A stretch of DNA of 64,000 nt. Origin: Erythrobacter ramosus. GTDB taxonomy: Bacteria > Pseudomonadota > Alphaproteobacteria > Sphingomonadales > Sphingomonadaceae. Made by a program: the position numbers and the translations under genes. This document shows, piece by piece, positions 1 to 64,000 of this stretch; position 1 is the stretch's first letter, and every line of letters begins with the position of its first letter. The stretch spans positions 992,001 to 1,056,000 of the forward strand of contig NZ_WTYB01000002.1 of the NCBI RefSeq assembly GCF_009828055.1. The letters run 5' to 3'. The notes under the pieces are model-generated. The model was not told where the DNA came from, made no database searches, and was given only the letters and a program-made list of their open reading frames with translations.

Positions 1-1
1 G

Positions 2-418
2 ATGAACGTGGTGATGGCGCGCGGCGCGCCTGCGCCGGACGGCAAACGCGCGAGTGCGACCGACTGGTTCGACCTGCTCGACGCGCAGGCCGCGTGCATC
101 GCGCAGTGGGAGGCGCTGTTTGCGGAGTATGACTTCGTCCTCGCCCCGCCCGCTCCGGTGCTGGCGGTGCCGCACAGTGACAAAGCGGTTTTCCGCAGCA
201 CATTGATGATCAACGGTAAGGAGGAGCCGGGCGGCAACGGGCTTGTCTGGGCCGGGCTGGCGACCTTCCCCAACCTGCCAGCCACCGTGCTCCCGATCGG
301 CAGCGGCAATTATCTCGGCAGCGAGTTGCCCTGCGGGATGCAGGTGATCGGGCCGCGCTGGAGCGATCTCGATTGCATTGCGGCGGCCGAAGCCATCGGG
401 AATATCTTGCACGGCTGA
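2..418 (+). CDS. Amidase, C-terminal part (5' end lies outside the window)
   Basis: This is the last ~138 residues of an amidase-signature family enzyme, which hydrolyses amide bonds with a Ser-Ser-Lys triad. The catalytic region would lie upstream and cannot be seen. What is visible is typical of the family's C-terminal end: APPAPVLAVPH in a loop after a helix rich in Trp/Phe, FPNLPATVLPIG, and LPCGMQVIGPRW followed by a closing helix. The frame is open to the window edge, so the Met at position 2 is probably internal. Substrate cannot be inferred. It ends 23 bp before the next gene on the same strand. Confidence 0.8.
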   Translation: MNVVMARGAPAPDGKRASATDWFDLLDAQAACIAQWEALFAEYDFVLAPPAPVLAVPHSDKAVFRSTLMINGKEEPGGNGLVWAGLATFPNLPATVLPIGSGNYLGSELPCGMQVIGPRWSDLDCIAAAEAIGNILHG

Positions 419-441
419 GCTGGCTTGGTCATGGCGGCGGC

Positions 442-1137
442 ATGAAGACGCTCTCGATGCTCACCCTCGCAAAGTGGCACATCTGGCTTGGCTGGCTGAT
501 CGGCGTACCGATCGTGATGTGGCTGGCAACCGGCCTGTTGATGGTCGCGCGCCCGATCGAGCAGGTGCGCGGCGAGCATTTGCGGCGCGAAAGCCCCCCC
601 GCCGCATTGGTGCTGCCCGGCAGCAATCTCGCAGCACCCGAAGCCAAGCTGGCCGAGATGCAGGTGCTGATGCAGGGAGACCGACCCGTCGCGATCCTGA
701 CCGGGCTGGATGGCAGCGTCCGCCGGGTCGACTTCGCCAGCGGCGCGGCCCTCCCGCCGCTGGATGCCGCTGCCGCGCAGGCGCTGGTGGCGCGCGAGAT
801 TGCCGGAGGCGATGCGGCGGAGCGTGTCACGCTGTTCCCCGCTGACCGCACGCCGTTCGATTTCCGCCGTCCGCTGGCGGTGTGGCAGGTGGCGCTGGCC
901 GACGGCACCAATGTCTATGTCGGGCGCGATACCGGCGCGATTGAGGCGGTGCGCACCCGTTGGTGGCGCGCGTTTGACCTCGCATGGGGCCTGCACATCA
1001 TGGACCTGTCCGAGCGGGAGGACACCAGCCACCCGGTGCTGATCATCTTCGCTGCGCTCTCGCTAACTGGCGCGCTAATCGGCTGCGTCCTGATGTTCCG
1101 CCGCCGCAAAGCGCGCCCGGCCGCCAAGCCCTTATGA
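442..1137 (+). CDS. PepSY-domain membrane protein
   Basis: The 231-residue protein has an N-terminal membrane segment (about residues 12-35, rich in Trp/Leu), a periplasmic-looking middle part, and a second membrane segment near the C terminus (about 198-220) followed by a basic tail RRRK. The middle contains a PepSY-like stretch (VYVGRDTGAIEAVRTRWWR, then WGLHIMDL), as in small PepSY-TM proteins often linked to iron or redox proteins. I chose the ATG at 442 because an upstream in-frame Met would run through the end of the amidase. The stop overlaps the next start as ATGA, so the two genes are probably co-translated. Function is not established. Confidence 0.7.
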   Translation: MKTLSMLTLAKWHIWLGWLIGVPIVMWLATGLLMVARPIEQVRGEHLRRESPPAALVLPGSNLAAPEAKLAEMQVLMQGDRPVAILTGLDGSVRRVDFASGAALPPLDAAAAQALVAREIAGGDAAERVTLFPADRTPFDFRRPLAVWQVALADGTNVYVGRDTGAIEAVRTRWWRAFDLAWGLHIMDLSEREDTSHPVLIIFAALSLTGALIGCVLMFRRRKARPAAKPL

Positions 1138-1775
1138 CCCCGACTGTCCTCACCCCGATCCTCGACTGGCTCGACCTTGCCGGGATTGCGCTGTTCGCGC
1201 TGTCTGGTGCGGTGCTGGCAGCACGGCTCAAGCAGACCTTTGTCACCATGGCGTTCTTCGCACTGGTGACGGGCGTGGGCGGAGGAACGGTGCGCGATCT
1301 CCTGATCCGCGCGCCGGTTTTCTGGATCGACGATCCGTGGGTGGCGGCGGTGTGCCTCGGCACCGCGCTGATAGCATGGTTCACGCCGGTCCGGTGGTGG
1401 GAGGGCAAGGGCTTCGATTATGCCGACGGCGCGGGCCTCGCCGCCTATGCCGCCATCGGCAGCGCCAAGGCGCTCGCCTATGGTATCCCGCCGATCCCGG
1501 CGGCGCTGATGGGGGTGATCACCGGCTGCGTTGGCGGGATCATCCGCGATGTGGTCGCTGGGCGCCCGTCGATCATCATGAGCCCCGAACTTTACGTCAC
1601 CCCCGCCGCGCTCACCGCGGCGTTGACGGTGGCGGGAATGCTGGCCGCGCCGCTGCTAGGTGTAAGCGACCAATGGGCTTGGGCGCTGGGATTTGCCTGC
1701 GGCTTTGCCCTGCGCACGGCGGCGATCCGCTGGGAATGGGGCCTGCCAAGCTATGGCGAGAGGGAGGGCGCCTAG
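1134..1775 (+). CDS. UPF0126/TRIC-type membrane channel family protein
   Basis: The 213-residue protein is almost wholly hydrophobic and consists of two homologous halves. Each half carries the glycine-rich family motif: GVGGGTVRDLLIR in the first and GCVGGIIRDVVAGRPS in the second. This is the UPF0126 (YicG/YadS) family, related in fold to trimeric intracellular cation channels; bacterial members are thought to pass small monovalent ions. The start at 1134 overlaps the stop of the PepSY gene (ATGA), which fixes the start and suggests one transcript. Length matches the family (about 205-215 aa). Confidence 0.85.
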   Translation: MTPTVLTPILDWLDLAGIALFALSGAVLAARLKQTFVTMAFFALVTGVGGGTVRDLLIRAPVFWIDDPWVAAVCLGTALIAWFTPVRWWEGKGFDYADGAGLAAYAAIGSAKALAYGIPPIPAALMGVITGCVGGIIRDVVAGRPSIIMSPELYVTPAALTAALTVAGMLAAPLLGVSDQWAWALGFACGFALRTAAIRWEWGLPSYGEREGA

Positions 1776-1796
1776 GCCCCCTCCCCCGCTTTCGCC

Positions 1797-2678
1797 TTAC
1801 AGATCGCTATCGACGGTCTCAGGAATGACTTCGCCCGGGATCGGCCCGCCGGGATAGGCCGGCATCGCCATCGTCGTGGCGCGTGCGGCCGGAGCCTGCG
1901 CCATTGTTATCGTGGCTTCCTGCACCGCAATGTCCGGGCGAACCGTGCCGCCGACCGACGCGCGGGCGTTGGCGTAGCCCTGATCGTCCCACTGCCCGTC
2001 GGCGCGCGGGTCAGCGTTGCCAGTGGGTGCCGACGAATATCCGATATCCCGGAACCCGTCGCCATAGTCGATTGCGTCGATCTGGCCGCCATTGCCGATC
2101 CGGCACTGGAAGGACGCGCCGTTGAACAGCGTGCCGCTGACCAGCCAGCCAGCCCCGGTGCGATCGACATTCTCGACGGTATCGACCCGCACATCACGCT
2201 CGATCCGGTCAAGGCACTGGTTCACGGCGTTATCGAGACCCGACGCGCCGGTGCCGCGCGGCGCGCTGGCGCGGCGATCATCGCGGCGGTCATCATAACG
2301 GCGGTCATCATTGCGCCAGTCGGGATTGCGCACATCGCGGTCAACGATCACGACATCGCGTTCACGCTCGCGGCGGTTGTTTGAACTGACGATGGCGGCG
2401 ATCCCGCCGATGATTGCGGCGCCGATCAGGACGTCGCCCGCATCGACCCGGTTGCGCCGCCATCCGCGCCGGTGCCCGCCCCAGCCACAGCCCCAGCGGC
2501 AGCGCCGCCATTCGGTCGTGGCGCTGACGGGATCATAGCGGCTGAAATCGAAGGTGCCCAAGGCCGCGGCGGCCAGCGCAGCGCCCGAAGGCATCGGTGC
2601 GGCGGCCGCAGGGGCGGCGATCATGGTGGTACCGGCAAGCGCGCCCGCCAAGGCCAGCGCGCGGAATGTCAGAGCCAT
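1797..2678 (-). CDS. Secreted protein of unknown function, paralogue of the next gene
   Basis: 293 residues with a clear signal peptide ending in the Ala run near residue 27. Mature domains in order: a Cys/Trp/Arg-rich patch (RRCRWGCGWGG), a short hydrophobic Gly/Ala segment (DAGDVLIGAAIIGG), an Arg/Asp-rich low-complexity linker, then a small globular part with two Cys (VNQCLDRIERDV and FQCRIGNGG) that could form a disulfide. The same order recurs in the gene at 2872-3417, so the two are paralogues. A Pro/Ala/Met-rich tail is unique to this copy. I do not recognise a known function; such proteins are common in sphingomonads as hypotheticals. Confidence 0.75.
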   Translation of the reverse strand: MALTFRALALAGALAGTTMIAAPAAAAPMPSGAALAAAALGTFDFSRYDPVSATTEWRRCRWGCGWGGHRRGWRRNRVDAGDVLIGAAIIGGIAAIVSSNNRRERERDVVIVDRDVRNPDWRNDDRRYDDRRDDRRASAPRGTGASGLDNAVNQCLDRIERDVRVDTVENVDRTGAGWLVSGTLFNGASFQCRIGNGGQIDAIDYGDGFRDIGYSSAPTGNADPRADGQWDDQGYANARASVGGTVRPDIAVQEATITMAQAPAARATTMAMPAYPGGPIPGEVIPETVDSDL

Positions 2679-2776
2679 TGCTGCTCTCTCCTGTTGCTAT
2701 ACGAGCGGCCACCAATCGCCCCAATAGCCGCAGGATTAACCGTGCGAGGCTTGCGCCAGGCTGAACCAACCGGGGC

Positions 2777-2820
2777 AAAACAAAACCGCCCCGCCATCCC
2801 TGATGCGGGAGGCGGGGCGG
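2777..2820 (-). terminator. Intrinsic terminator after the 2872-3417 gene
   Basis: A 10-bp perfect GC stem (CCGCCCCGCC at 2786-2795 pairing with 2811-2820) is followed on the minus strand by TTTTGTTTT (2785-2777). It lies between the two paralogous secreted-protein genes and separates their transcripts. Confidence 0.85.
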
Positions 2821-2871
2821 CAGGTTCACGCTCAGTCGTGAAGGAGACAGGCTGCGCGTCGCTCGACCGGG

Positions 2872-3417
2872 TCAACGCAGGCCGCGGATGCCGCTGAAGT
2901 CAACGAACGGCGCGCCGCGACCGTCGAAGCGGCAGGTGAAGTTGCCGCGATCATTGCCGCGGTTGTTCCAGCCTCCGCCCACGTCGATCCGGCCCTTGAC
3001 CCAGAAGCCATCGCGGGTGCGGTCGATATCGCGGATGTCGATCACGTCAGCAAAGCGATAGCCGCCAAAGCGTCGCGCCTGGTTCTCGGCTGCGCGGACG
3101 CAGCGATCCACCGCCGTGCGCGGGTTGCCGAAGCCGCCGCGATCCCAGCCACCGCGGACGTCGCGGTCGCGGTCGCGGTCGCGGTAGTCATAGCGGCGGT
3201 CGTCGCGGTCATTGTCGAACGCACCAGCAAGCGCCGCAAGGCCGCCGATCACGACCGCGCCGGCGATGATTTCGCCCGCGTCGATCCCACCACGGTCGCG
3301 GCGGTCATCAGCCATAGCAGGGGTGGCAGAGGCCGCCGTCAGCGCAGTCGCAGCGACCGCACCGAAGACAAGCCGGGCTGCTTTGCCGGAGGCCAGCAGG
3401 TTGGTCTTGGTCGTCAT
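2872..3417 (-). CDS. Secreted protein of unknown function, shorter paralogue
   Basis: 181 residues with a signal peptide cleaved near residue 36 (PAMA-DDRR). Then a Gly/Ala hydrophobic segment (DAGEIIAGAVVIGGLAALAG), a charged linker of Asp-Arg repeats encoded by tandem gcggtc units near 3165-3195, and a globular tail with the paired Cys (VDRCVRAAENQ and NFTCRFDGRG). It is the same architecture as the neighbour at 1797-2678 without the Pro-rich tail. Periplasmic or cell-envelope location is inferred. Function is unknown. A terminator follows at 2777-2820. Confidence 0.75.
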   Translation of the reverse strand: MTTKTNLLASGKAARLVFGAVAATALTAASATPAMADDRRDRGGIDAGEIIAGAVVIGGLAALAGAFDNDRDDRRYDYRDRDRDRDVRGGWDRGGFGNPRTAVDRCVRAAENQARRFGGYRFADVIDIRDIDRTRDGFWVKGRIDVGGGWNNRGNDRGNFTCRFDGRGAPFVDFSGIRGLR

Positions 3418-3558
3418 CGAAGCATTCCTCGTCAGGCACCGCGGGCGGGATTGCTTGCGGTGTCGAGGATGCTTTTGCGCGATTCGGGGTGTGGCGAAGC
3501 TGAATTGAGATGACAGGTTTCGTTAATCTAAAACCCATCCAATATGAACGATTGTCGC

Positions 3559-4986
3559 TTATTTGGTCGGAAGTGCCGCCAGCACATCGCGGGTGAAGGC
3601 CGCGATGTCGAAGCCCGAACCCGCCGGATCCTCTCCGCGTCTGACGATCACAACACCGCGCGAAGGGACAATCACCACATATTGCCCACGATTGCCGAAA
3701 GCGGCGAAGGTATCGGCGGGCACACCCTCGACCCGGTTCATCAGCCAGAACCCGGCCCCATAGCCGAATGCGCCGTCAGGCTGCGGACCGCTCGGGGTCG
3801 ACACGTACTTCGCCCAGTCTTCGGGCAAAATGCGTTCGCCGGAAGGGAGCACGCCATTGTTGAGGTAAAGCTGGCCGAAATCCGCAAGGTCGCTCGCCGT
3901 GCTCCAAACCTGCGATGACATCACGTGATCGCCGCGAATATCGGTCTCGGCCACCGTCTCCGCCATCCCTAGCTTGGCGAAAAACAGGTGCGGCGGGTAA
4001 AAGGACAACCATTGGGCGATCCCCTTAAGCGCCAACAGCGTGTCATTATTGGCATAGCGAAACACTGTTCCCGGCGCATGGAGCACGGGCCAATTCACCA
4101 CCGTCTCGTCAATGGTCGATCCGCCGAAATAGAGCGCATCGGTGCGGTTGCCCGGGGTGTCGGAATAGCGGCCGCTCGCCATGCGCAAGGCGTGATCGAT
4201 GGTGATGGCATTGCGCGGATCGGTCCCCCCGCCGGCGGCCCAGTAATTGAGCGCGATGGGGTCCGCGACGTTCGCCTCGCCCGAATGCACTGCCGCCCCG
4301 ATCAGCGTTGCCGCGATGCTCTTCGCGACAGACCATGTGCGCTGGGGAGTCTTCTCGCCAAAGCCGGGGGCGTAGGACGACTGTTCGACCAGACCGCTCC
4401 CGCTGCGGTTGGAGCGCACCAGTGTGGCGGTTGTGCGGGTGCCGTCGCCATATTGCCCCGCCAGCGCGCTGGCGAAGACTCGGTCTAGCGGGTTGGGCGC
4501 CTTGGCTTTGCTGCGAGGCGCTGCCGGGAGGGCGCCTGTGCCGAGCGCTTTTGCATCGGGCAGTGCCGCCACCGGCAGCGGTTGGTCCGCATTGCTCGAA
4601 TCTTCCGGCGCGCCGATCGGCAGCACCGAACAGCCCGTCTCTGGCCCAAAATTGGCTGCGATCCGTGACGGCATGTCGTCTGCCCAGCGTACCGCCACAT
4701 GGGCAATCTGGCCGCTCGGACGGCGGACGATTTCGTAAGGCAGCGTGCCGATGATCGCATCCAGCGGCGCCTGAATGCCGGTTAGCTCCCATTGCTCGAC
4801 GCTCTCGGGCGTACGGGTCACCCCATTACGCTCGGCGTTGGCGATCGCCCCGCACAGCATCAGCGCCTTGTATCCGGCCGCCAGCGCGCGGTCGTAGCGG
4901 GCGTCGAGCGCGTCCTGCTGGGCTTGCGCAAAAGCCGGTACGGCGGCGAGGAGCAACGTGGAGGCTGCAAGGACTGTGCGGATCAT
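3559..4986 (-). CDS. Serine hydrolase, beta-lactamase class C / penicillin-binding fold
   Basis: 475 residues with a signal peptide (about 1-22), placing it in the periplasm. The catalytic domain starts near residue 165. The nucleophile motif SxxK is S219-V-A-K222 (TWSVAKSIAATLIG) and the second motif YxN is Y311-A-N313 in a FRYANND context; the C-terminal part has FGYGAGFWLMNR. These are the hallmarks of the class C beta-lactamase/6-aminohexanoate hydrolase superfamily. The N-terminal ~140 residues are an extra region not typical of AmpC, so I would not call it a beta-lactamase. Substrate is unknown. It stands alone, just downstream of the terminator of the ribosomal cluster. Confidence 0.8.
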   Translation of the reverse strand: MIRTVLAASTLLLAAVPAFAQAQQDALDARYDRALAAGYKALMLCGAIANAERNGVTRTPESVEQWELTGIQAPLDAIIGTLPYEIVRRPSGQIAHVAVRWADDMPSRIAANFGPETGCSVLPIGAPEDSSNADQPLPVAALPDAKALGTGALPAAPRSKAKAPNPLDRVFASALAGQYGDGTRTTATLVRSNRSGSGLVEQSSYAPGFGEKTPQRTWSVAKSIAATLIGAAVHSGEANVADPIALNYWAAGGGTDPRNAITIDHALRMASGRYSDTPGNRTDALYFGGSTIDETVVNWPVLHAPGTVFRYANNDTLLALKGIAQWLSFYPPHLFFAKLGMAETVAETDIRGDHVMSSQVWSTASDLADFGQLYLNNGVLPSGERILPEDWAKYVSTPSGPQPDGAFGYGAGFWLMNRVEGVPADTFAAFGNRGQYVVIVPSRGVVIVRRGEDPAGSGFDIAAFTRDVLAALPTK

Positions 4987-5011
4987 GGCTGCGACACTAA
5001 GCTGCGCGGCT

Positions 5012-5052
5012 CAAAAGGAAAGGGCCGGAAGCGTTTCCGCCCCGGCCCTTTC
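5012..5052 (-). terminator. Terminator of the ribosomal alpha operon
   Basis: An 11-bp stem (GAAAGGGCCGG at 5018-5028 pairing with 5042-5052) is followed on the minus strand by CTTTTGA. It lies 24 bp past the rplQ stop and is the natural end of the cluster transcript. Confidence 0.8.
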
Positions 5053-5075
5053 GCTAAGAGTGCGCGTGACGCGGC

Positions 5076-5495
5076 TTACGCGTCTTCGTAGTCTTCAGCC
5101 GACTGCACCGGGCCAGAATCCTGACCCTTTGCCGCTTCGTCGCGGTCGACGAGTTCGATGATCGCCATCTGCACCGCATCGCCAGCGCGCACGCCGGCGC
5201 GCAGCACGCGGGTGTAGCCGCCTTGGCGGTCCGAATAACGCTCGGCCAGAACTTCGAACAGCTTCTTCAGCTGCGCTTCGTCACCCAGACGGCTCATGGC
5301 GAGACGACGGTTCGAAAGCCCGCCGCGCTTGGCCAGCGTGATCAGCTTTTCGAGATAGGGGCGCAGTTCCTTCGCCTTCGGCAGCGTGGTCTTGATCTGC
5401 TCGTGCTTGATCAGCGCGGCAGCCATGTTGCGGAACAGGGCGTTGCGGTGACCCGTCTTGCGGCCCAGCTTGCGGCCAGAAATACCATGACGCAT
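5076..5495 (-). CDS. rplQ: Ribosomal protein bL17
   Basis: 139 residues beginning [20 protein letters not shown], the conserved bL17 start, with the family core [15 protein letters not shown] and [14 protein letters not shown]. bL17 binds 23S rRNA near the peptide exit tunnel. The C terminus has an acidic tail beyond the core, common in alphaproteobacteria. It is the last gene of the alpha operon, after rpoA, and is followed by an intrinsic terminator. Confidence 0.97.
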
Positions 5496-5611
5496 ATTCT
5501 TTACTCCGTTCGAAAAGGGCCCGTGTCAGGTAGCCCAGTGCCGGTGGCTGTTGAGGGCCGCCACCTTCGCCTTATGGTAAGCCCCCGCTTACGCGAGGGC
5601 TCACGAATTCA

Positions 5612-6667
5612 TCAACCGAGAAGCTCTTGCTCAAGCTTCTTGGCCATCTCTTCGATGTTCTCGGGCGGCCAGCCCGGGATATCCATGCCGAGACGCAGGC
5701 CCATGCTGGACAGCACTTCCTTGATCTCGTTGAGCGACTTGCGGCCGAAGTTCGGCGTACGCAGCATCTCGGCTTCGGTCTTCTGGACCAGATCGCCGAT
5801 GTAGATGATGTTGTCGTTCTTGAGGCAGTTGGCCGAACGCACCGACAGTTCCAGCTCGTCCACCTTCTTGAGCAGGTAACGGTTGAGCTGGTTGGCGTCG
5901 CTTTCTTCCGGCTGAACGGCGTGGCCGATCATGGTGCCAACCGGCTGCGGGATGCCATCCTCGAAGTGGACGAACAGCGTCAGCTGGTCCTGAAGAATGC
6001 GCGCAGCATAGGCCACGGCGTCTTCCGGAGTGACAGTGCCATCGGTTTCGACGGTCAGCGAGAGCTTGTCATAGTCAAGCTCCTGCCCGACACGGGCGTT
6101 CTCGACCTTGTAGCTCACCTGACGGACGGGCGAGTACAGCGAGTCGACCGGGATCAGGCCGATCGGCGCATCGGCCGGACGGTTCTGCACGGCAGGCGAG
6201 TAGCCCTTCCCAGTGTCAGCGGTCAGCTCCATGTTGAGCGTCGCGCCTTCATCGAGCTGACAGATCACCAGATCCTTGTTCATGACTTCGATGTCGCCGG
6301 TAACGGCAATATCGCCGGCCTTGACCGCACCCGGACCAGTGGCCGAAAGTTGCAAACGCTTGGGGCCTTCGCCTTCCATGCGCAGGGCGATCTGCTTCAC
6401 GTTCAGCACGATGTCGGTGACATCTTCACGCACGCCAGCGAGGCTGGAGAACTCGTGCAACACGTTCTCGATCTTGATCGAGGTGATCGCCGCGCCCTGA
6501 AGGCTCGACAGCAGCACCCGGCGCAACGCGTTGCCGAGCGTCAGACCGAAGCCGCGCTCGAGCGGTTCGGCCACGAAAGTCACCTTGCGCTGACGATCGC
6601 CGCTGTCCTTGATTTCGAGGGTGTTGGGTTTCTTGAGTTCCTGCCAGTTCTTGGTGTTGACGGACAT
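5612..6667 (-). CDS. rpoA: RNA polymerase alpha subunit
   Basis: 351 residues. The N-terminal domain (about 1-240) that dimerises and nucleates core assembly shows [20 protein letters not shown], and the C-terminal domain (about 260-330) that binds UP elements and activators shows [16 protein letters not shown] and [18 protein letters not shown] linker joins them. Length is slightly above the 329 of E. coli because of a C-terminal extension. It sits between rpsK and rplQ as in nearly all bacteria, so polymerase and ribosome synthesis are co-transcribed. Confidence 0.98.
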
Positions 6668-6791
6668 GGATTTCCCCTAATGCGCCCGGAGGGGGCGGTT
6701 CAAACTTGGGCGGGCCCGATGCGAACGCGAAACGCGGCATCAGACCCGATCGGGCGGCGAGAGCGCGCAGCGCCCACGCCATCCCGGCGGA

Positions 6792-7181
6792 TCAGACGCG
6801 GCGACGCTTGGAGGGACGGACCCCGTTGTGCGGGATCGGAGTGACGTCGCGGATCGAAGTAATGTTGAAACCCACAGCCGCAAGACCCCGAAGCGCGCTT
6901 TCGCGGCCCGAGCCCGGACCCTTCACTTCGACTTCGAGCGTACGGACGCCGTGTTCGGCAGCCTTCTTGCCCGCATCGTCAGCAGCAACCTGAGCAGCAT
7001 AGGGAGTCGACTTGCGGCTGCCCTTGAAGCCCATCGCGCCAGCGCTGGACCAGCTGATCGCATTGCCCTGCGCATCGGTGATGGTGATCATGGTATTGTT
7101 GAAGCTGGCGTTGATATGCGCAACGCCGCTGGTGATGTTCTTTTTGTCACGGCGCCGAATACGGCCTGGTTCGCGTGCCAT
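6792..7181 (-). CDS. rpsK: Ribosomal protein uS11
   Basis: 129 residues with [22 protein letters not shown] near the start and the C-terminal [18 protein letters not shown] that is nearly invariant in the family. uS11 lines the platform of the small subunit near the mRNA exit and helps the 30S bind the SD helix. Preceded by rpsM with a 62-bp gap and followed by rpoA. Confidence 0.98.
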
Positions 7182-7243
7182 CGTTATCTGTCCTCTAGAT
7201 CGTCAGAAGGAAAAAGCGTGCAAAGGGGGTGAGCCCCGCTCGC

Positions 7244-7612
7244 TTACTTCTTCTTGCCCGCGATGGGCTTGGCCTTGCCCTTGCGGGTACGGGCGTTGGT
7301 GTGGGTGCGCTGGCCACGGACGGGGAGACCCGAACGGTGACGCAGGCCGCGATAAGCGCGCAGATCCATCAGGCGCTTGATGTTCATCGCGGTGTTGCGA
7401 CGCAGGTCGCCTTCCACGGTGAAATCGGCGTCGATGGTTTCGCGGATCCGCAGCACTTCCTCATCAGAGAGGTCCTGCACACGCGCAGAATGCGCGATAC
7501 CCAGCTTGTCAGCGATCTGGACGGCGGTGGTACGACCAATACCGTGAATATAGGTCAGCGCGATGATCACGCGCTTGTTGGTGGGGATATTGACCCCGGC
7601 AATACGAGCCAC
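7244..7612 (-). CDS. rpsM: Ribosomal protein uS13
   Basis: 122 residues, starting [14 protein letters not shown] and ending in a basic tail ([16 protein letters not shown]) that reaches toward the P-site tRNA. uS13 sits in the 30S head and forms bridges with the large subunit. It opens the alpha operon here. A 308-bp gap separates it from the upstream SRPBCC gene, long enough to hold its own promoter. Confidence 0.98.
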
Positions 7613-7920
7613 TTATTTCTCCATGCTCCACAGGGACTTAGGCCATTTAAAGGCCACCCCTATCTCAACGCTCAATTCATTCTCGTGTTCGCTTGCCGAG
7701 TGATTTGCACAATGGCAGGATCACAAACGGCAAAAAGCCCGGTTGGCACGCGCAAGGGCGATGCCTGCCGAACTTGCTTCGAACATGTCGAATGAGCCGC
7801 GCGCATAGGCTGATTCGTCCGGGCCGTCAACCGCAAGCCGAAGGACTGCGGTCCGGTCGCAAAGCGGAACGCGGTCCAAGGCTTAGCCCCCAGCCCCGTC
7901 CCACTGCTCAACCATTGGCG
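7613..7920. other. Intergenic region upstream of rpsM
   Basis: This 308-bp gap holds no convincing ORF on either strand. Its position, downstream of the SRPBCC gene and upstream of rpsM, and its lower GC near 7670-7740 suggest it contains the end of one transcript and a promoter for rpsM-rplQ, but I could not pick out clear -35 and -10 boxes. Confidence 0.4.
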
Positions 7921-8784
7921 CTAGCGCGGCGGCTCGTCCGCCAGATCCCTGAAAGCGTCCGCTACGGAAGGCGACTTGGGTGCGGGCTTGGGCGCTGGCT
8001 TTGGTTCCGGCTTCGGCGCAGCCACAGGCGCAGCAGGCTTGGCAGCGGGCGCGGAGACCGGCTTCGGAGCCGTAAGTGGTGCGGACGTGGGGGCAGCGGG
8101 CTTCGGCGCGGGCATTGTGACAGCCTTCGCCGCTGGTGCTGTGGCTGGCTTCGCCGCAGCAGGTGCTGGCATAGCGGCGGGCGGGCCTGCGGCGGGTCTT
8201 GCAGCAGACGATGACGGCATTGCCACGACAACCAACGGCTTCGTCAAAGCGGCGACCTGAACACCCATGACCCCATCGACCGCCTTGGAAATCACCGGCA
8301 CTTCATAGCGCATCGGCCCACCGACATTATACTCCCATACGATCCGGGTGCCCTTGTCGACCTTGCTGATTGCGATGGTAAGAACCCCGGTCACCGGCTC
8401 GCTCTGGAGCGGACCGAGGTTACCCACCATCCGCAGCGCGGATTCCGGATAGGCCTGCACCACCCGCATATGCTCGACACTGCCTTCAAGGGTAAAGCGG
8501 CCCGGCTCGTCGACCTCAGGGATGGTCTCGCAGAAGCAGCCCCCGGCCTGGGGGACAAGCCTCAGGTTCTTCGAACTACCTGACCAAGTGTGTTCTGATG
8601 TCCACCAGGTTGCGGGCGAGATCAGCGCGAGCCACACTTCCTTGGGGCTAGCCTTCACCACAACTTCGTGGCGCGAGACGAAACTATCGTCCGTCGCGCG
8701 TGTAACCTCGGCCGAGGCGGATACGCCCCAAGCTAGCGAGGCGAGGCCAAGCAGCGCCGTGCGCGCGCCCAAGTGAAGCTTCAT
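7921..8784 (-). CDS. Secreted SRPBCC-like protein with Pro/Ala/Lys-rich tail
   Basis: 287 residues. A signal peptide (about 1-23, ending SASA) precedes a domain of about 130 residues resembling the SRPBCC/START-like polyketide-cyclase fold (VVVKASPKEVWLALISPATWW, later RIVWEYNVGG). From about residue 180 on the protein is a low-complexity Pro/Ala/Lys linker of APKP-type repeats, ending in DAFRDLADEPPR. I chose the ATG at 8784, preceded by GGGAGGG, over a longer frame that would run into adk. Ligand and role are unknown. It sits inside the ribosomal cluster, between adk and rpsM, on the same strand. Confidence 0.75.
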   Translation of the reverse strand: MKLHLGARTALLGLASLAWGVSASAEVTRATDDSFVSRHEVVVKASPKEVWLALISPATWWTSEHTWSGSSKNLRLVPQAGGCFCETIPEVDEPGRFTLEGSVEHMRVVQAYPESALRMVGNLGPLQSEPVTGVLTIAISKVDKGTRIVWEYNVGGPMRYEVPVISKAVDGVMGVQVAALTKPLVVVAMPSSSAARPAAGPPAAMPAPAAAKPATAPAAKAVTMPAPKPAAPTSAPLTAPKPVSAPAAKPAAPVAAPKPEPKPAPKPAPKSPSVADAFRDLADEPPR

Positions 8785-8855
8785 GGCAAGACCCTCCCGT
8801 ACGATCCGCGCCGGACGCTGGGCCAAAAGCGTGGGGGACACAAGTCCCGCTCGGC

Positions 8856-9503
8856 TCAGCTGGCGAGGATCGCGTCGATCTGACCCGCGACGGTGTCGAT
8901 CGCGGCCATCCCGTCGATGCGCGAGACAATGCCGCGCGCTTCGTAGCCCGGCAGGATTGGCGCGGTCTTGGCCCGGTACTCCTGCATGCGCGTGCGCACG
9001 GTTTCTTCGTTGTCGTCGGGCCGACGCTTGAACTCGGTGCTGCCGCAGGTGTCGCACACGCCGTCAGTCTTGGGCGGGTTCGCAGTGTCATGATACAGCG
9101 CGCCGCAATTGGCGCAGGAGAACCGCCCGGTGATACGCTCAACCAGCGCGTCCTCGTTCACTTCAAGTTCGATCACATGGTCGAGCAATCGGCCATTGCG
9201 CGCCAAGATAGCGTCAAGCGCGTCAGCTTGGGCAGCCGTGCGGGGATAGCCATCGAAGATCGCACCCGTTTCCGGCGCCATAGCAGCAAGTTCAGCGTCG
9301 ATCAGGTCGGAGACGATTTCATCCGAGACCAGCTCGCCGCGCTCCATCACTTCCTTGGCGCGGAGGCCGACCGGCGTGCCGGCTTTCACCGCGGCACGCA
9401 GCATGTCGCCAGTCGAAAGCTGGCGCATGCCATGCCGCTCGACCAACCCTGCGCTTTGTGTTCCCTTACCCGCGCCGGGAGGGCCAAGAAGAATGATGTT
9501 CAC
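8856..9503 (-). CDS. adk: Adenylate kinase
   Basis: 215 residues; catalyses ATP + AMP = 2 ADP. The P-loop is G7-PPGAGKGTQ16, the NMP-binding region has STGDMLRAAV (about 30-39), and AIFDGYPRT follows. The LID domain carries four Cys (C130, C133, C150, C153; CANC and CDTC), the arrangement of zinc-binding long-form adenylate kinases, as opposed to the Cys-free lid of E. coli. Located after secY in the spc operon, as in many alphaproteobacteria. Confidence 0.97.
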   Translation of the reverse strand: MNIILLGPPGAGKGTQSAGLVERHGMRQLSTGDMLRAAVKAGTPVGLRAKEVMERGELVSDEIVSDLIDAELAAMAPETGAIFDGYPRTAAQADALDAILARNGRLLDHVIELEVNEDALVERITGRFSCANCGALYHDTANPPKTDGVCDTCGSTEFKRRPDDNEETVRTRMQEYRAKTAPILPGYEARGIVSRIDGMAAIDTVAGQIDAILAS

Positions 9504-9606
9504 GAACCGTCCCCCAATATCGCCGCGGGTCTTCGCCCGGCGCGTTCATTCAGACTAGTGGGTTCAACCAAGCACGGACCTGCGTCAAGCCGACTAATGT
9601 CGGATA

Positions 9607-10971
9607 TCAGCGCATCCGCCCCTTGAGCTTCGCCTTCTTGATGAGATCGCCATATTGCAGGGCCAGCAAGTGCGACTGGATCTGGCTGATCGTATCGACC
9701 GTCACGTTCACAACGATGAGCAGGCTGGTGCCGCCGAGGAACAGCGGAATCCCGGTCTGCGCGATCATGTATTCCGGCACCACGCAAACAACGGTGAGGT
9801 AGGCCGCGCCGATCACGGTGATCCGGGTCAGCACATATTCTAGATAATCCGACGTGCGCTTACCGGGACGAATGCCAGGGATCGAGCCGCCATTCTTCTT
9901 CAAGTTATCCGCTGTTTCCTCGGGGTTGAACACCACCGCAGTGTAGAAGAAGCAGAAGAAGATGATCCCGATCGCATAGAGCGTCATGTAGAGCGGCTGA
10001 CCATGCGCTAGATACTGGTTGAGCGCCTGCAGCACCGAATAGAAGCTGCTGTTGGTGTCAACCGAGCTGCCCGCAAACTGCGTGATCGTCAGCGGCAACA
10101 GCAGCAGCGAGCTGGCGAAGATCGGCGGGATCACACCCGCCGTGTTGATCTTGAGCGGCAGGTAGGACCGCTCCGCCTGCATCATGCCGCGCTGGGTTGC
10201 GCGCTTGGGATACTGGATCGTCAAGCGGCGCTGGGCGCGTTCCATGAAGGCGATCAGCAGGATCAGCGCGACCACCATCACGAGAAAGGCGATGATGATC
10301 CACGGCGCAATCGAGCCGGTGCGGCCGCCTTCGAACAGGTTGGTGGCAAAGCTCGGGAACTGGGCCACGATGCCGGCCATGATGATCAGCGAGATGCCGT
10401 TACCGATGCCGCGGCTGGTGATCTGCTCACCCAGCCACAGCAGGAACATGGTGCCGCCGACGAGGTTGATGACCGCAACGACGCGGAACATGTAGCCGGG
10501 GTTCACCACCGCCGCGAGGCCGTTCTGCGCGGCGAAGCTTTCAAGCCCCACCGCAATCGCATAGCCCTGGATAATGCACAGCAGCACCGCGCCATAGCGC
10601 GTGTACTGGTTGAGCTTCTGACGCCCACTCGCGCCTTCCTTCTTCAGCGCAGACAGCGCTGGGTGCAGGGCCGACGCCATCTGCACCACAATTGAAGCGG
10701 TAATATAGGGCATCACGCCGAGCGCGATGAGGCTCATGCGCTCAAGGCTGCCGCCCGAAAAGGCGTTGAACAGGTCGAGGATGCCGCCGCGGGTCTGTTG
10801 GTACAGCTCGCTCAGGATCAGCGGATTGACGCCAGGCAGCGGCACGAAGCTGAGGAAACGGAAGACAATCAGCGCCCCGATCGTGAACCAGATGCGCTGC
10901 TTGAGCTCGGTCGCCTTGGCAAAGTTGCCGAGGTTCAGGTTGCTCGCGATATTGTCGGCGCGTGATGCCAT
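9607..10971 (-). CDS. secY: Preprotein translocase subunit SecY
   Basis: 454 residues with ten hydrophobic segments. It is the central channel of the Sec translocon in the inner membrane, partnering SecE, SecG and SecA. Family features include RIWFTIGALIVFRFLSFVPLPG near the first membrane helix, the plug-region run GGILDLFNAFSGGSLERMS, and the C-terminal RPGKRTSDYLEYVLTRIT loop. It is the penultimate gene of the spc segment, between rplO and adk. A 185-bp spacer with a hairpin separates it from rplO. Confidence 0.98.
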   Translation of the reverse strand: MASRADNIASNLNLGNFAKATELKQRIWFTIGALIVFRFLSFVPLPGVNPLILSELYQQTRGGILDLFNAFSGGSLERMSLIALGVMPYITASIVVQMASALHPALSALKKEGASGRQKLNQYTRYGAVLLCIIQGYAIAVGLESFAAQNGLAAVVNPGYMFRVVAVINLVGGTMFLLWLGEQITSRGIGNGISLIIMAGIVAQFPSFATNLFEGGRTGSIAPWIIIAFLVMVVALILLIAFMERAQRRLTIQYPKRATQRGMMQAERSYLPLKINTAGVIPPIFASSLLLLPLTITQFAGSSVDTNSSFYSVLQALNQYLAHGQPLYMTLYAIGIIFFCFFYTAVVFNPEETADNLKKNGGSIPGIRPGKRTSDYLEYVLTRITVIGAAYLTVVCVVPEYMIAQTGIPLFLGGTSLLIVVNVTVDTISQIQSHLLALQYGDLIKKAKLKGRMR

Positions 10972-11112
10972 GTCGTTCTGTCAGTCCTAGCTCTTGATCC
11001 GGTGGTGATGGCTGACCTGCAACCATCCCGAACCATCCAATGCGCGCCTATGCTGCAAGAGCTGGCCCTGCATCAGAAGGGCCCATCCGGCGCGCGCGAG
11101 CGTAAATAGGGA

Positions 11113-11141
11113 GCGCGGGGGCACTTGTCGAACCCCCGCGC
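11113..11141 (-). promoter_or_regulatory. Hairpin between rplO and secY
   Basis: A 9-bp perfect stem (GCGCGGGGG at 11113-11121 with 11133-11141) lies just past the rplO stop. No T-run follows, so it is more likely an mRNA stability or processing element, or a weak attenuator that lowers secY expression relative to the ribosomal genes. Confidence 0.4.
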
Positions 11142-11156
11142 ATCACCTTTTGTCGA

Positions 11157-11693
11157 TTACTTCGCGCGTGCAGCCGCAGCGGTAGCCTTGTTAGCGTCGC
11201 GGCGAGCAAGCTTCTTCTCATGCTCGGGCGTCGGTGCAGCCGCCACTTCGACGCTGCCACCGGCCTTTTCGACCGCAGCAATCGCGCCCTTGGTCGCGCC
11301 AGTCACGGCGAAGGTCACCTTGGCAGTGATCTCACCCTTGCCCAGCAGACGCACGCCGTCCTTGCCATCACGCACCAGACCGACAGCGCGCAGGGCGTCT
11401 TCGGTGATGGTGGCCTTGATGTCGATCTTACCCGCGTCGATGAACTTCTGGATCATGCCGATGTTCACTTCGGCGTAGTCCTTGGCGAAGGGGTTGTTGA
11501 AGCCGCGCTTCGGCAGGCGCATGTGAAGCGGCATCTGACCGCCTTCAAAGCCCTTGATCGCCACGCCGGAACGAGCCTTCTGGCCCTTCTGACCGCGAGC
11601 CGAGGTCTTGCCCTTGCCCGAGCCGATACCACGGCCCACACGCATCCGACCCTTACGGGCACCGGCATTGTCGCGGATGTCATTCAGTTTCAT
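11157..11693 (-). CDS. rplO: Ribosomal protein uL15
   Basis: 178 residues, starting [20 protein letters not shown] with the Gly/Lys-rich loop [18 protein letters not shown] that threads between 23S rRNA domains. About 30 extra residues at the C terminus, rich in Ala and Lys, exceed the 144-aa E. coli protein. Followed by secY and preceded by rpmD with a 142-bp gap that contains palindromic repeats. Confidence 0.97.
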
Positions 11694-11716
11694 AGTCGTG
11701 CACTCGCTGAAGTTTA

Positions 11717-11799
11717 TCCCAGCGAAAGCTGGGACCTGAGGTTAGCTCTGCCGCAGAGAGGACGCGCTGACCACCCTGGATCCCGGCTTTCGGCGGGAT
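11717..11799. repeat. Two palindromic repeats inside the spc operon
   Basis: TCCCAGCGAAAGCTGGGA (11717-11734) and ATCCCGGCTTTCGGCGGGAT (11780-11799) are hairpin-forming members of the dispersed repeat family also seen at 25592, 26131 and 45670. They fill the gap between rpmD and rplO. Confidence 0.7.
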
Positions 11800-11835
11800 G
11801 ACGGGGGAGGACGAATTCCTCCCCGCCACAGTATC

Positions 11836-12012
11836 TTAGTCGATCACCTGCACCAGATGCGGGACCTTGGCGATTGCGCCGCGCACCTCGGGGGTGTCCT
11901 GACGCTCGACGATCTTGTGCATCTTGTTCAGCCCCAGACCGATGAGGATCTGGCGCTGACTGGCGGGGCGACGGATCGGCGAACCGATCTGCTTGATCTT
12001 GATGGTAGCCAT
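11836..12012 (-). CDS. rpmD: Ribosomal protein uL30
   Basis: A 58-residue protein reading [16 protein letters not shown] at the start, then [19 protein letters not shown], which is the uL30 core. uL30 is a small protein at the edge of the 50S near 5S rRNA. The gene lies 6 bp after rpsE and before rplO, its invariant place in the spc operon. The ORF is intact with ATG at 12012 and TAA at 11836. Confidence 0.97.
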
Positions 12013-12018
12013 CTCGAA

Positions 12019-12732
12019 TTACTCCACAATCGCCGCAGCGTCGGCTTCAGCCTCAACTGCGCTGGCCCCGCCACGACCCAGAAGGTCGACGACCTTCTTG
12101 CCACGACGCTGAGCAACCGACTTCGGCGAAGTCTGGTCGGACAGCGCGTCAAAGGTGGCGCGGATCATGTTGTAGGGGTTCGAAGTGCCGACCGACTTGG
12201 TCACCACGTCAGCGACGCCCAGGCTCTCGAACACAGCGCGCATCGGACCACCGGCGATGATGCCGGTCCCCGGAGGCGCCGTACGCAGAGTGACCTTGCC
12301 CGCGCCAAAACGGCCGTTGCCGTCATGGTGCAGAGTGCGGCCTTCCTTGAGCGGAACGCGGATCATCTTCTTGCGAGCCGCGGCAGTTGCCTTGGTGATC
12401 GCTTCGGGCACTTCGCGAGCCTTGCCGTGGCCGAAGCCAACGCGGCCCTGACCATCGCCAACCACGACCAGCGCGGCAAAGCCGAAGCGCTTGCCGCCCT
12501 TTACGGTCTTGGAGACGCGGTTGATGTGCACCAGCTTTTCGATGATGCCGTCATCTTCTTCCTGCTTGCCGCCGCGACGGTCATCGCGACCGCCACGACC
12601 ACGTCCGCGATCGCCGCCACCGCCTTCACGGTTGCCGCCACGGCCACGGCCACGACGGCCCTGCGCTTCACCGGCATCGCCAGCAACTTCGCTGACCACT
12701 TCGGGGGTTTCGATGGTGTTCTCGTCAGCCAT
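12019..12732 (-). CDS. rpsE: Ribosomal protein uS5 with a long RG-rich N-terminal extension
   Basis: 237 residues against 167 in E. coli. The conserved core starts near residue 62 ([19 protein letters not shown], the dsRBD-like domain and spectinomycin-loop region) and continues with [17 protein letters not shown]. The first ~60 residues are an acidic start followed by RGRGRGG-type Arg/Gly repeats, likely disordered and RNA-binding. uS5 shapes the mRNA entry channel and decoding fidelity. Gaps to rplR (2 bp) and rpmD (6 bp) show tight coupling. Confidence 0.97.
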
Positions 12733-12734
12733 AA

Positions 12735-13079
12735 TCAGAACTCCAGCCCGCCTTCACGGGCGGCATCGGCCAGCGCTTTGACGCGACCATGGAACAGGAA
12801 CCCGCCGCGATCGAACACGACAGTGGTCACGCCCGCCTTCTTGGCAGCTTCGGCAATCGCCTTGCCGACCTCGACAGCGGCATCGACATTCGCGCCGCTC
12901 GCCTTGGCACCGAGCGTCGAGGCCGCAGCGACAGTCTTGCCGGCTGCATCATCGATGATCTGGGCGTAGATGTGACGGCCGGTGCGGTGCACCGACAGAC
13001 GGGGCTTGCCACCGGCACGTGCACGCAGAGCGGTGCGAACGCGGCGACGGCGCCGTTCGAAAAGGGAAAGCTTTGCCAT
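12735..13079 (-). CDS. rplR: Ribosomal protein uL18
   Basis: 114 residues starting [19 protein letters not shown], then [18 protein letters not shown] and the C-terminal [23 protein letters not shown] shared by the family. uL18 binds 5S rRNA with uL5 in the central protuberance. A longer in-frame start would overlap rplF heavily; the ATG at 13079 sits 1 bp after the rplF stop and matches the family start. Confidence 0.97.
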
Positions 13080-13080
13080 C

Positions 13081-13614
13081 TTATCTCTTCTTCCCTTCCT
13101 TGCGGAAGATAAACTCGCCCTTGTAGGCAATCCCCTTGCCCTTGTAGGGCTCGGGCTTGCGCCAACGGCGGATTTCGGCGGCAAACTGGCCAACGGCCTG
13201 CTTGTCGGTCCCGGAAATCTCGATCGTGGTCTGATCCGGAGTCTTCACTTCAAGACCCTCGGGCACAGGCAGGTCGACATCATGGCTGTAGCCAAGCTGC
13301 AGCTTCAGATTGCGACCCTGCGCGTTGGCACGGTAGCCGACGCCCTTGATGACGAGGACCTTGGTGAAGCCGTCAGTGACGCCTTCGACCAGGTTCGACA
13401 CCAGCGTGCGCTGCATGCCCCAAAAGGCCCGCGCCTGACGGCTGTCATTGGCCGGCTTGACCGAGATCTCGCCCTCTTCGACCTTGTAGTCGATGAGGTC
13501 GGACAGACCCAGGGTCAGAGTGCCCTTGGGCCCCTTCACCGTAAGGGTGCCGTTGTCGATCGTGGCGGTAACACCGCCCGGGATCGCCACCGGCTTTTTA
13601 CCGATGCGGCTCAT
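13081..13614 (-). CDS. rplF: Ribosomal protein uL6
   Basis: 177 residues with the duplicated uL6 fold: start [19 protein letters not shown], middle [19 protein letters not shown], and the C-terminal signature [20 protein letters not shown]. It contacts the sarcin-ricin loop area where elongation factors bind. Its start shares one base with the rpsH stop. Confidence 0.98.
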
Positions 13615-14009
13615 CAGAACACCTCCGCCAGGACTTCGCCGCCGACGTTGTGGCTGCGTGCTTCGGCATCCGAGAGCACGCCGCGCGGCGTCGAGACGAT
13701 CGTGATGCCGAGGCCATTACGGATCGTCGGAAGTTCCTTGGAACCCGAATAGACCCGGCGACCCGGCTTGGAGACGCGGGCCACGTGCTTGATCGCGGGC
13801 TCGCCTTCGAAATACTTCAGTTCGATCCGCAGCGCCGGATGCTTACCCGAATTGTCTTCGCTGTAGCCACGGATGTAGCCTTCACGCTGAAGCACTTCGA
13901 GCACGCTTGCGCGAAGGTTGCTCGCGGGCGTGAGCACGGAGTCCTTCTTCGCACGCTGGCCGTTGCGGATGCGGGTGAGCATATCACCCAGAGGATCGGT
14001 CATAGCCAT
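13614..14009 (-). CDS. rpsH: Ribosomal protein uS8
   Basis: 131 residues, starting [18 protein letters not shown] and carrying the C-terminal signature [19 protein letters not shown]. uS8 is a primary 16S binder; in E. coli it also represses the spc operon at a structure near rplE. I did not see an obvious copy of that structure, and the rplX-rplE overlap leaves little room for it. Confidence 0.98.
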
Positions 14010-14019
14010 TGTTCAGTCC

Positions 14020-14325
14020 TCACCAGCTCGACTTGGTCAGACCGGGAATCATCCCGCTGTTGCCGAGTTGACGCAGTTCGATGCGGTTGATGCCGAACTT
14101 GCGGTAATAGCCGCGCGGGCGGCCGGTGGTGGCGCAACGGTTGCGGACCCGGGTCGGGTTCGCATTGCGCGGAATCTCTGCCATCTTGAGCCGAGCGACC
14201 AGGCGCTCAGTCTCGTCGAGGGACTCGTCATTCGCGATCGCCTTCAGCTTCTCGTACTTCGCAGCGTACTGCTTGACGAGCTTCTTGCGACGCTCATTCT
14301 TGTTGATGGAACTCAGTTTCGCCAT
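14020..14325 (-). CDS. rpsN: Ribosomal protein uS14 (zinc-free form)
   Basis: 101 residues, the long form without CxxC zinc motifs. Family landmarks are [17 protein letters not shown] at the start and [21 protein letters not shown] near the C terminus. uS14 helps assemble the 30S head. It lies between rplE and rpsH, as expected. Confidence 0.97.
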
Positions 14326-14367
14326 GGACTTAAGCTCTCTTGCCTAGTGTCGTTTGGGGGAAGCGGC

Positions 14368-14961
14368 TCACGCCGCCTCCTTCTGTTCGGTTGCCTTTGC
14401 GCCCGGTGCTTCGCCCTGGAAGGGGAAGCCGAACAGACGCAGCAATTCGCGCGCCTCTTCATCGGTCTTGGCGGTGGTGGTGACGATGATGTCCATCCCG
14501 CGCACCTTCTCGATCTTGTCGTAGCTGATTTCGGGGAACACGATCTGTTCCTTCAGCCCCATCGCGTAGTTGCCGCGGCCATCGAACGACTTGGCGTTCA
14601 GCCCGCGGAAGTCACGGATGCGCGGCATGGCCACGGTCACGAGACGATCAAGAAACTCGTACATACGTTCACGGCGCAAGGTGACCTTGCAACCGATCGG
14701 CATGCCTTCACGCAGCTTGAACTGCGCGATCGACTTCTTGGCGATGGTGATGACCGGCTTCTGGCCGGCGATCAGCGCCATTTCTTCGGCAGCGGTCTGG
14801 ACCTTCTTCTTGTCCTGGCTCGCTTCGCCGACGCCCATGTTGAGCGTGATCTTCAGAAGCTTGGGGACTTCGAGACGGTTCTTGTAGCCAAACTTCTCGG
14901 TCATCGCTTTCACGATTTCCTCGTCGTACTTGGCCTTCATCCGGGCGGTATAATCAGCCAT
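14368..14961 (-). CDS. rplE: Ribosomal protein uL5
   Basis: 197 residues with [20 protein letters not shown] and the [19 protein letters not shown] segment, both typical of uL5. It binds 5S rRNA and contacts the P-site tRNA. I chose the ATG at 14961 (MADYTARM) because GGGGAG lies 7 bp ahead and the longer frame adds only five residues overlapping rplX. The C-terminal ~15 residues are an alphaproteobacterial extension. Confidence 0.96.
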
Positions 14962-15274
14962 CGATGGTCTCCCCACTCTTCACGGCGACGCGGACCTTCT
15001 TGCCGTCCTTCATTTCGAAACGGACGCGCGTGGCCTTGCCGGTCTTGGGATCAGCGAGCGCAACCTTCGAGATGTGCATCGGGGCCGGGAACCGGTCGAT
15101 GCCACCCTGGGGGTTGGTCTGGCTGGGCTTGCGGTGGCGGGCAGCGATATTCACGCCCTCGACAACAACCTTGCCGTCCTTCGGCATGACCTGAGCGACC
15201 GTACCGGTACGACCCTTGTCCTTGCCCGACAGCACGACGACGCTGTCACCCTTCTTGATCTTCGCGGCAGCCAT
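14954..15274 (-). CDS. rplX: Ribosomal protein uL24
   Basis: 106 residues with the KOW motif [20 protein letters not shown] near the N terminus and [19 protein letters not shown], conserved in uL24, an assembly-initiating 23S binder by the exit tunnel. A GTG one codon upstream is possible, but the ATG at 15274 overlaps the rplN stop by one base and has GGAGGT six bases ahead. The 3' end overlaps rplE by 8 bp. Confidence 0.97.
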
Positions 15275-15642
15275 CACAGCACCTCCGGAGCGAGCGATAT
15301 GATCTTCATGAAGCCGCGCGAACGCAGTTCACGCACCACCGGGCCAAAGATACGGGTGCCGATCGGCTCCTCGTTCTTGTTGACCAGCACGGCAGCATTG
15401 CTGTCGAAACGGATCACGGTGCCGTCGGGACGACGCACTTCCTTGCGGGTGCGGACGATCACGGCGCGATGGACATCGCCCTTCTTGACCTTCGCGCGCG
15501 GCTGCGCCTCCTTGATGGAGACGACGATCACATCGCCGACGCCCGCGGTACGACGCTTCGACCCGCCCAGCACCTTGATGCACTGGACGCGCTTGGCGCC
15601 GCTGTTGTCCGCGACGTCGAGATTGGATTGCATCTGGATCAT
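15274..15642 (-). CDS. rplN: Ribosomal protein uL14
   Basis: 122 residues, the standard length. [20 protein letters not shown] at the start and [18 protein letters not shown] toward the end are signature parts of uL14, which bridges to the small subunit and contacts RsfS. It is followed directly by rplX with a one-base overlap. Confidence 0.98.
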
Positions 15643-15718
15643 TGATCCGTCTTCCTTCTCACTGGCTTACCAGGACACCCGATCCGACCGGGGCCTGACA
15701 GTTCCGATTACGCCTAAT

Positions 15719-16009
15719 TCAGTTACCCGCAGCTGCCACGTCAAGGTCGGCTTCCACCGCCTGCACGCCGCCTGCCACAACCCGGTCCTTGACGATCCAG
15801 GTCTTGGTCTTGGACATCGGGCGGGTCTCTTCGATCCGCACCACGTCACCCACGGTGTATTCATTGGTTTCGTCGTGCGCGTGATACTTCTTCGAACGAC
15901 GGATGATCTTCCCGTAAAGCGGGTGCTTCACCTTGCGTTCGACCAGCACGGTCACGGTCTTGTTGGTCTTGTCGGAGGTCACAGTCCCGACGAGGATGCG
16001 CTTGGGCAT
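15719..16009 (-). CDS. rpsQ: Ribosomal protein uS17
   Basis: 96 residues with [38 protein letters not shown] and [18 protein letters not shown], the OB-fold core of uS17 that initiates 30S assembly. About 20 residues after the core ([20 protein letters not shown]) form a lineage extension not present in E. coli. The 76-bp gap to rplN is the largest within this stretch. Confidence 0.97.
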
Positions 16010-16020
16010 TGTGCTACTCC

Positions 16021-16233
16021 TTACGCCTTGGCGGCGGCGGTTTTGGCCGCACGCTCGTTTTGCAGCGTCTTGATCTGCGCGATGGTCCGGCGCACCTGAC
16101 GGATGCGCGAGGGAGCCTCGAGCTGGTTGGTCGCAGCCTGGAACCGCAGATTGTACTGCTCACGCTTCAGCTCGGTGAGCTCGGCGGTCAGCTGATCATC
16201 AGTCTTGGTGCGAAGGTCCGCAAAGTCGGCCAT
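16021..16233 (-). CDS. rpmC: Ribosomal protein uL29
   Basis: 70 residues of two helices: [19 protein letters not shown] and [20 protein letters not shown]. uL29 sits at the tunnel exit where it neighbours uL23 and the trigger factor/SRP docking site. The start shares a base with the rplP stop. A longer frame reading into rplP is not credible. Confidence 0.97.
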
Positions 16234-16667
16234 TATTCGCCTCCCAGGTGGCTGGTGTCGCCGAGACGGGCAACAACCTTGGTCTTGATCGGCAGCTTCA
16301 TGGCTGCACGCTCGAACGCTTCGGCCGCGAGCGGCCCGGCAACGCCGTCGAGTTCGAACAGGATGCGACCCGGCTTCACGCGGGCTGCCCAATATTCGAC
16401 CGAACCCTTGCCCTTACCCTGACGGACTTCAGCAGGCTTCTTCGTCACCGGCACATCGGGGAAGACGCGGATCCAGAGACGGCCCTGACGCTTGATGTGA
16501 CGCGTGATCGCGCGGCGAGCCGCTTCGATCTGACGTGCGGTAATCCGCTCGGGCTCCAGAGCCTTCAGACCATAGGAGCCGAAGTTAAGGGTGGTGCCAC
16601 CCTTGGCTTCGCCCTTGATCCGTCCCTTGAACTGCTTGCGGAACTTGTGCTTTTTCGGTTGCAACAT
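16233..16667 (-). CDS. rplP: Ribosomal protein uL16
   Basis: 144 residues. [19 protein letters not shown], then [21 protein letters not shown] and the loop [21 protein letters not shown], which includes the Arg that is hydroxylated in E. coli (R81 equivalent). uL16 positions tRNA in the A site near the peptidyl transferase centre. Confidence 0.98.
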
Positions 16668-16678
16668 GGTCTGTTACC

Positions 16679-17374
16679 TCAACGAGCCGGCCGGACGCCG
16701 GAAGTCTGAGCTTCCATCATCAGGCGGTCCTGGGCGGTCGGATCATGAGCGAGGATCTCGCCCTTGAAGATCCACACCTTGATACCGATGATCCCGTAGG
16801 CGGTGAGCGCCTCACACTCGGCATAATCGATGTTGGCACGCAGCGTGTGCGCCGGAACACGACCTTCACGATACGATTCAACCCGGGCGATTTCCGCGCC
16901 GCCAAGACGGCCGCCGCAGGTGATCTTGATCCCTTCGGCACCGAGCCGGATGGCCGACTGCATCGCGCGCTTCATCGCCCGGCGGAACGCCACACGGCGA
17001 ACCAGCTGGTCAGCGATGCCCTGCGCAACGAGCTTGGAGTCGATTTCCGGCTTGCGGATTTCAACGATGTTCAGCTTCACGTCGCTCGGCGTCATGGTCG
17101 CCAGCTTCGAGCGCAGCTTTTCGATGTCTGCACCCTTCTTGCCGATGATCACGCCGGGACGCGCCGCATAGATCGACACGCGGCACAGCTTGGCCGGACG
17201 CTCGATCACCACCTTGGAAACTGCAGCCTGCGGCAGATTCTTCATGATGTACTTGCGGATCGCGACATCTTCCTTGAGCAGCTGCGCATAGTCACGCCCT
17301 TCGGCGTACCAGCGGCTGTCCCAGGTGCGGTTGATCTGCAGGCGCAGACCGATCGGATTGCTCTTCTGGCCCAT
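16679..17374 (-). CDS. rpsC: Ribosomal protein uS3
   Basis: 231 residues with [20 protein letters not shown], the KH-domain motif [17 protein letters not shown], and the C-terminal [21 protein letters not shown]. uS3 forms part of the mRNA entry helicase. One base separates its start from the rplV stop. Confidence 0.98.
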
Positions 17375-17375
17375 C

Positions 17376-17753
17376 TTACGCCTCTTCTGCTTCGCGAACG
17401 ACGATCCGCAGCCGTGAGAACGGCTTGAGGATCCGGGTCGACTTGCCGCGGCCGCGGGTGTGGAACCGCTTCATCGTCACCGACTTGCCGACCGAAGCTT
17501 CCGCCACGATCAACGCATCAACGTCGAGGTTGTGGTTGTTTTCAGCATTGGCGATTGCGGAGGCGAGCACCTTGCTCGCATCGCGCGCCATTGCCCGCTT
17601 CGAAAAGGCGAGAATGTTCAACGCCTCTTCAGCCTTCTTGCCACGGATCAGGGCAGCAACGAGGTTGAGCTTCTGCGCCGAACCACGGATCGTGGTGCCG
17701 ACGGCCAGCGCCTCGTTATCGCCCACGCGGCGGGGTGCCTTTGCCTTGCTCAT
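17376..17753 (-). CDS. rplV: Ribosomal protein uL22
   Basis: 125 residues. The core [20 protein letters not shown] and the tunnel-lining hairpin region ending in [20 protein letters not shown] match uL22, whose loop forms the constriction of the exit tunnel and the macrolide site. The N terminus is about 10 residues longer than in E. coli. Its start shares one base with the rpsS stop. Confidence 0.98.
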
Positions 17754-18028
17754 CAGCGCTTGCCCTTCTTGTCGGCAGCGTGACCGGGGAAGGTGCGCGT
17801 GGGCGCAAATTCACCAAGCTTGTGGCCGACCATTTCTTCCGAAACCGAAACGGGAATGAACTTGTGCCCGTTATAGACATTGAAGGTGAGCCCGACGAAC
17901 TGCGGCAGAATCGTCGAACGCCGCGACCAGGTCTTGATCGGCTTGACGTTGCTCGCTTCCTGCGCGCTTTCAGCCTTCTTCAACAGGCTCAGCTCGACAA
18001 ACGGACCTTTCCAGACGGAACGTGCCAT
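17753..18028 (-). CDS. rpsS: Ribosomal protein uS19
   Basis: 91 residues, starting [18 protein letters not shown] and containing [20 protein letters not shown] and [20 protein letters not shown], the uS19 signatures. It sits in the 30S head next to uS13 and touches bridge B1a. It lies 6 bp after rplB. Confidence 0.98.
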
Positions 18029-18034
18029 CGTCTC

Positions 18035-18871
18035 TTACCTCTTCTTCTTCGCGTGACGCGAACGGATGATCATCTTGTCCGTCTGCTTGTTATGGCGCGT
18101 ACGGGCACCCTTGGTCGGCTTGCCCCACGGGGTCACCGGATGGCGACCACCTGAGGTCCGGCCTTCACCACCACCGTGCGGGTGGTCGACCGGGTTCTTC
18201 GCAACACCGCGGGTCAGCGGGCGGACGCCCATCCAACGCTTGCGGCCAGCCTTGGCAAAGTTCTGGTTGCCGTTGTCGGGGTTCGACACGGCACCCACAG
18301 TGCCCATGCAATCGGCGCGCAGGTATCGCTGCTCACCCGAATTCAGGCGAACGATGACCATGGCGCGGTCACGACCGACGACCTGCACATAAGTGCCGGC
18401 CGAACGGGCGATCTGACCGCCCTTGCCCGGCTTCATTTCCACATTGTGGCAAATGGTACCTACCGGCATCTGACCCAGCAACATGGCGTTGCCCGGCTTG
18501 GTGTCGGTCTTCTCACCGGCCACAACAGTGTCACCAACGGCGAGACGCTGCGGAGCGATGATGTAGGCCTGCTCACCATCTTCGTACTTCACGAGTGCGA
18601 TGAAGGCGGTGCGGTTGGGGTCATATTCCAGACGCTCGACGGTGGCCGGCATGTCCCACTTACGACGCTTGAAGTCGATGAAGCGGTACTTCTGCTTGTG
18701 ACCACCGGCGATGCCACGCGAGGTGACATGGCCCTTGTTGTTACGGCCACCGGTCTTGTGCTTACCTTCGGTAAGCGCCTTAACCGGCTTGCCCTTCCAC
18801 AGGGCCGACTTGTCGACCAAAATCAGACCGCGGCGAGCGGGACTGGTCGGTTTATAGTTCTTGAGTGCCAT
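18035..18871 (-). CDS. rplB: Ribosomal protein uL2
   Basis: 278 residues. The C-terminal [17 protein letters not shown] stretch contains the catalytically debated His near the peptidyl transferase centre, and [19 protein letters not shown] marks the SH3-like domain. uL2 is a primary 23S binder needed for subunit association. It is followed by rpsS and preceded by rplW. Confidence 0.98.
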
Positions 18872-18894
18872 TGTTCGTGTCCTGTCCCTTGGCC

Positions 18895-19203
18895 TCAGAT
18901 ACCGCTGGTGATGTCGATCATTTCACCCTCAGCGAGGGTGACAATGGCCTTCTTCACGTCGCTGCGCTGATAGGCCTTGCCCTTCCAGCGCTTGGTCTTG
19001 CCCTTGACCACCAGGGTGTTCACGGCGACGACCTTCTTGTCGTAGATCGCCTCGATCGCTTCCTTGATCTGGGGCTTGGTCGCCGAGTTGGCGACCTTGA
19101 AGACCACTGCGTTGTTCTCGGACGCGAGGGTCGACTTTTCGGTGATGTGCGGCGCGATGATCACGTCATAGTGACGCGCATCGACAGTCTGCTTCTTAGC
19201 CAT
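18895..19203 (-). CDS. rplW: Ribosomal protein uL23
   Basis: 102 residues with [19 protein letters not shown] and [20 protein letters not shown], which fit uL23, the docking site for trigger factor and SRP at the tunnel exit. The gene overlaps the rplD end by 8 bp, consistent with translational coupling. Confidence 0.98.
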
Positions 19204-19825
19204 TGAAGCGCGCCTCCAGCTTTTCGACAGCAGCCTTGGTCAGCACCAGCGTGTCGTGGTTGAGGATGTCGTAGACGTTGGCGCCCATGGCCGGCATCAC
19301 GTTGATGCCCGGCAGGTTACCAGCAGCCTTCTTGAAGCCTGCATCAACCTGTTCGCCGTCGATCACCAGCACCTTGCCCGCAAAGCCGGCCTTGGCGAGG
19401 TGGCCCTTGAGGACCTTGGTCTTGGCTTCGGCGAGTGCCAGCGTATCGACCACAATGAGACCGTCCTTGGCCTTGCTCGAAAGCGCCATCTTGAGACCGA
19501 GCGCACGGATCTTCTTGTTGAGCGACTGCTCGAAGTCACGCTTGCGCGCGCCGTGGGCCTTACCGCCGCCGATGAAGATCGGAGCTGCACGGTCGCCGTG
19601 ACGAGCGGTACCGCCGCCCTTCTGCTTGCCGAACTTCTTGCCGGTGCGGGCCACGTCCGAACGCTCACGCGTCGGACGGGCAGTGCCGCGGCGGTTCTCA
19701 AGCTGCCAGGTAACGACCCGGTGAAGGATGTCAGCGCGCGGCTCAATGCCGAACACGTCGTCCGAAAGCTCGATGTCTGCGCCCTTGACCGCAGTGCCGT
19801 CGATGTTCTGAACCTTGATCTTCAT
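19196..19825 (-). CDS. rplD: Ribosomal protein uL4
   Basis: 209 residues. The extended tunnel loop is seen as [21 protein letters not shown] followed by [19 protein letters not shown]. uL4 lines the exit tunnel, and in gammaproteobacteria it also shuts down its own S10 operon through a leader RNA. Here the corresponding leader would be upstream of rpsJ or in the rpsJ-rplC gap, where hairpins are present. Confidence 0.98.
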
Positions 19826-19828
19826 GGC

Positions 19829-20623
19829 TCAGCCTTCCTTGTTTTCTTCGGTGGCCGGAGCGTCGGTTTCGACGGCTTCGGTCACGACCACGTCTTCGGC
19901 GGCAGGTTCGATAACCGAGGGGGTCTCGTCAGCCAGCGGGGCGTGCTTCGAGAGCACAGCGCCGGGGAACGGCACGCCTTCGGGAAGCGGAAGCTTCACG
20001 GCGTCACGCACGAGCAGCCAGCCATTCTTAGCGCCCGGGACCGAACCCTTGACGAAAAGGAGACCGCGCTCAGCATCGGTGCGGACGATTTCGAGGTTCT
20101 GCTGGGTGCGCTGACGGTCGCCCATGTGGCCGGCCATCTTCTTGCCCTTGAACACGCGGCCCGGATCCTGACGGTTACCCGTCGAACCGTGGGCACGGTG
20201 GGAGATCGACACACCGTGGGTGGCGCGCATACCGCCGAAGCCCCAACGCTTCATGGCGCCGGCAAAGCCCTTACCCTGTGTGTGGCCGGTGATGTCGACC
20301 ATCTGACCAGCGATGAAATGCTCGGCGCTGATGGTCGAACCAACCGGCACGAGGCCATCGGCGTTTTCGACGCGGAATTCAGCGACGCGCTTCTTCAGGC
20401 CGACATCGGCCTTGGCGAAATGTTCACGCTGCGGCTTGGCAACGTTCTTTTGCTTGGCTTCGCCAGCGCCGAGCTGGACGGCAAAGTAGCCATCACGGTC
20501 TTCGGTGCGGTGCGAAACCACCTGGCAATCTTCCAGCGCGAGAACGGTCACAGGCACGTGCCGTCCGTCCTCCTGGAAGAGGCGGGTCATCCCGACTTTC
20601 TTTGCGATAACGCCGGTGCGCAT
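19829..20623 (-). CDS. rplC: Ribosomal protein uL3 with acidic C-terminal tail
   Basis: 264 residues against 209 in E. coli. The core is clear: [38 protein letters not shown], and [20 protein letters not shown] with the Gln that PrmB methylates. The final ~45 residues ([17 protein letters not shown] and onward) are acidic, probably disordered, and not part of the ribosome core. uL3 helps start 50S assembly. It lies 3 bp before rplD and 271 bp after rpsJ. Confidence 0.97.
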
Positions 20624-20894
20624 CGTCAGTTACTCCTCAACAGAGGCACCCTACGGACCATCCGCAAGGTGCATGGCAGGCCACAGCGTCAGACGCCGCA
20701 GCCCAATTCAGCCCAAATTGTCATGCATCGCCCCGTCCGGGCTGAGTGCTCCTGCTGGCCGGGTGGCCGCTGGAGCGAGACGGGGGACGCAGCCCGGATG
20801 ATTTTCATCCGGCGGTATCCACCCTATCGTCAGGTGAGGCGCATATGGCCTCAACGATAGAGGCCCCTGCCGAAGCAGGGGCATTTCGGCTGGC
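20624..20894 (-). promoter_or_regulatory. Structured gap between rpsJ and rplC
   Basis: These 271 bp hold no ORF but three local hairpins in a row on the minus-strand mRNA: an 8-bp stem with a TTCG loop (20863-20882), a two-part stem of CTATCGT/ACGATAG enclosing TGAGGC/GCCTCA (20824-20860), and an 8-bp stem CCGGATGA/TCATCCGG (20794-20812). In most bacteria the rpsJ-rplC gap is far shorter. It may be a leader regulating rplC onward, or hold a second promoter. The first hairpin alone could act as a weak terminator after rpsJ. Confidence 0.5.
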
Positions 20895-21206
<312 letters not shown>

Positions 21207-21260
21207 GTCCTACTACCGATGCGAAAGAGCCAAGGAGCAACCGGTTACCCGGTATTTCCC

Positions 21261-21313
21261 AAAAACAAAGGCCGGCCCCGCTCAATTCCGGTTTCCCGAG
21301 AGCGGGCGGCCTT
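21261..21313 (-). promoter_or_regulatory. Terminator-like hairpin in the rpsJ leader (candidate attenuator)
   Basis: On the minus strand AAGGCCGCCCGCTC (21313-21300) pairs with 21283-21268 (one or two bulged bases), followed by TTTGTTTTT (21269-21261). It lies about 55 bp upstream of the rpsJ ATG and downstream of the best promoter, so transcripts would have to read through it to reach rpsJ. That is the layout of an attenuated ribosomal leader. Confidence 0.6.
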
Positions 21314-21360
21314 CTTCAAAACTCGTGACAGACGGGACGAATCTCGTCTGCGGATGCGCG

Positions 21361-21389
21361 CCTATACGGAGCGTGCGGGATTCTGGCAA
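21361..21389 (-). promoter_or_regulatory. rpsJ: Sigma70-type promoter for the S10 operon
   Basis: Minus strand reads TTGCCA (21389-21384), a 17-bp spacer, then TATAGG (21366-21361). Spacing is optimal and both boxes are close to consensus. The start site would be near 21354, giving a leader of roughly 145 nt before rpsJ. Confidence 0.6.
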
Positions 21390-21521
21390 GGCCCAAGTGG
21401 AAGGAAATTGCGCGTGGGTGAAATGACCACGCCCAACCGCCAAAACTGCCCTGCCCTCACCCCTGGTCGCGCGTCCATACTGAGGAACCCGCAACCACTT
21501 TTGCGAGGCATACGCCTCACA

Positions 21522-21558
21522 CAAAAAGGCCCGGCAGCTCAGATGAGCGGCCGGGCCT
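21522..21558 (-). terminator. Intrinsic terminator after tuf
   Basis: A 14-bp stem with one mismatch (21527-21540 with 21545-21558, loop of 4) is followed on the minus strand by TTTTT (21527-21523). It begins 39 bp past the tuf stop and ends the str transcript, so rpsJ onward needs its own promoter. Confidence 0.85.
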
Positions 21559-21596
21559 GCTTTGCGTTCAGTCAGCTCCCAGACGGGAGCAGAACC

Positions 21597-22787
21597 TTAC
21601 TTGGTGATCTTGGCAACGACGCCCGAACCCACGGTGCGGCCACCTTCGCGGATTGCGAAGCGCAGGCCTTCGTCCATGGCGATCGGTGCGATCAGCTTGA
21701 CGCCGATCGAAACGTTATCGCCCGGCATCACCATTTCGGTGCCTTCGGGAAGGATCACTTCGCCGGTCACGTCGGTGGTGCGGAAGTAGAACTGCGGGCG
21801 ATAGTTGGCGAAGAACGGCGTGTGACGGCCACCTTCATCCTTCGACAGCACGTAAACTTCGGCTTCGAACTCGGTGTGCGGCTTAACCGTACCGGGCTTG
21901 CAGAGAACCTGGCCACGCTCAACGTCTTCACGGGCAACGCCGCGGATCAGGGCGCCGACGTTGTCGCCAGCTTCACCGCGATCGAGCAGCTTGCGGAACA
22001 TTTCCACGCCGGTGACGGTGGTCTTGCGGGTGTCCTTGATGCCGACGATTTCGACTTCTTCGCCCACGTTGACGATGCCGGTTTCGATACGGCCGGTCAC
22101 CACGGTGCCGCGACCCGAGATCGAGAACACGTCTTCGATCGGCATCAGGAACGGCTTGTCGACCGGACGGTCGGGCTGCGGGATGAAGCTGTCGACAGCT
22201 TCGATCAGCGCAATCACCGAATCCTTGCCGATGTTGTCATCGCGACCTTCGAGAGCGGCCAGAGCCGAACCCTTGATGATCGGAATGTTATCACCGTCAA
22301 AATCGTACGACGACAGCAGTTCGCGGACTTCCAGTTCGACGAGTTCGAGGATTTCCTCGTCATCGACCTGATCGACCTTGTTCATGTACACGACCAGCGC
22401 CGGAACGCCGACCTGACGGGCGAGCAAGATGTGCTCACGGGTCTGGGGCATCGGGCCGTCAGCGGCGTTCACCACGAGGATCGCGCCGTCCATCTGGGCA
22501 GCACCGGTGATCATGTTCTTCACATAGTCAGCGTGACCCGGGCAGTCGACGTGAGCGTAGTGACGCGCAGCCGATTCGTACTCGACGTGGGCGGTCGAGA
22601 TGGTGATCCCGCGCTCACGCTCTTCCGGAGCCTTGTCGATGTTGGCGAAATCGACAGCAGCGCCGCCGTAAGTTTCAGCCATCACCTTGGTGATCGCGGC
22701 GGTCAGCGTGGTCTTGCCATGGTCAACGTGACCGATGGTGCCGATGTTGCAGTGCGGCTTATTCCGCTGGAACTTTTCCTTAGCCAT
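21597..22787 (-). CDS. tuf: Elongation factor Tu
   Basis: 396 residues. GTP-binding motifs are GHVDHGKTT (about 19-27), DCPGHADYV and NKVD; the switch region has the expected [14 protein letters not shown]-Tu delivers aminoacyl-tRNA to the ribosome. Only one tuf copy is in this window; alphaproteobacteria may carry a second elsewhere. It closes the str operon, 95 bp after fusA, and is followed by a strong terminator. Confidence 0.99.
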
Positions 22788-22882
22788 TTCTCTGGTGTAC
22801 CTTCTTGAATGAAACGATGTGTTCGCGGGAAAAACGGCGGTGCCCGCTGAATCAGGCGCCGCCCCTAGACTGCCGAAGCAGC

Positions 22883-24970
<2,088 letters not shown>

Positions 24971-25089
24971 GATGAATTCCTTGGTGTTGGAGAAGCGGCC
25001 CGGTCCTGCAAGAGGCCCGCAGCGCGCTCCATATAGTGATGATTGTGACAGCCGGAAGACCCTTCCCCCGGCTGCCCACAATCAGCGTG

Positions 25090-25560
25090 TTACCAGCGGT
25101 AATGCGAGAAGGCGCGGTTCGCATCCGCCATGCGGTGCGTGTCTTCGCGCTTCTTCACCGCGTTGCCGCGGTTGTTGGCCGCATCCAGCAGCTCACCCGA
25201 CAGACGCGCTGCCATGGTGGTTTCCGGACGACCGCGCGCGGCGGTGATCAACCAGCGGATCGCCAGCGCCTGAGCACGCTCAGGGCGAACTTCCACCGGC
25301 ACCTGGTACGTCGCACCACCAACGCGGCGGCTGCGCACTTCGACCTGCGGCTTCACATTGTTCAGCGCATCATGGAACAGCTGGATCGGGTCCGCCTTGG
25401 CCTTGGCCTCGACAGTCTGGAGCGCGTTGTACACGATACCTTCAGCGACGGCCTTCTTACCATCATACATCAGGTTGTTCATGAACTTCGACAGGATCTG
25501 ATCACCATACTGGGGATCGGGCAGGATGACCCGCTTTTCGGGACGACGACGACGTGACAT
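25090..25560 (-). CDS. rpsG: Ribosomal protein uS7
   Basis: 156 residues, [20 protein letters not shown] at the start, then [20 protein letters not shown] and the beta-hairpin [20 protein letters not shown] that touches the E-site tRNA. uS7 nucleates the 30S head; in E. coli it also controls the str operon from the rpsL-rpsG gap. Here that gap (25561-25687) carries a palindromic repeat instead of a recognisable S7 site. Confidence 0.98.
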
Positions 25561-25591
25561 TGATTTGTCTCCAAATTCTTGAATTCCCCTC

Positions 25592-25673
25592 CCCGGGCTT
25601 GACCCGGGGCCCCGCTTCTTTCCCGGCGCCCTTGAGAGCGGCTCAGGTAGCGGGATCCCGGGTCAAGCCCGGG
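25592..25673. repeat. Inverted palindromic repeat between rpsL and rpsG
   Basis: CCCGGGCTTGACCCGGG (25592-25608) and its exact reverse complement (25657-25673) flank a 48-bp spacer. Each arm is itself nearly palindromic. The same arm occurs at 26138 and a variant at 45670/45719, so this is a dispersed element. Confidence 0.85.
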
Positions 25674-25687
25674 ACGGCGGAAAGGCC

Positions 25688-26059
25688 TTACTTCGGACGC
25701 TTGGCGCCGTACTTCGAGCGGCTCTTGCGGCGGTCCTTCACACCCTGGGTGTCGAGCACGCCGCGCAGGACGTGGTAACGCACGCCGGGAAGGTCGCGCA
25801 CACGCCCGCCGCGGATCAGCACAACCGAGTGCTCCTGCAGGTTGTGGCCTTCACCGGGGATGTAGCTGATGACTTCGCGCTGGTTGGTCAGGCGAACCTT
25901 GGCCACCTTGCGCAGCGCCGAGTTCGGCTTCTTCGGGGTCGTCGTGTAGACGCGGGTGCAAACGCCGCGCTTCTGCGGGTTCTGCTCCATCGCAGGGACC
26001 TTGGACTTGGCCTTCTGCGGAACGCGGCCCTTGCGGACCAGCTGGTTGATTGTCGGCAT
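25688..26059 (-). CDS. rpsL: Ribosomal protein uS12 (Arg at the streptomycin-site position 88)
   Basis: 123 residues, [12 protein letters not shown] at the start, with the decoding loops [13 protein letters not shown] (Lys43 kept) and [14 protein letters not shown]. coli has Lys at position 88 in GGRVKDLPG; here the codon is CGC, Arg. Asp89, target of methylthiolation, is present. K88R is a known streptomycin-resistance substitution, so resistance is predicted. uS12 monitors codon-anticodon pairing. It is the first gene of the str operon. Confidence 0.98.
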
Positions 26060-26130
26060 TAAGTTCTCACTTCACCTGATGAGGGTGGAACGGGTGCCGG
26101 ACGATGTTGGGGGAGAAGAATAAGCCAATT

Positions 26131-26212
26131 CGTCATCCCGGGCTTGACCCGGGACCGCTATCCGCAAGCGCATGGCCAGCGGCACAAGATCCCGGTTTTC
26201 GCCGGGATGACG
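26131..26212. repeat. Dispersed palindromic repeat, CGTCATCCCGGG type
   Basis: The ends CGTCATCCCGGGCTTGACC (from 26131) and CGCCGGGATGACG (to 26212) are inverted copies, with a 50-bp middle. The element belongs to the same family as those at 25592, 11780 and 45670. Confidence 0.8.
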
Positions 26213-26583
26213 AAGAGACTGAAACGCTCCACCCGCATATCCGGCCCTTCGGCCACCGGGTTACTTTGACGATTGCCCCCACGAAGGAGACGCACCGCCA
26301 ATGTTCAGCTCAAACCGGGAATGACCCCGGAAGATGCGCGCCCTTAGGCGGGTTTGGGTGGGGGGTCAAGGCGGGAGTTGGATGCATCCAACGTCCGCGA
26401 CGGTGGCACCAAGCGGCGGCCAAGAACGGCGCGTTTGCCACTGCTACGGCGGCGCAGCCGCCGCAAGGCCGACCGGCCGCCGCGCCTTATGGCGCGTAAG
26501 CCAAGGTGGACGGACGTCCACCGCCCGGCGCTTGAGGGCGAAAACAAACAGACTCGCGGAGCCACTGCCCCTCGCGTTCGTCA

Positions 26584-26601
26584 CCCCGGCGCAGGCCGGG
26601 G
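26584..26601. repeat. Single repeat arm CCCCGGCGCAGGCCGGGG
   Basis: An 18-bp near-perfect palindrome, preceded by gttcgtca, that resembles the arms of the dispersed repeat family. It lies 48 bp past the end of the small HTH-like gene and could act as its transcript end on the minus strand. Confidence 0.5.
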
Positions 26602-26648
26602 TTTGGATTACTTCCTTGGCGAAGGCGGGCTGCTTGGGGTCAAGGGTG

Positions 26649-26990
26649 TCAGCGATGACCCTCGTCTGCCAAGGGATTGCCCAATCGACCTTTGGTCTTT
26701 CGCGGAGCCTTACTGTCACCCACGTAGCTTGTCCCGTCCGGCATCCGCTCCCCCTTCCGTGGGTGAGCTGGCATCTTGGAGGCTTCTTTGATCGCCTTAA
26801 GTGCATCAGGATTGCGTCGAAGGTTGGTAACGTCCGTCTCGGCGATCAAGTAAGTATTTTCGACTTGAATAGACCGGACCAGTCCACGCGTAGCCATCGC
26901 CTCAACTTTCTTGGTCGTAGAGTTCAGTAGGCCAGATGCGTAGCGCGCGCTAAACCACCACTCTCCTTCGATCTGTTGTATGGCCTTCAC
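26649..26990 (-). CDS. Small HTH-like protein coupled to the methyltransferase remnant
   Basis: 113 residues from a GTG start at 26990 that overlaps the stop of the upstream remnant as GTGA. The N-terminal half (EGEWWFSARYASGLLNSTTKK, then RGLVRSIQVENTYLIAETDV) looks like a winged or MerR/excisionase-like helix-turn-helix with a short wing, which is inference from pattern only. The C-terminal half is basic with Pro/Lys (KMPAHPRKGERMPDGTSYVG). A longer frame with an ATG at 27059 exists but overlaps the neighbour by 73 bp. Probably a partner of a DNA modification gene. Function unknown. Confidence 0.5.
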   Translation of the reverse strand: MKAIQQIEGEWWFSARYASGLLNSTTKKVEAMATRGLVRSIQVENTYLIAETDVTNLRRNPDALKAIKEASKMPAHPRKGERMPDGTSYVGDSKAPRKTKGRLGNPLADEGHR

Positions 26991-27214
26991 AGCAACGTCT
27001 GCTGCTTGTCCGCATCGCCCTTGGCCGCAGCCTTCTTGACTGTATCGGTGCGCGCCCAAGGAAGATCGAGTCGACGCGCCGGGCGGCCATTTTCAACGTC
27101 GGGGAACATCTCGGCAATGGTCACCACCTGCAACCGATCATATTCGCGTCCGATGGTCGGATGGACATACTTGCCTGCCGCCGTCATTTCATCGCGCATC
27201 GCCTTGGTGGGCAT
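26987..27214 (-). pseudogene. C-terminal remnant of an adenine-specific DNA methyltransferase
   Basis: The 75-residue frame MPTKAMRDEMTAAGKYVHP, then RLQVVTIAEMFPDVENGRP and a Q-x-x-L end closely resembles the last ~70 residues of Mod-like (COG2189-type) DNA methyltransferases, where PTKxMRDEA and LQxLTIxxLL motifs precede the C terminus. The catalytic DPPY/FxGxG parts are absent. Homology stops at 27214, exactly where a repeat-rich stretch begins, so I read it as truncated. It may still be translated because the next gene starts inside its stop. Confidence 0.5.
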
Positions 27215-27281
27215 AGGCCCCTCTGCGTCTCTCTGCTCCTCTGCGGTCTCTGCGTGAACCCCGCTGCCCCCCGCGCCGCCC

Positions 27282-27305
27282 TCTTCGCGTCTTCGCGTCT
27301 TCGCG
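27282..27305. repeat. Tandem repeat, 3 x 8 bp (tcttcgcg)
   Basis: Three exact copies of tcttcgcg, directly next to a degenerate ctctgcgtctct region (27221-27258). It resembles the cgcagagacgcagagg element at 31779-31981. Confidence 0.8.
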
Positions 27306-27325
27306 TGAAACCCAAGAAAGCCTAG

Positions 27326-27370
27326 CCCCGGATCGCCGGCCTGCGTCGGGGCAGGCAAGCCCGGGGTGAC
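27326..27370. repeat. Palindromic repeat, CCCCGG...CCGGGGTGAC
   Basis: CCCCGG at 27326 pairs with CCGGGG near 27361-27366, with internal palindromic GC blocks, ending gtgac like the outer ends of the dispersed repeat family. Confidence 0.5.
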
Positions 27371-27647
27371 GAACAAGGGAGGACGGACGCCGCCCTCCCC
27401 CCTGAAGACGAGGGGGCTTTGCGGTTTCCTACTCCGCCGAAACCTGCAATTGCCCCGCGCGCCATGACCCGCCAGCCCGCCCCCTCCCCTCGCCTCGCGT
27501 CCGTTGCCGAACGGCGCGGCGGCAGCGTTCGCGCGGGGGGCGGTTTTTGGTTTCTGCACCGTGTCTCCTGTGTCTCCAACAGCGCGTCAGCTGAACGGGG
27601 CGGAGGCGCGGCGGTAACGGCGCGGCAACTTGGGCCGGCGTGGGAGG

Positions 27648-28439
27648 TCAGTCGGCGGCCAGATACCCGACCAGCGCGCGCACCTTCTTGGATCGCCATT
27701 GCGGCGGGGGGGCGAGCAGCCAGTAGGCGCGGGTGCCAGGCTCGGGCTCGGTCAGGGCGGTGAGGGTGCCGCTGGCGATGGCGCGCTCGGCCAGCGCGAG
27801 GGGGAGGATCGTGCGCCCCATCCCCGCCAGCGCTGAGGCGAGCGCCTGTCCGGGGGAGCCGGCGCGGATGCAGGGGTTGATGCCATCGGGCAGCGTCATG
27901 CCCGGCCAGTCGATCCACGCCTCGCGGTACTCCGGCGCGGCGACGGTGACGCGCATGGCGGGGGCGAGTTGCACGCCCTGGAGCTCGCCCGGCCCGTCGA
28001 CCAGCCGGATCGCGAGATCGAGGTTCGCCTCGGTGAAATCGGCGTGCTCGTCGGGTGCGAGGATGTACTGGACGCCGGGGGTGTCCGCCTGGAACTTGGC
28101 GAGGCGGGGGGCGAGCCACTCGGCGTAGAACTCGCGCGGGACGGCGATGGTGTAACGGTCGGAGGCCTGGCCCGCCTGCATCGCGGCGACGCTCTCCTCG
28201 AACCGCATGAACCCTTCGCGCAAGGGGTCGAGCCCGGCCTCACCCTCGGGCGTGAGTTCGAGGCCCTTGGAGGTGCGGCGGAACAGGACGACGCCGAGGA
28301 CGTCCTCGAGCGCGCGGATCTGCTGGCCGACGGCGGCGGGGGTGACCGCCAGCTCGTCCGCAGCACGGGTGAAGGAGAGGTGCCGCGCAGCGGCATCGAA
28401 CACGCGCAAGGCGTTGAGGGGCAAGTGGGTGCGCTTCAC
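27648..28439 (-). CDS. LysR-family regulator, GcvA-like
   Basis: 263 residues from a GTG start (VKRTHLPLNALRVFDAAARH), which matches the usual GcvA-type N terminus; the longer upstream frame is basic and unlike the family. HTH at about 17-45 (LSFTRAADELAVTPAAVGQQ), then the ligand domain of about 180 residues. GcvA-like proteins respond to small ligands such as glycine, but paralogues are many, so the target is unknown. apaG lies 40 bp upstream on the same strand. No divergent partner. Confidence 0.85.
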   Translation of the reverse strand: MKRTHLPLNALRVFDAAARHLSFTRAADELAVTPAAVGQQIRALEDVLGVVLFRRTSKGLELTPEGEAGLDPLREGFMRFEESVAAMQAGQASDRYTIAVPREFYAEWLAPRLAKFQADTPGVQYILAPDEHADFTEANLDLAIRLVDGPGELQGVQLAPAMRVTVAAPEYREAWIDWPGMTLPDGINPCIRAGSPGQALASALAGMGRTILPLALAERAIASGTLTALTEPEPGTRAYWLLAPPPQWRSKKVRALVGYLAAD

Positions 28440-28479
28440 GGGAGATGCGATTAGGCCCGCTTTGCGCCTATCGCAAGAG

Positions 28480-28893
28480 TCAGCGCGGCGTGCGGCCCTC
28501 AGCCGTTTCCGGCGCGGCGAGCGGGAAGAACGGGATGCGCACTTCGGTGGGCGAGCCATCGGCGCGCTCGAAGGTGTAGAACCCCTCCATCGAGCCGAAC
28601 GGCGTCGTCAGCGGGCAGCCCGAGACGTAGTCGTGGCTCTGCCCCGGCGTGAGCAGCGGCTGTTCGCCCACTACGCCTTCGCCATCGACATGGTTCACCA
28701 TCCCGCGCCCATCGGTGATGCGCCAGTGGCGCGTGCGCAGGCGCATGGCTTCGTGCGAGGCGTTCTCGATGCGGATGTGATAGACCCAGAACCACTTGCC
28801 CGCCTCCGGATGCGACTGTTCCGGCAGGTAGTTGACGGCTACCCGGACAGTGACCCCATCGGTCGTGGCGGCGTGCTGGAAAAACTCTTTCAT
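28480..28893 (-). CDS. apaG: ApaG-domain protein
   Basis: 137 residues with the ApaG beta-sandwich landmarks: VRVAVNYLPEQSHPEAGKWF, VYHIRIENASHEAMRLRTRH, and GEGVVGEQPLLTPGQ with YVSGCPLTTPFGSMEG. The family (immunoglobulin-like fold, found with ApaH and in F-box proteins) is thought to bind small molecules or protein partners. I start at the ATG at 28893, giving the usual ~125-140 aa. It is followed by the LysR gene. Confidence 0.92.
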   Translation of the reverse strand: MKEFFQHAATTDGVTVRVAVNYLPEQSHPEAGKWFWVYHIRIENASHEAMRLRTRHWRITDGRGMVNHVDGEGVVGEQPLLTPGQSHDYVSGCPLTTPFGSMEGFYTFERADGSPTEVRIPFFPLAAPETAEGRTPR

Positions 28894-29005
28894 ATCGCCT
28901 CGCAAGTTAGCGATTCTTCGCCGGGTCACAAGGGGGGCAACGCGCTTAGTCCCAGCTGTGTTCCGAATGGCGGAGAGTTTTTGCCCCTCACCCGACCCAG
29001 ACCCA

Positions 29006-31030
29006 TCAGGGCGCGCTTGCGGCGGCGACCGTTACCGGCGCCGGATCGGGCGGATTGTGCTTCGCCAGAAACCCCGTCAGCGCCTCGTACCATTGCTGCT
29101 CGTTCTCTGAGGTCGAGAAGCTGTGGCCTTCGTCCTTGATCACCAGCGTCTGCGGGCGCATCGGCGCTTCGCGGGTGGCCTTTTCGAACATGTTGTACTG
29201 GCTAAAGGGCACCACAATATCCTTGGTCCCATGCGCCAGCAGCAGCGGGCGGTTGAGCTTGGCCGCGTGGCCCATCGGTGAGACCGTCTTGACCTCAGCC
29301 ACGCCCTGCCCGCGCACCCGGTCCCGCCAGCGCTTGTATCCGCCGCGGCTGAAGGACTGGCTGTCGTAACGCAGCTGCTTCTCCAGATCGGTCACCCCTG
29401 CCCAACTCGCCGCGCAGCGGTAGCGTTCGGGATTGCGCAGCACCGCCCACATCGCGGCATAACCGCCATAGGAGCCGCCGACGACACACACCCGCGCCGG
29501 ATCGGCAATGCCCTCCTTCACCGCCCAATCCATCGCGTCGTCGAGATCGTCCTGCATCATGCGCCCAATCTGCCCGGTGCCAAGCTCGAAGAACGCCTCG
29601 CCATACCCGCCTGACCCGCGGAAATTGGGTTGCAGCACGGCATAGCCACGGTTGGCGAGCAGCTGGACCTCGTCGTTATAGGTAAGCTTGTCGCGAATGC
29701 CGTAAGGCCCGCCGTGAGGCATGATGATCAGCGGCAGGCCCTTGGCTTCGCGTCCGCGCGGCAGGGTGAGATAGCCGCGGATCACCGCGCCATCGCGCGC
29801 AGTGTATTGCATCGGCTTGGGGCTCGCGAGCGCCTGGAAATCGAGCGTGGGGCGGTATTGCGCCATTTCCTTCAGGATCTTGCCCGCAGGCTCGTACATA
29901 TAGAGCACGCCGGGATCGGCCTCGTTCCCGGCATAGACCAGCATCCGCGAGCCGTCCTTGGCGCGGCTGGGCACCCACACCTCGACATCGCCGAGCGCCT
30001 TGCGCAGGGCCGCGTGCTGCTTGCGCACGGCGGGGTCGAAGTAGTGTACCTCGTCCCGGTCAGCAGTGTAATAGGCGGCGTAGGGCTGGCCGTCTTTCAG
30101 CCCGACGCTATCGATGTCCCATTCGGGGTGTTCGTAGATCGTCTCGAGCATTTCGCGAGTGGCGAAGTTGTAGCGACGCAGACCGACGCGCCCGGTCTCG
30201 CCTTCAGACAGGACATAGCCTTCGTCCGATCCGCCAAGGATCTGGACCGCGTCCCAATACCTGTCGGTGGTTTTCTCGCTTTCCTTGACGCGGGCGACGA
30301 GCTTCAGCTCGCCGGTGGCGTCGGAGCGGTAATAGACCTTCAGCCGCCCATCCAACCAGCCCGCGCCCATCCGCACCACGCCGTTATTGTCGGCGGTCCA
30401 GTTCCACACCCCGTCGCGCGGCTGCTGGACAGTGGTGACCTTGCCGTCAGGCATCAGTTCGTGGCGCATGACCGAGGGGTAATCGTAGATCGTCTTTTGG
30501 ATCGAGACGAGGATGTAGGAGCCATCCTCGGCATAGTGGATGACATTGTCGCCTTCGACCACATTGGTGCGGCCGAACAAGGGGCTCATGACGCCGGTGG
30601 TCACATCGACGAGGATCAGGCGGGTGTAGCGCACATCCTCGCCCATGAAGGTGCCGGCGGTTGAGACCGAGAACAACAGCTTGTCGTCGCTAACCCAGTT
30701 GTACCATTCGAACTGGTCGGAAGGGTCCGTGCCAAAGGCGTGCACCAGCTTACGGGTGGAAACGTCAGCGATGATGAACTGCGTGTTCCCGTCCTTGCGG
30801 CGGAGGTAGGAAAATTTGCTGCCGTCTGGCGAAAGCTTGCCGTCCCAGAAGGCCGAGCGCCCGGCGAAGTCCTTGATCGCGATCTGCGGCGGCGGGAGTT
30901 CCAGCGGCGCGCGCGCGTCTGTGGCGGCCGCTACCGGCGTTGGCGCCGGCTCTTGCGCAGCGCCACCGATGCCTGACGCCAGCATCAGCCCGGCGACAAG
31001 CGCTAAACCCCTACGGAAAATTCTCTGCAC
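29006..31030 (-). CDS. Prolyl oligopeptidase family (S9) secreted peptidase
   Basis: 674 residues with a signal peptide (about 1-25), so periplasmic. The first ~400 residues form a beta-propeller-like part that filters substrates. The C-terminal alpha/beta-hydrolase has PLIIMPHGGPYG (oxyanion side), the nucleophile VVGGSYGGYAAMW, the acid in AHGTKDIVVPF and the His in KDEGHSFSTSENE. This set is typical of S9C-type acylaminoacyl/dipeptidyl peptidases, which feed on short peptides. Single transcription unit. Confidence 0.92.
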   Translation of the reverse strand: MQRIFRRGLALVAGLMLASGIGGAAQEPAPTPVAAATDARAPLELPPPQIAIKDFAGRSAFWDGKLSPDGSKFSYLRRKDGNTQFIIADVSTRKLVHAFGTDPSDQFEWYNWVSDDKLLFSVSTAGTFMGEDVRYTRLILVDVTTGVMSPLFGRTNVVEGDNVIHYAEDGSYILVSIQKTIYDYPSVMRHELMPDGKVTTVQQPRDGVWNWTADNNGVVRMGAGWLDGRLKVYYRSDATGELKLVARVKESEKTTDRYWDAVQILGGSDEGYVLSEGETGRVGLRRYNFATREMLETIYEHPEWDIDSVGLKDGQPYAAYYTADRDEVHYFDPAVRKQHAALRKALGDVEVWVPSRAKDGSRMLVYAGNEADPGVLYMYEPAGKILKEMAQYRPTLDFQALASPKPMQYTARDGAVIRGYLTLPRGREAKGLPLIIMPHGGPYGIRDKLTYNDEVQLLANRGYAVLQPNFRGSGGYGEAFFELGTGQIGRMMQDDLDDAMDWAVKEGIADPARVCVVGGSYGGYAAMWAVLRNPERYRCAASWAGVTDLEKQLRYDSQSFSRGGYKRWRDRVRGQGVAEVKTVSPMGHAAKLNRPLLLAHGTKDIVVPFSQYNMFEKATREAPMRPQTLVIKDEGHSFSTSENEQQWYEALTGFLAKHNPPDPAPVTVAAASAP

Positions 31031-31123
31031 GCGCGCCTGATCCCTTGCTTCCGCCCTGATTCGCCAAGCCTATGTTTTGGCGCATCAATGGCAAGCGGAA
31101 TGCGATAGTGCGCGGGCGCGATG

Positions 31124-31744
31124 TCAGCCCTTGGCGAGCAGTTCCTCAATCTGGCCGAGGCGTTCCTTGCCAAAGAACATCTCGTTTGCCGCGCCTTTCG
31201 GCCCCACGAACATTGTCGGGATACCGAAGGCCCCGCGCGCGACCACCGCATCGGTGTTGGCGACAAGGCCTTGCTTGACCGCGTCGGTCTGCGCGCGGGC
31301 GAACAGATCGGCGGCGTCAAAGCCCGCCGCAGTCAGCGCCGCGCCGATCGCTTCGGGTGAGGTGATGTCGAGGCCGTCCTCCCAGATCGGGCGGAGCAAG
31401 CCTTCCACGAACTGCACCCCGCGCCCGTCCTGATCGGCGGCGAACAGCATCCGCTGGAGCGTGATCGAGTTGAACGGGAACTGCGGATGGAGGCGATACT
31501 TGCCAAGCCCGTGCCTCGTGATGAAGCGGTTCATCTCCAGCATCGCGTATTCGTTCTTCCCCTTCACCTCCGCATCCCGGATCATCGGCGGCGCATTGCC
31601 GGTGAGCTTGTGCATCCCGCCGAGGAACACCGGAATAACATCCAGTTCCGCCTCATAACGGTTGACGAGTTCGCGCAGCGGCCACCAGATCAGATAGGCG
31701 TTGGGGCTGACGAAATCGAACACGAGTTCAACGCGGTTGGCCAT
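31124..31744 (-). CDS. DsbA-family 2-hydroxychromene-2-carboxylate isomerase-like protein
   Basis: 206 residues. The N-terminal FDFVSPNAYLIWWPL has Ser13 where the thioredoxin CxxC would be, which is the HCCA-isomerase/kappa-class GST pattern. The C-terminal GAFGIPTMFVGPKG holds the cis-Pro loop. HCCA isomerase acts in naphthalene-type degradation with glutathione as cofactor; no other such genes are nearby, so a general GSH-dependent role is more likely. It lies downstream of metZ across a repeat. Confidence 0.8.
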   Translation of the reverse strand: MANRVELVFDFVSPNAYLIWWPLRELVNRYEAELDVIPVFLGGMHKLTGNAPPMIRDAEVKGKNEYAMLEMNRFITRHGLGKYRLHPQFPFNSITLQRMLFAADQDGRGVQFVEGLLRPIWEDGLDITSPEAIGAALTAAGFDAADLFARAQTDAVKQGLVANTDAVVARGAFGIPTMFVGPKGAANEMFFGKERLGQIEELLAKG

Positions 31745-31778
31745 TGGTCAGGTTCCTTGTTGTTACGGAAGTGAAGGG

Positions 31779-31981
31779 GTTTCTCGCAGAGACGCAGAGG
31801 AAAGAGAGACGCAGAGGAAAGAGAGACGCAGAGGAAAGAGAGACGCAGAGGCGATCGTCTGCGCCGCAGGCACCGACACGCTTGATCGAATGTCGCGGCG
31901 GCCCCGATGCCTGAGCGCGGCTCCGCCGCCGGTGCCAACATCTCCGCGTCCCTCCTTCTTCTCCGCGTCTCTGCGAGAAAC
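31779..31981. repeat. Inverted-repeat element with an internal tandem repeat
   Basis: The 17-bp end GTTTCTCGCAGAGACGC (31779-31795) is repeated exactly in reverse complement at 31965-31981. The intervening DNA starts with the 17-bp tandem array at 31791. No ORF is inside. The element fills the gap between metZ and the isomerase gene. Confidence 0.8.
31791..31851. repeat. Tandem repeat, 3.6 x 17 bp
   Basis: Unit gacgcagaggaaagaga, exact copies at 31791-31807, 31808-31824 and 31825-31841, then a partial copy gacgcagagg. Such arrays vary in copy number by slippage and could serve as a strain marker. Confidence 0.9.
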
Positions 31982-31989
31982 GAACTTTT

Positions 31990-33207
31990 CTACATCCCCG
32001 CCGCGCTAAGCGCCTGATCCATGTCCTCGACCAGATCGGCGATGTCTTCCAGCCCGACGTTGATCCGCAAGAGCCCCTCAGTCACGCCCATCGCCGCGCG
32101 CGCTTCGTCGCCCATGTTGGCATGGGTGCTGGAGGCCGGGTGGCACATCAGGCTGCGCGCATCGCCGATATTGTTGGAGATATCGACCAGCTTCAGCGCA
32201 TCGAGCACCGCAAAGGCGCGCGCCCGCGTGCCGACGTCTAGCGCGAAGATCGGGCCGGTTGCGTCCATCTGGGCCATCGCCAGATTGTGCTGCGGGTGGC
32301 TCGGCAGGCCGGGGTGGAGCAGGTGCCCGCCCGCCTTGGTGACGCGCGGTTCGAGGAATTCGCCCAGCGCCACGGCTTGTTCGGATTGCTTGAAGGCGCG
32401 CAGCGGGAGCGTCTCCAGACCCTTGAGCACCACCCAGGCGTTGAAGGCAGAGAGCGTCGGCCCGGTGTTGCGCTGAAACGGCATCAACACCTCGTCGATC
32501 CACTGCTTGCTCGAACAGATCGCGCCCGCCAGCACCCGGCCCTGCCCGTCCATCAGCTTGGTGGCAGAATAGGCGACCACATCCGCGCCATATTCCATCG
32601 GCCGCTGCAACACCGGCGAGGCGAAGGCGTTGTCGACCACGGTGGTGATCCCGTGCGTGCGGGCAAGGCCGCAGACGTAAGCGAGATCGACGATGTCGAG
32701 CGTCGGGTTGGCCGGGGTCTCGAAGAAGAACACCTTGGTGTTGGGCCGGATCGCGGCCTCCCACGCGGCGTTGTCGGCGCTGTCGATGATGGTGACGTCG
32801 ATCCCGAACTTCGGGAGCAATTGATCGCAGAGCCAGCGGCAGCTCCCGAACGCGGCGCGCGCGGCGACCACGTGATCGCCCGTCGCCAGCTGGCACAGCA
32901 AAGCCGCTGTCATCGCCGCCATCCCGGTCGCCTGTGTGCGGCAGGCCTCGGCCCCCTCCATCAGCGCAATGCGTTCTTCCAGCATCGCCACGGTCGGGTT
33001 CTGGAGGCGCGAATAGGTCATGCCCTGTGCCGTGCCCGCAAAGCGGTCGGCGACGGTCTGGGCGTCGTCATAGGTGTAGCCCGAGGTGAGGAACAACGCC
33101 TCGCTGGTCTCCCCATGCTCGCTGCGCCAGGTGCCGCCGCGCAGCGCGCGGGTTGCGGGGCGCCAGTTTGCCGTGGCGGCGCGGTCCATGCCGGTGGTCT
33201 TCTTCAT
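31990..33207 (-). CDS. metZ: O-succinylhomoserine sulfhydrylase
   Basis: 405 residues of the Cys/Met PLP-dependent family. It shows YSRLQNPTVAMLEERIALMEG, the PLP-Lys motif YSATKLMDGQGRVLAG and a C-terminal SLMCHPASSTHANMG. It makes homocysteine from O-succinylhomoserine and sulfide, the direct sulfhydrylation route to methionine common in alphaproteobacteria. I start at ATG 33207 (MKKTTGMDRA). A TetR gene ends 12 bp upstream on the same strand, so transcripts may be linked. Confidence 0.88.
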   Translation of the reverse strand: MKKTTGMDRAATANWRPATRALRGGTWRSEHGETSEALFLTSGYTYDDAQTVADRFAGTAQGMTYSRLQNPTVAMLEERIALMEGAEACRTQATGMAAMTAALLCQLATGDHVVAARAAFGSCRWLCDQLLPKFGIDVTIIDSADNAAWEAAIRPNTKVFFFETPANPTLDIVDLAYVCGLARTHGITTVVDNAFASPVLQRPMEYGADVVAYSATKLMDGQGRVLAGAICSSKQWIDEVLMPFQRNTGPTLSAFNAWVVLKGLETLPLRAFKQSEQAVALGEFLEPRVTKAGGHLLHPGLPSHPQHNLAMAQMDATGPIFALDVGTRARAFAVLDALKLVDISNNIGDARSLMCHPASSTHANMGDEARAAMGVTEGLLRINVGLEDIADLVEDMDQALSAAGM

Positions 33208-33218
33208 GGATTGGGCCT

Positions 33219-33779
33219 CTAGGACGGCAAAAGCCCGCCCGCAAGCAGGCCTTGCTGCGCGGTATCGCCGTGGCCGACAGCGGTGAGCATCGCGGTCCCC
33301 TCGATCACAGTCATCAGATAGCGTGCGCCGCCTTGGGGATCGGGGTCGCCTGCGGGCATTTGCCCTTCCAGCCAGCCGAGCAGCTCGGCCATCATCGTCT
33401 GCGCCGCTATCTGGTATCCGGGCAGATCGCGCGCGGCGCCTGCAACAATCTCCCACCATAGCCGCATGAACGGCTGCATCGCGGGCGCATCGCCGTGGGC
33501 GAGAATGCGAGCGACCACATCGGCGCGGGTGGCGGCACGCTCGCTCCCCATCGCGGCGTCGAGCGCGGCGGCATAGACCTTGGCGATATAGCCAAGCAGA
33601 TCGACGATCAGCGCTTCCTTGGTGCCGAAATGGTAGATCAGCATCCGGTCCGACGTGCCCGCCGCTTTGGCCAGCGGCCGTAGGCTCGCTCCGCCCAGCC
33701 CATGCGCGAGCACATGCGCGGTCAGCAGCGGCAGCAGGCTGTCCTTGGTCATTGGGGGCTTTTTTGGAGCATCGGCCAT
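33219..33779 (-). CDS. TetR-family regulator
   Basis: 186 residues. N-terminal HTH with GLGGASLRPLAKAAGTSDRMLIYHF (about 28-52), then helical ligand-binding domain with MRLWWEIVAGAARDLPGYQ. It is divergent from the small membrane protein gene at 33855, and a 20-bp palindrome (33807-33826) lies between them, so it probably represses that gene and itself. Ligand unknown. Confidence 0.88.
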   Translation of the reverse strand: MADAPKKPPMTKDSLLPLLTAHVLAHGLGGASLRPLAKAAGTSDRMLIYHFGTKEALIVDLLGYIAKVYAAALDAAMGSERAATRADVVARILAHGDAPAMQPFMRLWWEIVAGAARDLPGYQIAAQTMMAELLGWLEGQMPAGDPDPQGGARYLMTVIEGTAMLTAVGHGDTAQQGLLAGGLLPS

Positions 33780-33806
33780 GAGGCGCTTGTAGCGGCGGGA
33801 GGGGCT

Positions 33807-33834
33807 TGCTACAAGTTCACGTAGCAGTCGCTAC
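33807..33834. promoter_or_regulatory. Candidate TetR operator
   Basis: TGCTACAAGTTCACGTAGCA (33807-33826) is a palindrome with 6-bp arms; GTAGC-agtc-GCTAC (33821-33834) overlaps it. The position between divergent starts fits an operator that shuts both promoters. Confidence 0.55.
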
Positions 33835-33854
33835 ATATCAGGAGGATCGCGCTC

Positions 33855-34262
33855 ATGCCCACTGAACTCACCCCCTTTCTTGCGCTCGCCGGCGGCGGGC
33901 TGGTCTTTACCGTGGCCGCCGTGCTGACCATGTTGCTGCGCCCCGAGGCGCCGGGCAATGCGCTGCTAGCGGGCGCGCTCTCCGCAGGCTTTTCGGCGTT
34001 CAGCGCCGTCACCATCGCCGCCGAAGGCGTGTTCCCGGTGGTGCTCAATCACACTAGCAATCTGTGGGGCGTGCAGGTTTGGTGGGACCTGCTGTTCTCG
34101 CTCAGCGTCGCCTATTTCCTGATCCTCCCGCGCGCCAAGGCGCAGGGGATGAACCTAATCCTGTGGACCCTGTTCATTCTGGCGACCGCGAGCATCGGAT
34201 TGCTGGCGATGTGTTCACGGTTGTTCTGGCTGGAGGGACAGTCGACCACACGCGCCGCCTAA
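33855..34262 (+). CDS. Small integral membrane protein of unknown function
   Basis: 135 residues with four hydrophobic segments (about 8-30, 34-55, 70-93, 101-121) and a short basic tail. No family I can name with confidence. It is divergent from the TetR gene and preceded by GGAGG at 33841-33845 (10 bp before ATG), so expression is probably induced when the TetR ligand is present. A role in transport or membrane stress is possible but unproven. Confidence 0.7.
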   Translation: MPTELTPFLALAGGGLVFTVAAVLTMLLRPEAPGNALLAGALSAGFSAFSAVTIAAEGVFPVVLNHTSNLWGVQVWWDLLFSLSVAYFLILPRAKAQGMNLILWTLFILATASIGLLAMCSRLFWLEGQSTTRAA

Positions 34263-34304
34263 TCGACGCTTGCTCTGGCGCGCGGCCCTCCCTAATCGCG
34301 CGCC

Positions 34305-35639
34305 ATGGCCGAGGCGCAAGCGTCCCCCTCTCACCCTGCCCACTCGCCGCCGCATCCGCGTGATCCGCTGGCGTGGGTTCTGGCGCTGACCGGGCTGTTC
34401 GCCTTGCTGACCGGGTGGCGGCTGGCGATCCCCTCGATCCCCTATTTCGACGAGGTCCACTACCTCCCCGCCGCGCGCGAAATCCTCTCGCTGTTTACCG
34501 AAGGCCAGGGCGCATATCTCAACCGTGAGCATCCGCTACTCGCCAAGCTTCTGATTGCGCTAAGCATGGGCGTGTTCGGAGACAATCCGCTGGGCTGGCG
34601 GATCATGCCGTGGCTGTGCGGGATGCTGGCCTATTTCGCGGCTGTGCGAACGCTGTGGTACGCCAGTGCGGACCGTTTTGCCACGCTGGCTTTCGCAGTG
34701 CTGCTGGCAACCGGCTTCCACCTGTTCATCCACGCACGGATCGCGATGCTCGACATGGTGATGGTCGCGGGGCTGTGTGTAGCCGCGTGGCAGTTTGTCG
34801 GTGCCTGCGCCCAGCCGGAGACCGGGCGGCGTAGGCTGGCTTTGACCGGGATCGCCATTGGCTGCGCCCTCGGAGCCAAGTGGAACGCGATCCCGCTCGC
34901 CATAGTGCCGGGGCTGACGTTCTTCATCGCCCGCGCGCTCGCCGGACGCCGCCGCCTGCTGCTCAGCCGCCGGGGCGCGCCTGTGCCGGGGATCACGCTG
35001 GTCGAGGCCTTCGTGTGGCTCGGGATCGTGCCGCTGGTGGTTTATGCCCTCACCTTCCTGCCCGGCTATTGGCTGGCCGAATATCTCCGCCCCTCGCCGC
35101 TGGCCGAGAAAGGGTTGATCGGCTTTCACCGCGATATCTTCGCGCTGCAAAGCCAGCTGATGACCCCGCACCGCTACATGAGCACCTGGCCGCAATGGGT
35201 GCTGAACCTGCGCGGGATCTGGTATCTCTACGAGCCGATCGACGGGGCGCAGCGCGGTGTGCTGCTGATCGGCAATCCGCTGACGATGTGGCTGGGGCTG
35301 CCCGCGCTGCTGTGGTGCCTTGCGCGGGGCGTGTGGGTGCGAGACTGGGCGCGGCTGGGTGCGGTGATCGGCTACGGCGCGAGCCTCGGCCTATGGCTGA
35401 TCGCGCCGAAGCCGGTGCAGTTCTATTACCACTACTTCGTGCCGAGTTTCTTCCTGCTCGCGGCGCTGGCGCTGGCTTGCAGCGACCTGCGCCGCCTGCC
35501 GCGTGGCCGGTGGCTGGCTTGGGCCATCCCGGCGGCATCCGCGGCGGTGTTCGCGTGGTTCTTCCCCATTATCGCCGCCCTACCGCTGGCGCGCGCGGAC
35601 GCTTATGTTGCGTGGATGTGGCTGGATGGGTGGCGGTGA
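34305..35639 (+). CDS. PMT-family glycosyltransferase (GT39-like, polyprenol-phosphate sugar donor)
   Basis: 444 residues with about 9-11 membrane helices. The first periplasmic loop has the acidic pair D49-E50 in IPYFDEVHYLPAAREI, and EHPLLAKLLIALSMG follows, both typical of protein O-mannosyltransferases. Such enzymes use dolichyl or undecaprenyl phosphate mannose to glycosylate proteins or glycolipids at the outer face of the inner membrane. A GT2-GtrA gene that could make such a donor converges on this locus (36010). The stop overlaps the next ATG by one base. Confidence 0.82.
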   Translation: MAEAQASPSHPAHSPPHPRDPLAWVLALTGLFALLTGWRLAIPSIPYFDEVHYLPAAREILSLFTEGQGAYLNREHPLLAKLLIALSMGVFGDNPLGWRIMPWLCGMLAYFAAVRTLWYASADRFATLAFAVLLATGFHLFIHARIAMLDMVMVAGLCVAAWQFVGACAQPETGRRRLALTGIAIGCALGAKWNAIPLAIVPGLTFFIARALAGRRRLLLSRRGAPVPGITLVEAFVWLGIVPLVVYALTFLPGYWLAEYLRPSPLAEKGLIGFHRDIFALQSQLMTPHRYMSTWPQWVLNLRGIWYLYEPIDGAQRGVLLIGNPLTMWLGLPALLWCLARGVWVRDWARLGAVIGYGASLGLWLIAPKPVQFYYHYFVPSFFLLAALALACSDLRRLPRGRWLAWAIPAASAAVFAWFFPIIAALPLARADAYVAWMWLDGWR

Positions 35640-36007
35640 TGAACCCTATTGGTCTGATGCTCGTTCTGCTGGCACCAGCACTCATGGATGATCAGTTCAA
35701 TTGCCCGCAGATCGCCGGGAAGGTGATCGTCGACCAACAAGCCATGAACAGGGCGACGCCAATGCATCTCGACCGGCTGGCACCGTCGCCTTGGGTGATC
35801 GACTATGCCTGCGCGGTTGATGCCAATGGTCGGATGACGCGCTGCCGCTTCGCCTCGCGCCAAGCGCTAACGCCCGCGCAGAAGCAACTGATGCTCAGAA
35901 TCATGCCGAGGATGATGGCGGCGGTCAGCACCGATGTTCCGAACCAACGCTGCGTTGCCGGCAAAATGACTTTCGCAGTGCCTCCTGCGCCCAGCAGCGG
36001 TGAGTAG
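35639..36007 (+). CDS. Small protein of unknown function coupled to the PMT gene
   Basis: 122 residues with a hydrophobic N terminus (MNPIGLMLVLLAPALM) that may be a signal. It has three Cys: FNCPQIAGK, YACAVDANG and NQRCVAGK. The middle (VIDYACAVDANGRMTRCRF) resembles the conserved strand region of TonB C-terminal-like domains, but too weakly to call. It starts inside the PMT stop codon (TGATG), so it is translated with it. Ends 3 bp from the convergent GT2 gene. Confidence 0.65.
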   Translation: MNPIGLMLVLLAPALMDDQFNCPQIAGKVIVDQQAMNRATPMHLDRLAPSPWVIDYACAVDANGRMTRCRFASRQALTPAQKQLMLRIMPRMMAAVSTDVPNQRCVAGKMTFAVPPAPSSGE

Positions 36008-36009
36008 GC

Positions 36010-37104
36010 CTAGAACCGCCCCCACACAAAGCGGCTGGACAGAGCGTAGTTCCACACCGACCCCACCACGATCCCCGCCAGCGCCGCCAGCACCCAGTGG
36101 ATGCCGCTGCCTTCCATGAAGGTCGCAATCGCCACATTGGCGAAGGCCCCAATCGCGCAGGTTGCGATGAAGCCCAGCCAGCCGCGCAGCAGCGCCACCG
36201 CGCCCACCAACCGCTTGTCGCGATAGGTAAGCCAATTGTTGAGCCAGAAATTGAAGCTCATCGCCACCAGCACAGCCGCGGTCTGCGCAATCGCGAACCG
36301 CTCGCCCAGCGCGAACAGCAGCACGCTCAGCACCACGAAATGCACCAGCACGCCGAACGCGCCGACGGTCCCGAACAGAGCAAAGCGGGTCGGGATCACC
36401 TTGCCGAGCGTCTTGTCGTAAAGCCCGGCGAGGAAATCGAACAGAATGGCGCGGTCCAGCTTGCTTTCTCCTTCGCGGCGGGCCGCGAAATTGAGGGGGA
36501 ATTCCTTGACGGTCATCGGCGCATCGGCGGTTGCGAGCAAGTCGAGCAGAATCTTGAACCCGATGCCTGACAGGCGCGGCACCAGCGCGCGCGCGGTCGC
36601 GGCGGGGAGCATGAAGTATCCGCTCATCGGATCGCTCAGCTCCACGCCGGTGATTTTGCGGGCGAGCGCGTTGGCGTAAGTCGACAGCTTCTCACGCTCG
36701 GGCGCAGCCCACTCGGCAGTGCTGGCGCCCTCGGCAAAGCGGCTGGCGACGCAGATTTCGGCCTCACCCGATTTCAGCGCGGTGAGCATCCCCGGCAGGA
36801 GCGCCGGATCATGCTGGTGGTCGGCGTCCATTACCGCGACATACGGCGCGGCGGTCGCGCAGAAGCCTTCGATGGCCGCGCTCGCCAGCCCGCGCCGCCC
36901 AATGCGCTGGATCACTCGCACGCGGGGATCGATCAGCGCCAACACGCGCGCTTCGTCCGCCGTGCCGTCCTTGCTGTCATCATCGACGATGATCACTTCC
37001 CACACCGCCGCCGTCCCGATCGCGCGGTCGATCCGCTCGACCAGCGGGCCGAGATTGCCGCGCTCGTTAAGGGTCGGCAGGATGATCGCGAGGTCGAGCG
37101 TCAT
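36010..37104 (-). CDS. Polyprenyl-phosphate glycosyltransferase (GT2) fused to a GtrA domain
   Basis: 364 residues. The N-terminal ~230 residues are a GT-A domain: AIILPTLNERGNL, VIIVDDDSKDGTADE and the metal-binding VMDADHQHDP. From about 235 on are four membrane helices of the GtrA type (FALFGTVGAFGVLVHFVVL). Together this is a dolichyl-phosphate-mannose-synthase-like enzyme with a flippase-like domain. ATG 37104 with GGGAGAAG ahead fits; an earlier Met adds 28 residues. It converges with the PMT gene, pointing to one surface glycosylation pathway. Confidence 0.85.
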   Translation of the reverse strand: MTLDLAIILPTLNERGNLGPLVERIDRAIGTAAVWEVIIVDDDSKDGTADEARVLALIDPRVRVIQRIGRRGLASAAIEGFCATAAPYVAVMDADHQHDPALLPGMLTALKSGEAEICVASRFAEGASTAEWAAPEREKLSTYANALARKITGVELSDPMSGYFMLPAATARALVPRLSGIGFKILLDLLATADAPMTVKEFPLNFAARREGESKLDRAILFDFLAGLYDKTLGKVIPTRFALFGTVGAFGVLVHFVVLSVLLFALGERFAIAQTAAVLVAMSFNFWLNNWLTYRDKRLVGAVALLRGWLGFIATCAIGAFANVAIATFMEGSGIHWVLAALAGIVVGSVWNYALSSRFVWGRF

Positions 37105-37231
37105 GGCTTCTCCCACCGCGCGGCGCGGCGTTGCTCGGATGCTGGCGGTGCTTGGAAGGGTCCCATATTCCATCGCCCCCTCATGCACGATAGTTCTTTA
37201 TAAACCATAACTCGCAGGCTCACCGGGGGCG

Positions 37232-38290
37232 CTACAGCCGCTCCCGCACCGCAGCGCCGATGGCCGCTGTGCCGTGACTGCCGCCCAGATCGCCGCCGAG
37301 GATGCCGTCCGCCAGCGCTGCGGCCACGGCGGTCTCGATCCGCACGGCTTCAGCCTCCAGCCCGAAGGAATGGCGCAGCATCATCGCGGCCGACAGGATC
37401 GTCGCCATCGGGTTGGCCTTGCCCTGCCCGGCAATATCGGGCGCACTGCCGTGGATCGGTTCATAGAGGCCGAAGGTGCCAAACTCGGTCTCACGCTCAC
37501 CTAGCGAAGCGCTCGGCAGCAGGCCGATCGAACCCACCGCCGCGCTCGCCAGATCGGAGAGAATATCGCCGAACAGATTGCCGGTCAGCACCACGCCGAA
37601 GCGTTCCGGGTGGCTCACCACCTGCATCGCGGCATTATCGACATACATGTGGTCGAGCGTCACGCCGGGGTATTCGGCAGCCACTTCCACCACCACATCA
37701 CGCCACAACTGGCTGGTTTCGAGCACATTGGCCTTGTCGACGCTGATCAGCGGCAGGCCCGAACTTGCCGCCGCGCGGAAAGCGACATGGGCAATGCGGC
37801 GCACTTCGCTGTCGGCATAGGACATCGCGTCCCAGCCTTCACGCTCGCCTGCATCATTGGTGCGCTGGCCTTTGGCGCCGAAATAGACATCGCCGGTCAG
37901 CTCGCGCACGATCAGCATATCGAGCCCCGTCGCGATGTCAGCCCGCAGCGGCGAAAGGCGCTCCAGCCCCGCAAACACCCGCGCCGGGCGCAAGTTGGCG
38001 AACAGGCCGAGATGTTTGCGTAAGCCCAGGATCGCCTGCTCCGGGCGCAGGTGGCGCTCCAGCGCGTCGCAGGCCGGATCGCCCACCGCGCCGAACAGGA
38101 TCGCGTCCGCCGCGCGCGCCATGACCAGCGTCTCTTCGGGGAGCGGGTGCCCGTGGCGATGATAGGCCGCGCCGCCGACATCGCCGGTAAACAGCGTCAA
38201 TCCCGGCAAACCGAGCGCCTCCAGCACCGCCACCGCCTCTGCCGTGACCTCAGGGCCAATCCCGTCGCCGGGCAAGACTGCGATTTTCAT
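37232..38290 (-). CDS. leuB: 3-isopropylmalate dehydrogenase
   Basis: 352 residues. [20 protein letters not shown] at the start, then the substrate Arg region in [12 protein letters not shown] and [19 protein letters not shown], and [19 protein letters not shown] at the NAD site, all LeuB features. It oxidises and decarboxylates 3-isopropylmalate in leucine synthesis. leuA and leuCD are not here. The upstream recO gene is 11 bp away on the same strand and may share its transcript. Confidence 0.95.
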
Positions 38291-38301
38291 GGTAACGTCT
38301 T

Positions 38302-38901
38302 TCACCCCATGCGCGCCAACCGTTCGGTCAGCAGCCTGCGCGCGCCCATAACATCGCCCTTGTGACCTGCAAGCAGGTAGTGCGAGAGTTGGCGCTCGAG
38401 TATCCCCAGCAAAGCGGCTTGCGCGGGCCAATCGGGCGCATCGGGCAGCGCGCCGCCGCCGTAGCCCAATTCGCGCAGCAGCATCGTTTCGTAAGCAATC
38501 AGCCCGCTCACCCACCCGCGCGCCGAAGGAGCCACGGCAATCGCCCCCAGCAGAGCGTCGAGCGCTTCATAGAGGTCGGGATAGGCCTGACGTTCGGGCA
38601 AGGCGGTCGCTGAAAGCCCGCACACCCACTGGATCGCGGCGGCCGGCAGCGGCTCGGTCATCAAGGCGGCGCGGGAGTGCTCCAGCTCCAGCCGCGCGAA
38701 GGGCAGCTGGTTGGCCGAACGGCTGGTGAGTTCAACCGCGACCCGGTTGCCCGGCACCATCACCGCGCGCATCTGCCGCCCGCGTCCGCCTGCGACATAG
38801 GCGGCGATTAGGCCATGCTCAGCCGTCAGCAGCCGCGCAAGCGCCCCGGTCTCGCCCTGGTGGCGCGACGCAAGCAGAATGGCAGGCGCGCGCAGGTTCA
38901 T
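38302..38901 (-). CDS. recO: DNA repair protein RecO
   Basis: 199 residues, shorter than the 242 of E. coli. N-terminal OB fold: [21 protein letters not shown]; the rest is helical ([31 protein letters not shown]). RecO loads RecA onto SSB-coated DNA with RecR. No zinc-binding Cys cluster is present, as in other sphingomonad RecO. Located between ubiK and leuB. Confidence 0.88.
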
Positions 38902-38916
38902 GCCCGCGCAACCCGC

Positions 38917-39168
38917 TTACTTGGAGGTATTCTTGGCTTCCAGCGCAGCCAGCCGGGCTTCGAGCGCATCGGCCTGTTCGCGGGCCTTCTGGGCCATCGC
39001 CTTGACCGTTTCGAATTCCTCGCGGCTCACGAAATCGATCCCGCCGAACGCTTCACGCAGCCGCTCGCGCGCGCTTTCGCGGGCCTCGCGGCTCATGCCC
39101 GCCATGGTTCCGGCGGCGCTGTTGGCGAGTTTGACGAGGTCGGCGATGATCGGGTTCTGGCTTTGCAT
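38917..39168 (-). CDS. ubiK: UbiK-like accessory factor (BMFP domain)
   Basis: 83 residues: an amphipathic N-terminal helix (MQSQNPIIADLVKLANSAAG), then GGIDFVSREEFETVKAM and a C-terminal coiled coil (QADALEARLAALEAKN). This is the BMFP/UbiK family, which binds lipid and helps the aerobic ubiquinone biosynthesis complex (UbiJ-UbiK). Start at ATG 39168 is the only family-consistent Met. recO follows 15 bp downstream. Confidence 0.85.
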   Translation of the reverse strand: MQSQNPIIADLVKLANSAAGTMAGMSREARESARERLREAFGGIDFVSREEFETVKAMAQKAREQADALEARLAALEAKNTSK

Positions 39169-39181
39169 TCTGTCTTTTTGG

Positions 39182-39236
39182 GGATGCTTGCCCTGAAGTG
39201 CAAGCATCCTCCTCGCTTTCGCAATCTGGCGATTGC
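39182..39236. repeat. Hairpin pair upstream of ubiK
   Basis: GGATGCTTG (39182-39190) pairs with CAAGCATCC (39201-39209), and GCAATC (39221-39226) with GATTGC (39231-39236). The following ~45 bp (to about 39285) is a GC-rich stretch with further partial palindromes, similar in composition to 42497-42585. Confidence 0.6.
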
Positions 39237-39309
39237 TTCGCTGCGGGCGCCCGGTCGGGCTTGCGGACGCGCTACGCCGTCCGAGAATACACAATACAAA
39301 TCCTGAGAC

Positions 39310-39858
39310 CTACAATTGCACCCGCGTGGCTGCGCCGTCGGCGCCTTGTGGCCCACCGTCGGGGTTGGCGGCGATGAACTGGTAGTTGAGCGCCGTCGCA
39401 AAGCACAGCCAAGCGAGATAGGGCATCAGCAGCAGCGCCGCCGGGCGTCGCACCCGCCACACCAGCGCGAGCGCGATCAGCAGACTCGCAATACTGAGCC
39501 CCAAAACCATCAGCCCGGCCATCATGTCCTGCTTCCCGAAGAACACCGCGGTCCAGCTTTGCGAAATGACGAAATGCACCCCGAAGGCGATCAGCGCGAC
39601 ACCGCGGCCATGGGCGCCCCATGCGCTCGCGACCATTGCCAGCGCCACGCCGATCATGATGAACAGCGCCGTCCATACGATCCCGAAGGTTACGGGCGGC
39701 GGATAGATCGCGGGCTTCTCCAACCCGGCGAACCACGGCGTGTTCGGCCCACCCAGCTGCCCGGCGGTAAAGCCGATCAGCAGGATCAGCGGCACCATGA
39801 ACAGGGCCCAGCGGATGAAGCTGGCGCGCAATTGAGCAGGGGAAGCAAGGACGTTCAT
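39310..39858 (-). CDS. TspO/MBR family protein
   Basis: 182 residues with five hydrophobic helices. Family motifs: PWFAGLEKPAIYPPPVTFG near the first loop, then VWTALFIMIG and the C-terminal ALNYQFIAANP. TspO proteins bind porphyrins and sterols; in alphaproteobacteria such as Rhodobacter TspO modulates pigment gene expression. I use ATG 39858 because earlier codons form a Ser/Pro-rich stretch unlike the family. Alone on its strand. Confidence 0.88.
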   Translation of the reverse strand: MNVLASPAQLRASFIRWALFMVPLILLIGFTAGQLGGPNTPWFAGLEKPAIYPPPVTFGIVWTALFIMIGVALAMVASAWGAHGRGVALIAFGVHFVISQSWTAVFFGKQDMMAGLMVLGLSIASLLIALALVWRVRRPAALLLMPYLAWLCFATALNYQFIAANPDGGPQGADGAATRVQL

Positions 39859-40155
39859 GGTTTCTCCAGGGTCCGCACGCGGAAGCGCGGCGATACCAGA
39901 GCCGCGCGTGTCATGCCAACTTATTGCCTGTGAGTTGCCCCGCAATGAACCATCCGGCCACGGCGCGCCCGAGGGGAAAGACAAAAATGTGGTAAAAATT
40001 GGGCAAGAGGTCACGAAACGCTTTGGGGTCTGCGAATCTTCCTGCTAGAGGCTGCCTTATTCCTGCCGTGATTCGAAAGTGCGTAGGCGGCAGGAAGATC
40101 AGAATAACGCGCTTTGCTCATTACTGGCCCGCTTGGGTCCATAGGGGAATACACC

Positions 40156-40365
40156 ATGAAGAAGACCTTTGCGCTCGTCGCCGTTCTCGCCCTCGCCACC
40201 GCCGCTTGCTCGAAGCCGGCTGAAGAAGCTGCGACCGAAGCTGACACCACCGCCGTTGCTGAAGAGCCGATGGCTGCCGAAACCCCGATGGCTGGCGAAA
40301 CCCCGGCTGCCGACGCTATGGCTGCCGAAACCCCGGCCGCTGCCGAGACCCCGGCTGCTGAGTAA
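40156..40365 (+). CDS. Small Ala/Glu/Pro-rich lipoprotein
   Basis: 69 residues. Signal peptide MKKTFALVAVLALATAAC ends in a lipobox (ATAAC), so residue 18 should be lipidated. The mature part is low complexity: EEAATEADTTAVAEEP, then repeats of MAAETPMAGETP type. It is probably an anchored, disordered periplasmic peptide. A long TTG-started frame exists but the ATG at 40156 has a good signal. A strong terminator ends its transcript. Confidence 0.78.
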   Translation: MKKTFALVAVLALATAACSKPAEEAATEADTTAVAEEPMAAETPMAGETPAADAMAAETPAAAETPAAE

Positions 40366-40418
40366 GCCTTAACGGCTTGCCGGTCCCGACCTAGTGTCGG
40401 GAGCACGGACAAGAAACA

Positions 40419-40459
40419 GACCGGCAGCAACCTTCGGGTTGCTGCCGGTCTTTTCTTTT
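40419..40459 (+). terminator. Strong intrinsic terminator after the small lipoprotein gene
   Basis: A perfect 14-bp stem (GACCGGCAGCAACC at 40419-40432 with 40437-40450) closed by a TTCG tetraloop and followed by TTTTCTTTT (40451-40459). Confidence 0.95.
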
Positions 40460-40481
40460 GGGCGGCAGGTTCAGGCTTGTC

Positions 40482-40562
40482 TTAGCCCAAAGCGCCCAGC
40501 GCCACGGCCACGCCCAACGCGACAGCCACCAGTGCGGCGATCATCATACCCTTGTTCTTCAT
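40482..40562 (-). CDS. 26-residue hydrophobic micro-protein downstream of tlyA
   Basis: ATG at 40562, TAA at 40482. Translation MKNKGMMIAALVAVALGVAV, then ALGALG: a basic N terminus followed by one hydrophobic Ala/Val/Leu/Gly segment, so a single-pass micro-protein or a bare signal-like peptide. AAGGGGGGAAG lies about 5 bp before the start, a strong ribosome site. It begins 13 bp past the tlyA stop and probably shares its transcript. No known family recognised. Confidence 0.5.
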   Translation of the reverse strand: MKNKGMMIAALVAVALGVAVALGALG

Positions 40563-40575
40563 CGGACTTCCCCCC

Positions 40576-41343
40576 TTATGCAGTGCGCCGGGCGGCGATC
40601 AGGAATTCGACATTGCCCTGCGGCCCGGTGATCGGGCTTACCACAATTCCCTGAACCACCCAGCCCAGCCCTTCGATCCAGCCGCGCACATCTTCGCAGA
40701 CGCGCGCGTGCAGCGCAGGATCGCGCACCACCCCGCCCTTGCCCACTTCCTCGCGGCCGACTTCGAATTGCGGCTTGATGAGCGCGACCAACTGGCACGG
40801 CGTCGCCGCCAGCCGGAGCGGAACGTCGAGCACCTTGGCCAAGCTGATGAAGCTCGCATCGCACACCACCCAATTGCAGGGGCGGTCGATCAGCGTCGGC
40901 GTCAGAATGCGCGCGCTTGTCTGTTCGAGCACGGTGACGCGCGGATCTTCGCGCAGGCGCCACGCCAGTTGGTTGGTGCCGCTGTCGACGGCAAAGACGT
41001 GCTCCGCGCCATGTGTCAGCAGCACATCGGTGAAGCCTCCGGTAGACGAGCCGATATCCATCGCGGTCGCGCCCGCCGGGTCGAGGCCGAAATGTTCGAT
41101 TGCATGCGCCAGCTTAATCCCACCGCGGCTGACCCATGGATGATCGCGCCCGCGCACGGTTATCGCGATGTCGTCGGCCACTTGTTGCCCGGGCTTGTCG
41201 ACCTTGTTGTCGCCAATGAACACCAGTCCGGCCATCACCAGCGCCTGCGCGCGCGCCCGGCTTTCGGCGAGCCCGCGTTCGACCAGCAGCTGATCGACAC
41301 GGCGCTTTGCAGGCTTAGCGGGGCGAGATGGGGTTTCAGGCAT
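40576..41343 (-). CDS. tlyA: TlyA-family rRNA 2'-O-methyltransferase
   Basis: 255 residues. N-terminal S4 RNA-binding domain (RRVDQLLVERGLAESRARAQ), then a FtsJ-like methyltransferase with the SAM motif DIGSSTGGFTDVLLTHG and VALIKPQFEVGREEVGKGG. TlyA methylates C1409 of 16S and C1920 of 23S rRNA in mycobacteria; the smaller type acts on 23S only. It starts at ATG 41343 (a TTG lies two codons earlier). Divergent from the lipoprotein gene at 41379. Confidence 0.88.
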   Translation of the reverse strand: MPETPSRPAKPAKRRVDQLLVERGLAESRARAQALVMAGLVFIGDNKVDKPGQQVADDIAITVRGRDHPWVSRGGIKLAHAIEHFGLDPAGATAMDIGSSTGGFTDVLLTHGAEHVFAVDSGTNQLAWRLREDPRVTVLEQTSARILTPTLIDRPCNWVVCDASFISLAKVLDVPLRLAATPCQLVALIKPQFEVGREEVGKGGVVRDPALHARVCEDVRGWIEGLGWVVQGIVVSPITGPQGNVEFLIAARRTA

Positions 41344-41378
41344 GGACAAGCGGAGGCTCTAGCGCGCAAAGTGCAGGC

Positions 41379-41933
41379 ATGAAAGCTGCTCTGCCCGCCC
41401 TTGTCTCGATCCTTGCACTTGCGGCCTGCGTGCCATCCACCAAGGCCCCGCCGCCCAGCACACCGACACCGGCCCAGCGGCCAGCTCCGGCACGGCCCGC
41501 ACCGGCCCCAGTGATTCAGGCTCCGCCGAGTACCAACTGGATCGACGCACCGCTGACGCCGGGGTCTTGGGTCTATCAGGACTTCGGGCCCGGCAATGGC
41601 AAGCGCAGCCTGTTTTCCAATCCTGAGAACACCTTCTACTTCAGCGTCTCATGCGCCACCGGGCCGGATGGTGTGCAAGTCCAGTTCAGCCGGACCGGCA
41701 CGCCGTCCAAGCGTTATCTGGCAATGACGATCCGCACAGAAACTGCGCAGCGCACGCTGACGGGTGAGCGGTTCGGCGCGCAAATGATAATCGCTGGGGT
41801 TCCGGCCACCGACCCTCTGCTTGATGCGATGGCACTGTCCAAGGGGCGCTTTGCTGTCGAGGTCGAGGGAGAGGCCCCGCTTTATGTCCCCAGCCATGCC
41901 GAGGTCAGCCGAGTGATCGAAGACTGCCGGTAA
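41379..41933 (+). CDS. Lipoprotein of unknown function
   Basis: 184 residues. Signal MKAALPALVSILALAAC with lipobox LAAC, then a Pro/Ala/Thr-rich spacer of about 35 residues, then a compact domain (WIDAPLTPGSWVYQDFGPG to RVIEDCR) with paired Cys in SVSCATG and EDCR. The domain resembles many sphingomonad hypothetical lipoproteins; no function known. ATG at 41379 chosen as it begins the signal peptide. Confidence 0.7.
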   Translation: MKAALPALVSILALAACVPSTKAPPPSTPTPAQRPAPARPAPAPVIQAPPSTNWIDAPLTPGSWVYQDFGPGNGKRSLFSNPENTFYFSVSCATGPDGVQVQFSRTGTPSKRYLAMTIRTETAQRTLTGERFGAQMIIAGVPATDPLLDAMALSKGRFAVEVEGEAPLYVPSHAEVSRVIEDCR

Positions 41934-41937
41934 CGCT

Positions 41938-42039
41938 CGTCATTGCGAGGAGCCGGAGGCGACGCGGCAATCCATGCCCTGCCGTTCCGCCGAGCGGAAA
42001 CGGCAATTCATGGATTGCTTCGCTTCGCTCGCAATGACG
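41938..42039. repeat. Dispersed inverted repeat, CGTCATTGCGAG type
   Basis: CGTCATTGCGAG (41938-41949) and its reverse complement at 42028-42039 flank a body with further inverted blocks (GGCAATCCATG and CATGGATTGC). This element type is widespread in alphaproteobacterial intergenic DNA. Confidence 0.85.
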
Positions 42040-42130
42040 AACAAAACGGAACTCCCCGCACCCGGTCCGATTCTATACATTAATATCCACAGGCTTGCCC
42101 CCAGCCTGTCCACAGCCCGAACCTGAAATG

Positions 42131-42157
42131 AAAAACGCCCGAGGTTTCCCTCAGGCG
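42131..42157 (-). terminator. Intrinsic terminator on the minus strand, possible end of a short RNA
   Basis: Minus strand CGCCTGAGG-GAAA-CCTCGGGCG (42157-42136) pairs fully, with one G-U, and is followed by TTTTT (42135-42131). On the plus strand the same spot would carry a C-A mismatch and no T-run. No minus-strand gene ends here, so a small RNA starting near 42184 is the likely client. Confidence 0.65.
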
Positions 42158-42184
42158 CACACCGCCACGGCTTTACGCGGCGAG
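42131..42184 (-). ncRNA. Candidate ~54-nt two-hairpin small RNA
   Basis: The minus strand offers TTGAAT (42217-42212), 16 bp, then CATAGT (42195-42190) as a possible promoter, giving a start near 42184. The transcript would be hairpin CGCCGCG-TAAAGC-CGTGGCG followed by the terminator hairpin. No ORF of note. This rests on structure only. Confidence 0.35.
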
Positions 42185-42334
42185 GAACGACTATGACGGC
42201 GGAAAAGATTTATTCAAGTCTTGTCCTTTCGCGGCCCATGAATCACATTGCATCTTGAGGCCAGCGGCGCGCGCGGCTCTCGGCCCCCGGTGAAACGGTC
42301 GGGTCTGCTTACAAGCTTGAAAGGAGGTGATCCG

Positions 42335-42391
42335 ATGTCTCATGGTTCAGTAGCGAGGTCGGTGAAGATCCCTACGGAGCATACTCGGTAA
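42335..42391 (+). CDS. 18-residue mini-ORF with a perfect Shine-Dalgarno
   Basis: ATG at 42335, TAA at 42391; peptide MSHGSVARSVKIPTEHTR. The 14 bases AAAGGAGGTGATCC (42320-42333) are the exact complement of the 16S rRNA 3' end, with AGGAGG seven bases before the ATG. Three hairpins follow (42397-42413, 42418-42436 and the terminator). The peptide has three Arg/Lys and no obvious regulatory amino acid run, so classical attenuation is not indicated. It may be a ribosome-loading leader or a small regulatory RNA. ilvE begins 340 bp downstream, beyond the terminator. Confidence 0.4.
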   Translation: MSHGSVARSVKIPTEHTR

Positions 42392-42443
42392 TCCTCAAGC
42401 CAGAGTAAGGCTTCGTGAGCGGCACTTCCGGCCGCTGACCATG

Positions 42444-42482
42444 AAAGGGCGTTTCCACCGACAGGCTGGAAGCGCCCTTTTC
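42444..42482 (+). terminator. Intrinsic terminator of the mini-ORF unit
   Basis: AAAGGGCGTTTCCA (42444-42457) pairs with 42467-42480 (one G-U), loop of 9, followed by TTTTT ending at 42482. A strong plus-strand terminator that closes the ~160-nt unit. Confidence 0.85.
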
Positions 42483-42496
42483 ATTATCTGTGTTCC

Positions 42497-42661
42497 GCAT
42501 CGCATCCGCGATGCGAAATCCTCGCTCACACGCCCGGCGGGCGCGTCACTGCGGGCGGCCGATCGGCCTTGCGGGCCTGCGGCCCGAACCAGAGAACACC
42601 TCCAAGATTGCGCGCAACCACATCCTCCCCTTCTGGAGAGGGGGACCATGCGCAGCATGGT
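42497..42661. repeat. Cluster of small palindromes upstream of ilvE
   Basis: CGCATCGC-ATCC-GCGATGCG (42497-42516), GGCCGATCGGCC (42557-42568), GGGCC-TGC-GGCCC (42573-42585) and ACCATGC-GCA-GCATGGT (42645-42661). Such composite palindrome clusters recur near 39182 and 26411. The ilvE promoter must lie within or after them. Confidence 0.6.
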
Positions 42662-42731
42662 AGAGGCGCGCGCGGCGTTGATCCCACCCAACACGCGTCT
42701 TGCCCAAATCCGCGCGCGGGATTAGGCGCGA

Positions 42732-43811
42732 ATGATGCACTTTGACAGCCTGCCTCACCCCTCGCCCACGCCTGATGCCACCCGCACGCAGCTGATCGCC
42801 GATCCCGGTTTCGGGACGGTGTTCAGCGATCACATGGTAGTGGTCGATTATGACGAGTCGCTCGGCGGCTGGCAGACTCCGACCATCGGCCCGCGCCAGC
42901 CGATCCCGCTCGATCCGGCGGCGAGCGTGCTGCATTATGCGCAGGAAATCTTCGAAGGCCTCAAGGCCTATCGCCACCCCGATGGCGCGCTCGGACTGTT
43001 CCGGCCCGAGGCCAACGCCGCACGCTTCAATGCCTCGGCTGACCGGCTGGCCATGCCGCATGTCCCGCCCGAATTGTTCATCGCAAGCATCCGCGCGCTG
43101 CTCGACGTTGATGGCAATTGGTATCCGGCGGTCGAGGGTGGCTCGCTCTACCTGCGGCCCTTCATGATCGCGACCGAGGCGTTCCTCGGCGTGCGCCCGG
43201 CGAAGAAGTACAAGTTCATCGTCATCGCTTCGCCTGCGGGCAATTACTTCAAGTCGGGTGCCAAGGCGGTCAGCATCTGGATTTCCGACTACACCCGCGC
43301 CGCTCCCGGCGGCACCGGGGCGGCCAAGTGCGGCGGCAACTACGCCGCCAGCCTCGTGCCAACCGGACAGGCCTTCGCCAAGGGCCACGACCAAGTGCTG
43401 TTCCTCGACGCGGTCGAGCGCAAGTGGGTCGAGGAGCTGGGCGGCATGAACCTGTTCTTCGTCTTCGCCGATGGCACCGTCATCACCCCACCGCTGACCG
43501 GCACGATCCTCCCCGGTATCACCCGCAACAGTCTGATGGCGCTGCTGACCGAGCAAGGGCTTTCGGTCTCGGAAGCGCCCTACTCCATCGATCAATGGCG
43601 CGCGGATGCGGAGAGCGGTCATCTCGTCGAAGTGATGGCCTGCGGCACCGCTGCGGTCGTCACTGCGGTCGGCACGGTTGCGGGGCCGGACGGCGCGTTC
43701 ACCATCGGTGCAGGCGGCATCGGCCAGACCACCGCGAAGCTGCGCGAGACGCTGGTCGGCATCCAGACCGGACAGATCGCGGACACCCACGGCTGGGTGA
43801 TGCGGGTTTAG
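42732..43811 (+). CDS. ilvE: Branched-chain amino acid aminotransferase
   Basis: 359 residues of the fold-type IV PLP family, the long type also found in mitochondria. Features: QEIFEGLKAYRHPDGALGLF, GSLYLRPFMIATEAFLGV, and the PLP-binding Lys199 in GAAKCGGNYAASL. It makes the last step of Leu, Ile and Val synthesis. Two consecutive ATG codons start it. A small secreted-type gene follows in 11 bp. Confidence 0.93.
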   Translation: MMHFDSLPHPSPTPDATRTQLIADPGFGTVFSDHMVVVDYDESLGGWQTPTIGPRQPIPLDPAASVLHYAQEIFEGLKAYRHPDGALGLFRPEANAARFNASADRLAMPHVPPELFIASIRALLDVDGNWYPAVEGGSLYLRPFMIATEAFLGVRPAKKYKFIVIASPAGNYFKSGAKAVSIWISDYTRAAPGGTGAAKCGGNYAASLVPTGQAFAKGHDQVLFLDAVERKWVEELGGMNLFFVFADGTVITPPLTGTILPGITRNSLMALLTEQGLSVSEAPYSIDQWRADAESGHLVEVMACGTAAVVTAVGTVAGPDGAFTIGAGGIGQTTAKLRETLVGIQTGQIADTHGWVMRV

Positions 43812-43822
43812 GAGACGCGACG

Positions 43823-44104
43823 ATGCTGGGATTGACCTTTGCGGCGCTCGCCATGCTGGAACAGGCGAGCGCGATCATCTGGAAGAATGACGGGACGGTC
43901 GAGATCACCACCAGCTTCGTCGCGACTGATCCGCGTAACCCGTTTCCGCAAGGCACGGTCCTGCTCCTGAGCAAGGCCAAGGAAGCCTGTGGCGACAAGG
44001 GTGCACCCGTGCCGGTGGGTGAGCCGGTGGTGGTCGGAATCACGATCGCGGAGGGCAAGCCGCAAGTCGCCATGAGCGGGACCTATGCCTGCCGCCAAGG
44101 CTGA
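43823..44104 (+). CDS. Small protein of unknown function between ilvE and trhO
   Basis: 93 residues; N-terminal 17 residues are hydrophobic ([17 protein letters not shown]) and may be a short signal. The rest is a beta-rich domain with two Cys ([11 protein letters not shown] and TYACRQG) that could pair. No family recognised. It starts 11 bp after ilvE and overlaps trhO by 20 bp, so it is part of one operon. Confidence 0.65.
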
Positions 44105-45035
44105 GGCCGCCCTTCAGGTCGCCGCGCTCTACCGCTTCACCGCTTTCGCCGACCCCGAAGCCCTGCGCGCGCCCTTGCTGGCGGCGTGCGAGGCGGCGGG
44201 TGTCAGAGGCACCTTGTTGCTCGCGCGTGAGGGGATCAACGGCACCATCGCGGGCGAGGCTGCGGCGCTGGCGGCCGTGCTTGAGCACATCCGCGCTCTC
44301 CCCGGCTGCGCTGACCTTGATGTGAAGTTCTCCTCCGCCCCCGAAATGCCGTTCCACCGCACGAAGGTGCGCGTGAAGCGCGAGATCGTCACCATGGGCG
44401 AGCCGGACATCGACCCGACGCTTGCCGTCGGCCACTATGTCGATCCGCATGACTGGAACGCGCTGATCGCCGATCCGGACACGCTGGTGATCGACACTCG
44501 CAATGATTACGAGGTCGCAGTCGGCAGTTTTGCGGGCGCAGTCGATCCGCAGACGCCGAGCTTCCGCGATTTCCCCGCATGGTTCCGCACCCACCGCGAA
44601 GAGCTGCTGGCCGGCAAAAAGAAAGTCGCGATGTTCTGCACCGGCGGCATCCGCTGCGAGAAATCGACCAGCTTCCTGCGAGCCGAAGGGGTGGACGCGG
44701 TCTATCACCTCAAGGGCGGCATTCTGAAATATCTCGAACAGGTGCCTGAAAACGAAAGCCTGTGGCAGGGCGAATGCTTCGTGTTCGATGAACGCGTGAC
44801 GGTGCGCCACGGCTTGGGACAAGGCACGTTCCAGCTATGCCGCGCCTGCCGCCGCCCGCTCGATGCCGCGGCGCTGGCCCATCCCGATTTCGAGGGCGGG
44901 GTGAGCTGCCCCGCCTGCATCGACGAGCGCACGCCCGAACAACGCGCTGGCTATGCCGAGCGCCAGCGTCAGGAGGCCCTCGCCAAGGCGCGTGGGGAAT
45001 TACACGTTGGCTCGGTGCGCTCGCCGAAGGAATGA
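44085..45035 (+). CDS. trhO: tRNA uridine 5-hydroxylase (rhodanese family)
   Basis: 316 residues. N-terminal UPF0176-type domain ([19 protein letters not shown]), then a rhodanese domain whose active loop is [11 protein letters not shown] with C185 and C191, and a C-terminal cluster CRAC...CPAC like a small zinc site. TrhO (YceA) uses O2 to hydroxylate U34 of tRNAs, the step before cmo5U formation. It overlaps the upstream gene by 20 bp and the downstream GST as ATGA. Confidence 0.92.
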
Positions 45036-45679
45036 ACGAAGCGCCGCTCCTCTATTCCTTCCGCCGCTGCCCCTATGCGATGCGGGCGCGGATGGCGCTG
45101 TGGGTGGCGGGCATCGTGGTGGAGCTGCGCGAGGTGAAGCTCGCCGCCAAGCCACCCGAACTCATCGCTGCCTCACCCAAGGGCACCGTGCCGGTGCTGG
45201 TCCTGCCGGATGGAACCGTGATCGATCAGAGCATGGCGATCATGCGATGGGCGTTGGCGCAGAATGATCCGGAAAGCTGGCTGACGGGCGATGATGCCGC
45301 GTTGATCGCGGCGAATGACGGGCCGTTCAAGCACCACCTCGACCGCGCGAAATATCCCGGGCGCTACGAAGTGGACGGCGTGACCGACCACCGCGCCGCC
45401 GCGCTCGCCCTGCTCGCTCCGCTGGAGGCGCGGTTGGAGGCGGCGCCGTGGCTGTGTGGGGAAAGCCGCGCCCTTACGGACATCGCGCAATTCCCATTCA
45501 TCCGCCAGTTCGCCGCGATTGATTCCGAATGGTTCGCGGCCCAGCCCTTGCCGCGTTTGCAGGGGTGGCTGGAAGGTCTGGCGCGTTCGGAGTTGTTCGC
45601 CAGCGTCATGCCCAAATTCACCCCGTGGCAGGAATACGACGCGCCGGTTCTACTAGGGCCAACCCCACCCCGGACTTGA
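45032..45679 (+). CDS. Glutathione S-transferase family protein
   Basis: 215 residues. Thioredoxin-like N terminus with [15 protein letters not shown] (Cys13 as possible catalytic residue), cis-Pro in [12 protein letters not shown], and [11 protein letters not shown] at the GSH site; the rest is helical. Cys-type GSTs act as thiol transferases. The start overlaps the trhO stop (ATGA). The 3' end runs into a palindromic repeat that supplies the last codons and the stop. Confidence 0.82.
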
Positions 45680-45735
45680 TCCGGGGCCCAGCTCTTTTGT
45701 GGCACGCAAGCGGGGTCCCGGGTCATGCCCGGGAT
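45670..45735. repeat. Palindromic repeat at the GST gene end
   Basis: CCCCGGACTTGATCCGGGG (45670-45688) and CCCGGGTCATGCCCGGG (45719-45735), two arms of the dispersed family. The first contains the TGA stop of the GST gene (45677-45679). Confidence 0.8.
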
Positions 45736-45750
45736 GGGGAGATTTGATAA

Positions 45751-46647
45751 CTATTTCTCCCCCAACCCCTCCCGAAATGCATCGACCAGCCAGCTTGCCG
45801 CCGGGCCAAGCCGCGTATCACGGCGCCACAGCGCGTTAAGGCCGTAATGCGCGCCGGGCCTCTCCGGCAGATCGAGCTCGACCAGCGCACCGCTCGCCAG
45901 ATCGGCCGCCACCATCGCGCGCGGCATATTGCCCCAGCCCAACCCCTCTTTCAGCAGCGAGTGCTTTGCGCCCAGATCGCCGAGCCGCCAGGTCAGCGGG
46001 CTGAGCACCGAGAACTCGCGCCCCTCGGTCAGGGGCGAACGGTCGGTCAGCACAAGTTGCAGATGGCGGCGGCTCTCCCCCGGGGCGATTCCGGGACGCG
46101 CGAGGGGATGGGACGGCGCGGCGACGGGGATCAGGTCGATCTCACCCACCGCGCGGCGTTCCAGCGCGGGCTGATCGCCGATCACCGGGCCGCCGATGGC
46201 GAGGTCCGATCCGCCGTCGATCACGCAGGCCGCGACGGCGCCCAGCCCCTCGATCCGCAAGGTCAGCGCGCAGGTCGGGAACATCCGCCGGAATTCGCCG
46301 AGCACATGAGCGGTGATCTCGCCCGGCACCATCACGTCGACCACCAGCGTCAGTGACGGTTCCTGCCCGGCATGAAGCGAGCGGGTCTTGGCGAGCAGCG
46401 CGTCCACCCCGTCAGCAATCCCGCGGGCTTCGGCCAGCAAGCCCTCCCCCGCCGCCGTCAGCACGGGTCGGCGCGAGCCCTCACGGTCGAATAGGCTGAG
46501 GCCGAGCTGCGCCTCCAACTGCGCGATGCCGTAAGACACTGCTGAGACCGCGCGGCCCATCGCCTTGGCCGCGCCGCCGAAGCTGCCATGCTCCGCCACA
46601 GCGATGAAGATGCGCAATTGATCGAGACTGGGTTCGCCGAGTTTCAT
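45751..46647 (-). CDS. LysR-family regulator of the pirin/azoreductase module
   Basis: 298 residues. HTH at about 10-40 (LDQLRIFIAVAEHGSFGGAA, then GRAVSAVSYGIAQLEAQ), ligand domain after 90. Divergent from a pirin and an azoreductase gene, the usual arrangement for a redox- or quinone-responsive LysR regulator. A 17-bp palindrome AGATA-n7-TATCT (46661-46677) in the gap has T-n11-A symmetry. Start at ATG 46647 gives the standard N terminus. Confidence 0.88.
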   Translation of the reverse strand: MKLGEPSLDQLRIFIAVAEHGSFGGAAKAMGRAVSAVSYGIAQLEAQLGLSLFDREGSRRPVLTAAGEGLLAEARGIADGVDALLAKTRSLHAGQEPSLTLVVDVMVPGEITAHVLGEFRRMFPTCALTLRIEGLGAVAACVIDGGSDLAIGGPVIGDQPALERRAVGEIDLIPVAAPSHPLARPGIAPGESRRHLQLVLTDRSPLTEGREFSVLSPLTWRLGDLGAKHSLLKEGLGWGNMPRAMVAADLASGALVELDLPERPGAHYGLNALWRRDTRLGPAASWLVDAFREGLGEK

Positions 46648-46660
46648 GGGCTGTATGTTC

Positions 46661-46677
46661 AGATAATCCGAATATCT
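46661..46677. promoter_or_regulatory. Candidate LysR binding site
   Basis: AGATAATCCGAATATCT, arms AGATA/TATCT with a near-symmetric centre, 14 bp from the LysR start and 102 bp from the pirin start. Confidence 0.55.
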
Positions 46678-46778
46678 TGGCAAGTTTTATCGCACTTATC
46701 CGTTCATCACCCGTGGCCTATCTCCCCCTCAACAGAGCGAGCCCATCAGCGGGCCACTCCGAACCAAGGAGAAACGCC

Positions 46779-47480
46779 ATGATCGAACTTCGTCCTTTCA
46801 ACACGCTGGGCGCCGCCAACCACGGCTGGCTCGACGCGCGCCATCACTTCTCGTTTGCGAACTACCACGATCCGGCCCGCGTCCACTGGGGCGCGCTGCG
46901 GGTCTGGAACGATGACAAGATCGCTGCGGGCACCGGCTTCCCGACCCACCCGCACAGCGACATGGAGATCATCACCTATGTCCGCACCGGCGCGATCACG
47001 CACCGGGACAGCATGGGCAACGAAGGCCGCACCGAAGCGGGCGACGTGCAGGTGATGAGCGCTGGCAACGGTGTGCGCCACTCGGAATACAACCTCGAAG
47101 GCGAGGAAACCACGCTGTTCCAGATCTGGATCATCCCCGATGAGCGCGGCGGCGAACCCAGCTGGGGCGCACGGCAGTTCCCCAAGGACGACCGCAACGG
47201 CGCCTTCGTCCCGCTCGCCAGTGGGGTCGCGAATGACAATGACGCACTCAAGATCCGTGCCGATGCCCGGGTGCTCGGGGCGACGATCAAGGCGGGCGAA
47301 AGCGTGACCTACACGCCCCGCACCGCTGACCGTCACCTCTATCTGGTGCCCGCCACCGGCAAGATCCGGATCGACAACGTCGAAGCGAATGCTCGCGACG
47401 GCGTAGCGATCACCGCGCTGGCAAGCGTGACGATCACCGCGCTCGAAGACAGCGAAGTCGTGCTGGTCGACGCAGCGTAA
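46779..47480 (+). CDS. Pirin family protein
   Basis: 233 residues with two cupin domains. The metal site is in the first: FPTHPHSDMEIITYVRTGAI with GAITHRDSMGN and MSAGNGVRHSEYN, giving three His and one Glu for iron. YhhW-type pirins break down flavonoids (quercetin dioxygenase activity). The preceding LysR gene is divergent. I start at ATG 46779 after AAGGAG. azoR follows 79 bp on with a hairpin between. Confidence 0.88.
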   Translation: MIELRPFNTLGAANHGWLDARHHFSFANYHDPARVHWGALRVWNDDKIAAGTGFPTHPHSDMEIITYVRTGAITHRDSMGNEGRTEAGDVQVMSAGNGVRHSEYNLEGEETTLFQIWIIPDERGGEPSWGARQFPKDDRNGAFVPLASGVANDNDALKIRADARVLGATIKAGESVTYTPRTADRHLYLVPATGKIRIDNVEANARDGVAITALASVTITALEDSEVVLVDAA

Positions 47481-47489
47481 CAGCCCCCC

Positions 47490-47529
47490 GGAGCCGGCCG
47501 GTCCCCCCCATCCCCCTGCCGGCCGGCTC
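47490..47529. terminator. Hairpin between the pirin and azoreductase genes
   Basis: GGAGCCGGCCGG (47490-47501) pairs with CCGGCCGGCTCC (47518-47529), 12 bp, loop of 16. Few T bases follow, so partial termination or mRNA stabilisation. Confidence 0.5.
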
Positions 47530-47559
47530 CACCCCTCTTTGCATCGAAAGAACACCGCC

Positions 47560-48156
47560 ATGAGCAACATCCTCTACATCACCGCCAGCATCCGTTCGGA
47601 CAGCGAGAGCGTGTCGCGCAGCCTTGGTCAGCGCATCGTTGACGGTCTCGCCACCAAGTCGGGCGCGAGCGTTACGACTCGCGATCTCACTGCCAAAAAC
47701 CTGCCTTACGTGAGCGCCGAGCGCTTTGCCGCCAACCTCACCCCGGCGGCTGACCGCACGCCCGAGCAGGCCGAGCTTGCCGCCATTGCAGACACGCTGA
47801 TCGCCGAACTGCAAGCCGCCGACACCATCGTGATTGCCAGCCCGGTCTACAATTTCGGCCCGCCCGCCACGCTCAAGGCCTGGGCCGATCTGGTCGCCCG
47901 CACCGGCACCACCTTCCGCTACACCGCGACCGGCCCCGAAGGCCTGCTGACCGGCAAGAAGGCCTACCTCGCCATCGCCAGCGGCGGCACCCCGATAGGG
48001 AGCAACATCGACTTCATGAGCCGCTGGCTGACCTTCTTCCTCGGCTTCCTCGGCATCACCGATGTCGAGCTGGTCGCAGCGGACGGGATTATGGGCATCG
48101 GCGGCGAAGCCAAGATTGCCGCCGCCCGCGAAACGGCTGAGCGTCTGGCTGCGTAA
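47560..48156 (+). CDS. azoR: FMN-dependent NADH-azoreductase family flavoprotein
   Basis: 198 residues of the flavodoxin-like fold. N terminus MSNILYITASIRSDSESVSR binds FMN phosphate; NYPVYNFG-type region seen as SPVYNFGPPATLKAWADLV; SGGTPIGSNIDFMSRWL near the end. AzoR family enzymes reduce quinones and azo dyes with NADH. ATG 47560 chosen; a start 7 codons earlier lacks the family sequence. Co-directional with pirin under the divergent LysR. Confidence 0.88.
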   Translation: MSNILYITASIRSDSESVSRSLGQRIVDGLATKSGASVTTRDLTAKNLPYVSAERFAANLTPAADRTPEQAELAAIADTLIAELQAADTIVIASPVYNFGPPATLKAWADLVARTGTTFRYTATGPEGLLTGKKAYLAIASGGTPIGSNIDFMSRWLTFFLGFLGITDVELVAADGIMGIGGEAKIAAARETAERLAA

Positions 48157-48162
48157 GTTTTA

Positions 48163-48196
48163 GAGGGGGCGGCTGCCAGGGTCGCACCGCCCCCTT
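48163..48196 (+). terminator. Possible terminator after azoR
   Basis: GAGGGGGCGG (48163-48172) pairs with CCGCCCCCTT (48187-48196), loop of 14, followed by CTC rather than a T-run. Confidence 0.4.
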
Positions 48197-48228
48197 CTCA
48201 CCCTCTGATGCTGGCCGTCAGTCCGGCC

Positions 48229-49131
48229 CTAGTCCCTCGGCCGCGCCAGCTGCGGTTTGAACAGCGTACGGCTCGGGCGGATAACGATGATTGCCACGCC
48301 CACCAGCGCCATCCCGCCGCCGATAATCAGCGGCCAACCGATCGTATCGCCCGTCAGCCATGTCCCGAAGGCAATCGTCAGCAGCGGGGTGAGCAGCGTC
48401 AGCGGCACGATCAGGTTCGCATCATGCGTCTGAAACAGTCGGAAATAGGCCGAGTGCGCGCCGACCGAAACAATCACCCCGGCAAACAGCACACATCCCG
48501 CCACCGCCAGCGGCGCGGCTTCGACGGCGGCGATCTGGCCGGTTTCCAGCAGCAGGGTCGCAGGCAGCATCACCCCCAGTGACGCGAGCCCCGCCCAAGC
48601 CTGAAGCGCTACCGCGCCGATCTCGATCCGCTTGACGAAGACCGAGGCAAAGGCCCCGATAAACACACCCGCAAAGGCGAACCCAAGGCCCACCGGATCG
48701 CCCGCGTCGGACGGCGCGCCAATCGCGAGGCCCACGCCGCCCAGCGCCAGCGCCATGCCGATCCCGCGCCGCCAGCGCACCTCCTCGCCCAGAAAGATGA
48801 TCGCGAACAGCACCGTCAGCGGCGCGCCTGACAGGTTGACGATCCCGACGGCTGAGGGGCTCGCCGTCTGAAGCCCCACGAATTGCAGCCCGAAGCTGCC
48901 CCCGGTGATAGCAAAGCCGATCAGCAGCACCAGCGGCAGGCGCGCAGGCCGCTGACGCAGCAGCAGCGGGAACAGCACCAGCAGCACGGTCCCCGACCGC
49001 AGCACTGTGTAGAACAGCGGCGGCAGGCCCAGGGTGCTCACCGCGATCTTGCTGACCACGATGTTGAGCGCCCATGCGACATTGCAGAACAGCATGATGC
49101 CGAGCGCAGAGAGTGGCGGGCTTTTCGGCAT
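48229..49131 (-). CDS. EamA/DMT-family transporter
   Basis: 300 residues with ten hydrophobic helices in two EamA halves (VAWALNIVVSKIAVSTLG early, LTGDTIGWPLIIGGGMALVG late). DMT members export amino acids, metabolites or drugs; no substrate clue. Its ATG shares one base with the nadE stop (TGATG), so they are one operon. A single-base overlap suggests co-translation. Confidence 0.88.
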   Translation of the reverse strand: MPKSPPLSALGIMLFCNVAWALNIVVSKIAVSTLGLPPLFYTVLRSGTVLLVLFPLLLRQRPARLPLVLLIGFAITGGSFGLQFVGLQTASPSAVGIVNLSGAPLTVLFAIIFLGEEVRWRRGIGMALALGGVGLAIGAPSDAGDPVGLGFAFAGVFIGAFASVFVKRIEIGAVALQAWAGLASLGVMLPATLLLETGQIAAVEAAPLAVAGCVLFAGVIVSVGAHSAYFRLFQTHDANLIVPLTLLTPLLTIAFGTWLTGDTIGWPLIIGGGMALVGVAIIVIRPSRTLFKPQLARPRD

Positions 49132-51224
49132 CAGGGGGAAGGGCTGCCGAATACCTCGCGCACGACGTCTTCGGGCAGATTGTCACGCAGTTGCTCGCGC
49201 CACACGGTTGCCACCGCATCGGACGGCGCACGCCAGTCTCCGCGCGGGCTCAAGGCGCCCGCCGAGGACACCTTCGGCCCATTGGGCAGCGCAGACCGCT
49301 TGAACTGCGAGAAGCCGAAGAACCGCGCGCAGAACTTGTCCATCCAGCGCGCAATGGTGGCGAGGTCATAGGCGTTCTTGCCCGCGTCCGGGAAACCCGC
49401 CGGCCACAGCCCGCCGCTCCCGTCCTTCCACGCATGCCAAGCCAGAAACGCGACCTTGGAGGGGCGCTGGCCGAAGCGGATCACGTGGTGCAGGAAGAAG
49501 TCGTTGAGCTCATATGGGCCGACAAGGCTCTCGGTCGATTGCATCGCCCCGTCCGCGGTCGGCGGCACGAGTTCCGGGCTGATCTCGGTGCCAAGCACAT
49601 CGCTCAGCACCTCGCCGCAGGCGTCGGTGAACTGGCCGGTGCGGATCACCCAGCGGATCAGATACTGGATCAGCGTCTTGGGCACACCCGAGTTGACGCC
49701 GTAATGGCTCATGTGGTCGCCCACACCATAGGTGCACCAGCCGAGCGCCAGCTCGCTGAGGTCACCGGTGCCGACCACGAAGCCACCGTGCTGCCCGGCA
49801 AGGCGGAACAGGTAGTCGGTGCGAAGGCCCGCCTGCACGTTCTCGAAGGTCACGTCATGCACCGGCTCGCCTGCCGCAAAGGCGTGGCCGATATCTTCCA
49901 GCATCTTCGAGGCGGCAGGGCGGATGTCGATTTCGCCGGAGGTAATCTCCATCGCCTCCATCAGCCGGTGAGCGTTGGTCTTGGTGCCATCCGAGGTCCC
50001 AAAGCTAGGCATGGTATAGCCCCGGATCGCGGTGCGCGGCATGCCGAGCCGGTCACACGCCTTGGCCGCCACGATCAGCGCATGTGTGCTGTCGAGCCCG
50101 CCGGAGATACCGATCACAAGGCTCTTGGCACCCGTCGATTCGATCCGCCGCATCAGTGCGTCGACCTGGATGTTGAACGCCTCGTAGCAATCCTCATCCA
50201 GCTTTTCCGGCCGGTCGGGGACGAAGGGGAAGCGCGCGACGGGACGAACCAACCCGATGTCACCCTCGGCATAGGCGTGTTCGAACACGATCCGGCGGTA
50301 GCTATCATCCGGCCGCCCGGCCCATTCCGCCGCATCGGCGAAGGTCTGATTGCGCAGACGTTCAGCGGCGAGGCGTTCCGTGTCGATGTCGACGATGGTG
50401 AGTTCGCCGCTGCGGTCGAAGCGCTCGCTTTGCGCCAGCAGGCTGCTCATTTCGTAGATCACGCCCTGTCCGTCCCACGCGAGGTCGGTGGTGCTCTCGC
50501 CGTAACCGCTGGCCGAATAGACGTAAGCGGCGATGGCGCGCGAGGCCGAGGAACGGCAGTGCAGGTGGCGATCATCCGCACGGCCGATGGTGACAGGCGA
50601 GGCCGAAAGATTGCACAGGATCAGCGCGCCAGCGAGCGCGGCGGTCATTCCCGGCGGGATCGGAGCCCAGAAGTCCTCGCAGATTTCCACGCCAAAGCGG
50701 AAGCCCGGCAGGTTCGCGGCGGCGAAGACCAGATCGGTGCCGAACGGCACTTCCTCGCCCGCCACCCCGATCCACAGATCGGTGCACCCGCGCCCGTGGG
50801 CGAAGTGGCGCTTCTCGTAGAACTCCCGGTAATTGGGCAGGAAGCTTTTGGGGACCATACCCAGAATCTGCCCATGCGCGATCACCACCGCGCAATTGTA
50901 GAGCTTGTCCGCACGGCGGAGCGGCGCACCCACGATCAGCACCGGGTGCAAGTCAGCCGACGCTGCGACCACCTCGGCCAAAGCCTGCTCGACCCGCTCG
51001 ATCAGCGCGTGCTGGAGCAACAGATCGTCGATCGCATAGGACGACAGGGTGAGTTCGGGAAACACCACCAGATCGACGTTCGCTTCATGCGCCTTCCGCG
51101 CTTCGGCCAGCACGCCTGCTGTGTTGTAGGCGACGTCCGCCGGTCGGCTGCACGGCGTGGCGGTCGCCACCCGGACAAAGCCGTGCTCGTGCATATCGAA
51201 AAAGGGGTGCGAGGTCTCGCTCAT
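49131..51224 (-). CDS. nadE: Glutamine-dependent NAD+ synthetase
   Basis: 697 residues. The N-terminal nitrilase/glutaminase domain holds Glu in VVFPELTLSSYAI, Lys in YREFYEKRHFAHG and Cys in FGVEICEDFWAP. The C-terminal synthetase has the ATP loop IGISGGLDSTHALIV and SELALGWCTYGVGDHMSHYGV. It amidates deamido-NAD+ using glutamine through an ammonia tunnel, the last step of NAD synthesis. The EamA gene follows with a one-base overlap. Confidence 0.95.
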   Translation of the reverse strand: MSETSHPFFDMHEHGFVRVATATPCSRPADVAYNTAGVLAEARKAHEANVDLVVFPELTLSSYAIDDLLLQHALIERVEQALAEVVAASADLHPVLIVGAPLRRADKLYNCAVVIAHGQILGMVPKSFLPNYREFYEKRHFAHGRGCTDLWIGVAGEEVPFGTDLVFAAANLPGFRFGVEICEDFWAPIPPGMTAALAGALILCNLSASPVTIGRADDRHLHCRSSASRAIAAYVYSASGYGESTTDLAWDGQGVIYEMSSLLAQSERFDRSGELTIVDIDTERLAAERLRNQTFADAAEWAGRPDDSYRRIVFEHAYAEGDIGLVRPVARFPFVPDRPEKLDEDCYEAFNIQVDALMRRIESTGAKSLVIGISGGLDSTHALIVAAKACDRLGMPRTAIRGYTMPSFGTSDGTKTNAHRLMEAMEITSGEIDIRPAASKMLEDIGHAFAAGEPVHDVTFENVQAGLRTDYLFRLAGQHGGFVVGTGDLSELALGWCTYGVGDHMSHYGVNSGVPKTLIQYLIRWVIRTGQFTDACGEVLSDVLGTEISPELVPPTADGAMQSTESLVGPYELNDFFLHHVIRFGQRPSKVAFLAWHAWKDGSGGLWPAGFPDAGKNAYDLATIARWMDKFCARFFGFSQFKRSALPNGPKVSSAGALSPRGDWRAPSDAVATVWREQLRDNLPEDVVREVFGSPSP

Positions 51225-51405
51225 GGTCGCAGCTGCGCTCCGGGTGCTTGGCCCTTGACCTCTAGCGCCTAATCCCCGCCGTTCCTAGCAGGTCGCCGCA
51301 AAAGTCCTGCTATCCTGCGCCAAAGCCGATCCATGCGCGCCCGGTGCTTGCACCGCGGCGGGCGAGCCGCCAAGTGTCAGGACAGACCCAACCGGAGCTA
51401 CAATC

Positions 51406-52278
51406 ATGGCCGATGCCACCTACACCCCGCCCGCCGTCTGGAGCGCCGACACTGTCTCAGGCGGGCGCTTTGCCAACATCAATCGCCCGACCGCCGGCGC
51501 GCGTGAGGAAAAGGCGCTGCCTGTCGGCGCCAACCCCTTCCAGCTCTACTCGCTCGCCACGCCCAACGGAGTGAAGGCGACGATCATGTTCGAGGAACTG
51601 ATCGAAGCCGGACACACCGGCGCGGAATATGACGCGTGGACGATCAACATCGGCGATGGCGAGCAGTTCACGAGCGGCTTTGTGGGCGTGAACCCCAACT
51701 CCAAGATTCCTGCCCTGCTCGACCAAAGCGGGTCGGAGCCGTTCCGCATCTTCGAAAGCGGCGCGATCATCGTCCACCTCGCCGAGAAATTCGGGATGTT
51801 CCTCCCCACCGATCCCGCGGCCCGCGCCGAGGTGCTGAGCTGGGTGTTCTGGCAGGTCGCCAGCGGCCCGTTCATGGGGGGCGGCTTTGGCCATTTCTAC
51901 GCCTATGCGCCCGAGAAATACGAATATCCGATCAACCGCTATGCAATGGAAACCAAGCGGATCTTCGACGTCGCCGACAAACGTCTTGGCGAGAGCCGCT
52001 TCTTGGCGGGCGACGAATACACTCTCGCTGACATCGCCAACTTCCCCTGGCTGGCGCCGTTTGTGGCAGGGCAGATCTACAACGATGCCAAGTCCTTCCT
52101 CAGCATCGACGAATACAAGAACGTCGCGCGCTGGGTCGCTGAGATCGGTGCCCGTCCCGGCGTGCAGCGCGGGCGGATCGTCAACAAGGTGTGGGGCGAT
52201 GAAGACACGCAATTGCGGGAACGCCACTCGCCCGCAGACTTCGTCGGCAAGCGGTTGGTGACCAGCGCCCCGCAATAG
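51406..52278 (+). CDS. yghU: Glutathione-dependent disulfide-bond oxidoreductase, YghU type
   Basis: 290 residues, typical of YghU/nu-class GST. N-terminal extension then thioredoxin-like domain (FQLYSLATPNGVKATIMFEEL, PNSKIPALLDQ, FESGAIIVHLAEKFG); helical domain with LAGDEYTLADIANFPWLAPF. Nu-class enzymes bind two GSH and reduce disulfides. A hairpin terminator follows. Stand-alone gene. Confidence 0.9.
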   Translation: MADATYTPPAVWSADTVSGGRFANINRPTAGAREEKALPVGANPFQLYSLATPNGVKATIMFEELIEAGHTGAEYDAWTINIGDGEQFTSGFVGVNPNSKIPALLDQSGSEPFRIFESGAIIVHLAEKFGMFLPTDPAARAEVLSWVFWQVASGPFMGGGFGHFYAYAPEKYEYPINRYAMETKRIFDVADKRLGESRFLAGDEYTLADIANFPWLAPFVAGQIYNDAKSFLSIDEYKNVARWVAEIGARPGVQRGRIVNKVWGDEDTQLRERHSPADFVGKRLVTSAPQ

Positions 52279-52287
52279 GACGCAGGC

Positions 52288-52323
52288 GGGGGCGGAGGCG
52301 CAAAATTCTGCGCCTCCGCCCCC
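52288..52323 (+). terminator. Intrinsic terminator after yghU
   Basis: A perfect 15-bp stem (GGGGGCGGAGGCGCA at 52288-52302 with 52309-52323), loop aaattc, followed by TT only, so possibly Rho-assisted. Confidence 0.7.
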
Positions 52324-52364
52324 TTCCCATATGCATTTCAGCCGCTATAGAGCGCGGCTCTTGC

Positions 52365-52439
52365 TGGGGCGTAGCCAAGCGGTAAGGCACCGGTTTTTGG
52401 TACCGGCATGCGAAGGTTCGAATCCTTCCGCCCCAGCCA
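52365..52439 (+). tRNA. tRNA-Gln (anticodon TTG)
   Basis: 75 nt. Acceptor TGGGGCG pairs with CGCCCCA, discriminator G, and CCA is encoded. Anticodon arm CCGGT-TTTTGGT-ACCGG puts TTG at 34-36, reading Gln. T-arm GGTTCGAATCC is standard. A TATAGA at 52346-52351 may be its -10 box. It lies between yghU and the MFS gene. Confidence 0.95.
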
Positions 52440-52613
52440 ACAGAAGTTGCAGGTTGTCGCAATAGGTCGCCTGCCCTACCCTCAACCTTCGGAAATCAAA
52501 GCGAATGGTGCGGCAAGGAACGCCGAGCCGCGCGTTTGCCGCTGATCGAGCTTTGACGCGCGTCAGTCGGGCAGCCCTCGCGCACTCTGCCGCCTTGTGC
52601 CACATCCGCCACC

Positions 52614-53933
52614 ATGTCGCAGCCTCGCGTCTTCCATCTGATTCTCGTCAACAACCTCGTCCAGAACCTCGTCAATTTCACGGTGTGGTTCGCGCTGGTG
52701 TTCTGGGCGTTTCTCGAGACCCGTTCGGTGTTCGTCACCGGGATGATCGGCGGCATCTATCTGGTGCTGGGCGCGGTGCTGGCCCCGTGGTTCGGCAGCC
52801 TGGTCGATCACCACGCCAAGCGGACGGTGATGCTCGGATCGAGCATCGCGTCCTTCTTGCTCTATGCCGTCGCCCTCGGCGTGGTTCTGATCGCCCCGCC
52901 CGCCGCGCTGTCGCAGGTGGATAGCGCACCCTTGTGGGCGTTCACCGGCATCGCGATGCTCGGCGTGATTGCGGGCAACCTCAGGATGATCGCGCTGCCG
53001 ACGCTGGTGACGGCGTTGATCCCGCCGGAGGGACGCGACAAGGCCAATGGGCTGGTCGGCATGGTATCGGGCCTCGGCTTCCTGATCACCTCGGCGATCA
53101 GCGGCTTTCTGGTCGCGTGGGACGGGATGCGCGGCACGCTGGCGCTGGCACTGGCGGCGACGGTGCTCGCTTTCGGCCACATGTTGACGATCCGGCTGAC
53201 AGAACCCCGCGCCGACCGGGCCGAGGATGACGCGCCGCGCCGTGTAGACCTGTCCGGCACGCTCGCGGTGATACGGGCCGTGCCAGGGCTTGGCGCGCTG
53301 ATCCTGTTTGCTTGCTTCAACAACCTCTTGGGCGGCGTTTTCATGGCGCTGATGGATGCCTACGGCCTGTCGCTGATGAGCGTCGAGGCGTGGGGCCTGC
53401 TTTGGGCGGGGGCTTCGTCGGCCTTTATCGTTAGCGGGTTGATCATCGCTAAGGCCGGGCTTGGCGCCAATCCGCTGCGCACGCTGATGCTGGTGAACCT
53501 TGCCGTTTGGCTCGTGGCGGCGCTGTTTTCGGTGCAGTCCTCGATCCTGCTGCTCGGGATCGGCTGCGTGCTGTGGCTGGCGCTCAGCCCTTTTGCCGAG
53601 GCTGCCGAGCAGACCGCGCTGCAACAGGTCGTCCCGTTCGAGCGGCAGGGCCGGGTGTTCGGCTTTGCCCAAGCGGTCGAGAACTCTGCCGCGCCTCTGA
53701 TGGCGGTGCTGATCGGGCCGGTGACGCAGTACCTCGCGATCCCCTTCATGACCGACGGCGCGGGCGCTTCCGCGGTGGGGCATTGGTACGGCACCGGGCC
53801 GGAGCGCGGGATGGCGCTGGTGTTCACCCTGACGGGCGTGGCAGGCATGGCGCTGACACTGGCGGCGATGGCCTCGGGATCGTACCGCGCACTGTCAGCA
53901 GCGTTGCGGGAGGCCTCGGCGCACCCCGCCTAG
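52614..53933 (+). CDS. MFS transporter
   Basis: 439 residues, 12 predicted helices. The MFS loop 2-3 signature is seen as GSLVDHHAKRTVMLGSS. It resembles DHA-type or macrolide-efflux-like exporters (LILVNNLVQNLVNFTVWFAL at the start; RTLMLVNLAVWLVAALFSVQ in the second half), but the substrate cannot be told. ATG at 52614 begins the usual pre-helix 1. Its end overlaps the convergent CsaA-like gene by 4 bp. Confidence 0.88.
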   Translation: MSQPRVFHLILVNNLVQNLVNFTVWFALVFWAFLETRSVFVTGMIGGIYLVLGAVLAPWFGSLVDHHAKRTVMLGSSIASFLLYAVALGVVLIAPPAALSQVDSAPLWAFTGIAMLGVIAGNLRMIALPTLVTALIPPEGRDKANGLVGMVSGLGFLITSAISGFLVAWDGMRGTLALALAATVLAFGHMLTIRLTEPRADRAEDDAPRRVDLSGTLAVIRAVPGLGALILFACFNNLLGGVFMALMDAYGLSLMSVEAWGLLWAGASSAFIVSGLIIAKAGLGANPLRTLMLVNLAVWLVAALFSVQSSILLLGIGCVLWLALSPFAEAAEQTALQQVVPFERQGRVFGFAQAVENSAAPLMAVLIGPVTQYLAIPFMTDGAGASAVGHWYGTGPERGMALVFTLTGVAGMALTLAAMASGSYRALSAALREASAHPA

Positions 53934-54301
53934 AACAACCGCGCGCCCAGCGGCACTTCGGTGTCCGGCGCAAACAGCACCACGTTGCCCGCCGTGTCAG
54001 GAAAGCCGAGCGTTAGTACCTCGGACATGAACTTCCCGACCTGGCGCGGCGAGAAATTGACCACCGCGGCGATCATCCGTCCCTCCAGCGTCTCAGGCGT
54101 ATAGAGCCCGCATACTTGGGCGGAGGAACGCTTGATCCCTACGCCGGAGCCAAAGTCGATCGTCAGCTTGTAAGCCGGTTTCCGCGCCTCGGGAAAGGGA
54201 TCAACTCGAATGATCCGGCCGACGCGGATATCGACATTGAGGAAGTCGTCAAAGGCGATGGGCGCCTCAGCCGGGGCGGCGGGATCGTGGACCATGTGCA
54301 T
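53930..54301 (-). CDS. CsaA-like tRNA-binding-domain protein
   Basis: 123 residues, one OB fold of the tRNA-binding type: FLNVDIRVGRIIRVDPFPEAR, KLTIDFGSGVGIKRSSAQV and VVNFSPRQVGKFMSEVLTLG. CsaA/YgjH-like proteins bind tRNA or peptides as dimers and have been called secretion chaperones. The long upstream frame is a spurious extension; ATG at 54301 or 54295 is the start. Convergent with the MFS gene. Confidence 0.85.
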   Translation of the reverse strand: MHMVHDPAAPAEAPIAFDDFLNVDIRVGRIIRVDPFPEARKPAYKLTIDFGSGVGIKRSSAQVCGLYTPETLEGRMIAAVVNFSPRQVGKFMSEVLTLGFPDTAGNVVLFAPDTEVPLGARLF

Positions 54302-54428
54302 GGCCGGAAAGCTAGCGCAGGGGCACTCGGTATGTCCAATGCCGCAGGATGATAGGTTGCATTTGACAATCAATCGCCGCTCTCGCAGTCTGCGCGCCTG
54401 AGAGAGGCTCTCGAAGGGGATCGAAGTC

Positions 54429-54878
54429 ATGCAAGCGCAAATACTCGCGCCCGCCGCCGTGTTGGTGGTGTGGTCGCTCATCATGCTGTTCTGGATGGCG
54501 GGCGTGCGCCTGCCCGCCCTAAAGAAGGCCGGGATCGATCTGGGTGCGCGGCCCGGCGGCCGGGGGCAGGACCTCGAAGGTGCGGTCGAGCCGCGCATCA
54601 ACTGGCCCGCGCATAATTATTCGCACCTGATGGAGCAGCCGACCGTATTCTATCCCACGGTCGTCATCCTCGCGATCATGGGAGCGGGCGCAATCGATGT
54701 GACGCTGGCGTGGGTCTATGTTGCGCTGCGGATCGTCCATTCGATCTGGCAGGCGACGGTGAACAAGGTGCCGGTGCGTTTCCTGCTGTTCCTCGTCTCA
54801 AGCTTGGCGCTGCTGACGCTGGCGATCCGCGCAGCGATGGCGACTTTGTTCGCCGACCCATCCGCACTGCCCATTTAA
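54429..54878 (+). CDS. MAPEG family membrane protein, copy 1
   Basis: 149 residues with four helices. Motif ALRIVHSIWQATVNKVPVRF with conserved Arg-His of the MAPEG fold that binds glutathione in eukaryotic members. The related gene follows 11 bp downstream. Bacterial MAPEG substrate is unknown. ATG at 54429 has a GA-rich stretch (GAAGGGGA) about 9 bp ahead. Confidence 0.85.
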   Translation: MQAQILAPAAVLVVWSLIMLFWMAGVRLPALKKAGIDLGARPGGRGQDLEGAVEPRINWPAHNYSHLMEQPTVFYPTVVILAIMGAGAIDVTLAWVYVALRIVHSIWQATVNKVPVRFLLFLVSSLALLTLAIRAAMATLFADPSALPI

Positions 54879-54889
54879 GGAGAGACTAG

Positions 54890-55336
54890 ATGATCGGAAT
54901 GGACATTCTCCAGCCCGTGGTGGTGCTGCTGGCTTGGACGATGGTGATGTGGGTGTGGATGTATGCCACCCGCATACCGGCAATGCTGAAAGCGGGCATC
55001 GACGCCAAGGGGATGGTCGGCTCGACGGGCGCAAGCCTGCGGGCGCAACTGCCCGATAACGTGAGCTGGAAAGCGGACAATTACAATCACTTGCACGAAG
55101 CTCCTACGCTATTTTATGCAGTAGCGATTGTGCTCGCGATCATCGGTCAGGGCGACGGCCCCAACACTATGGTCGCCTGGGCCTATGTCGGGCTGCGGAT
55201 CGCGCACTCAATCGTGCAGGTGACCGTCAACCGCGTCGCCGTGCGGTTCGCGCTGTTCGCGCTGTCAAGCATTGCGCTGATGGTGTTGATCTTCCACGCG
55301 ATTATTCCCGTGTTCGATCTGCACCTGCACGGCTGA
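54890..55336 (+). CDS. MAPEG family membrane protein, copy 2
   Basis: 148 residues, same fold; GLRIAHSIVQVTVNRVAVRF aligns with copy 1 almost residue for residue (IVHSIWQATVNKVPVRF). The first halves differ more, so this is an old tandem duplication. Preceded by AAGGAGAGA. Ends 21 bp from the convergent trxB gene. Role may be lipid or peroxide GSH chemistry, by analogy only. Confidence 0.85.
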   Translation: MIGMDILQPVVVLLAWTMVMWVWMYATRIPAMLKAGIDAKGMVGSTGASLRAQLPDNVSWKADNYNHLHEAPTLFYAVAIVLAIIGQGDGPNTMVAWAYVGLRIAHSIVQVTVNRVAVRFALFALSSIALMVLIFHAIIPVFDLHLHG

Positions 55337-55357
55337 ACGGCACAGCGGGGCGGCGAG

Positions 55358-56329
55358 TTACTCCGCCGCCACCGCCTCTTGCACCGCATGGGCGCGCGCG
55401 GCGAGGAAGCGCTCGCCATCCAATGCGGCCATGCAGCCCATGCCTGCGGCGGTGACCGCTTGACGATAGACATGATCAGTCACGTCTCCCGCTGCAAAGA
55501 CGCCGGGGATGACGGTCTTGGGCGTGCCGGGTTCCGTCAGCAGATAGCCGCTCTCATCCATCGGCAGTTTGCCAACAAACAGCGAGGTCGCCGGCGCGTG
55601 GCCGATCGCGACGAAGGCTCCGTCGACTTCCAGCGTGGAGGCCTCGCCTGTCACCGTATCGGTCAGCGCGAGGTGGTGGAGCATTCCGTTGTCGCCGGCC
55701 TCGAAGCTGTCGACGCCCTTGTTCCACAGCACCGTGATCTTGGGATTGGCGAAGAGGCGTTCCTGCAGGATCTTCTCGGCGCGCAAAGAATCACGGCGGT
55801 GGATCAGGGTCACGTTGTCCGAATGGTTGGTAAGGTAGAGCGCCTCTTCCACGGCGGTATTACCGCCGCCGATCACCGCCACGCGCTTGCCGCGGTAGAA
55901 GAACCCGTCGCAGGTCGCACAGGCTGAAACACCCTTGCCGCCCAGTTCCATCTCGCCCGGAGCACCCAGCCACTTGGCCTGCGCGCCAGTGCAGATGACG
56001 AGGCAATCGGCGATGTATTCGTCCCCGCTGTCACCGATGGCGCGGAAGGGCGAGCCGTGGTCGAGATCGACCGAGACGATCGTGTCCCAGATCATGCGCG
56101 TGCCGACGTGTTCGGCCTGAGCGCGCATTTCCTCCATCAGCCAAGGGCCCTGCACTACGTCGCGGAAGCCGGGGTAATTCTCGACATCGGTGGTGATGGT
56201 GAGCTGCCCGCCGGGCTGAAGTCCTTGGACGACAATCGGTTCCAGCATGGCGCGCGCGGCGTAGATCGCGGCGGAGTAGCCTGCCGGGCCGGAGCCGATG
56301 ATGAGCATCTTGGTGGTGTGGGTCGCCAT
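55358..56329 (-). CDS. trxB: Thioredoxin reductase
   Basis: 323 residues. FAD motif IIGSGPAGYSAAIYAARA, redox-active CATCDGFFY, NADPH motif VAVIGGGNTAVEEALYL and C-terminal GVFAAGDVTDHVYRQAVTAA. It reduces thioredoxin with NADPH. Length and motifs fit low-Mr TrxB, not a ferredoxin:NADP type. Convergent with the MAPEG pair. Confidence 0.96.
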   Translation of the reverse strand: MATHTTKMLIIGSGPAGYSAAIYAARAMLEPIVVQGLQPGGQLTITTDVENYPGFRDVVQGPWLMEEMRAQAEHVGTRMIWDTIVSVDLDHGSPFRAIGDSGDEYIADCLVICTGAQAKWLGAPGEMELGGKGVSACATCDGFFYRGKRVAVIGGGNTAVEEALYLTNHSDNVTLIHRRDSLRAEKILQERLFANPKITVLWNKGVDSFEAGDNGMLHHLALTDTVTGEASTLEVDGAFVAIGHAPATSLFVGKLPMDESGYLLTEPGTPKTVIPGVFAAGDVTDHVYRQAVTAAGMGCMAALDGERFLAARAHAVQEAVAAE

Positions 56330-56385
56330 GACGGGTGCCTCTGGTGGATTTCAGGGGAGCGATATGGGGATTTCGGACGCGATTG

Positions 56386-57201
56386 TCACGCCACCAGCTT
56401 GGCTCTGAGACGCTGTTTTCTTGCCTCATCCACACCTAATATTGTCGCCAGATAGGCATCAAGCGATCCGTGATCGCGTGTCACTTCTGCGATGTAAGTG
56501 TCGATATATTCAGGCAAAACACCCATCAGATTGTGCAGCGCCTCAGGCTCGATCGCGCCGTAATGCGCTTCCATCCGCGGGAGCGATTGGCGTTCAAGGA
56601 TCTCGCGGGTCGGCGCATCATTGGTGAGCAGAAATTCTCTCACGATATCATCGTGATGCACGCCGAGGACATGGAGCAGCAGGCTTGCCGCGATGCCGGT
56701 GCGGTCTTTCCCGGCAAAGCAATGGACGAGGCTACCACCGTCATTTTCATCCAAGGCATTGAAATAGCGCGTGAACATCGCGATCATCGCCGGATTGACC
56801 GGCATCCGCGTATAGACCGCCAGCATCCGCTCGCGCGCCTTCTGCGGGGTCATTACCACCTGCCCGCCCCCGCCTTCATGGGGAGGAGAATTACTGGTTT
56901 CTCCATCATGCGCAATGACTTGTGCCGCAAAGTTCGGATGGCGTCTGCACGGAAATCCCTCCCGCTCGCTCACCCCGCGCAGGTCGATCACGGTACGGAT
57001 GTCGAGCGCATGGAGCAGCACCAGATCATCGTCGCTCGCTTCCATGTGCTGGCCCGAGCGGAACAGCACGCCGGTCCGCACCCGTTCGCCGCCCGGTATG
57101 GCGTAGCCGCCATAATCTCTCAGATTATGAATACCTTGTGTGAAAAAGAAGGGGCCGATGCGGGCGCTGTTGGGCGCCGCTTCAAGAGAATCGCTGATCA
57201 T
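56386..57201 (-). CDS. Tyrosine-protein phosphatase, PTPB-like
   Basis: 271 residues. Active-site loop HCFAGKDRTGIAASLLL with Cys and Arg; an Asp general acid probably lies in the preceding region. N-terminal NLRDYGGYAIPGGERVRTG is the start of the PtpB/Y-phosphatase 3 fold. These dual-specificity phosphatases also act on phosphoinositides. ATG at 57201 chosen; upstream frame has a Cys-rich but unlikely stretch. Confidence 0.85.
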   Translation of the reverse strand: MISDSLEAAPNSARIGPFFFTQGIHNLRDYGGYAIPGGERVRTGVLFRSGQHMEASDDDLVLLHALDIRTVIDLRGVSEREGFPCRRHPNFAAQVIAHDGETSNSPPHEGGGGQVVMTPQKARERMLAVYTRMPVNPAMIAMFTRYFNALDENDGGSLVHCFAGKDRTGIAASLLLHVLGVHHDDIVREFLLTNDAPTREILERQSLPRMEAHYGAIEPEALHNLMGVLPEYIDTYIAEVTRDHGSLDAYLATILGVDEARKQRLRAKLVA

Positions 57202-57308
57202 CACGGGCGACAGTGGCAGTGCGACACAACCGGGGCAATACCGCGACATAACCCGCCGATAGCGGGGCAACCACTGGGATACGGCCCGCCGATAGCGCAC
57301 CGCGTGCC

Positions 57309-58967
57309 TTATGCCGCAGCCGCCTGCCTCTGCCCGGCCAGCAACCCGCGTCCGATCACTTGCGCCTGAATCTCAGCGGCGCCTTCGAAGATATTGAGAA
57401 TTCTCGCATCGCACAGCACCCGGCTGATCGGATATTCGAGCGCATAGCCATTGCCACCGTGGATCTGCACTGCATTGTCCGCCGCGCTCCACGCCGTCCG
57501 CGCGCCGAGCAGCTTCGCCATCCCAGCCTCGATATCGCAACGCGCGCCGGAATCCTTGGCGCGGCCGGCGGCATAGGTCAGCTCGCGGGCCATGACGATT
57601 TCCGCCGCCATCAGCGCCAGCTTGTCGGCGACGCGCGGGAACTCGGTTAGCGCATGTCCGAACTGCTTCCTCCCCAGCGCGTAATCCAGCGCCAGATCGA
57701 ACGCGTTCCACGCCACGCCCACCGCGCGGGCGGCGGTCTGGATGCGGGCGCCTTCGAAGGTGCGCATCAGCTGCTTGAAGCCCTGACCCTCCGCCCCGCC
57801 GAGCAGACCGTCCGCCGCCACCGCAAAGCCATCCAGCCCCAGCGCATATTCCTTCATGCCCCGGTAGCCGAGCACTTCGATCTCGCTCCCCTCGATCCCC
57901 GCATCGGGGAAGGGCGCGCCGTCGGTTCCGCGCGTTTTCTCGGCGAGCAGCATCGACAGCCCAGCATAGCCCGGCACGGCGGGATTGGTGCGCACCAGCA
58001 TAGTCATCAAATCGGCGCGGGCGGCGTGGGTGATCCATGTTTTCGCGCCGGTCACCTGCCAGCTACCATCGCCCTGCCGCTCGCCGCGCGTGCGCACCGC
58101 TGCGAGGTCGCTCCCGGTATCGGGCTCGGTGAACACCGCGGTCGGCAGGCAGGAGCCATCGGCAATCCGGGGCAGATATTTCGCCTTCTGCTCGGGCGTC
58201 CCGTTCTCGGCGATCAGTTCGCCTGCAATCTCCGAACGCGTGCCGAGGCTCCCGGCGCAAATCCATCCGCGCGACAATTCTTCCGAGACCACCGCCATCG
58301 CCAGCTTGCCCAGCCCCAGCCCGCCGTGCGCCTCCGGGATGCACACCCCGAACACGCCGAGCGCCGCCATCTCGGCGATCACGGCATCGGGGATCAACGC
58401 GTCGGCCAAGTGCCATTGGTGCGCATGGGGCGTAATCGCGTTGGCGGTGAAGGCGCGCAGCTGGTCCCGCACCTGATCGAGCGCATCGTCACCCAAGGAT
58501 TCATCAGGCCGCACGCCATCTGCCAGCAGCGCGGCCAAGGCGGCGCGGGTTCCGGCGCAGTTGCCCTCAGCCAGCAGCCGCGCGGTGGCCGGATGCGCGG
58601 CGAAGGCGCGGGCTTCGGCCTCGGTGCCGAATGCGGACGGGCGCACCACCTCATTCGCGCTCATCGGCAAGCCGGAAGCGATCTGGGCGAGATATTCGCC
58701 AAAGCCGATCCGCAGCACGAGTTCCTCGGCCGCACCGAACCGCCCGGCAGCCTCGGCCCGCACCGCCCAGTCCAGCGTGGCTTCCAGCGCCGCGATGCTC
58801 GCCGCGATCCAGGCAAAGCCGTGGACCCGGTGCTGCTCGCGCGCCAGCAGCGCCGGATCGACCGTCCCGCGGGGCGCAACCACGCCCGCCACAGCCAGCC
58901 GGACAGATTCCGAATATTTGCGCGCCGCTATCAGGGAAGCGCGCGCCACTGCCATCCATTCGCTCAT
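57309..58967 (-). CDS. Acyl-CoA dehydrogenase with long N-terminal domain, methylsuccinyl-CoA dehydrogenase-like
   Basis: 552 residues. The C-terminal ~390 residues form a normal ACAD ([58 protein letters not shown]). The first ~160 residues are an extra helical domain ([20 protein letters not shown]), as in (2S)-methylsuccinyl-CoA dehydrogenase of the ethylmalonyl-CoA pathway for acetate assimilation. Its partner genes ccr, ecm and mch are not in the window. ATG at 58967 fits. Divergent from the TonB receptor gene. Confidence 0.7.
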
Positions 58968-59360
58968 GCCAGCCGTGCTAGCAGAGCAGGCGCCCGCAAG
59001 CGAACCCGCAAAATTGCGCCAGAATTTCACCTATGTTGCTGATGGGTGACAGTTTGCCCCGCGAATGCTGCTGCCGCCCGCATATACGTAGAATGACCAC
59101 TTACCACCGAAACCCCCAACCGTAATACCGAGTGAGACGACGCCGGGGGCGCTGGCGCGCGTCGCAACGCAATTGGGGTAGGCAGGCAAAGGGCGACAAC
59201 GCCCGGCCACCGACCTCGCGCAGGAAGGACCGTACAGGGCACGCTCGACGGGGGATTAACCCTCGTATCGGGGCGGCGCATCTGGCGACGACGGCACGGT
59301 ACTGCAATGCCACGTAGCATCGCAGGCCTTGTCCCGGTCACACCTACGCGAGGACACATC
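58968..59360. other. Divergent intergenic region between the ACAD and TonB receptor genes
   Basis: 393 bp with no supportable ORF. It should contain both divergent promoters. GAGGA at 59350-59354 precedes the receptor start. I saw no riboswitch-like conserved core (cobalamin or other). Confidence 0.5.
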
Positions 59361-62300
59361 ATGCGTATTACGAAGCTCTCTCTCCAGTCGTCGTCGCTTC
59401 CCGCCATCGCTGCGGCCCTGCTGGTCGCCGGTCTGGCGCCCGCGCAAGCCAGCGCGCAGGACAGCGTGGCAGAGGAAGACCCTGCCGCCGAACCCGCGGA
59501 ACAGATCGTCGTCACCGGTTCGCGCATCGCGGTTAATGCGGCGACCGAATCCACCAGCCCGATCACGGTGATCGACGCTGAAAGCATCGCGCTCAGCGGG
59601 CAGGCCGATCTGGCCACGCAGCTGCGCAATATTCCCGCCCTGCAAGGCTCCCTGCCCGGCACCGACTCGGTCAACCAAGCGGCTGCGGGCGACAGTTCGG
59701 ATCTTGGCCTCAGCCTGTTGAACCTGCGCCAGCTCGGATCGGTTCGCACGCTGGTGCTTGAAGACGGGCGCCGCCACGTGCCGGGCACCGGCGGTTCGGC
59801 TGCGGTCGACATCGGCGCGATCCCGCAGGGACGCATCAAGAGCGTCGAAGTGCTGACCGGCGGCGCGTCTTCGGTCTACGGCGCTGACGCGGTCAGCGGC
59901 GTCGTCAACTTCACCTTGCGCTCGGGCCGCGACTTCGACGGGCTCGAATTCAACGTTCAGGGCGGCGTTTCCGACGAGGGTGATGCCGAGAACTACTCGG
60001 TCAGCCTCGCAGGCGGCGGTGAATTCGCCGACGGACGCGGCAGCGCGGTGTTCTCGGTCGATTACAGCAAGCAGAAGTCGCTGGTCGCCTCCGACCGCAG
60101 CTTTGCGGGCACCGGGATTTTCGGCCTAGGCTTTGCCAATGAAGCGATCTTCAACCAGCTCGGGCTCAAGGATGGTGACTTCGGCCTGCCCGCGGGCCAG
60201 CGTCCCAGCCAGGCCTTCTATCCCAACGTCACCCTACCGGTTTCGAGCCGCTTCGGGATCATCGCGATCGACAACGGCTTTGCCAGTGCCTTCGATGCGG
60301 TCAACGGGATCTTGCCCAACGGGACTGTGCCGCGCCTTCCGGGCACCAACATCCCGATTGCGCAGGTGTTTGACGGCACCACGCTGCGCGCCTTCAACCC
60401 GGGCACATTCGTCGATGCTTTCAGCGCATCGGGCGGCGACGGGATCGGCGCAAACGTCAACGAGCTGATCCTGCCCGAACTGGAACAGTTGGTCTTCTCC
60501 GCCGGGGCGGATTTCGAGATCACTCCGGGGATCGAGGCCTTCTTCGAGGGCAAGTACGCCTTTACCAATGGCGTTGATGCCACCGGCACGCCGTTCAACG
60601 ATGACATTCCGATCCGGCTCGACAACCCCTTCATCCCGCAGGCGCTGGCGGCGCAGGTCAGCCAGCTTCAGGGCCTCGGCCAGAGCCCGCGGATCGTGGT
60701 GTCGCGCGACATTCAGGATATCGACGTGCTGCCGCAGGAAGAGACTGAGCGTTCGACGCTGCGCTTCGTGGCGGGTCTGCGCGGCGAATTCGAGAAGCTC
60801 GGTTGGAAGTGGGAACTTTCCTATAACTATGGCCGTACCGAGGTGGAATCGGTGTTCAGCAACACCCGTTTGGATGACCGCTATTTCTACGCGATCGACG
60901 CGATCGCGCTGAACGCTGGCAACCTCGCCGGCTTCCGGGCCAACAACCGCACCGTCACGGCCATCCGCGGTGGTCAGAACGTGCAGATCAATCCGGGGAC
61001 GGCGCAGGCAGGCGACATCATCTGCCGCAGCGAGCTTGATGGGACCGCGCCGGGCGTCTCGCCCTTCCCCCGTCCGCCGCGCAACCCCGATGGCACGGGC
61101 CGGGCGATCAGCTTCACCCCGCGCACCGGGGTCTGTGCACCGATCAACATCTTTGGTCCGGATTCGATCAACGGCGCCGGGGCTGACTTTGCCTTTGTCG
61201 ATATCACCAACTCGACCATTCTGACCCAGCAGCAAATCCTCGGCTCGCTGGCAGGCGACACGGCGGAGTTCTTCGAGCTGCCCGGCGGCCCGATCGGCTT
61301 CGCGGCAGGCTTCGAGTATCGCAAGGACACCTCGTTGTTCACGCCTTCGCCGCTGCAAAACTCGCCCGGCATCACCAGCGGCGTGGTGTCGAGCGGCTCT
61401 CCGGTACGCCCCTCGCCCGATGCGCGCTTCCAAGACCCTTCGATCGAAGTCTATGAAGGCTTCGGCGAACTGCGCGCACCGCTGCTCGCCGACATGAAGT
61501 TCGTCGACCTGCTCGAAGTGAACGGCGCGATCCGCTACTCGGATTACAACACCATCGGCAAGACCCTCGCCTGGACGGCAGGCGGCCGGTACAAGCCGAT
61601 CGACACGCTCACCATCCGCGGCACCTATTCGGTCGCGGTGCGTGCGCCCAACCTCGCCGAGCTTTACGGCCCGGTCCGCGCGGCAACCATCGGCCTGCTG
61701 GCCGACCCTTGCGCCGCTGCGAACGTCAACTCGGGGACGTCATTCCGTCCGGCCAACTGCCTCACCTTTGTGTCGGCCGGCTTCAACCCCGCCAACTTCG
61801 GTTCGGCCTTCCGTCCGGGCACCACGGGCGGCAACCCGAACCTGCAGGAAGAAGAGGCCAAGACCTTCACTGCCGGCTTCGTGTGGCAGCCGCGCGGGAT
61901 GCTTAGCGGCCTCAGCGTGATCGCGGACTACTACGACATCGAGATCACGGGCGCGGTCGGCTCGCTGACTGGCTTGCAGATTGCGGCGGCCTGTGTGGAC
62001 CTTCCGACCACCGACAACCAGTTCTGCCGGCAGATCACCCGCAACCCGACCAACGGGCTGATCGAGAACTTCACCGCGGGTAACGTCAACCTCGGCTCGC
62101 TCGCGGTGCGTGGTATCGACTTTGCCGCGACCTACACCTTCGACGTGCCGTTCGGCCCCGATCTCGGGTCGATCGCTCTGGCGTTGACCGGCACCCGCTT
62201 CCTCGAGGATACCCAGATCTTCGACGCGACGGGCGGCGCGCAGTTCGAGAGCATCACTGATCCGGTCGCCAAGGCCGTTGCACTCAAATCGGCAGCGATC

Positions 62301-62693
62301 GACAACGACAACCTCGGCGAGTTTGGCAACCCGGAATGGATCGCCAACCTCGGCGTCACCTGGAACAAGGACGATTTCACGCTCGGCTGGACGGGCCGGT
62401 TCGAAAGCAGCCAGCTTTCGCCCGGGATCAGCAACATCCAGGTGGTCGAAGTCGCCAGCGCAAGTGGTCAGGTGACGGTCACCGACGACAACACCTTCGT
62501 GCCGCTGGCGCAGCGCGACACCGGGGATTCGTTGGTGAGCGACTTCTTCGCGAGCTATGATTTCGCCGACAAGTTCAGCCTCTACGGCGGGATCAACAAC
62601 GCCTTCGACCGCGAACCCTACCTCGGCAGCCTTGTCCGTCCGGCGGGTGTGCGTGGCCGGTTCTTCTACGTCGGCCTGCGCGGCAAGTTCTGA
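59361..62693 (+). CDS. TonB-dependent outer-membrane receptor
   Basis: 1110 residues. Signal peptide about 1-33 (AQASAQ), TonB box-like QIVVTGSRI at about 51-59, plug domain to about 190 (LRNIPALQG, SVEVLTGGASSVYGADAVSG), then a 22-strand barrel ending in the aromatic FFYVGLRGKF. The receptor imports a siderophore, B12, or, in sphingomonads, often an oligosaccharide; the long extracellular loops suggest a bulky ligand. I start at ATG 59361 after GAGGA; a 54-bp upstream Met is less likely. A terminator follows. Confidence 0.9.
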   Translation: MRITKLSLQSSSLPAIAAALLVAGLAPAQASAQDSVAEEDPAAEPAEQIVVTGSRIAVNAATESTSPITVIDAESIALSGQADLATQLRNIPALQGSLPGTDSVNQAAAGDSSDLGLSLLNLRQLGSVRTLVLEDGRRHVPGTGGSAAVDIGAIPQGRIKSVEVLTGGASSVYGADAVSGVVNFTLRSGRDFDGLEFNVQGGVSDEGDAENYSVSLAGGGEFADGRGSAVFSVDYSKQKSLVASDRSFAGTGIFGLGFANEAIFNQLGLKDGDFGLPAGQRPSQAFYPNVTLPVSSRFGIIAIDNGFASAFDAVNGILPNGTVPRLPGTNIPIAQVFDGTTLRAFNPGTFVDAFSASGGDGIGANVNELILPELEQLVFSAGADFEITPGIEAFFEGKYAFTNGVDATGTPFNDDIPIRLDNPFIPQALAAQVSQLQGLGQSPRIVVSRDIQDIDVLPQEETERSTLRFVAGLRGEFEKLGWKWELSYNYGRTEVESVFSNTRLDDRYFYAIDAIALNAGNLAGFRANNRTVTAIRGGQNVQINPGTAQAGDIICRSELDGTAPGVSPFPRPPRNPDGTGRAISFTPRTGVCAPINIFGPDSINGAGADFAFVDITNSTILTQQQILGSLAGDTAEFFELPGGPIGFAAGFEYRKDTSLFTPSPLQNSPGITSGVVSSGSPVRPSPDARFQDPSIEVYEGFGELRAPLLADMKFVDLLEVNGAIRYSDYNTIGKTLAWTAGGRYKPIDTLTIRGTYSVAVRAPNLAELYGPVRAATIGLLADPCAAANVNSGTSFRPANCLTFVSAGFNPANFGSAFRPGTTGGNPNLQEEEAKTFTAGFVWQPRGMLSGLSVIADYYDIEITGAVGSLTGLQIAAACVDLPTTDNQFCRQITRNPTNGLIENFTAGNVNLGSLAVRGIDFAATYTFDVPFGPDLGSIALALTGTRFLEDTQIFDATGGAQFESITDPVAKAVALKSAAIDNDNLGEFGNPEWIANLGVTWNKDDFTLGWTGRFESSQLSPGISNIQVVEVASASGQVTVTDDNTFVPLAQRDTGDSLVSDFFASYDFADKFSLYGGINNAFDREPYLGSLVRPAGVRGRFFYVGLRGKF

Positions 62694-62716
62694 GGCCTGA
62701 AGATGTAAGCAGCAGG

Positions 62717-62748
62717 GGGGCGGGACGGCTTGGGGGCCGTCCCGCCCC
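62717..62748. terminator. Terminator hairpin between the TonB receptor and the second ACAD gene
   Basis: GGGGCGGGACGGC (62717-62729) pairs with GCCGTCCCGCCCC (62736-62748), 13 bp, loop of 6. It lies between convergent genes and may serve both. Few T bases follow. Confidence 0.65.
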
Positions 62749-62757
62749 TCTCGCATT

Positions 62758-63924
62758 CTACTCGTAAGTGCCGAGCAAGCCGCGCGCGACAACCCAGTTA
62801 TGGATCTCGCTCGGGCCGTCGTAGATGCGCATGGTGCGCAGCTTGTTGCTCATCAGATAAAGCGGCAATTCGCGGGTCATGCCCATGCCGCCGAACAATT
62901 GCATCGCGTGATCAACGATCTCGTAAGCGCTTTCGATGCAGAAGCTCTTGATCATCGAGATTTCGCTACGGGTGTCGCGGCCCTCGTCGATCTTCCACGC
63001 GCAGTCATAGGTCATCAGCCGCATCGCGTGGATCTTGGTCGCGGCGTCGGCGATCCAGTTCTGCACGGTCTGGCGCGACGACAGCGGCTTGCCGAAAGTG
63101 GTGCGCTGCGGCGCGTAGTCGATCATCATGTCGAGCGCGCGCTGCGCCATGCCGATCGACCAGGACGCCATCTCGATCCGCCGCGTGCCCAGCCGCACCT
63201 GCATCGGCGCAAAGCCCTGGCCCCGCTGGCCGAGCAGCTTCCACCCCGGCACCCGGCAATCGTCGAGCGCGATTTCATAGGTCGACGTGCCGTCGATCAT
63301 CGGGATCTTGCGCAGCACGTTGAAGCCGGGGGTACCCTTGTCGACCAGAAACGCCGACATGCCGTTGCGGCCATTGGGGTTTTTGTCGGTCACCGCCATC
63401 AGGATGGTGAAGTGCGCCTCGGCCCCCTTGGTGATCCAGATCTTGCGGCCGTTGATGATCCAGTCGTCACCATCCTGCACCGCAGTGGTGATCATCCGCT
63501 GCGGATCGGCCCCGGCGCCGGGTTCCGAAATGCCGATCGCGCTGATCGTCTCGCCGCGCACATAGGGTTCGAGATAGGCCTCGCGCTGGCGCTCGTCTGC
63601 GGCGACCATCAGCATCCGCAGGTTGGGCGAATCGGGCGGCAGGTAATAGGGGACGACGGTCTTGCCGAGCTCCTCGCTCACGCCGACCATCGCCACCATC
63701 GGCAGGTTCATGCCGCCGACTTCCTCCGGCGCGTCGAGGCCCCACAGGCCCAGCTCGCGGCTGACGGCGTCGACCTTCGCGGTCTCCTCGGGCGTCAGAT
63801 AGGTGCCCTGCCCGATGTTTTCGCGGGCAATCACCGCCTGTTCGAACGGCATCAGCTGATCGCGCACGAACTTGCCGACCAGATCTTTCAGCATGGCGTG
63901 TTCGTGACTGAGCTCGAAATTCAT
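62758..63924 (-). CDS. Acyl-CoA dehydrogenase family protein
   Basis: 388 residues. ISEPGAGADPQRMITTAVQ at the FAD site, KIWITKGAEAHFTILMAV, and the C-terminal RIYDGPSEIHNWVVARGLLG typical of ACAD10/11-like dehydrogenases; QLFGGMGMTRELPLYLM is the conserved helix. It oxidises an acyl-CoA with electrons to ETF. Start at ATG 63924 (MNFELSHEHAM). Only 76 bp remain upstream in the window. Substrate unknown. Confidence 0.9.
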   Translation of the reverse strand: MNFELSHEHAMLKDLVGKFVRDQLMPFEQAVIARENIGQGTYLTPEETAKVDAVSRELGLWGLDAPEEVGGMNLPMVAMVGVSEELGKTVVPYYLPPDSPNLRMLMVAADERQREAYLEPYVRGETISAIGISEPGAGADPQRMITTAVQDGDDWIINGRKIWITKGAEAHFTILMAVTDKNPNGRNGMSAFLVDKGTPGFNVLRKIPMIDGTSTYEIALDDCRVPGWKLLGQRGQGFAPMQVRLGTRRIEMASWSIGMAQRALDMMIDYAPQRTTFGKPLSSRQTVQNWIADAATKIHAMRLMTYDCAWKIDEGRDTRSEISMIKSFCIESAYEIVDHAMQLFGGMGMTRELPLYLMSNKLRTMRIYDGPSEIHNWVVARGLLGTYE

Positions 63925-64000
63925 TGCCTCTGTCCCTGCATGTTGGGGTGTCTGCTGGCCCCCTGACACCACACAATACGCACCCTGTCATCCGCAGGAT

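Follow-up and report, generated by a model that had tools for sequence, protein, structure and literature searches.

RF01867, the CC2171 family, is catalogued as a small RNA (sRNA) and reportedly originates from Landt 2008. We found no function for CC2171 in the literature searched, and no description, in sources mostly without full text, of a match to the 16S rRNA tail or of a peptide-free ORF in it. The published work cited below by PMC number is represented by the accessible part of each source. An RF01867 entry, MH_s33, is among the sRNAs predicted for Mesorhizobium huakuii (PMC5596092), and the family is tabulated among those with an improved structure (PMC11701678). No entry of the Caulobacter list of Hfq-bound sRNAs, in which names differ, could be matched to CC2171 in the accessible part of PMC11005374, and that of PMC8959179 held no matching mention of it. 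Ribosome profiling in Caulobacter, for which 133 ncRNAs are listed, found intergenic ncRNA regions not to be translated, with the exception of two earlier-predicted ncRNAs that the accessible part does not name; 375 leaderless mRNAs are reported there as well (Schrader 2014, PMC4117421).

Three further systems invite comparison. In Sinorhizobium meliloti, 33% of 54 new small ORFs lie on annotated sRNAs, and rnTrpL/peTrpL and other translated sRNAs of this species, which belongs to the same bacterial class, are likewise small RNAs whose short ORF is translated (PMC10117765). However, rnTrpL is a leaderless tryptophan attenuator with a functional peptide, whereas the unit described here carries the longest possible match to the 16S tail and shows no visible constraint on its peptide. 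Extended Shine-Dalgarno sites of Staphylococcus aureus also display unusually long 16S-tail pairing at small ORFs (PMC13009471), but these are general start-site features and upstream ORFs rather than one conserved free-standing unit. In Caulobacter, again of the same class, the CrfA sponge and SisA-D involve an interplay of RNAs at Shine-Dalgarno-like motifs; they differ in that one sRNA sponges another, by a mechanism that the accessible part describes without a start codon or ORF (PMC12559287). The literature searched yielded nothing on anti-Shine-Dalgarno sRNAs in Sphingomonadaceae, nor on an sRNA with a "perfect Shine-Dalgarno".

The window, the whole 64-kb stretch of Erythrobacter ramosus DNA that was analysed, contains only a tRNA at Rfam gathering cut-offs. 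The first-pass annotation had proposed a compact unit in it, consisting of a perfect 14-nt Shine-Dalgarno sequence, an 18-codon ORF and a strong intrinsic terminator. The 14-mer AAAGGAGGTGATCC is real, lies at 42320-42333 and is the sole exact copy within the window. One more base pairs on its 5' side, so that an exact 15-nt complement (42319-42333, plus strand) faces GGAUCACCUCCUUUC of the genome's own 16S gene, which we take to be the free 16S tail after helix 45; the next base outward is unpaired. It had also been claimed that no other site in the window pairs as far with the anti-Shine-Dalgarno sequence, and this held: a single other site, 7222-7235, comes within two mismatches of the 14-mer, for which shuffles expect 0.13 sites with at most two mismatches. 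In the whole genome the 15-mer occurs twice, at the unit and antisense in a 16S gene. The features of the unit are listed below, where A1 denotes an alignment of 41 of the 74 distinct short-insert copies.

42221..42249, plus strand: possible promoter, TTGTCC, 17-nt spacer, CACATT; inferred from sequence with low confidence.
42319..42333, plus strand: 16S-tail complement (extended Shine-Dalgarno); 15-nt exact match, invariant in A1.
42335..42391, plus strand: 18-codon ORF MSHGSVARSVKIPTEHTR with TAA stop at 42389-42391; start, frame and stop are preserved, with no apparent conservation of the peptide.
42341..42350, plus strand: 5' strand of helix P1 (CATGG-T-TCAG, codons 3-6); partner 42435-42443, invariant in A1.
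42357..42362, plus strand: 5' strand of a possible helix P2 (GGTCGG); partner 42428-42433, 91.1% of cells paired.
42373..42389, plus strand: 5' arm of hairpin P3, ending on the first base of the stop codon; 13 pairs with 42400-42417.
42400..42417, plus strand: 3' arm of hairpin P3; 10 of 13 pairs change on both sides.
42419..42435, plus strand: local hairpin GCGGC/GCCGC, an alternative to P2; 97.6% of cells paired.
42428..42443, plus strand: 3' strands of P2 (42428-42433) and P1 (42435-42443, CTGACCATG), directly 5' of the terminator.
42444..42485, plus strand: intrinsic-terminator-like hairpin (42444-42480) and tail TTTTCATT, from sequence and fold.

The ORF is present as claimed, and its ATG (42335-42337) sits 1 nt past the pairing block and 7 nt past GGAGG. 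The duplex of the block with the 16S tail is predicted at -28.5 kcal/mol, compared with -13.3 kcal/mol for an ordinary strong site. The match is identical throughout the 41 family sequences of A1, and its mean unpaired probability is predicted to be only 0.46. An automatic consensus fold pairs part of it with other parts of the RNA; because these positions are invariant, such pairs are neither supported nor refuted. In the Rhodobacteraceae type (e.g. L161, L172, L181), the 3' part contains stretches resembling CACCTCCT or GCCTCCTT that might base-pair with the ribosome site of the same unit, which hints at another kind of switch there.

Conservation in close relatives, on which the first-pass annotation had let the unit stand or fall, was found throughout the genus. 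Using blastn, 37 of 61 genomes matched, namely all 37 of the genus including the source genome, and none of the 24 from other families of the order did. Close copies include those of a Porphyrobacter sp. and an uncultured Erythrobacter sp. (L163, L206). Within the order, 95 of 196 genomes contain the exact 15-mer, part of the matches being antisense to 16S genes; we set aside seven of 60 loci in which this was the case (the 15-mer is then followed by AGCCGCAGG). Conservation ruled out a chance motif, and a mobile element was rejected since neither plasmids nor phages gave a blastn match.

Units of this kind are found in many Alphaproteobacteria. The RF01867 model matches the unit over its full length (positions 1-159) with 53.8 bits (E 1e-10; E 2.9e-10 for the whole genome), and the curated gathering cut-off is 75 bits; because of this shortfall we do not file the unit as a member, and by this comparison it is a distant relative of CC2171. 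Both have the 16S-tail block, UGUCUCAU and a closing helix before the terminator, while the model consensus reads GUG where the window unit has AUG and the coding part differs. Across the class, 66 of 289 genomes match the model at E <=0.001 and 10 exceed the cut-off; among 14 control genomes only Caulobacter vibrioides matches. Named loci score 88.5 bits (Bosea), 72.7 (Acetobacteraceae), 43.6 (Bradyrhizobium), 37.6 (Defluviimonas), 35 (Hyphomonadaceae), 33.8 (Mesorhizobium), 31.3 (Inquilinus) and 27.3 (Azospirillum); at the low end, most of the score may come from the start signal and the terminator, so that common descent of all types is not established. A second candidate copy in the source genome (C2:7109-7292, 28.5 bits) lacks the pairing block and was dropped. 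One genome of the same family holds two units, L076 (G061:C1:805104-805255) and G061:C1:2921849-2922077, one CC2171-like (68.9 bits, peptide MSHCHALNAASGTTVIASAGWLRA) and one of the window type (34.6 bits), so that the two types can coexist as paralogues.

For the ORF we collected 267 records, equal to 248 distinct copies, of which 129 are diverged (70% or less alike over 72 nt); copies with less than 160 nt after the start were left out. The collecting motifs fixed the pairing block and [AGT]TG, and one scan also the TC of codon 2, so the block, the start codon and this TC are partly built in, whereas frame and stop are not. None of the 129 diverged copies has an in-frame stop within 12 codons; in the two other frames 52 and 53 of 120 do, and 500 shuffles gave a mean of 43 and a minimum of 28. 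A stop at codon 13-36 follows in 125 of the 129 (shuffles: mean 47, maximum 64), the limits of 12 and 36 codons having been set after the ORF lengths were known. The stop codons vary (TGA 72, TAA 38, TAG 19). The ORF has exactly 18 codons in 85 of 92 distinct copies of the Sphingomonadaceae type and 19 in five, with TAA, TGA and TAG all occurring, and 18 codons in 16/16 copies of the Rhodobacteraceae type. Start codons after the block are 37 ATG and 34 GTG in the class (71 places, 69 of 386 genomes); among 372 class genomes TTG was found three times and CTG never. These sequence patterns supported the view that start, frame and stop are under selection, and hence translation of the ORF.

Some copies depart from this pattern. 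A TTG start after the same block is used by one host family, f22 (L160, L280, L281, L282), and a further TTG-start copy (L167) lies on a contig labelled as a Gemmatimonadetes MAG, which could reflect mis-binning or transfer. ORFs of 55-59 codons with a signal-peptide-like N-terminus follow this start signal in L095, L098, L234, L141, L142 and L117; the signal is therefore not restricted to throw-away ORFs.

We then considered the RNA structure. The segment 42250-42495 (246 nt) folds at z -3.2, and the combined P1, P2 and P3 structure outscores all 500 shuffles on five measures as well as all slid versions. This signal is carried by P3, in which 10 of the 13 pairs show changes on both sides among the 41 family sequences (covariation reached in 0 of 500 shuffles); P1 is invariant in the family and P2 is without two-sided change. 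An anchored test of P1, in which partners were swapped among 130 diverged copies and ORFs of more than 45 residues were left out, showed class-wide covariation of its strands (native 13.33, swapped 10.25, sd 0.22; none of 200 swaps reached the native value). This covariation is located in the CC2171-like group (55 copies) and in the mixed rest (38). It is absent from the Rhodobacteraceae, Mesorhizobium and Bradyrhizobium types, in which 120, 110 and 38 of 200 swaps scored as high and which comprise just 7, 2 and 4 copies; the Sphingomonadaceae type (24 copies) was uninformative. The anchored test was devised after the weak outcome of an unanchored one was known, which gave 16.4 vs 14.8 for the Sphingomonadaceae type and 16.4 vs 15.0 for the CC2171-like group; the Rhodobacteraceae, Bradyrhizobium and Mesorhizobium types showed no excess.

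A terminator-like hairpin is found in 130 of 130 copies, a count to which we give no weight, as it rests on lax rules and a test without a shuffled control. In the window unit, the terminator claimed by the first-pass annotation is there, but the word "strong" was not confirmed, because a simple terminator scan did not list the hairpin. The possible promoter at 42221..42249 would imply a 5' UTR of about 80 nt, and several loci of the same genus look similar; a promoter scan listed none. In nine of 16 Rhodobacteraceae-type loci (e.g. L161, L204, L257), an inverted repeat, CACAAAATCTGTG, a possible operator, lies just past a TTGACA-like box.

Since start and stop are preserved and the peptide apparently is not, the conserved plus-strand small RNA probably works through engagement of the ribosome rather than through a protein product. 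We set this reading against five others.

An sRNA that regulates mRNAs by base pairing, with a seed in its structured part and an ORF that merely affects stability, would agree with the cataloguing of RF01867 as an sRNA and with the near invariance of the 3' part CCGCTGACCATG in the family. It leaves the conservation of frame and stop unexplained, and the 3' strand of P1 differs from group to group in step with its partner, so that it is no seed for the class as a whole. We consider such a function unlikely, though it deserves to be kept in mind.

That the unit is a micro-protein gene, with a product of 18 residues here and 14-36 elsewhere, would fit the strong ribosome site, the conserved frame and stop, and a serine at codon 2 in 122 of 129 copies, spelled with four codons, which is partly due to the collecting motif that fixed TC. 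The substitution pattern points the other way. Across 49 independent close pairs we counted 175 nonsynonymous and 59 synonymous differences, a pN/pS of 1.05 that may be inflated because RNA structure restrains synonymous change too; by group the values were 1.40 (24 pairs), 1.14 (8), 0.93 (7), 0.71 (6), 0.69 (2) and 0.57 (2). By the same method, the aminotransferase gene of the family loci came out at 0.212 (31 pairs) and their lipoprotein-like gene at 0.349 (7 pairs). Among 49 distinct ORFs of the Sphingomonadaceae type pN/pS was 1.21, compared with 0.74 and 0.61 out of frame, and in-frame values exceeded out-of-frame ones in every group. The Rhodobacteraceae type gave 0.90 (16 ORFs) and the Mesorhizobium type 1.56 (5), and the CC2171-like group, a mixed one with peptides beginning MSHC, MSHR, MSD, MSI or MSN, gave 1.04 (25 codons, n=16), 0.99 (24 codons, n=14) and 1.06 (23 codons, n=9). 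No purifying selection on the peptide was visible in this comparison of groups (0.90 to 1.56), and its sequence differs from group to group; a TW(I/V) motif of other groups was dropped as a sign of coding conservation, as pN/pS is near 1 there too. Unlike start and stop, the peptide apparently is not preserved, and with a pN/pS near 1 against 0.21 and 0.35 in the neighbouring genes we regard a micro-protein gene, one of the readings originally offered, as rather improbable.

A sponge for sRNAs bearing anti-Shine-Dalgarno motifs, of which the SisA-D family of Caulobacter is an example, seems to us a poor fit, because the match spans the 16S tail exactly, reaches past the CCUCC core and runs into a conserved start codon and ORF.

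In 47 of 53 family loci the unit is followed, on the same strand, by what is presumably a branched-chain aminotransferase gene, as named from its translation, and this arrangement speaks for a leader or attenuator of that gene. Its linkage and orientation are not fixed: in L021 the unit points the opposite way from its neighbours, and in five of the 53 no such gene was seen in the locus. Other groups share different neighbouring genes, as called by a crude ORF caller. A terminator hairpin intervenes between unit and gene, and the peptide has no run of leucine, isoleucine or valine. Of the translated leader that had been suggested, translation was supported by the conserved frame and stop and the choice of start codons, but its own terminator, L021 and the differing neighbours make a role in front of the aminotransferase gene very unlikely. 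Between the lipoprotein-like gene and the unit we also observed a long imperfect inverted repeat at 41938-42040, CGTCATTGCGAGGAGC ... GCTCGCAATGACG.

A functional minus-strand RNA acting antisense as a copy of the anti-Shine-Dalgarno sequence, another of the readings originally offered, is barely credible although that strand exactly equals the 16S tail, because the consensus fold is far better on the plus strand (-32.8 vs -17.4 kcal/mol; mean of single sequences -52.3 vs -41.7), the covariation term is 3.46 there and 0.27 on the minus strand, the ORF signals sit on the plus strand, and G-U cells outnumber A-C cells by 147 to 4, a count that is biased because the helices were found on the plus strand.

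We thus return to the ribosome as the target. Our working model, to which we assign a probability of roughly 45%, is that the unit encodes a free-standing CC2171-related RNA that is directed at the ribosome and acts through brief translation of a throw-away ORF, as a decoy or a sensor. Support from the sequence comes from conservation, the plus-strand signals, P3, P1 in two groups, and apparent selection on frame and stop with none visible on the peptide; transcription at this locus, capture of the 30S subunit, switching and output are what we infer. In the model, pairing of the 15-nt block with the entire free 3' end of the 16S rRNA would hold a captured 30S subunit at the start codon. Translation of the short ORF would open both P1 and the stop-codon hairpin P3, and would end before it reaches the 3' strand of P1 and the terminator. 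The RNA would thus alternate between a P1-closed form and an open form occupied by the ribosome, and its output would be that of a ribosome decoy or of a sensor of free ribosomes.

Several of our own results count against the ribosome-directed reading, namely the silence of P1 in three types, the weak unanchored test, the partial pairing of the block in the consensus fold and its low predicted unpaired probability, the possible inflation of pN/pS with its close-pair values of 0.71, 0.69 and 0.57 in three small groups, and the collecting motifs that fixed the block and [AGT]TG. So do the untranslated Caulobacter ncRNAs of PMC4117421, as far as its accessible part goes, unless CC2171 is among the two exceptions. 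The four readings of the first-pass annotation were borne out in part, in that translation found support while leader, micro-protein and antisense roles did not; a ribosome-titrating small RNA fits best among them, judged by sequence, because the block common to all types is a 16S-tail complement joined to a start codon.

A bolder version, which we regard as a long shot, is a class-wide ribosome regulator that would cover the anti-Shine-Dalgarno tail, lower ordinary initiation and favour leaderless messages, which are common in Caulobacter, its own peptide-free translation reporting idle ribosomes. If the ribosome-directed reading is true, the mark of CC2171 and its relatives would be a match to the entire free 16S tail together with an obligatory short ORF whose peptide is irrelevant. 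This would point to engagement of the ribosome as the function itself, and sensing or controlling translation in this manner would be unusual for an RNA.
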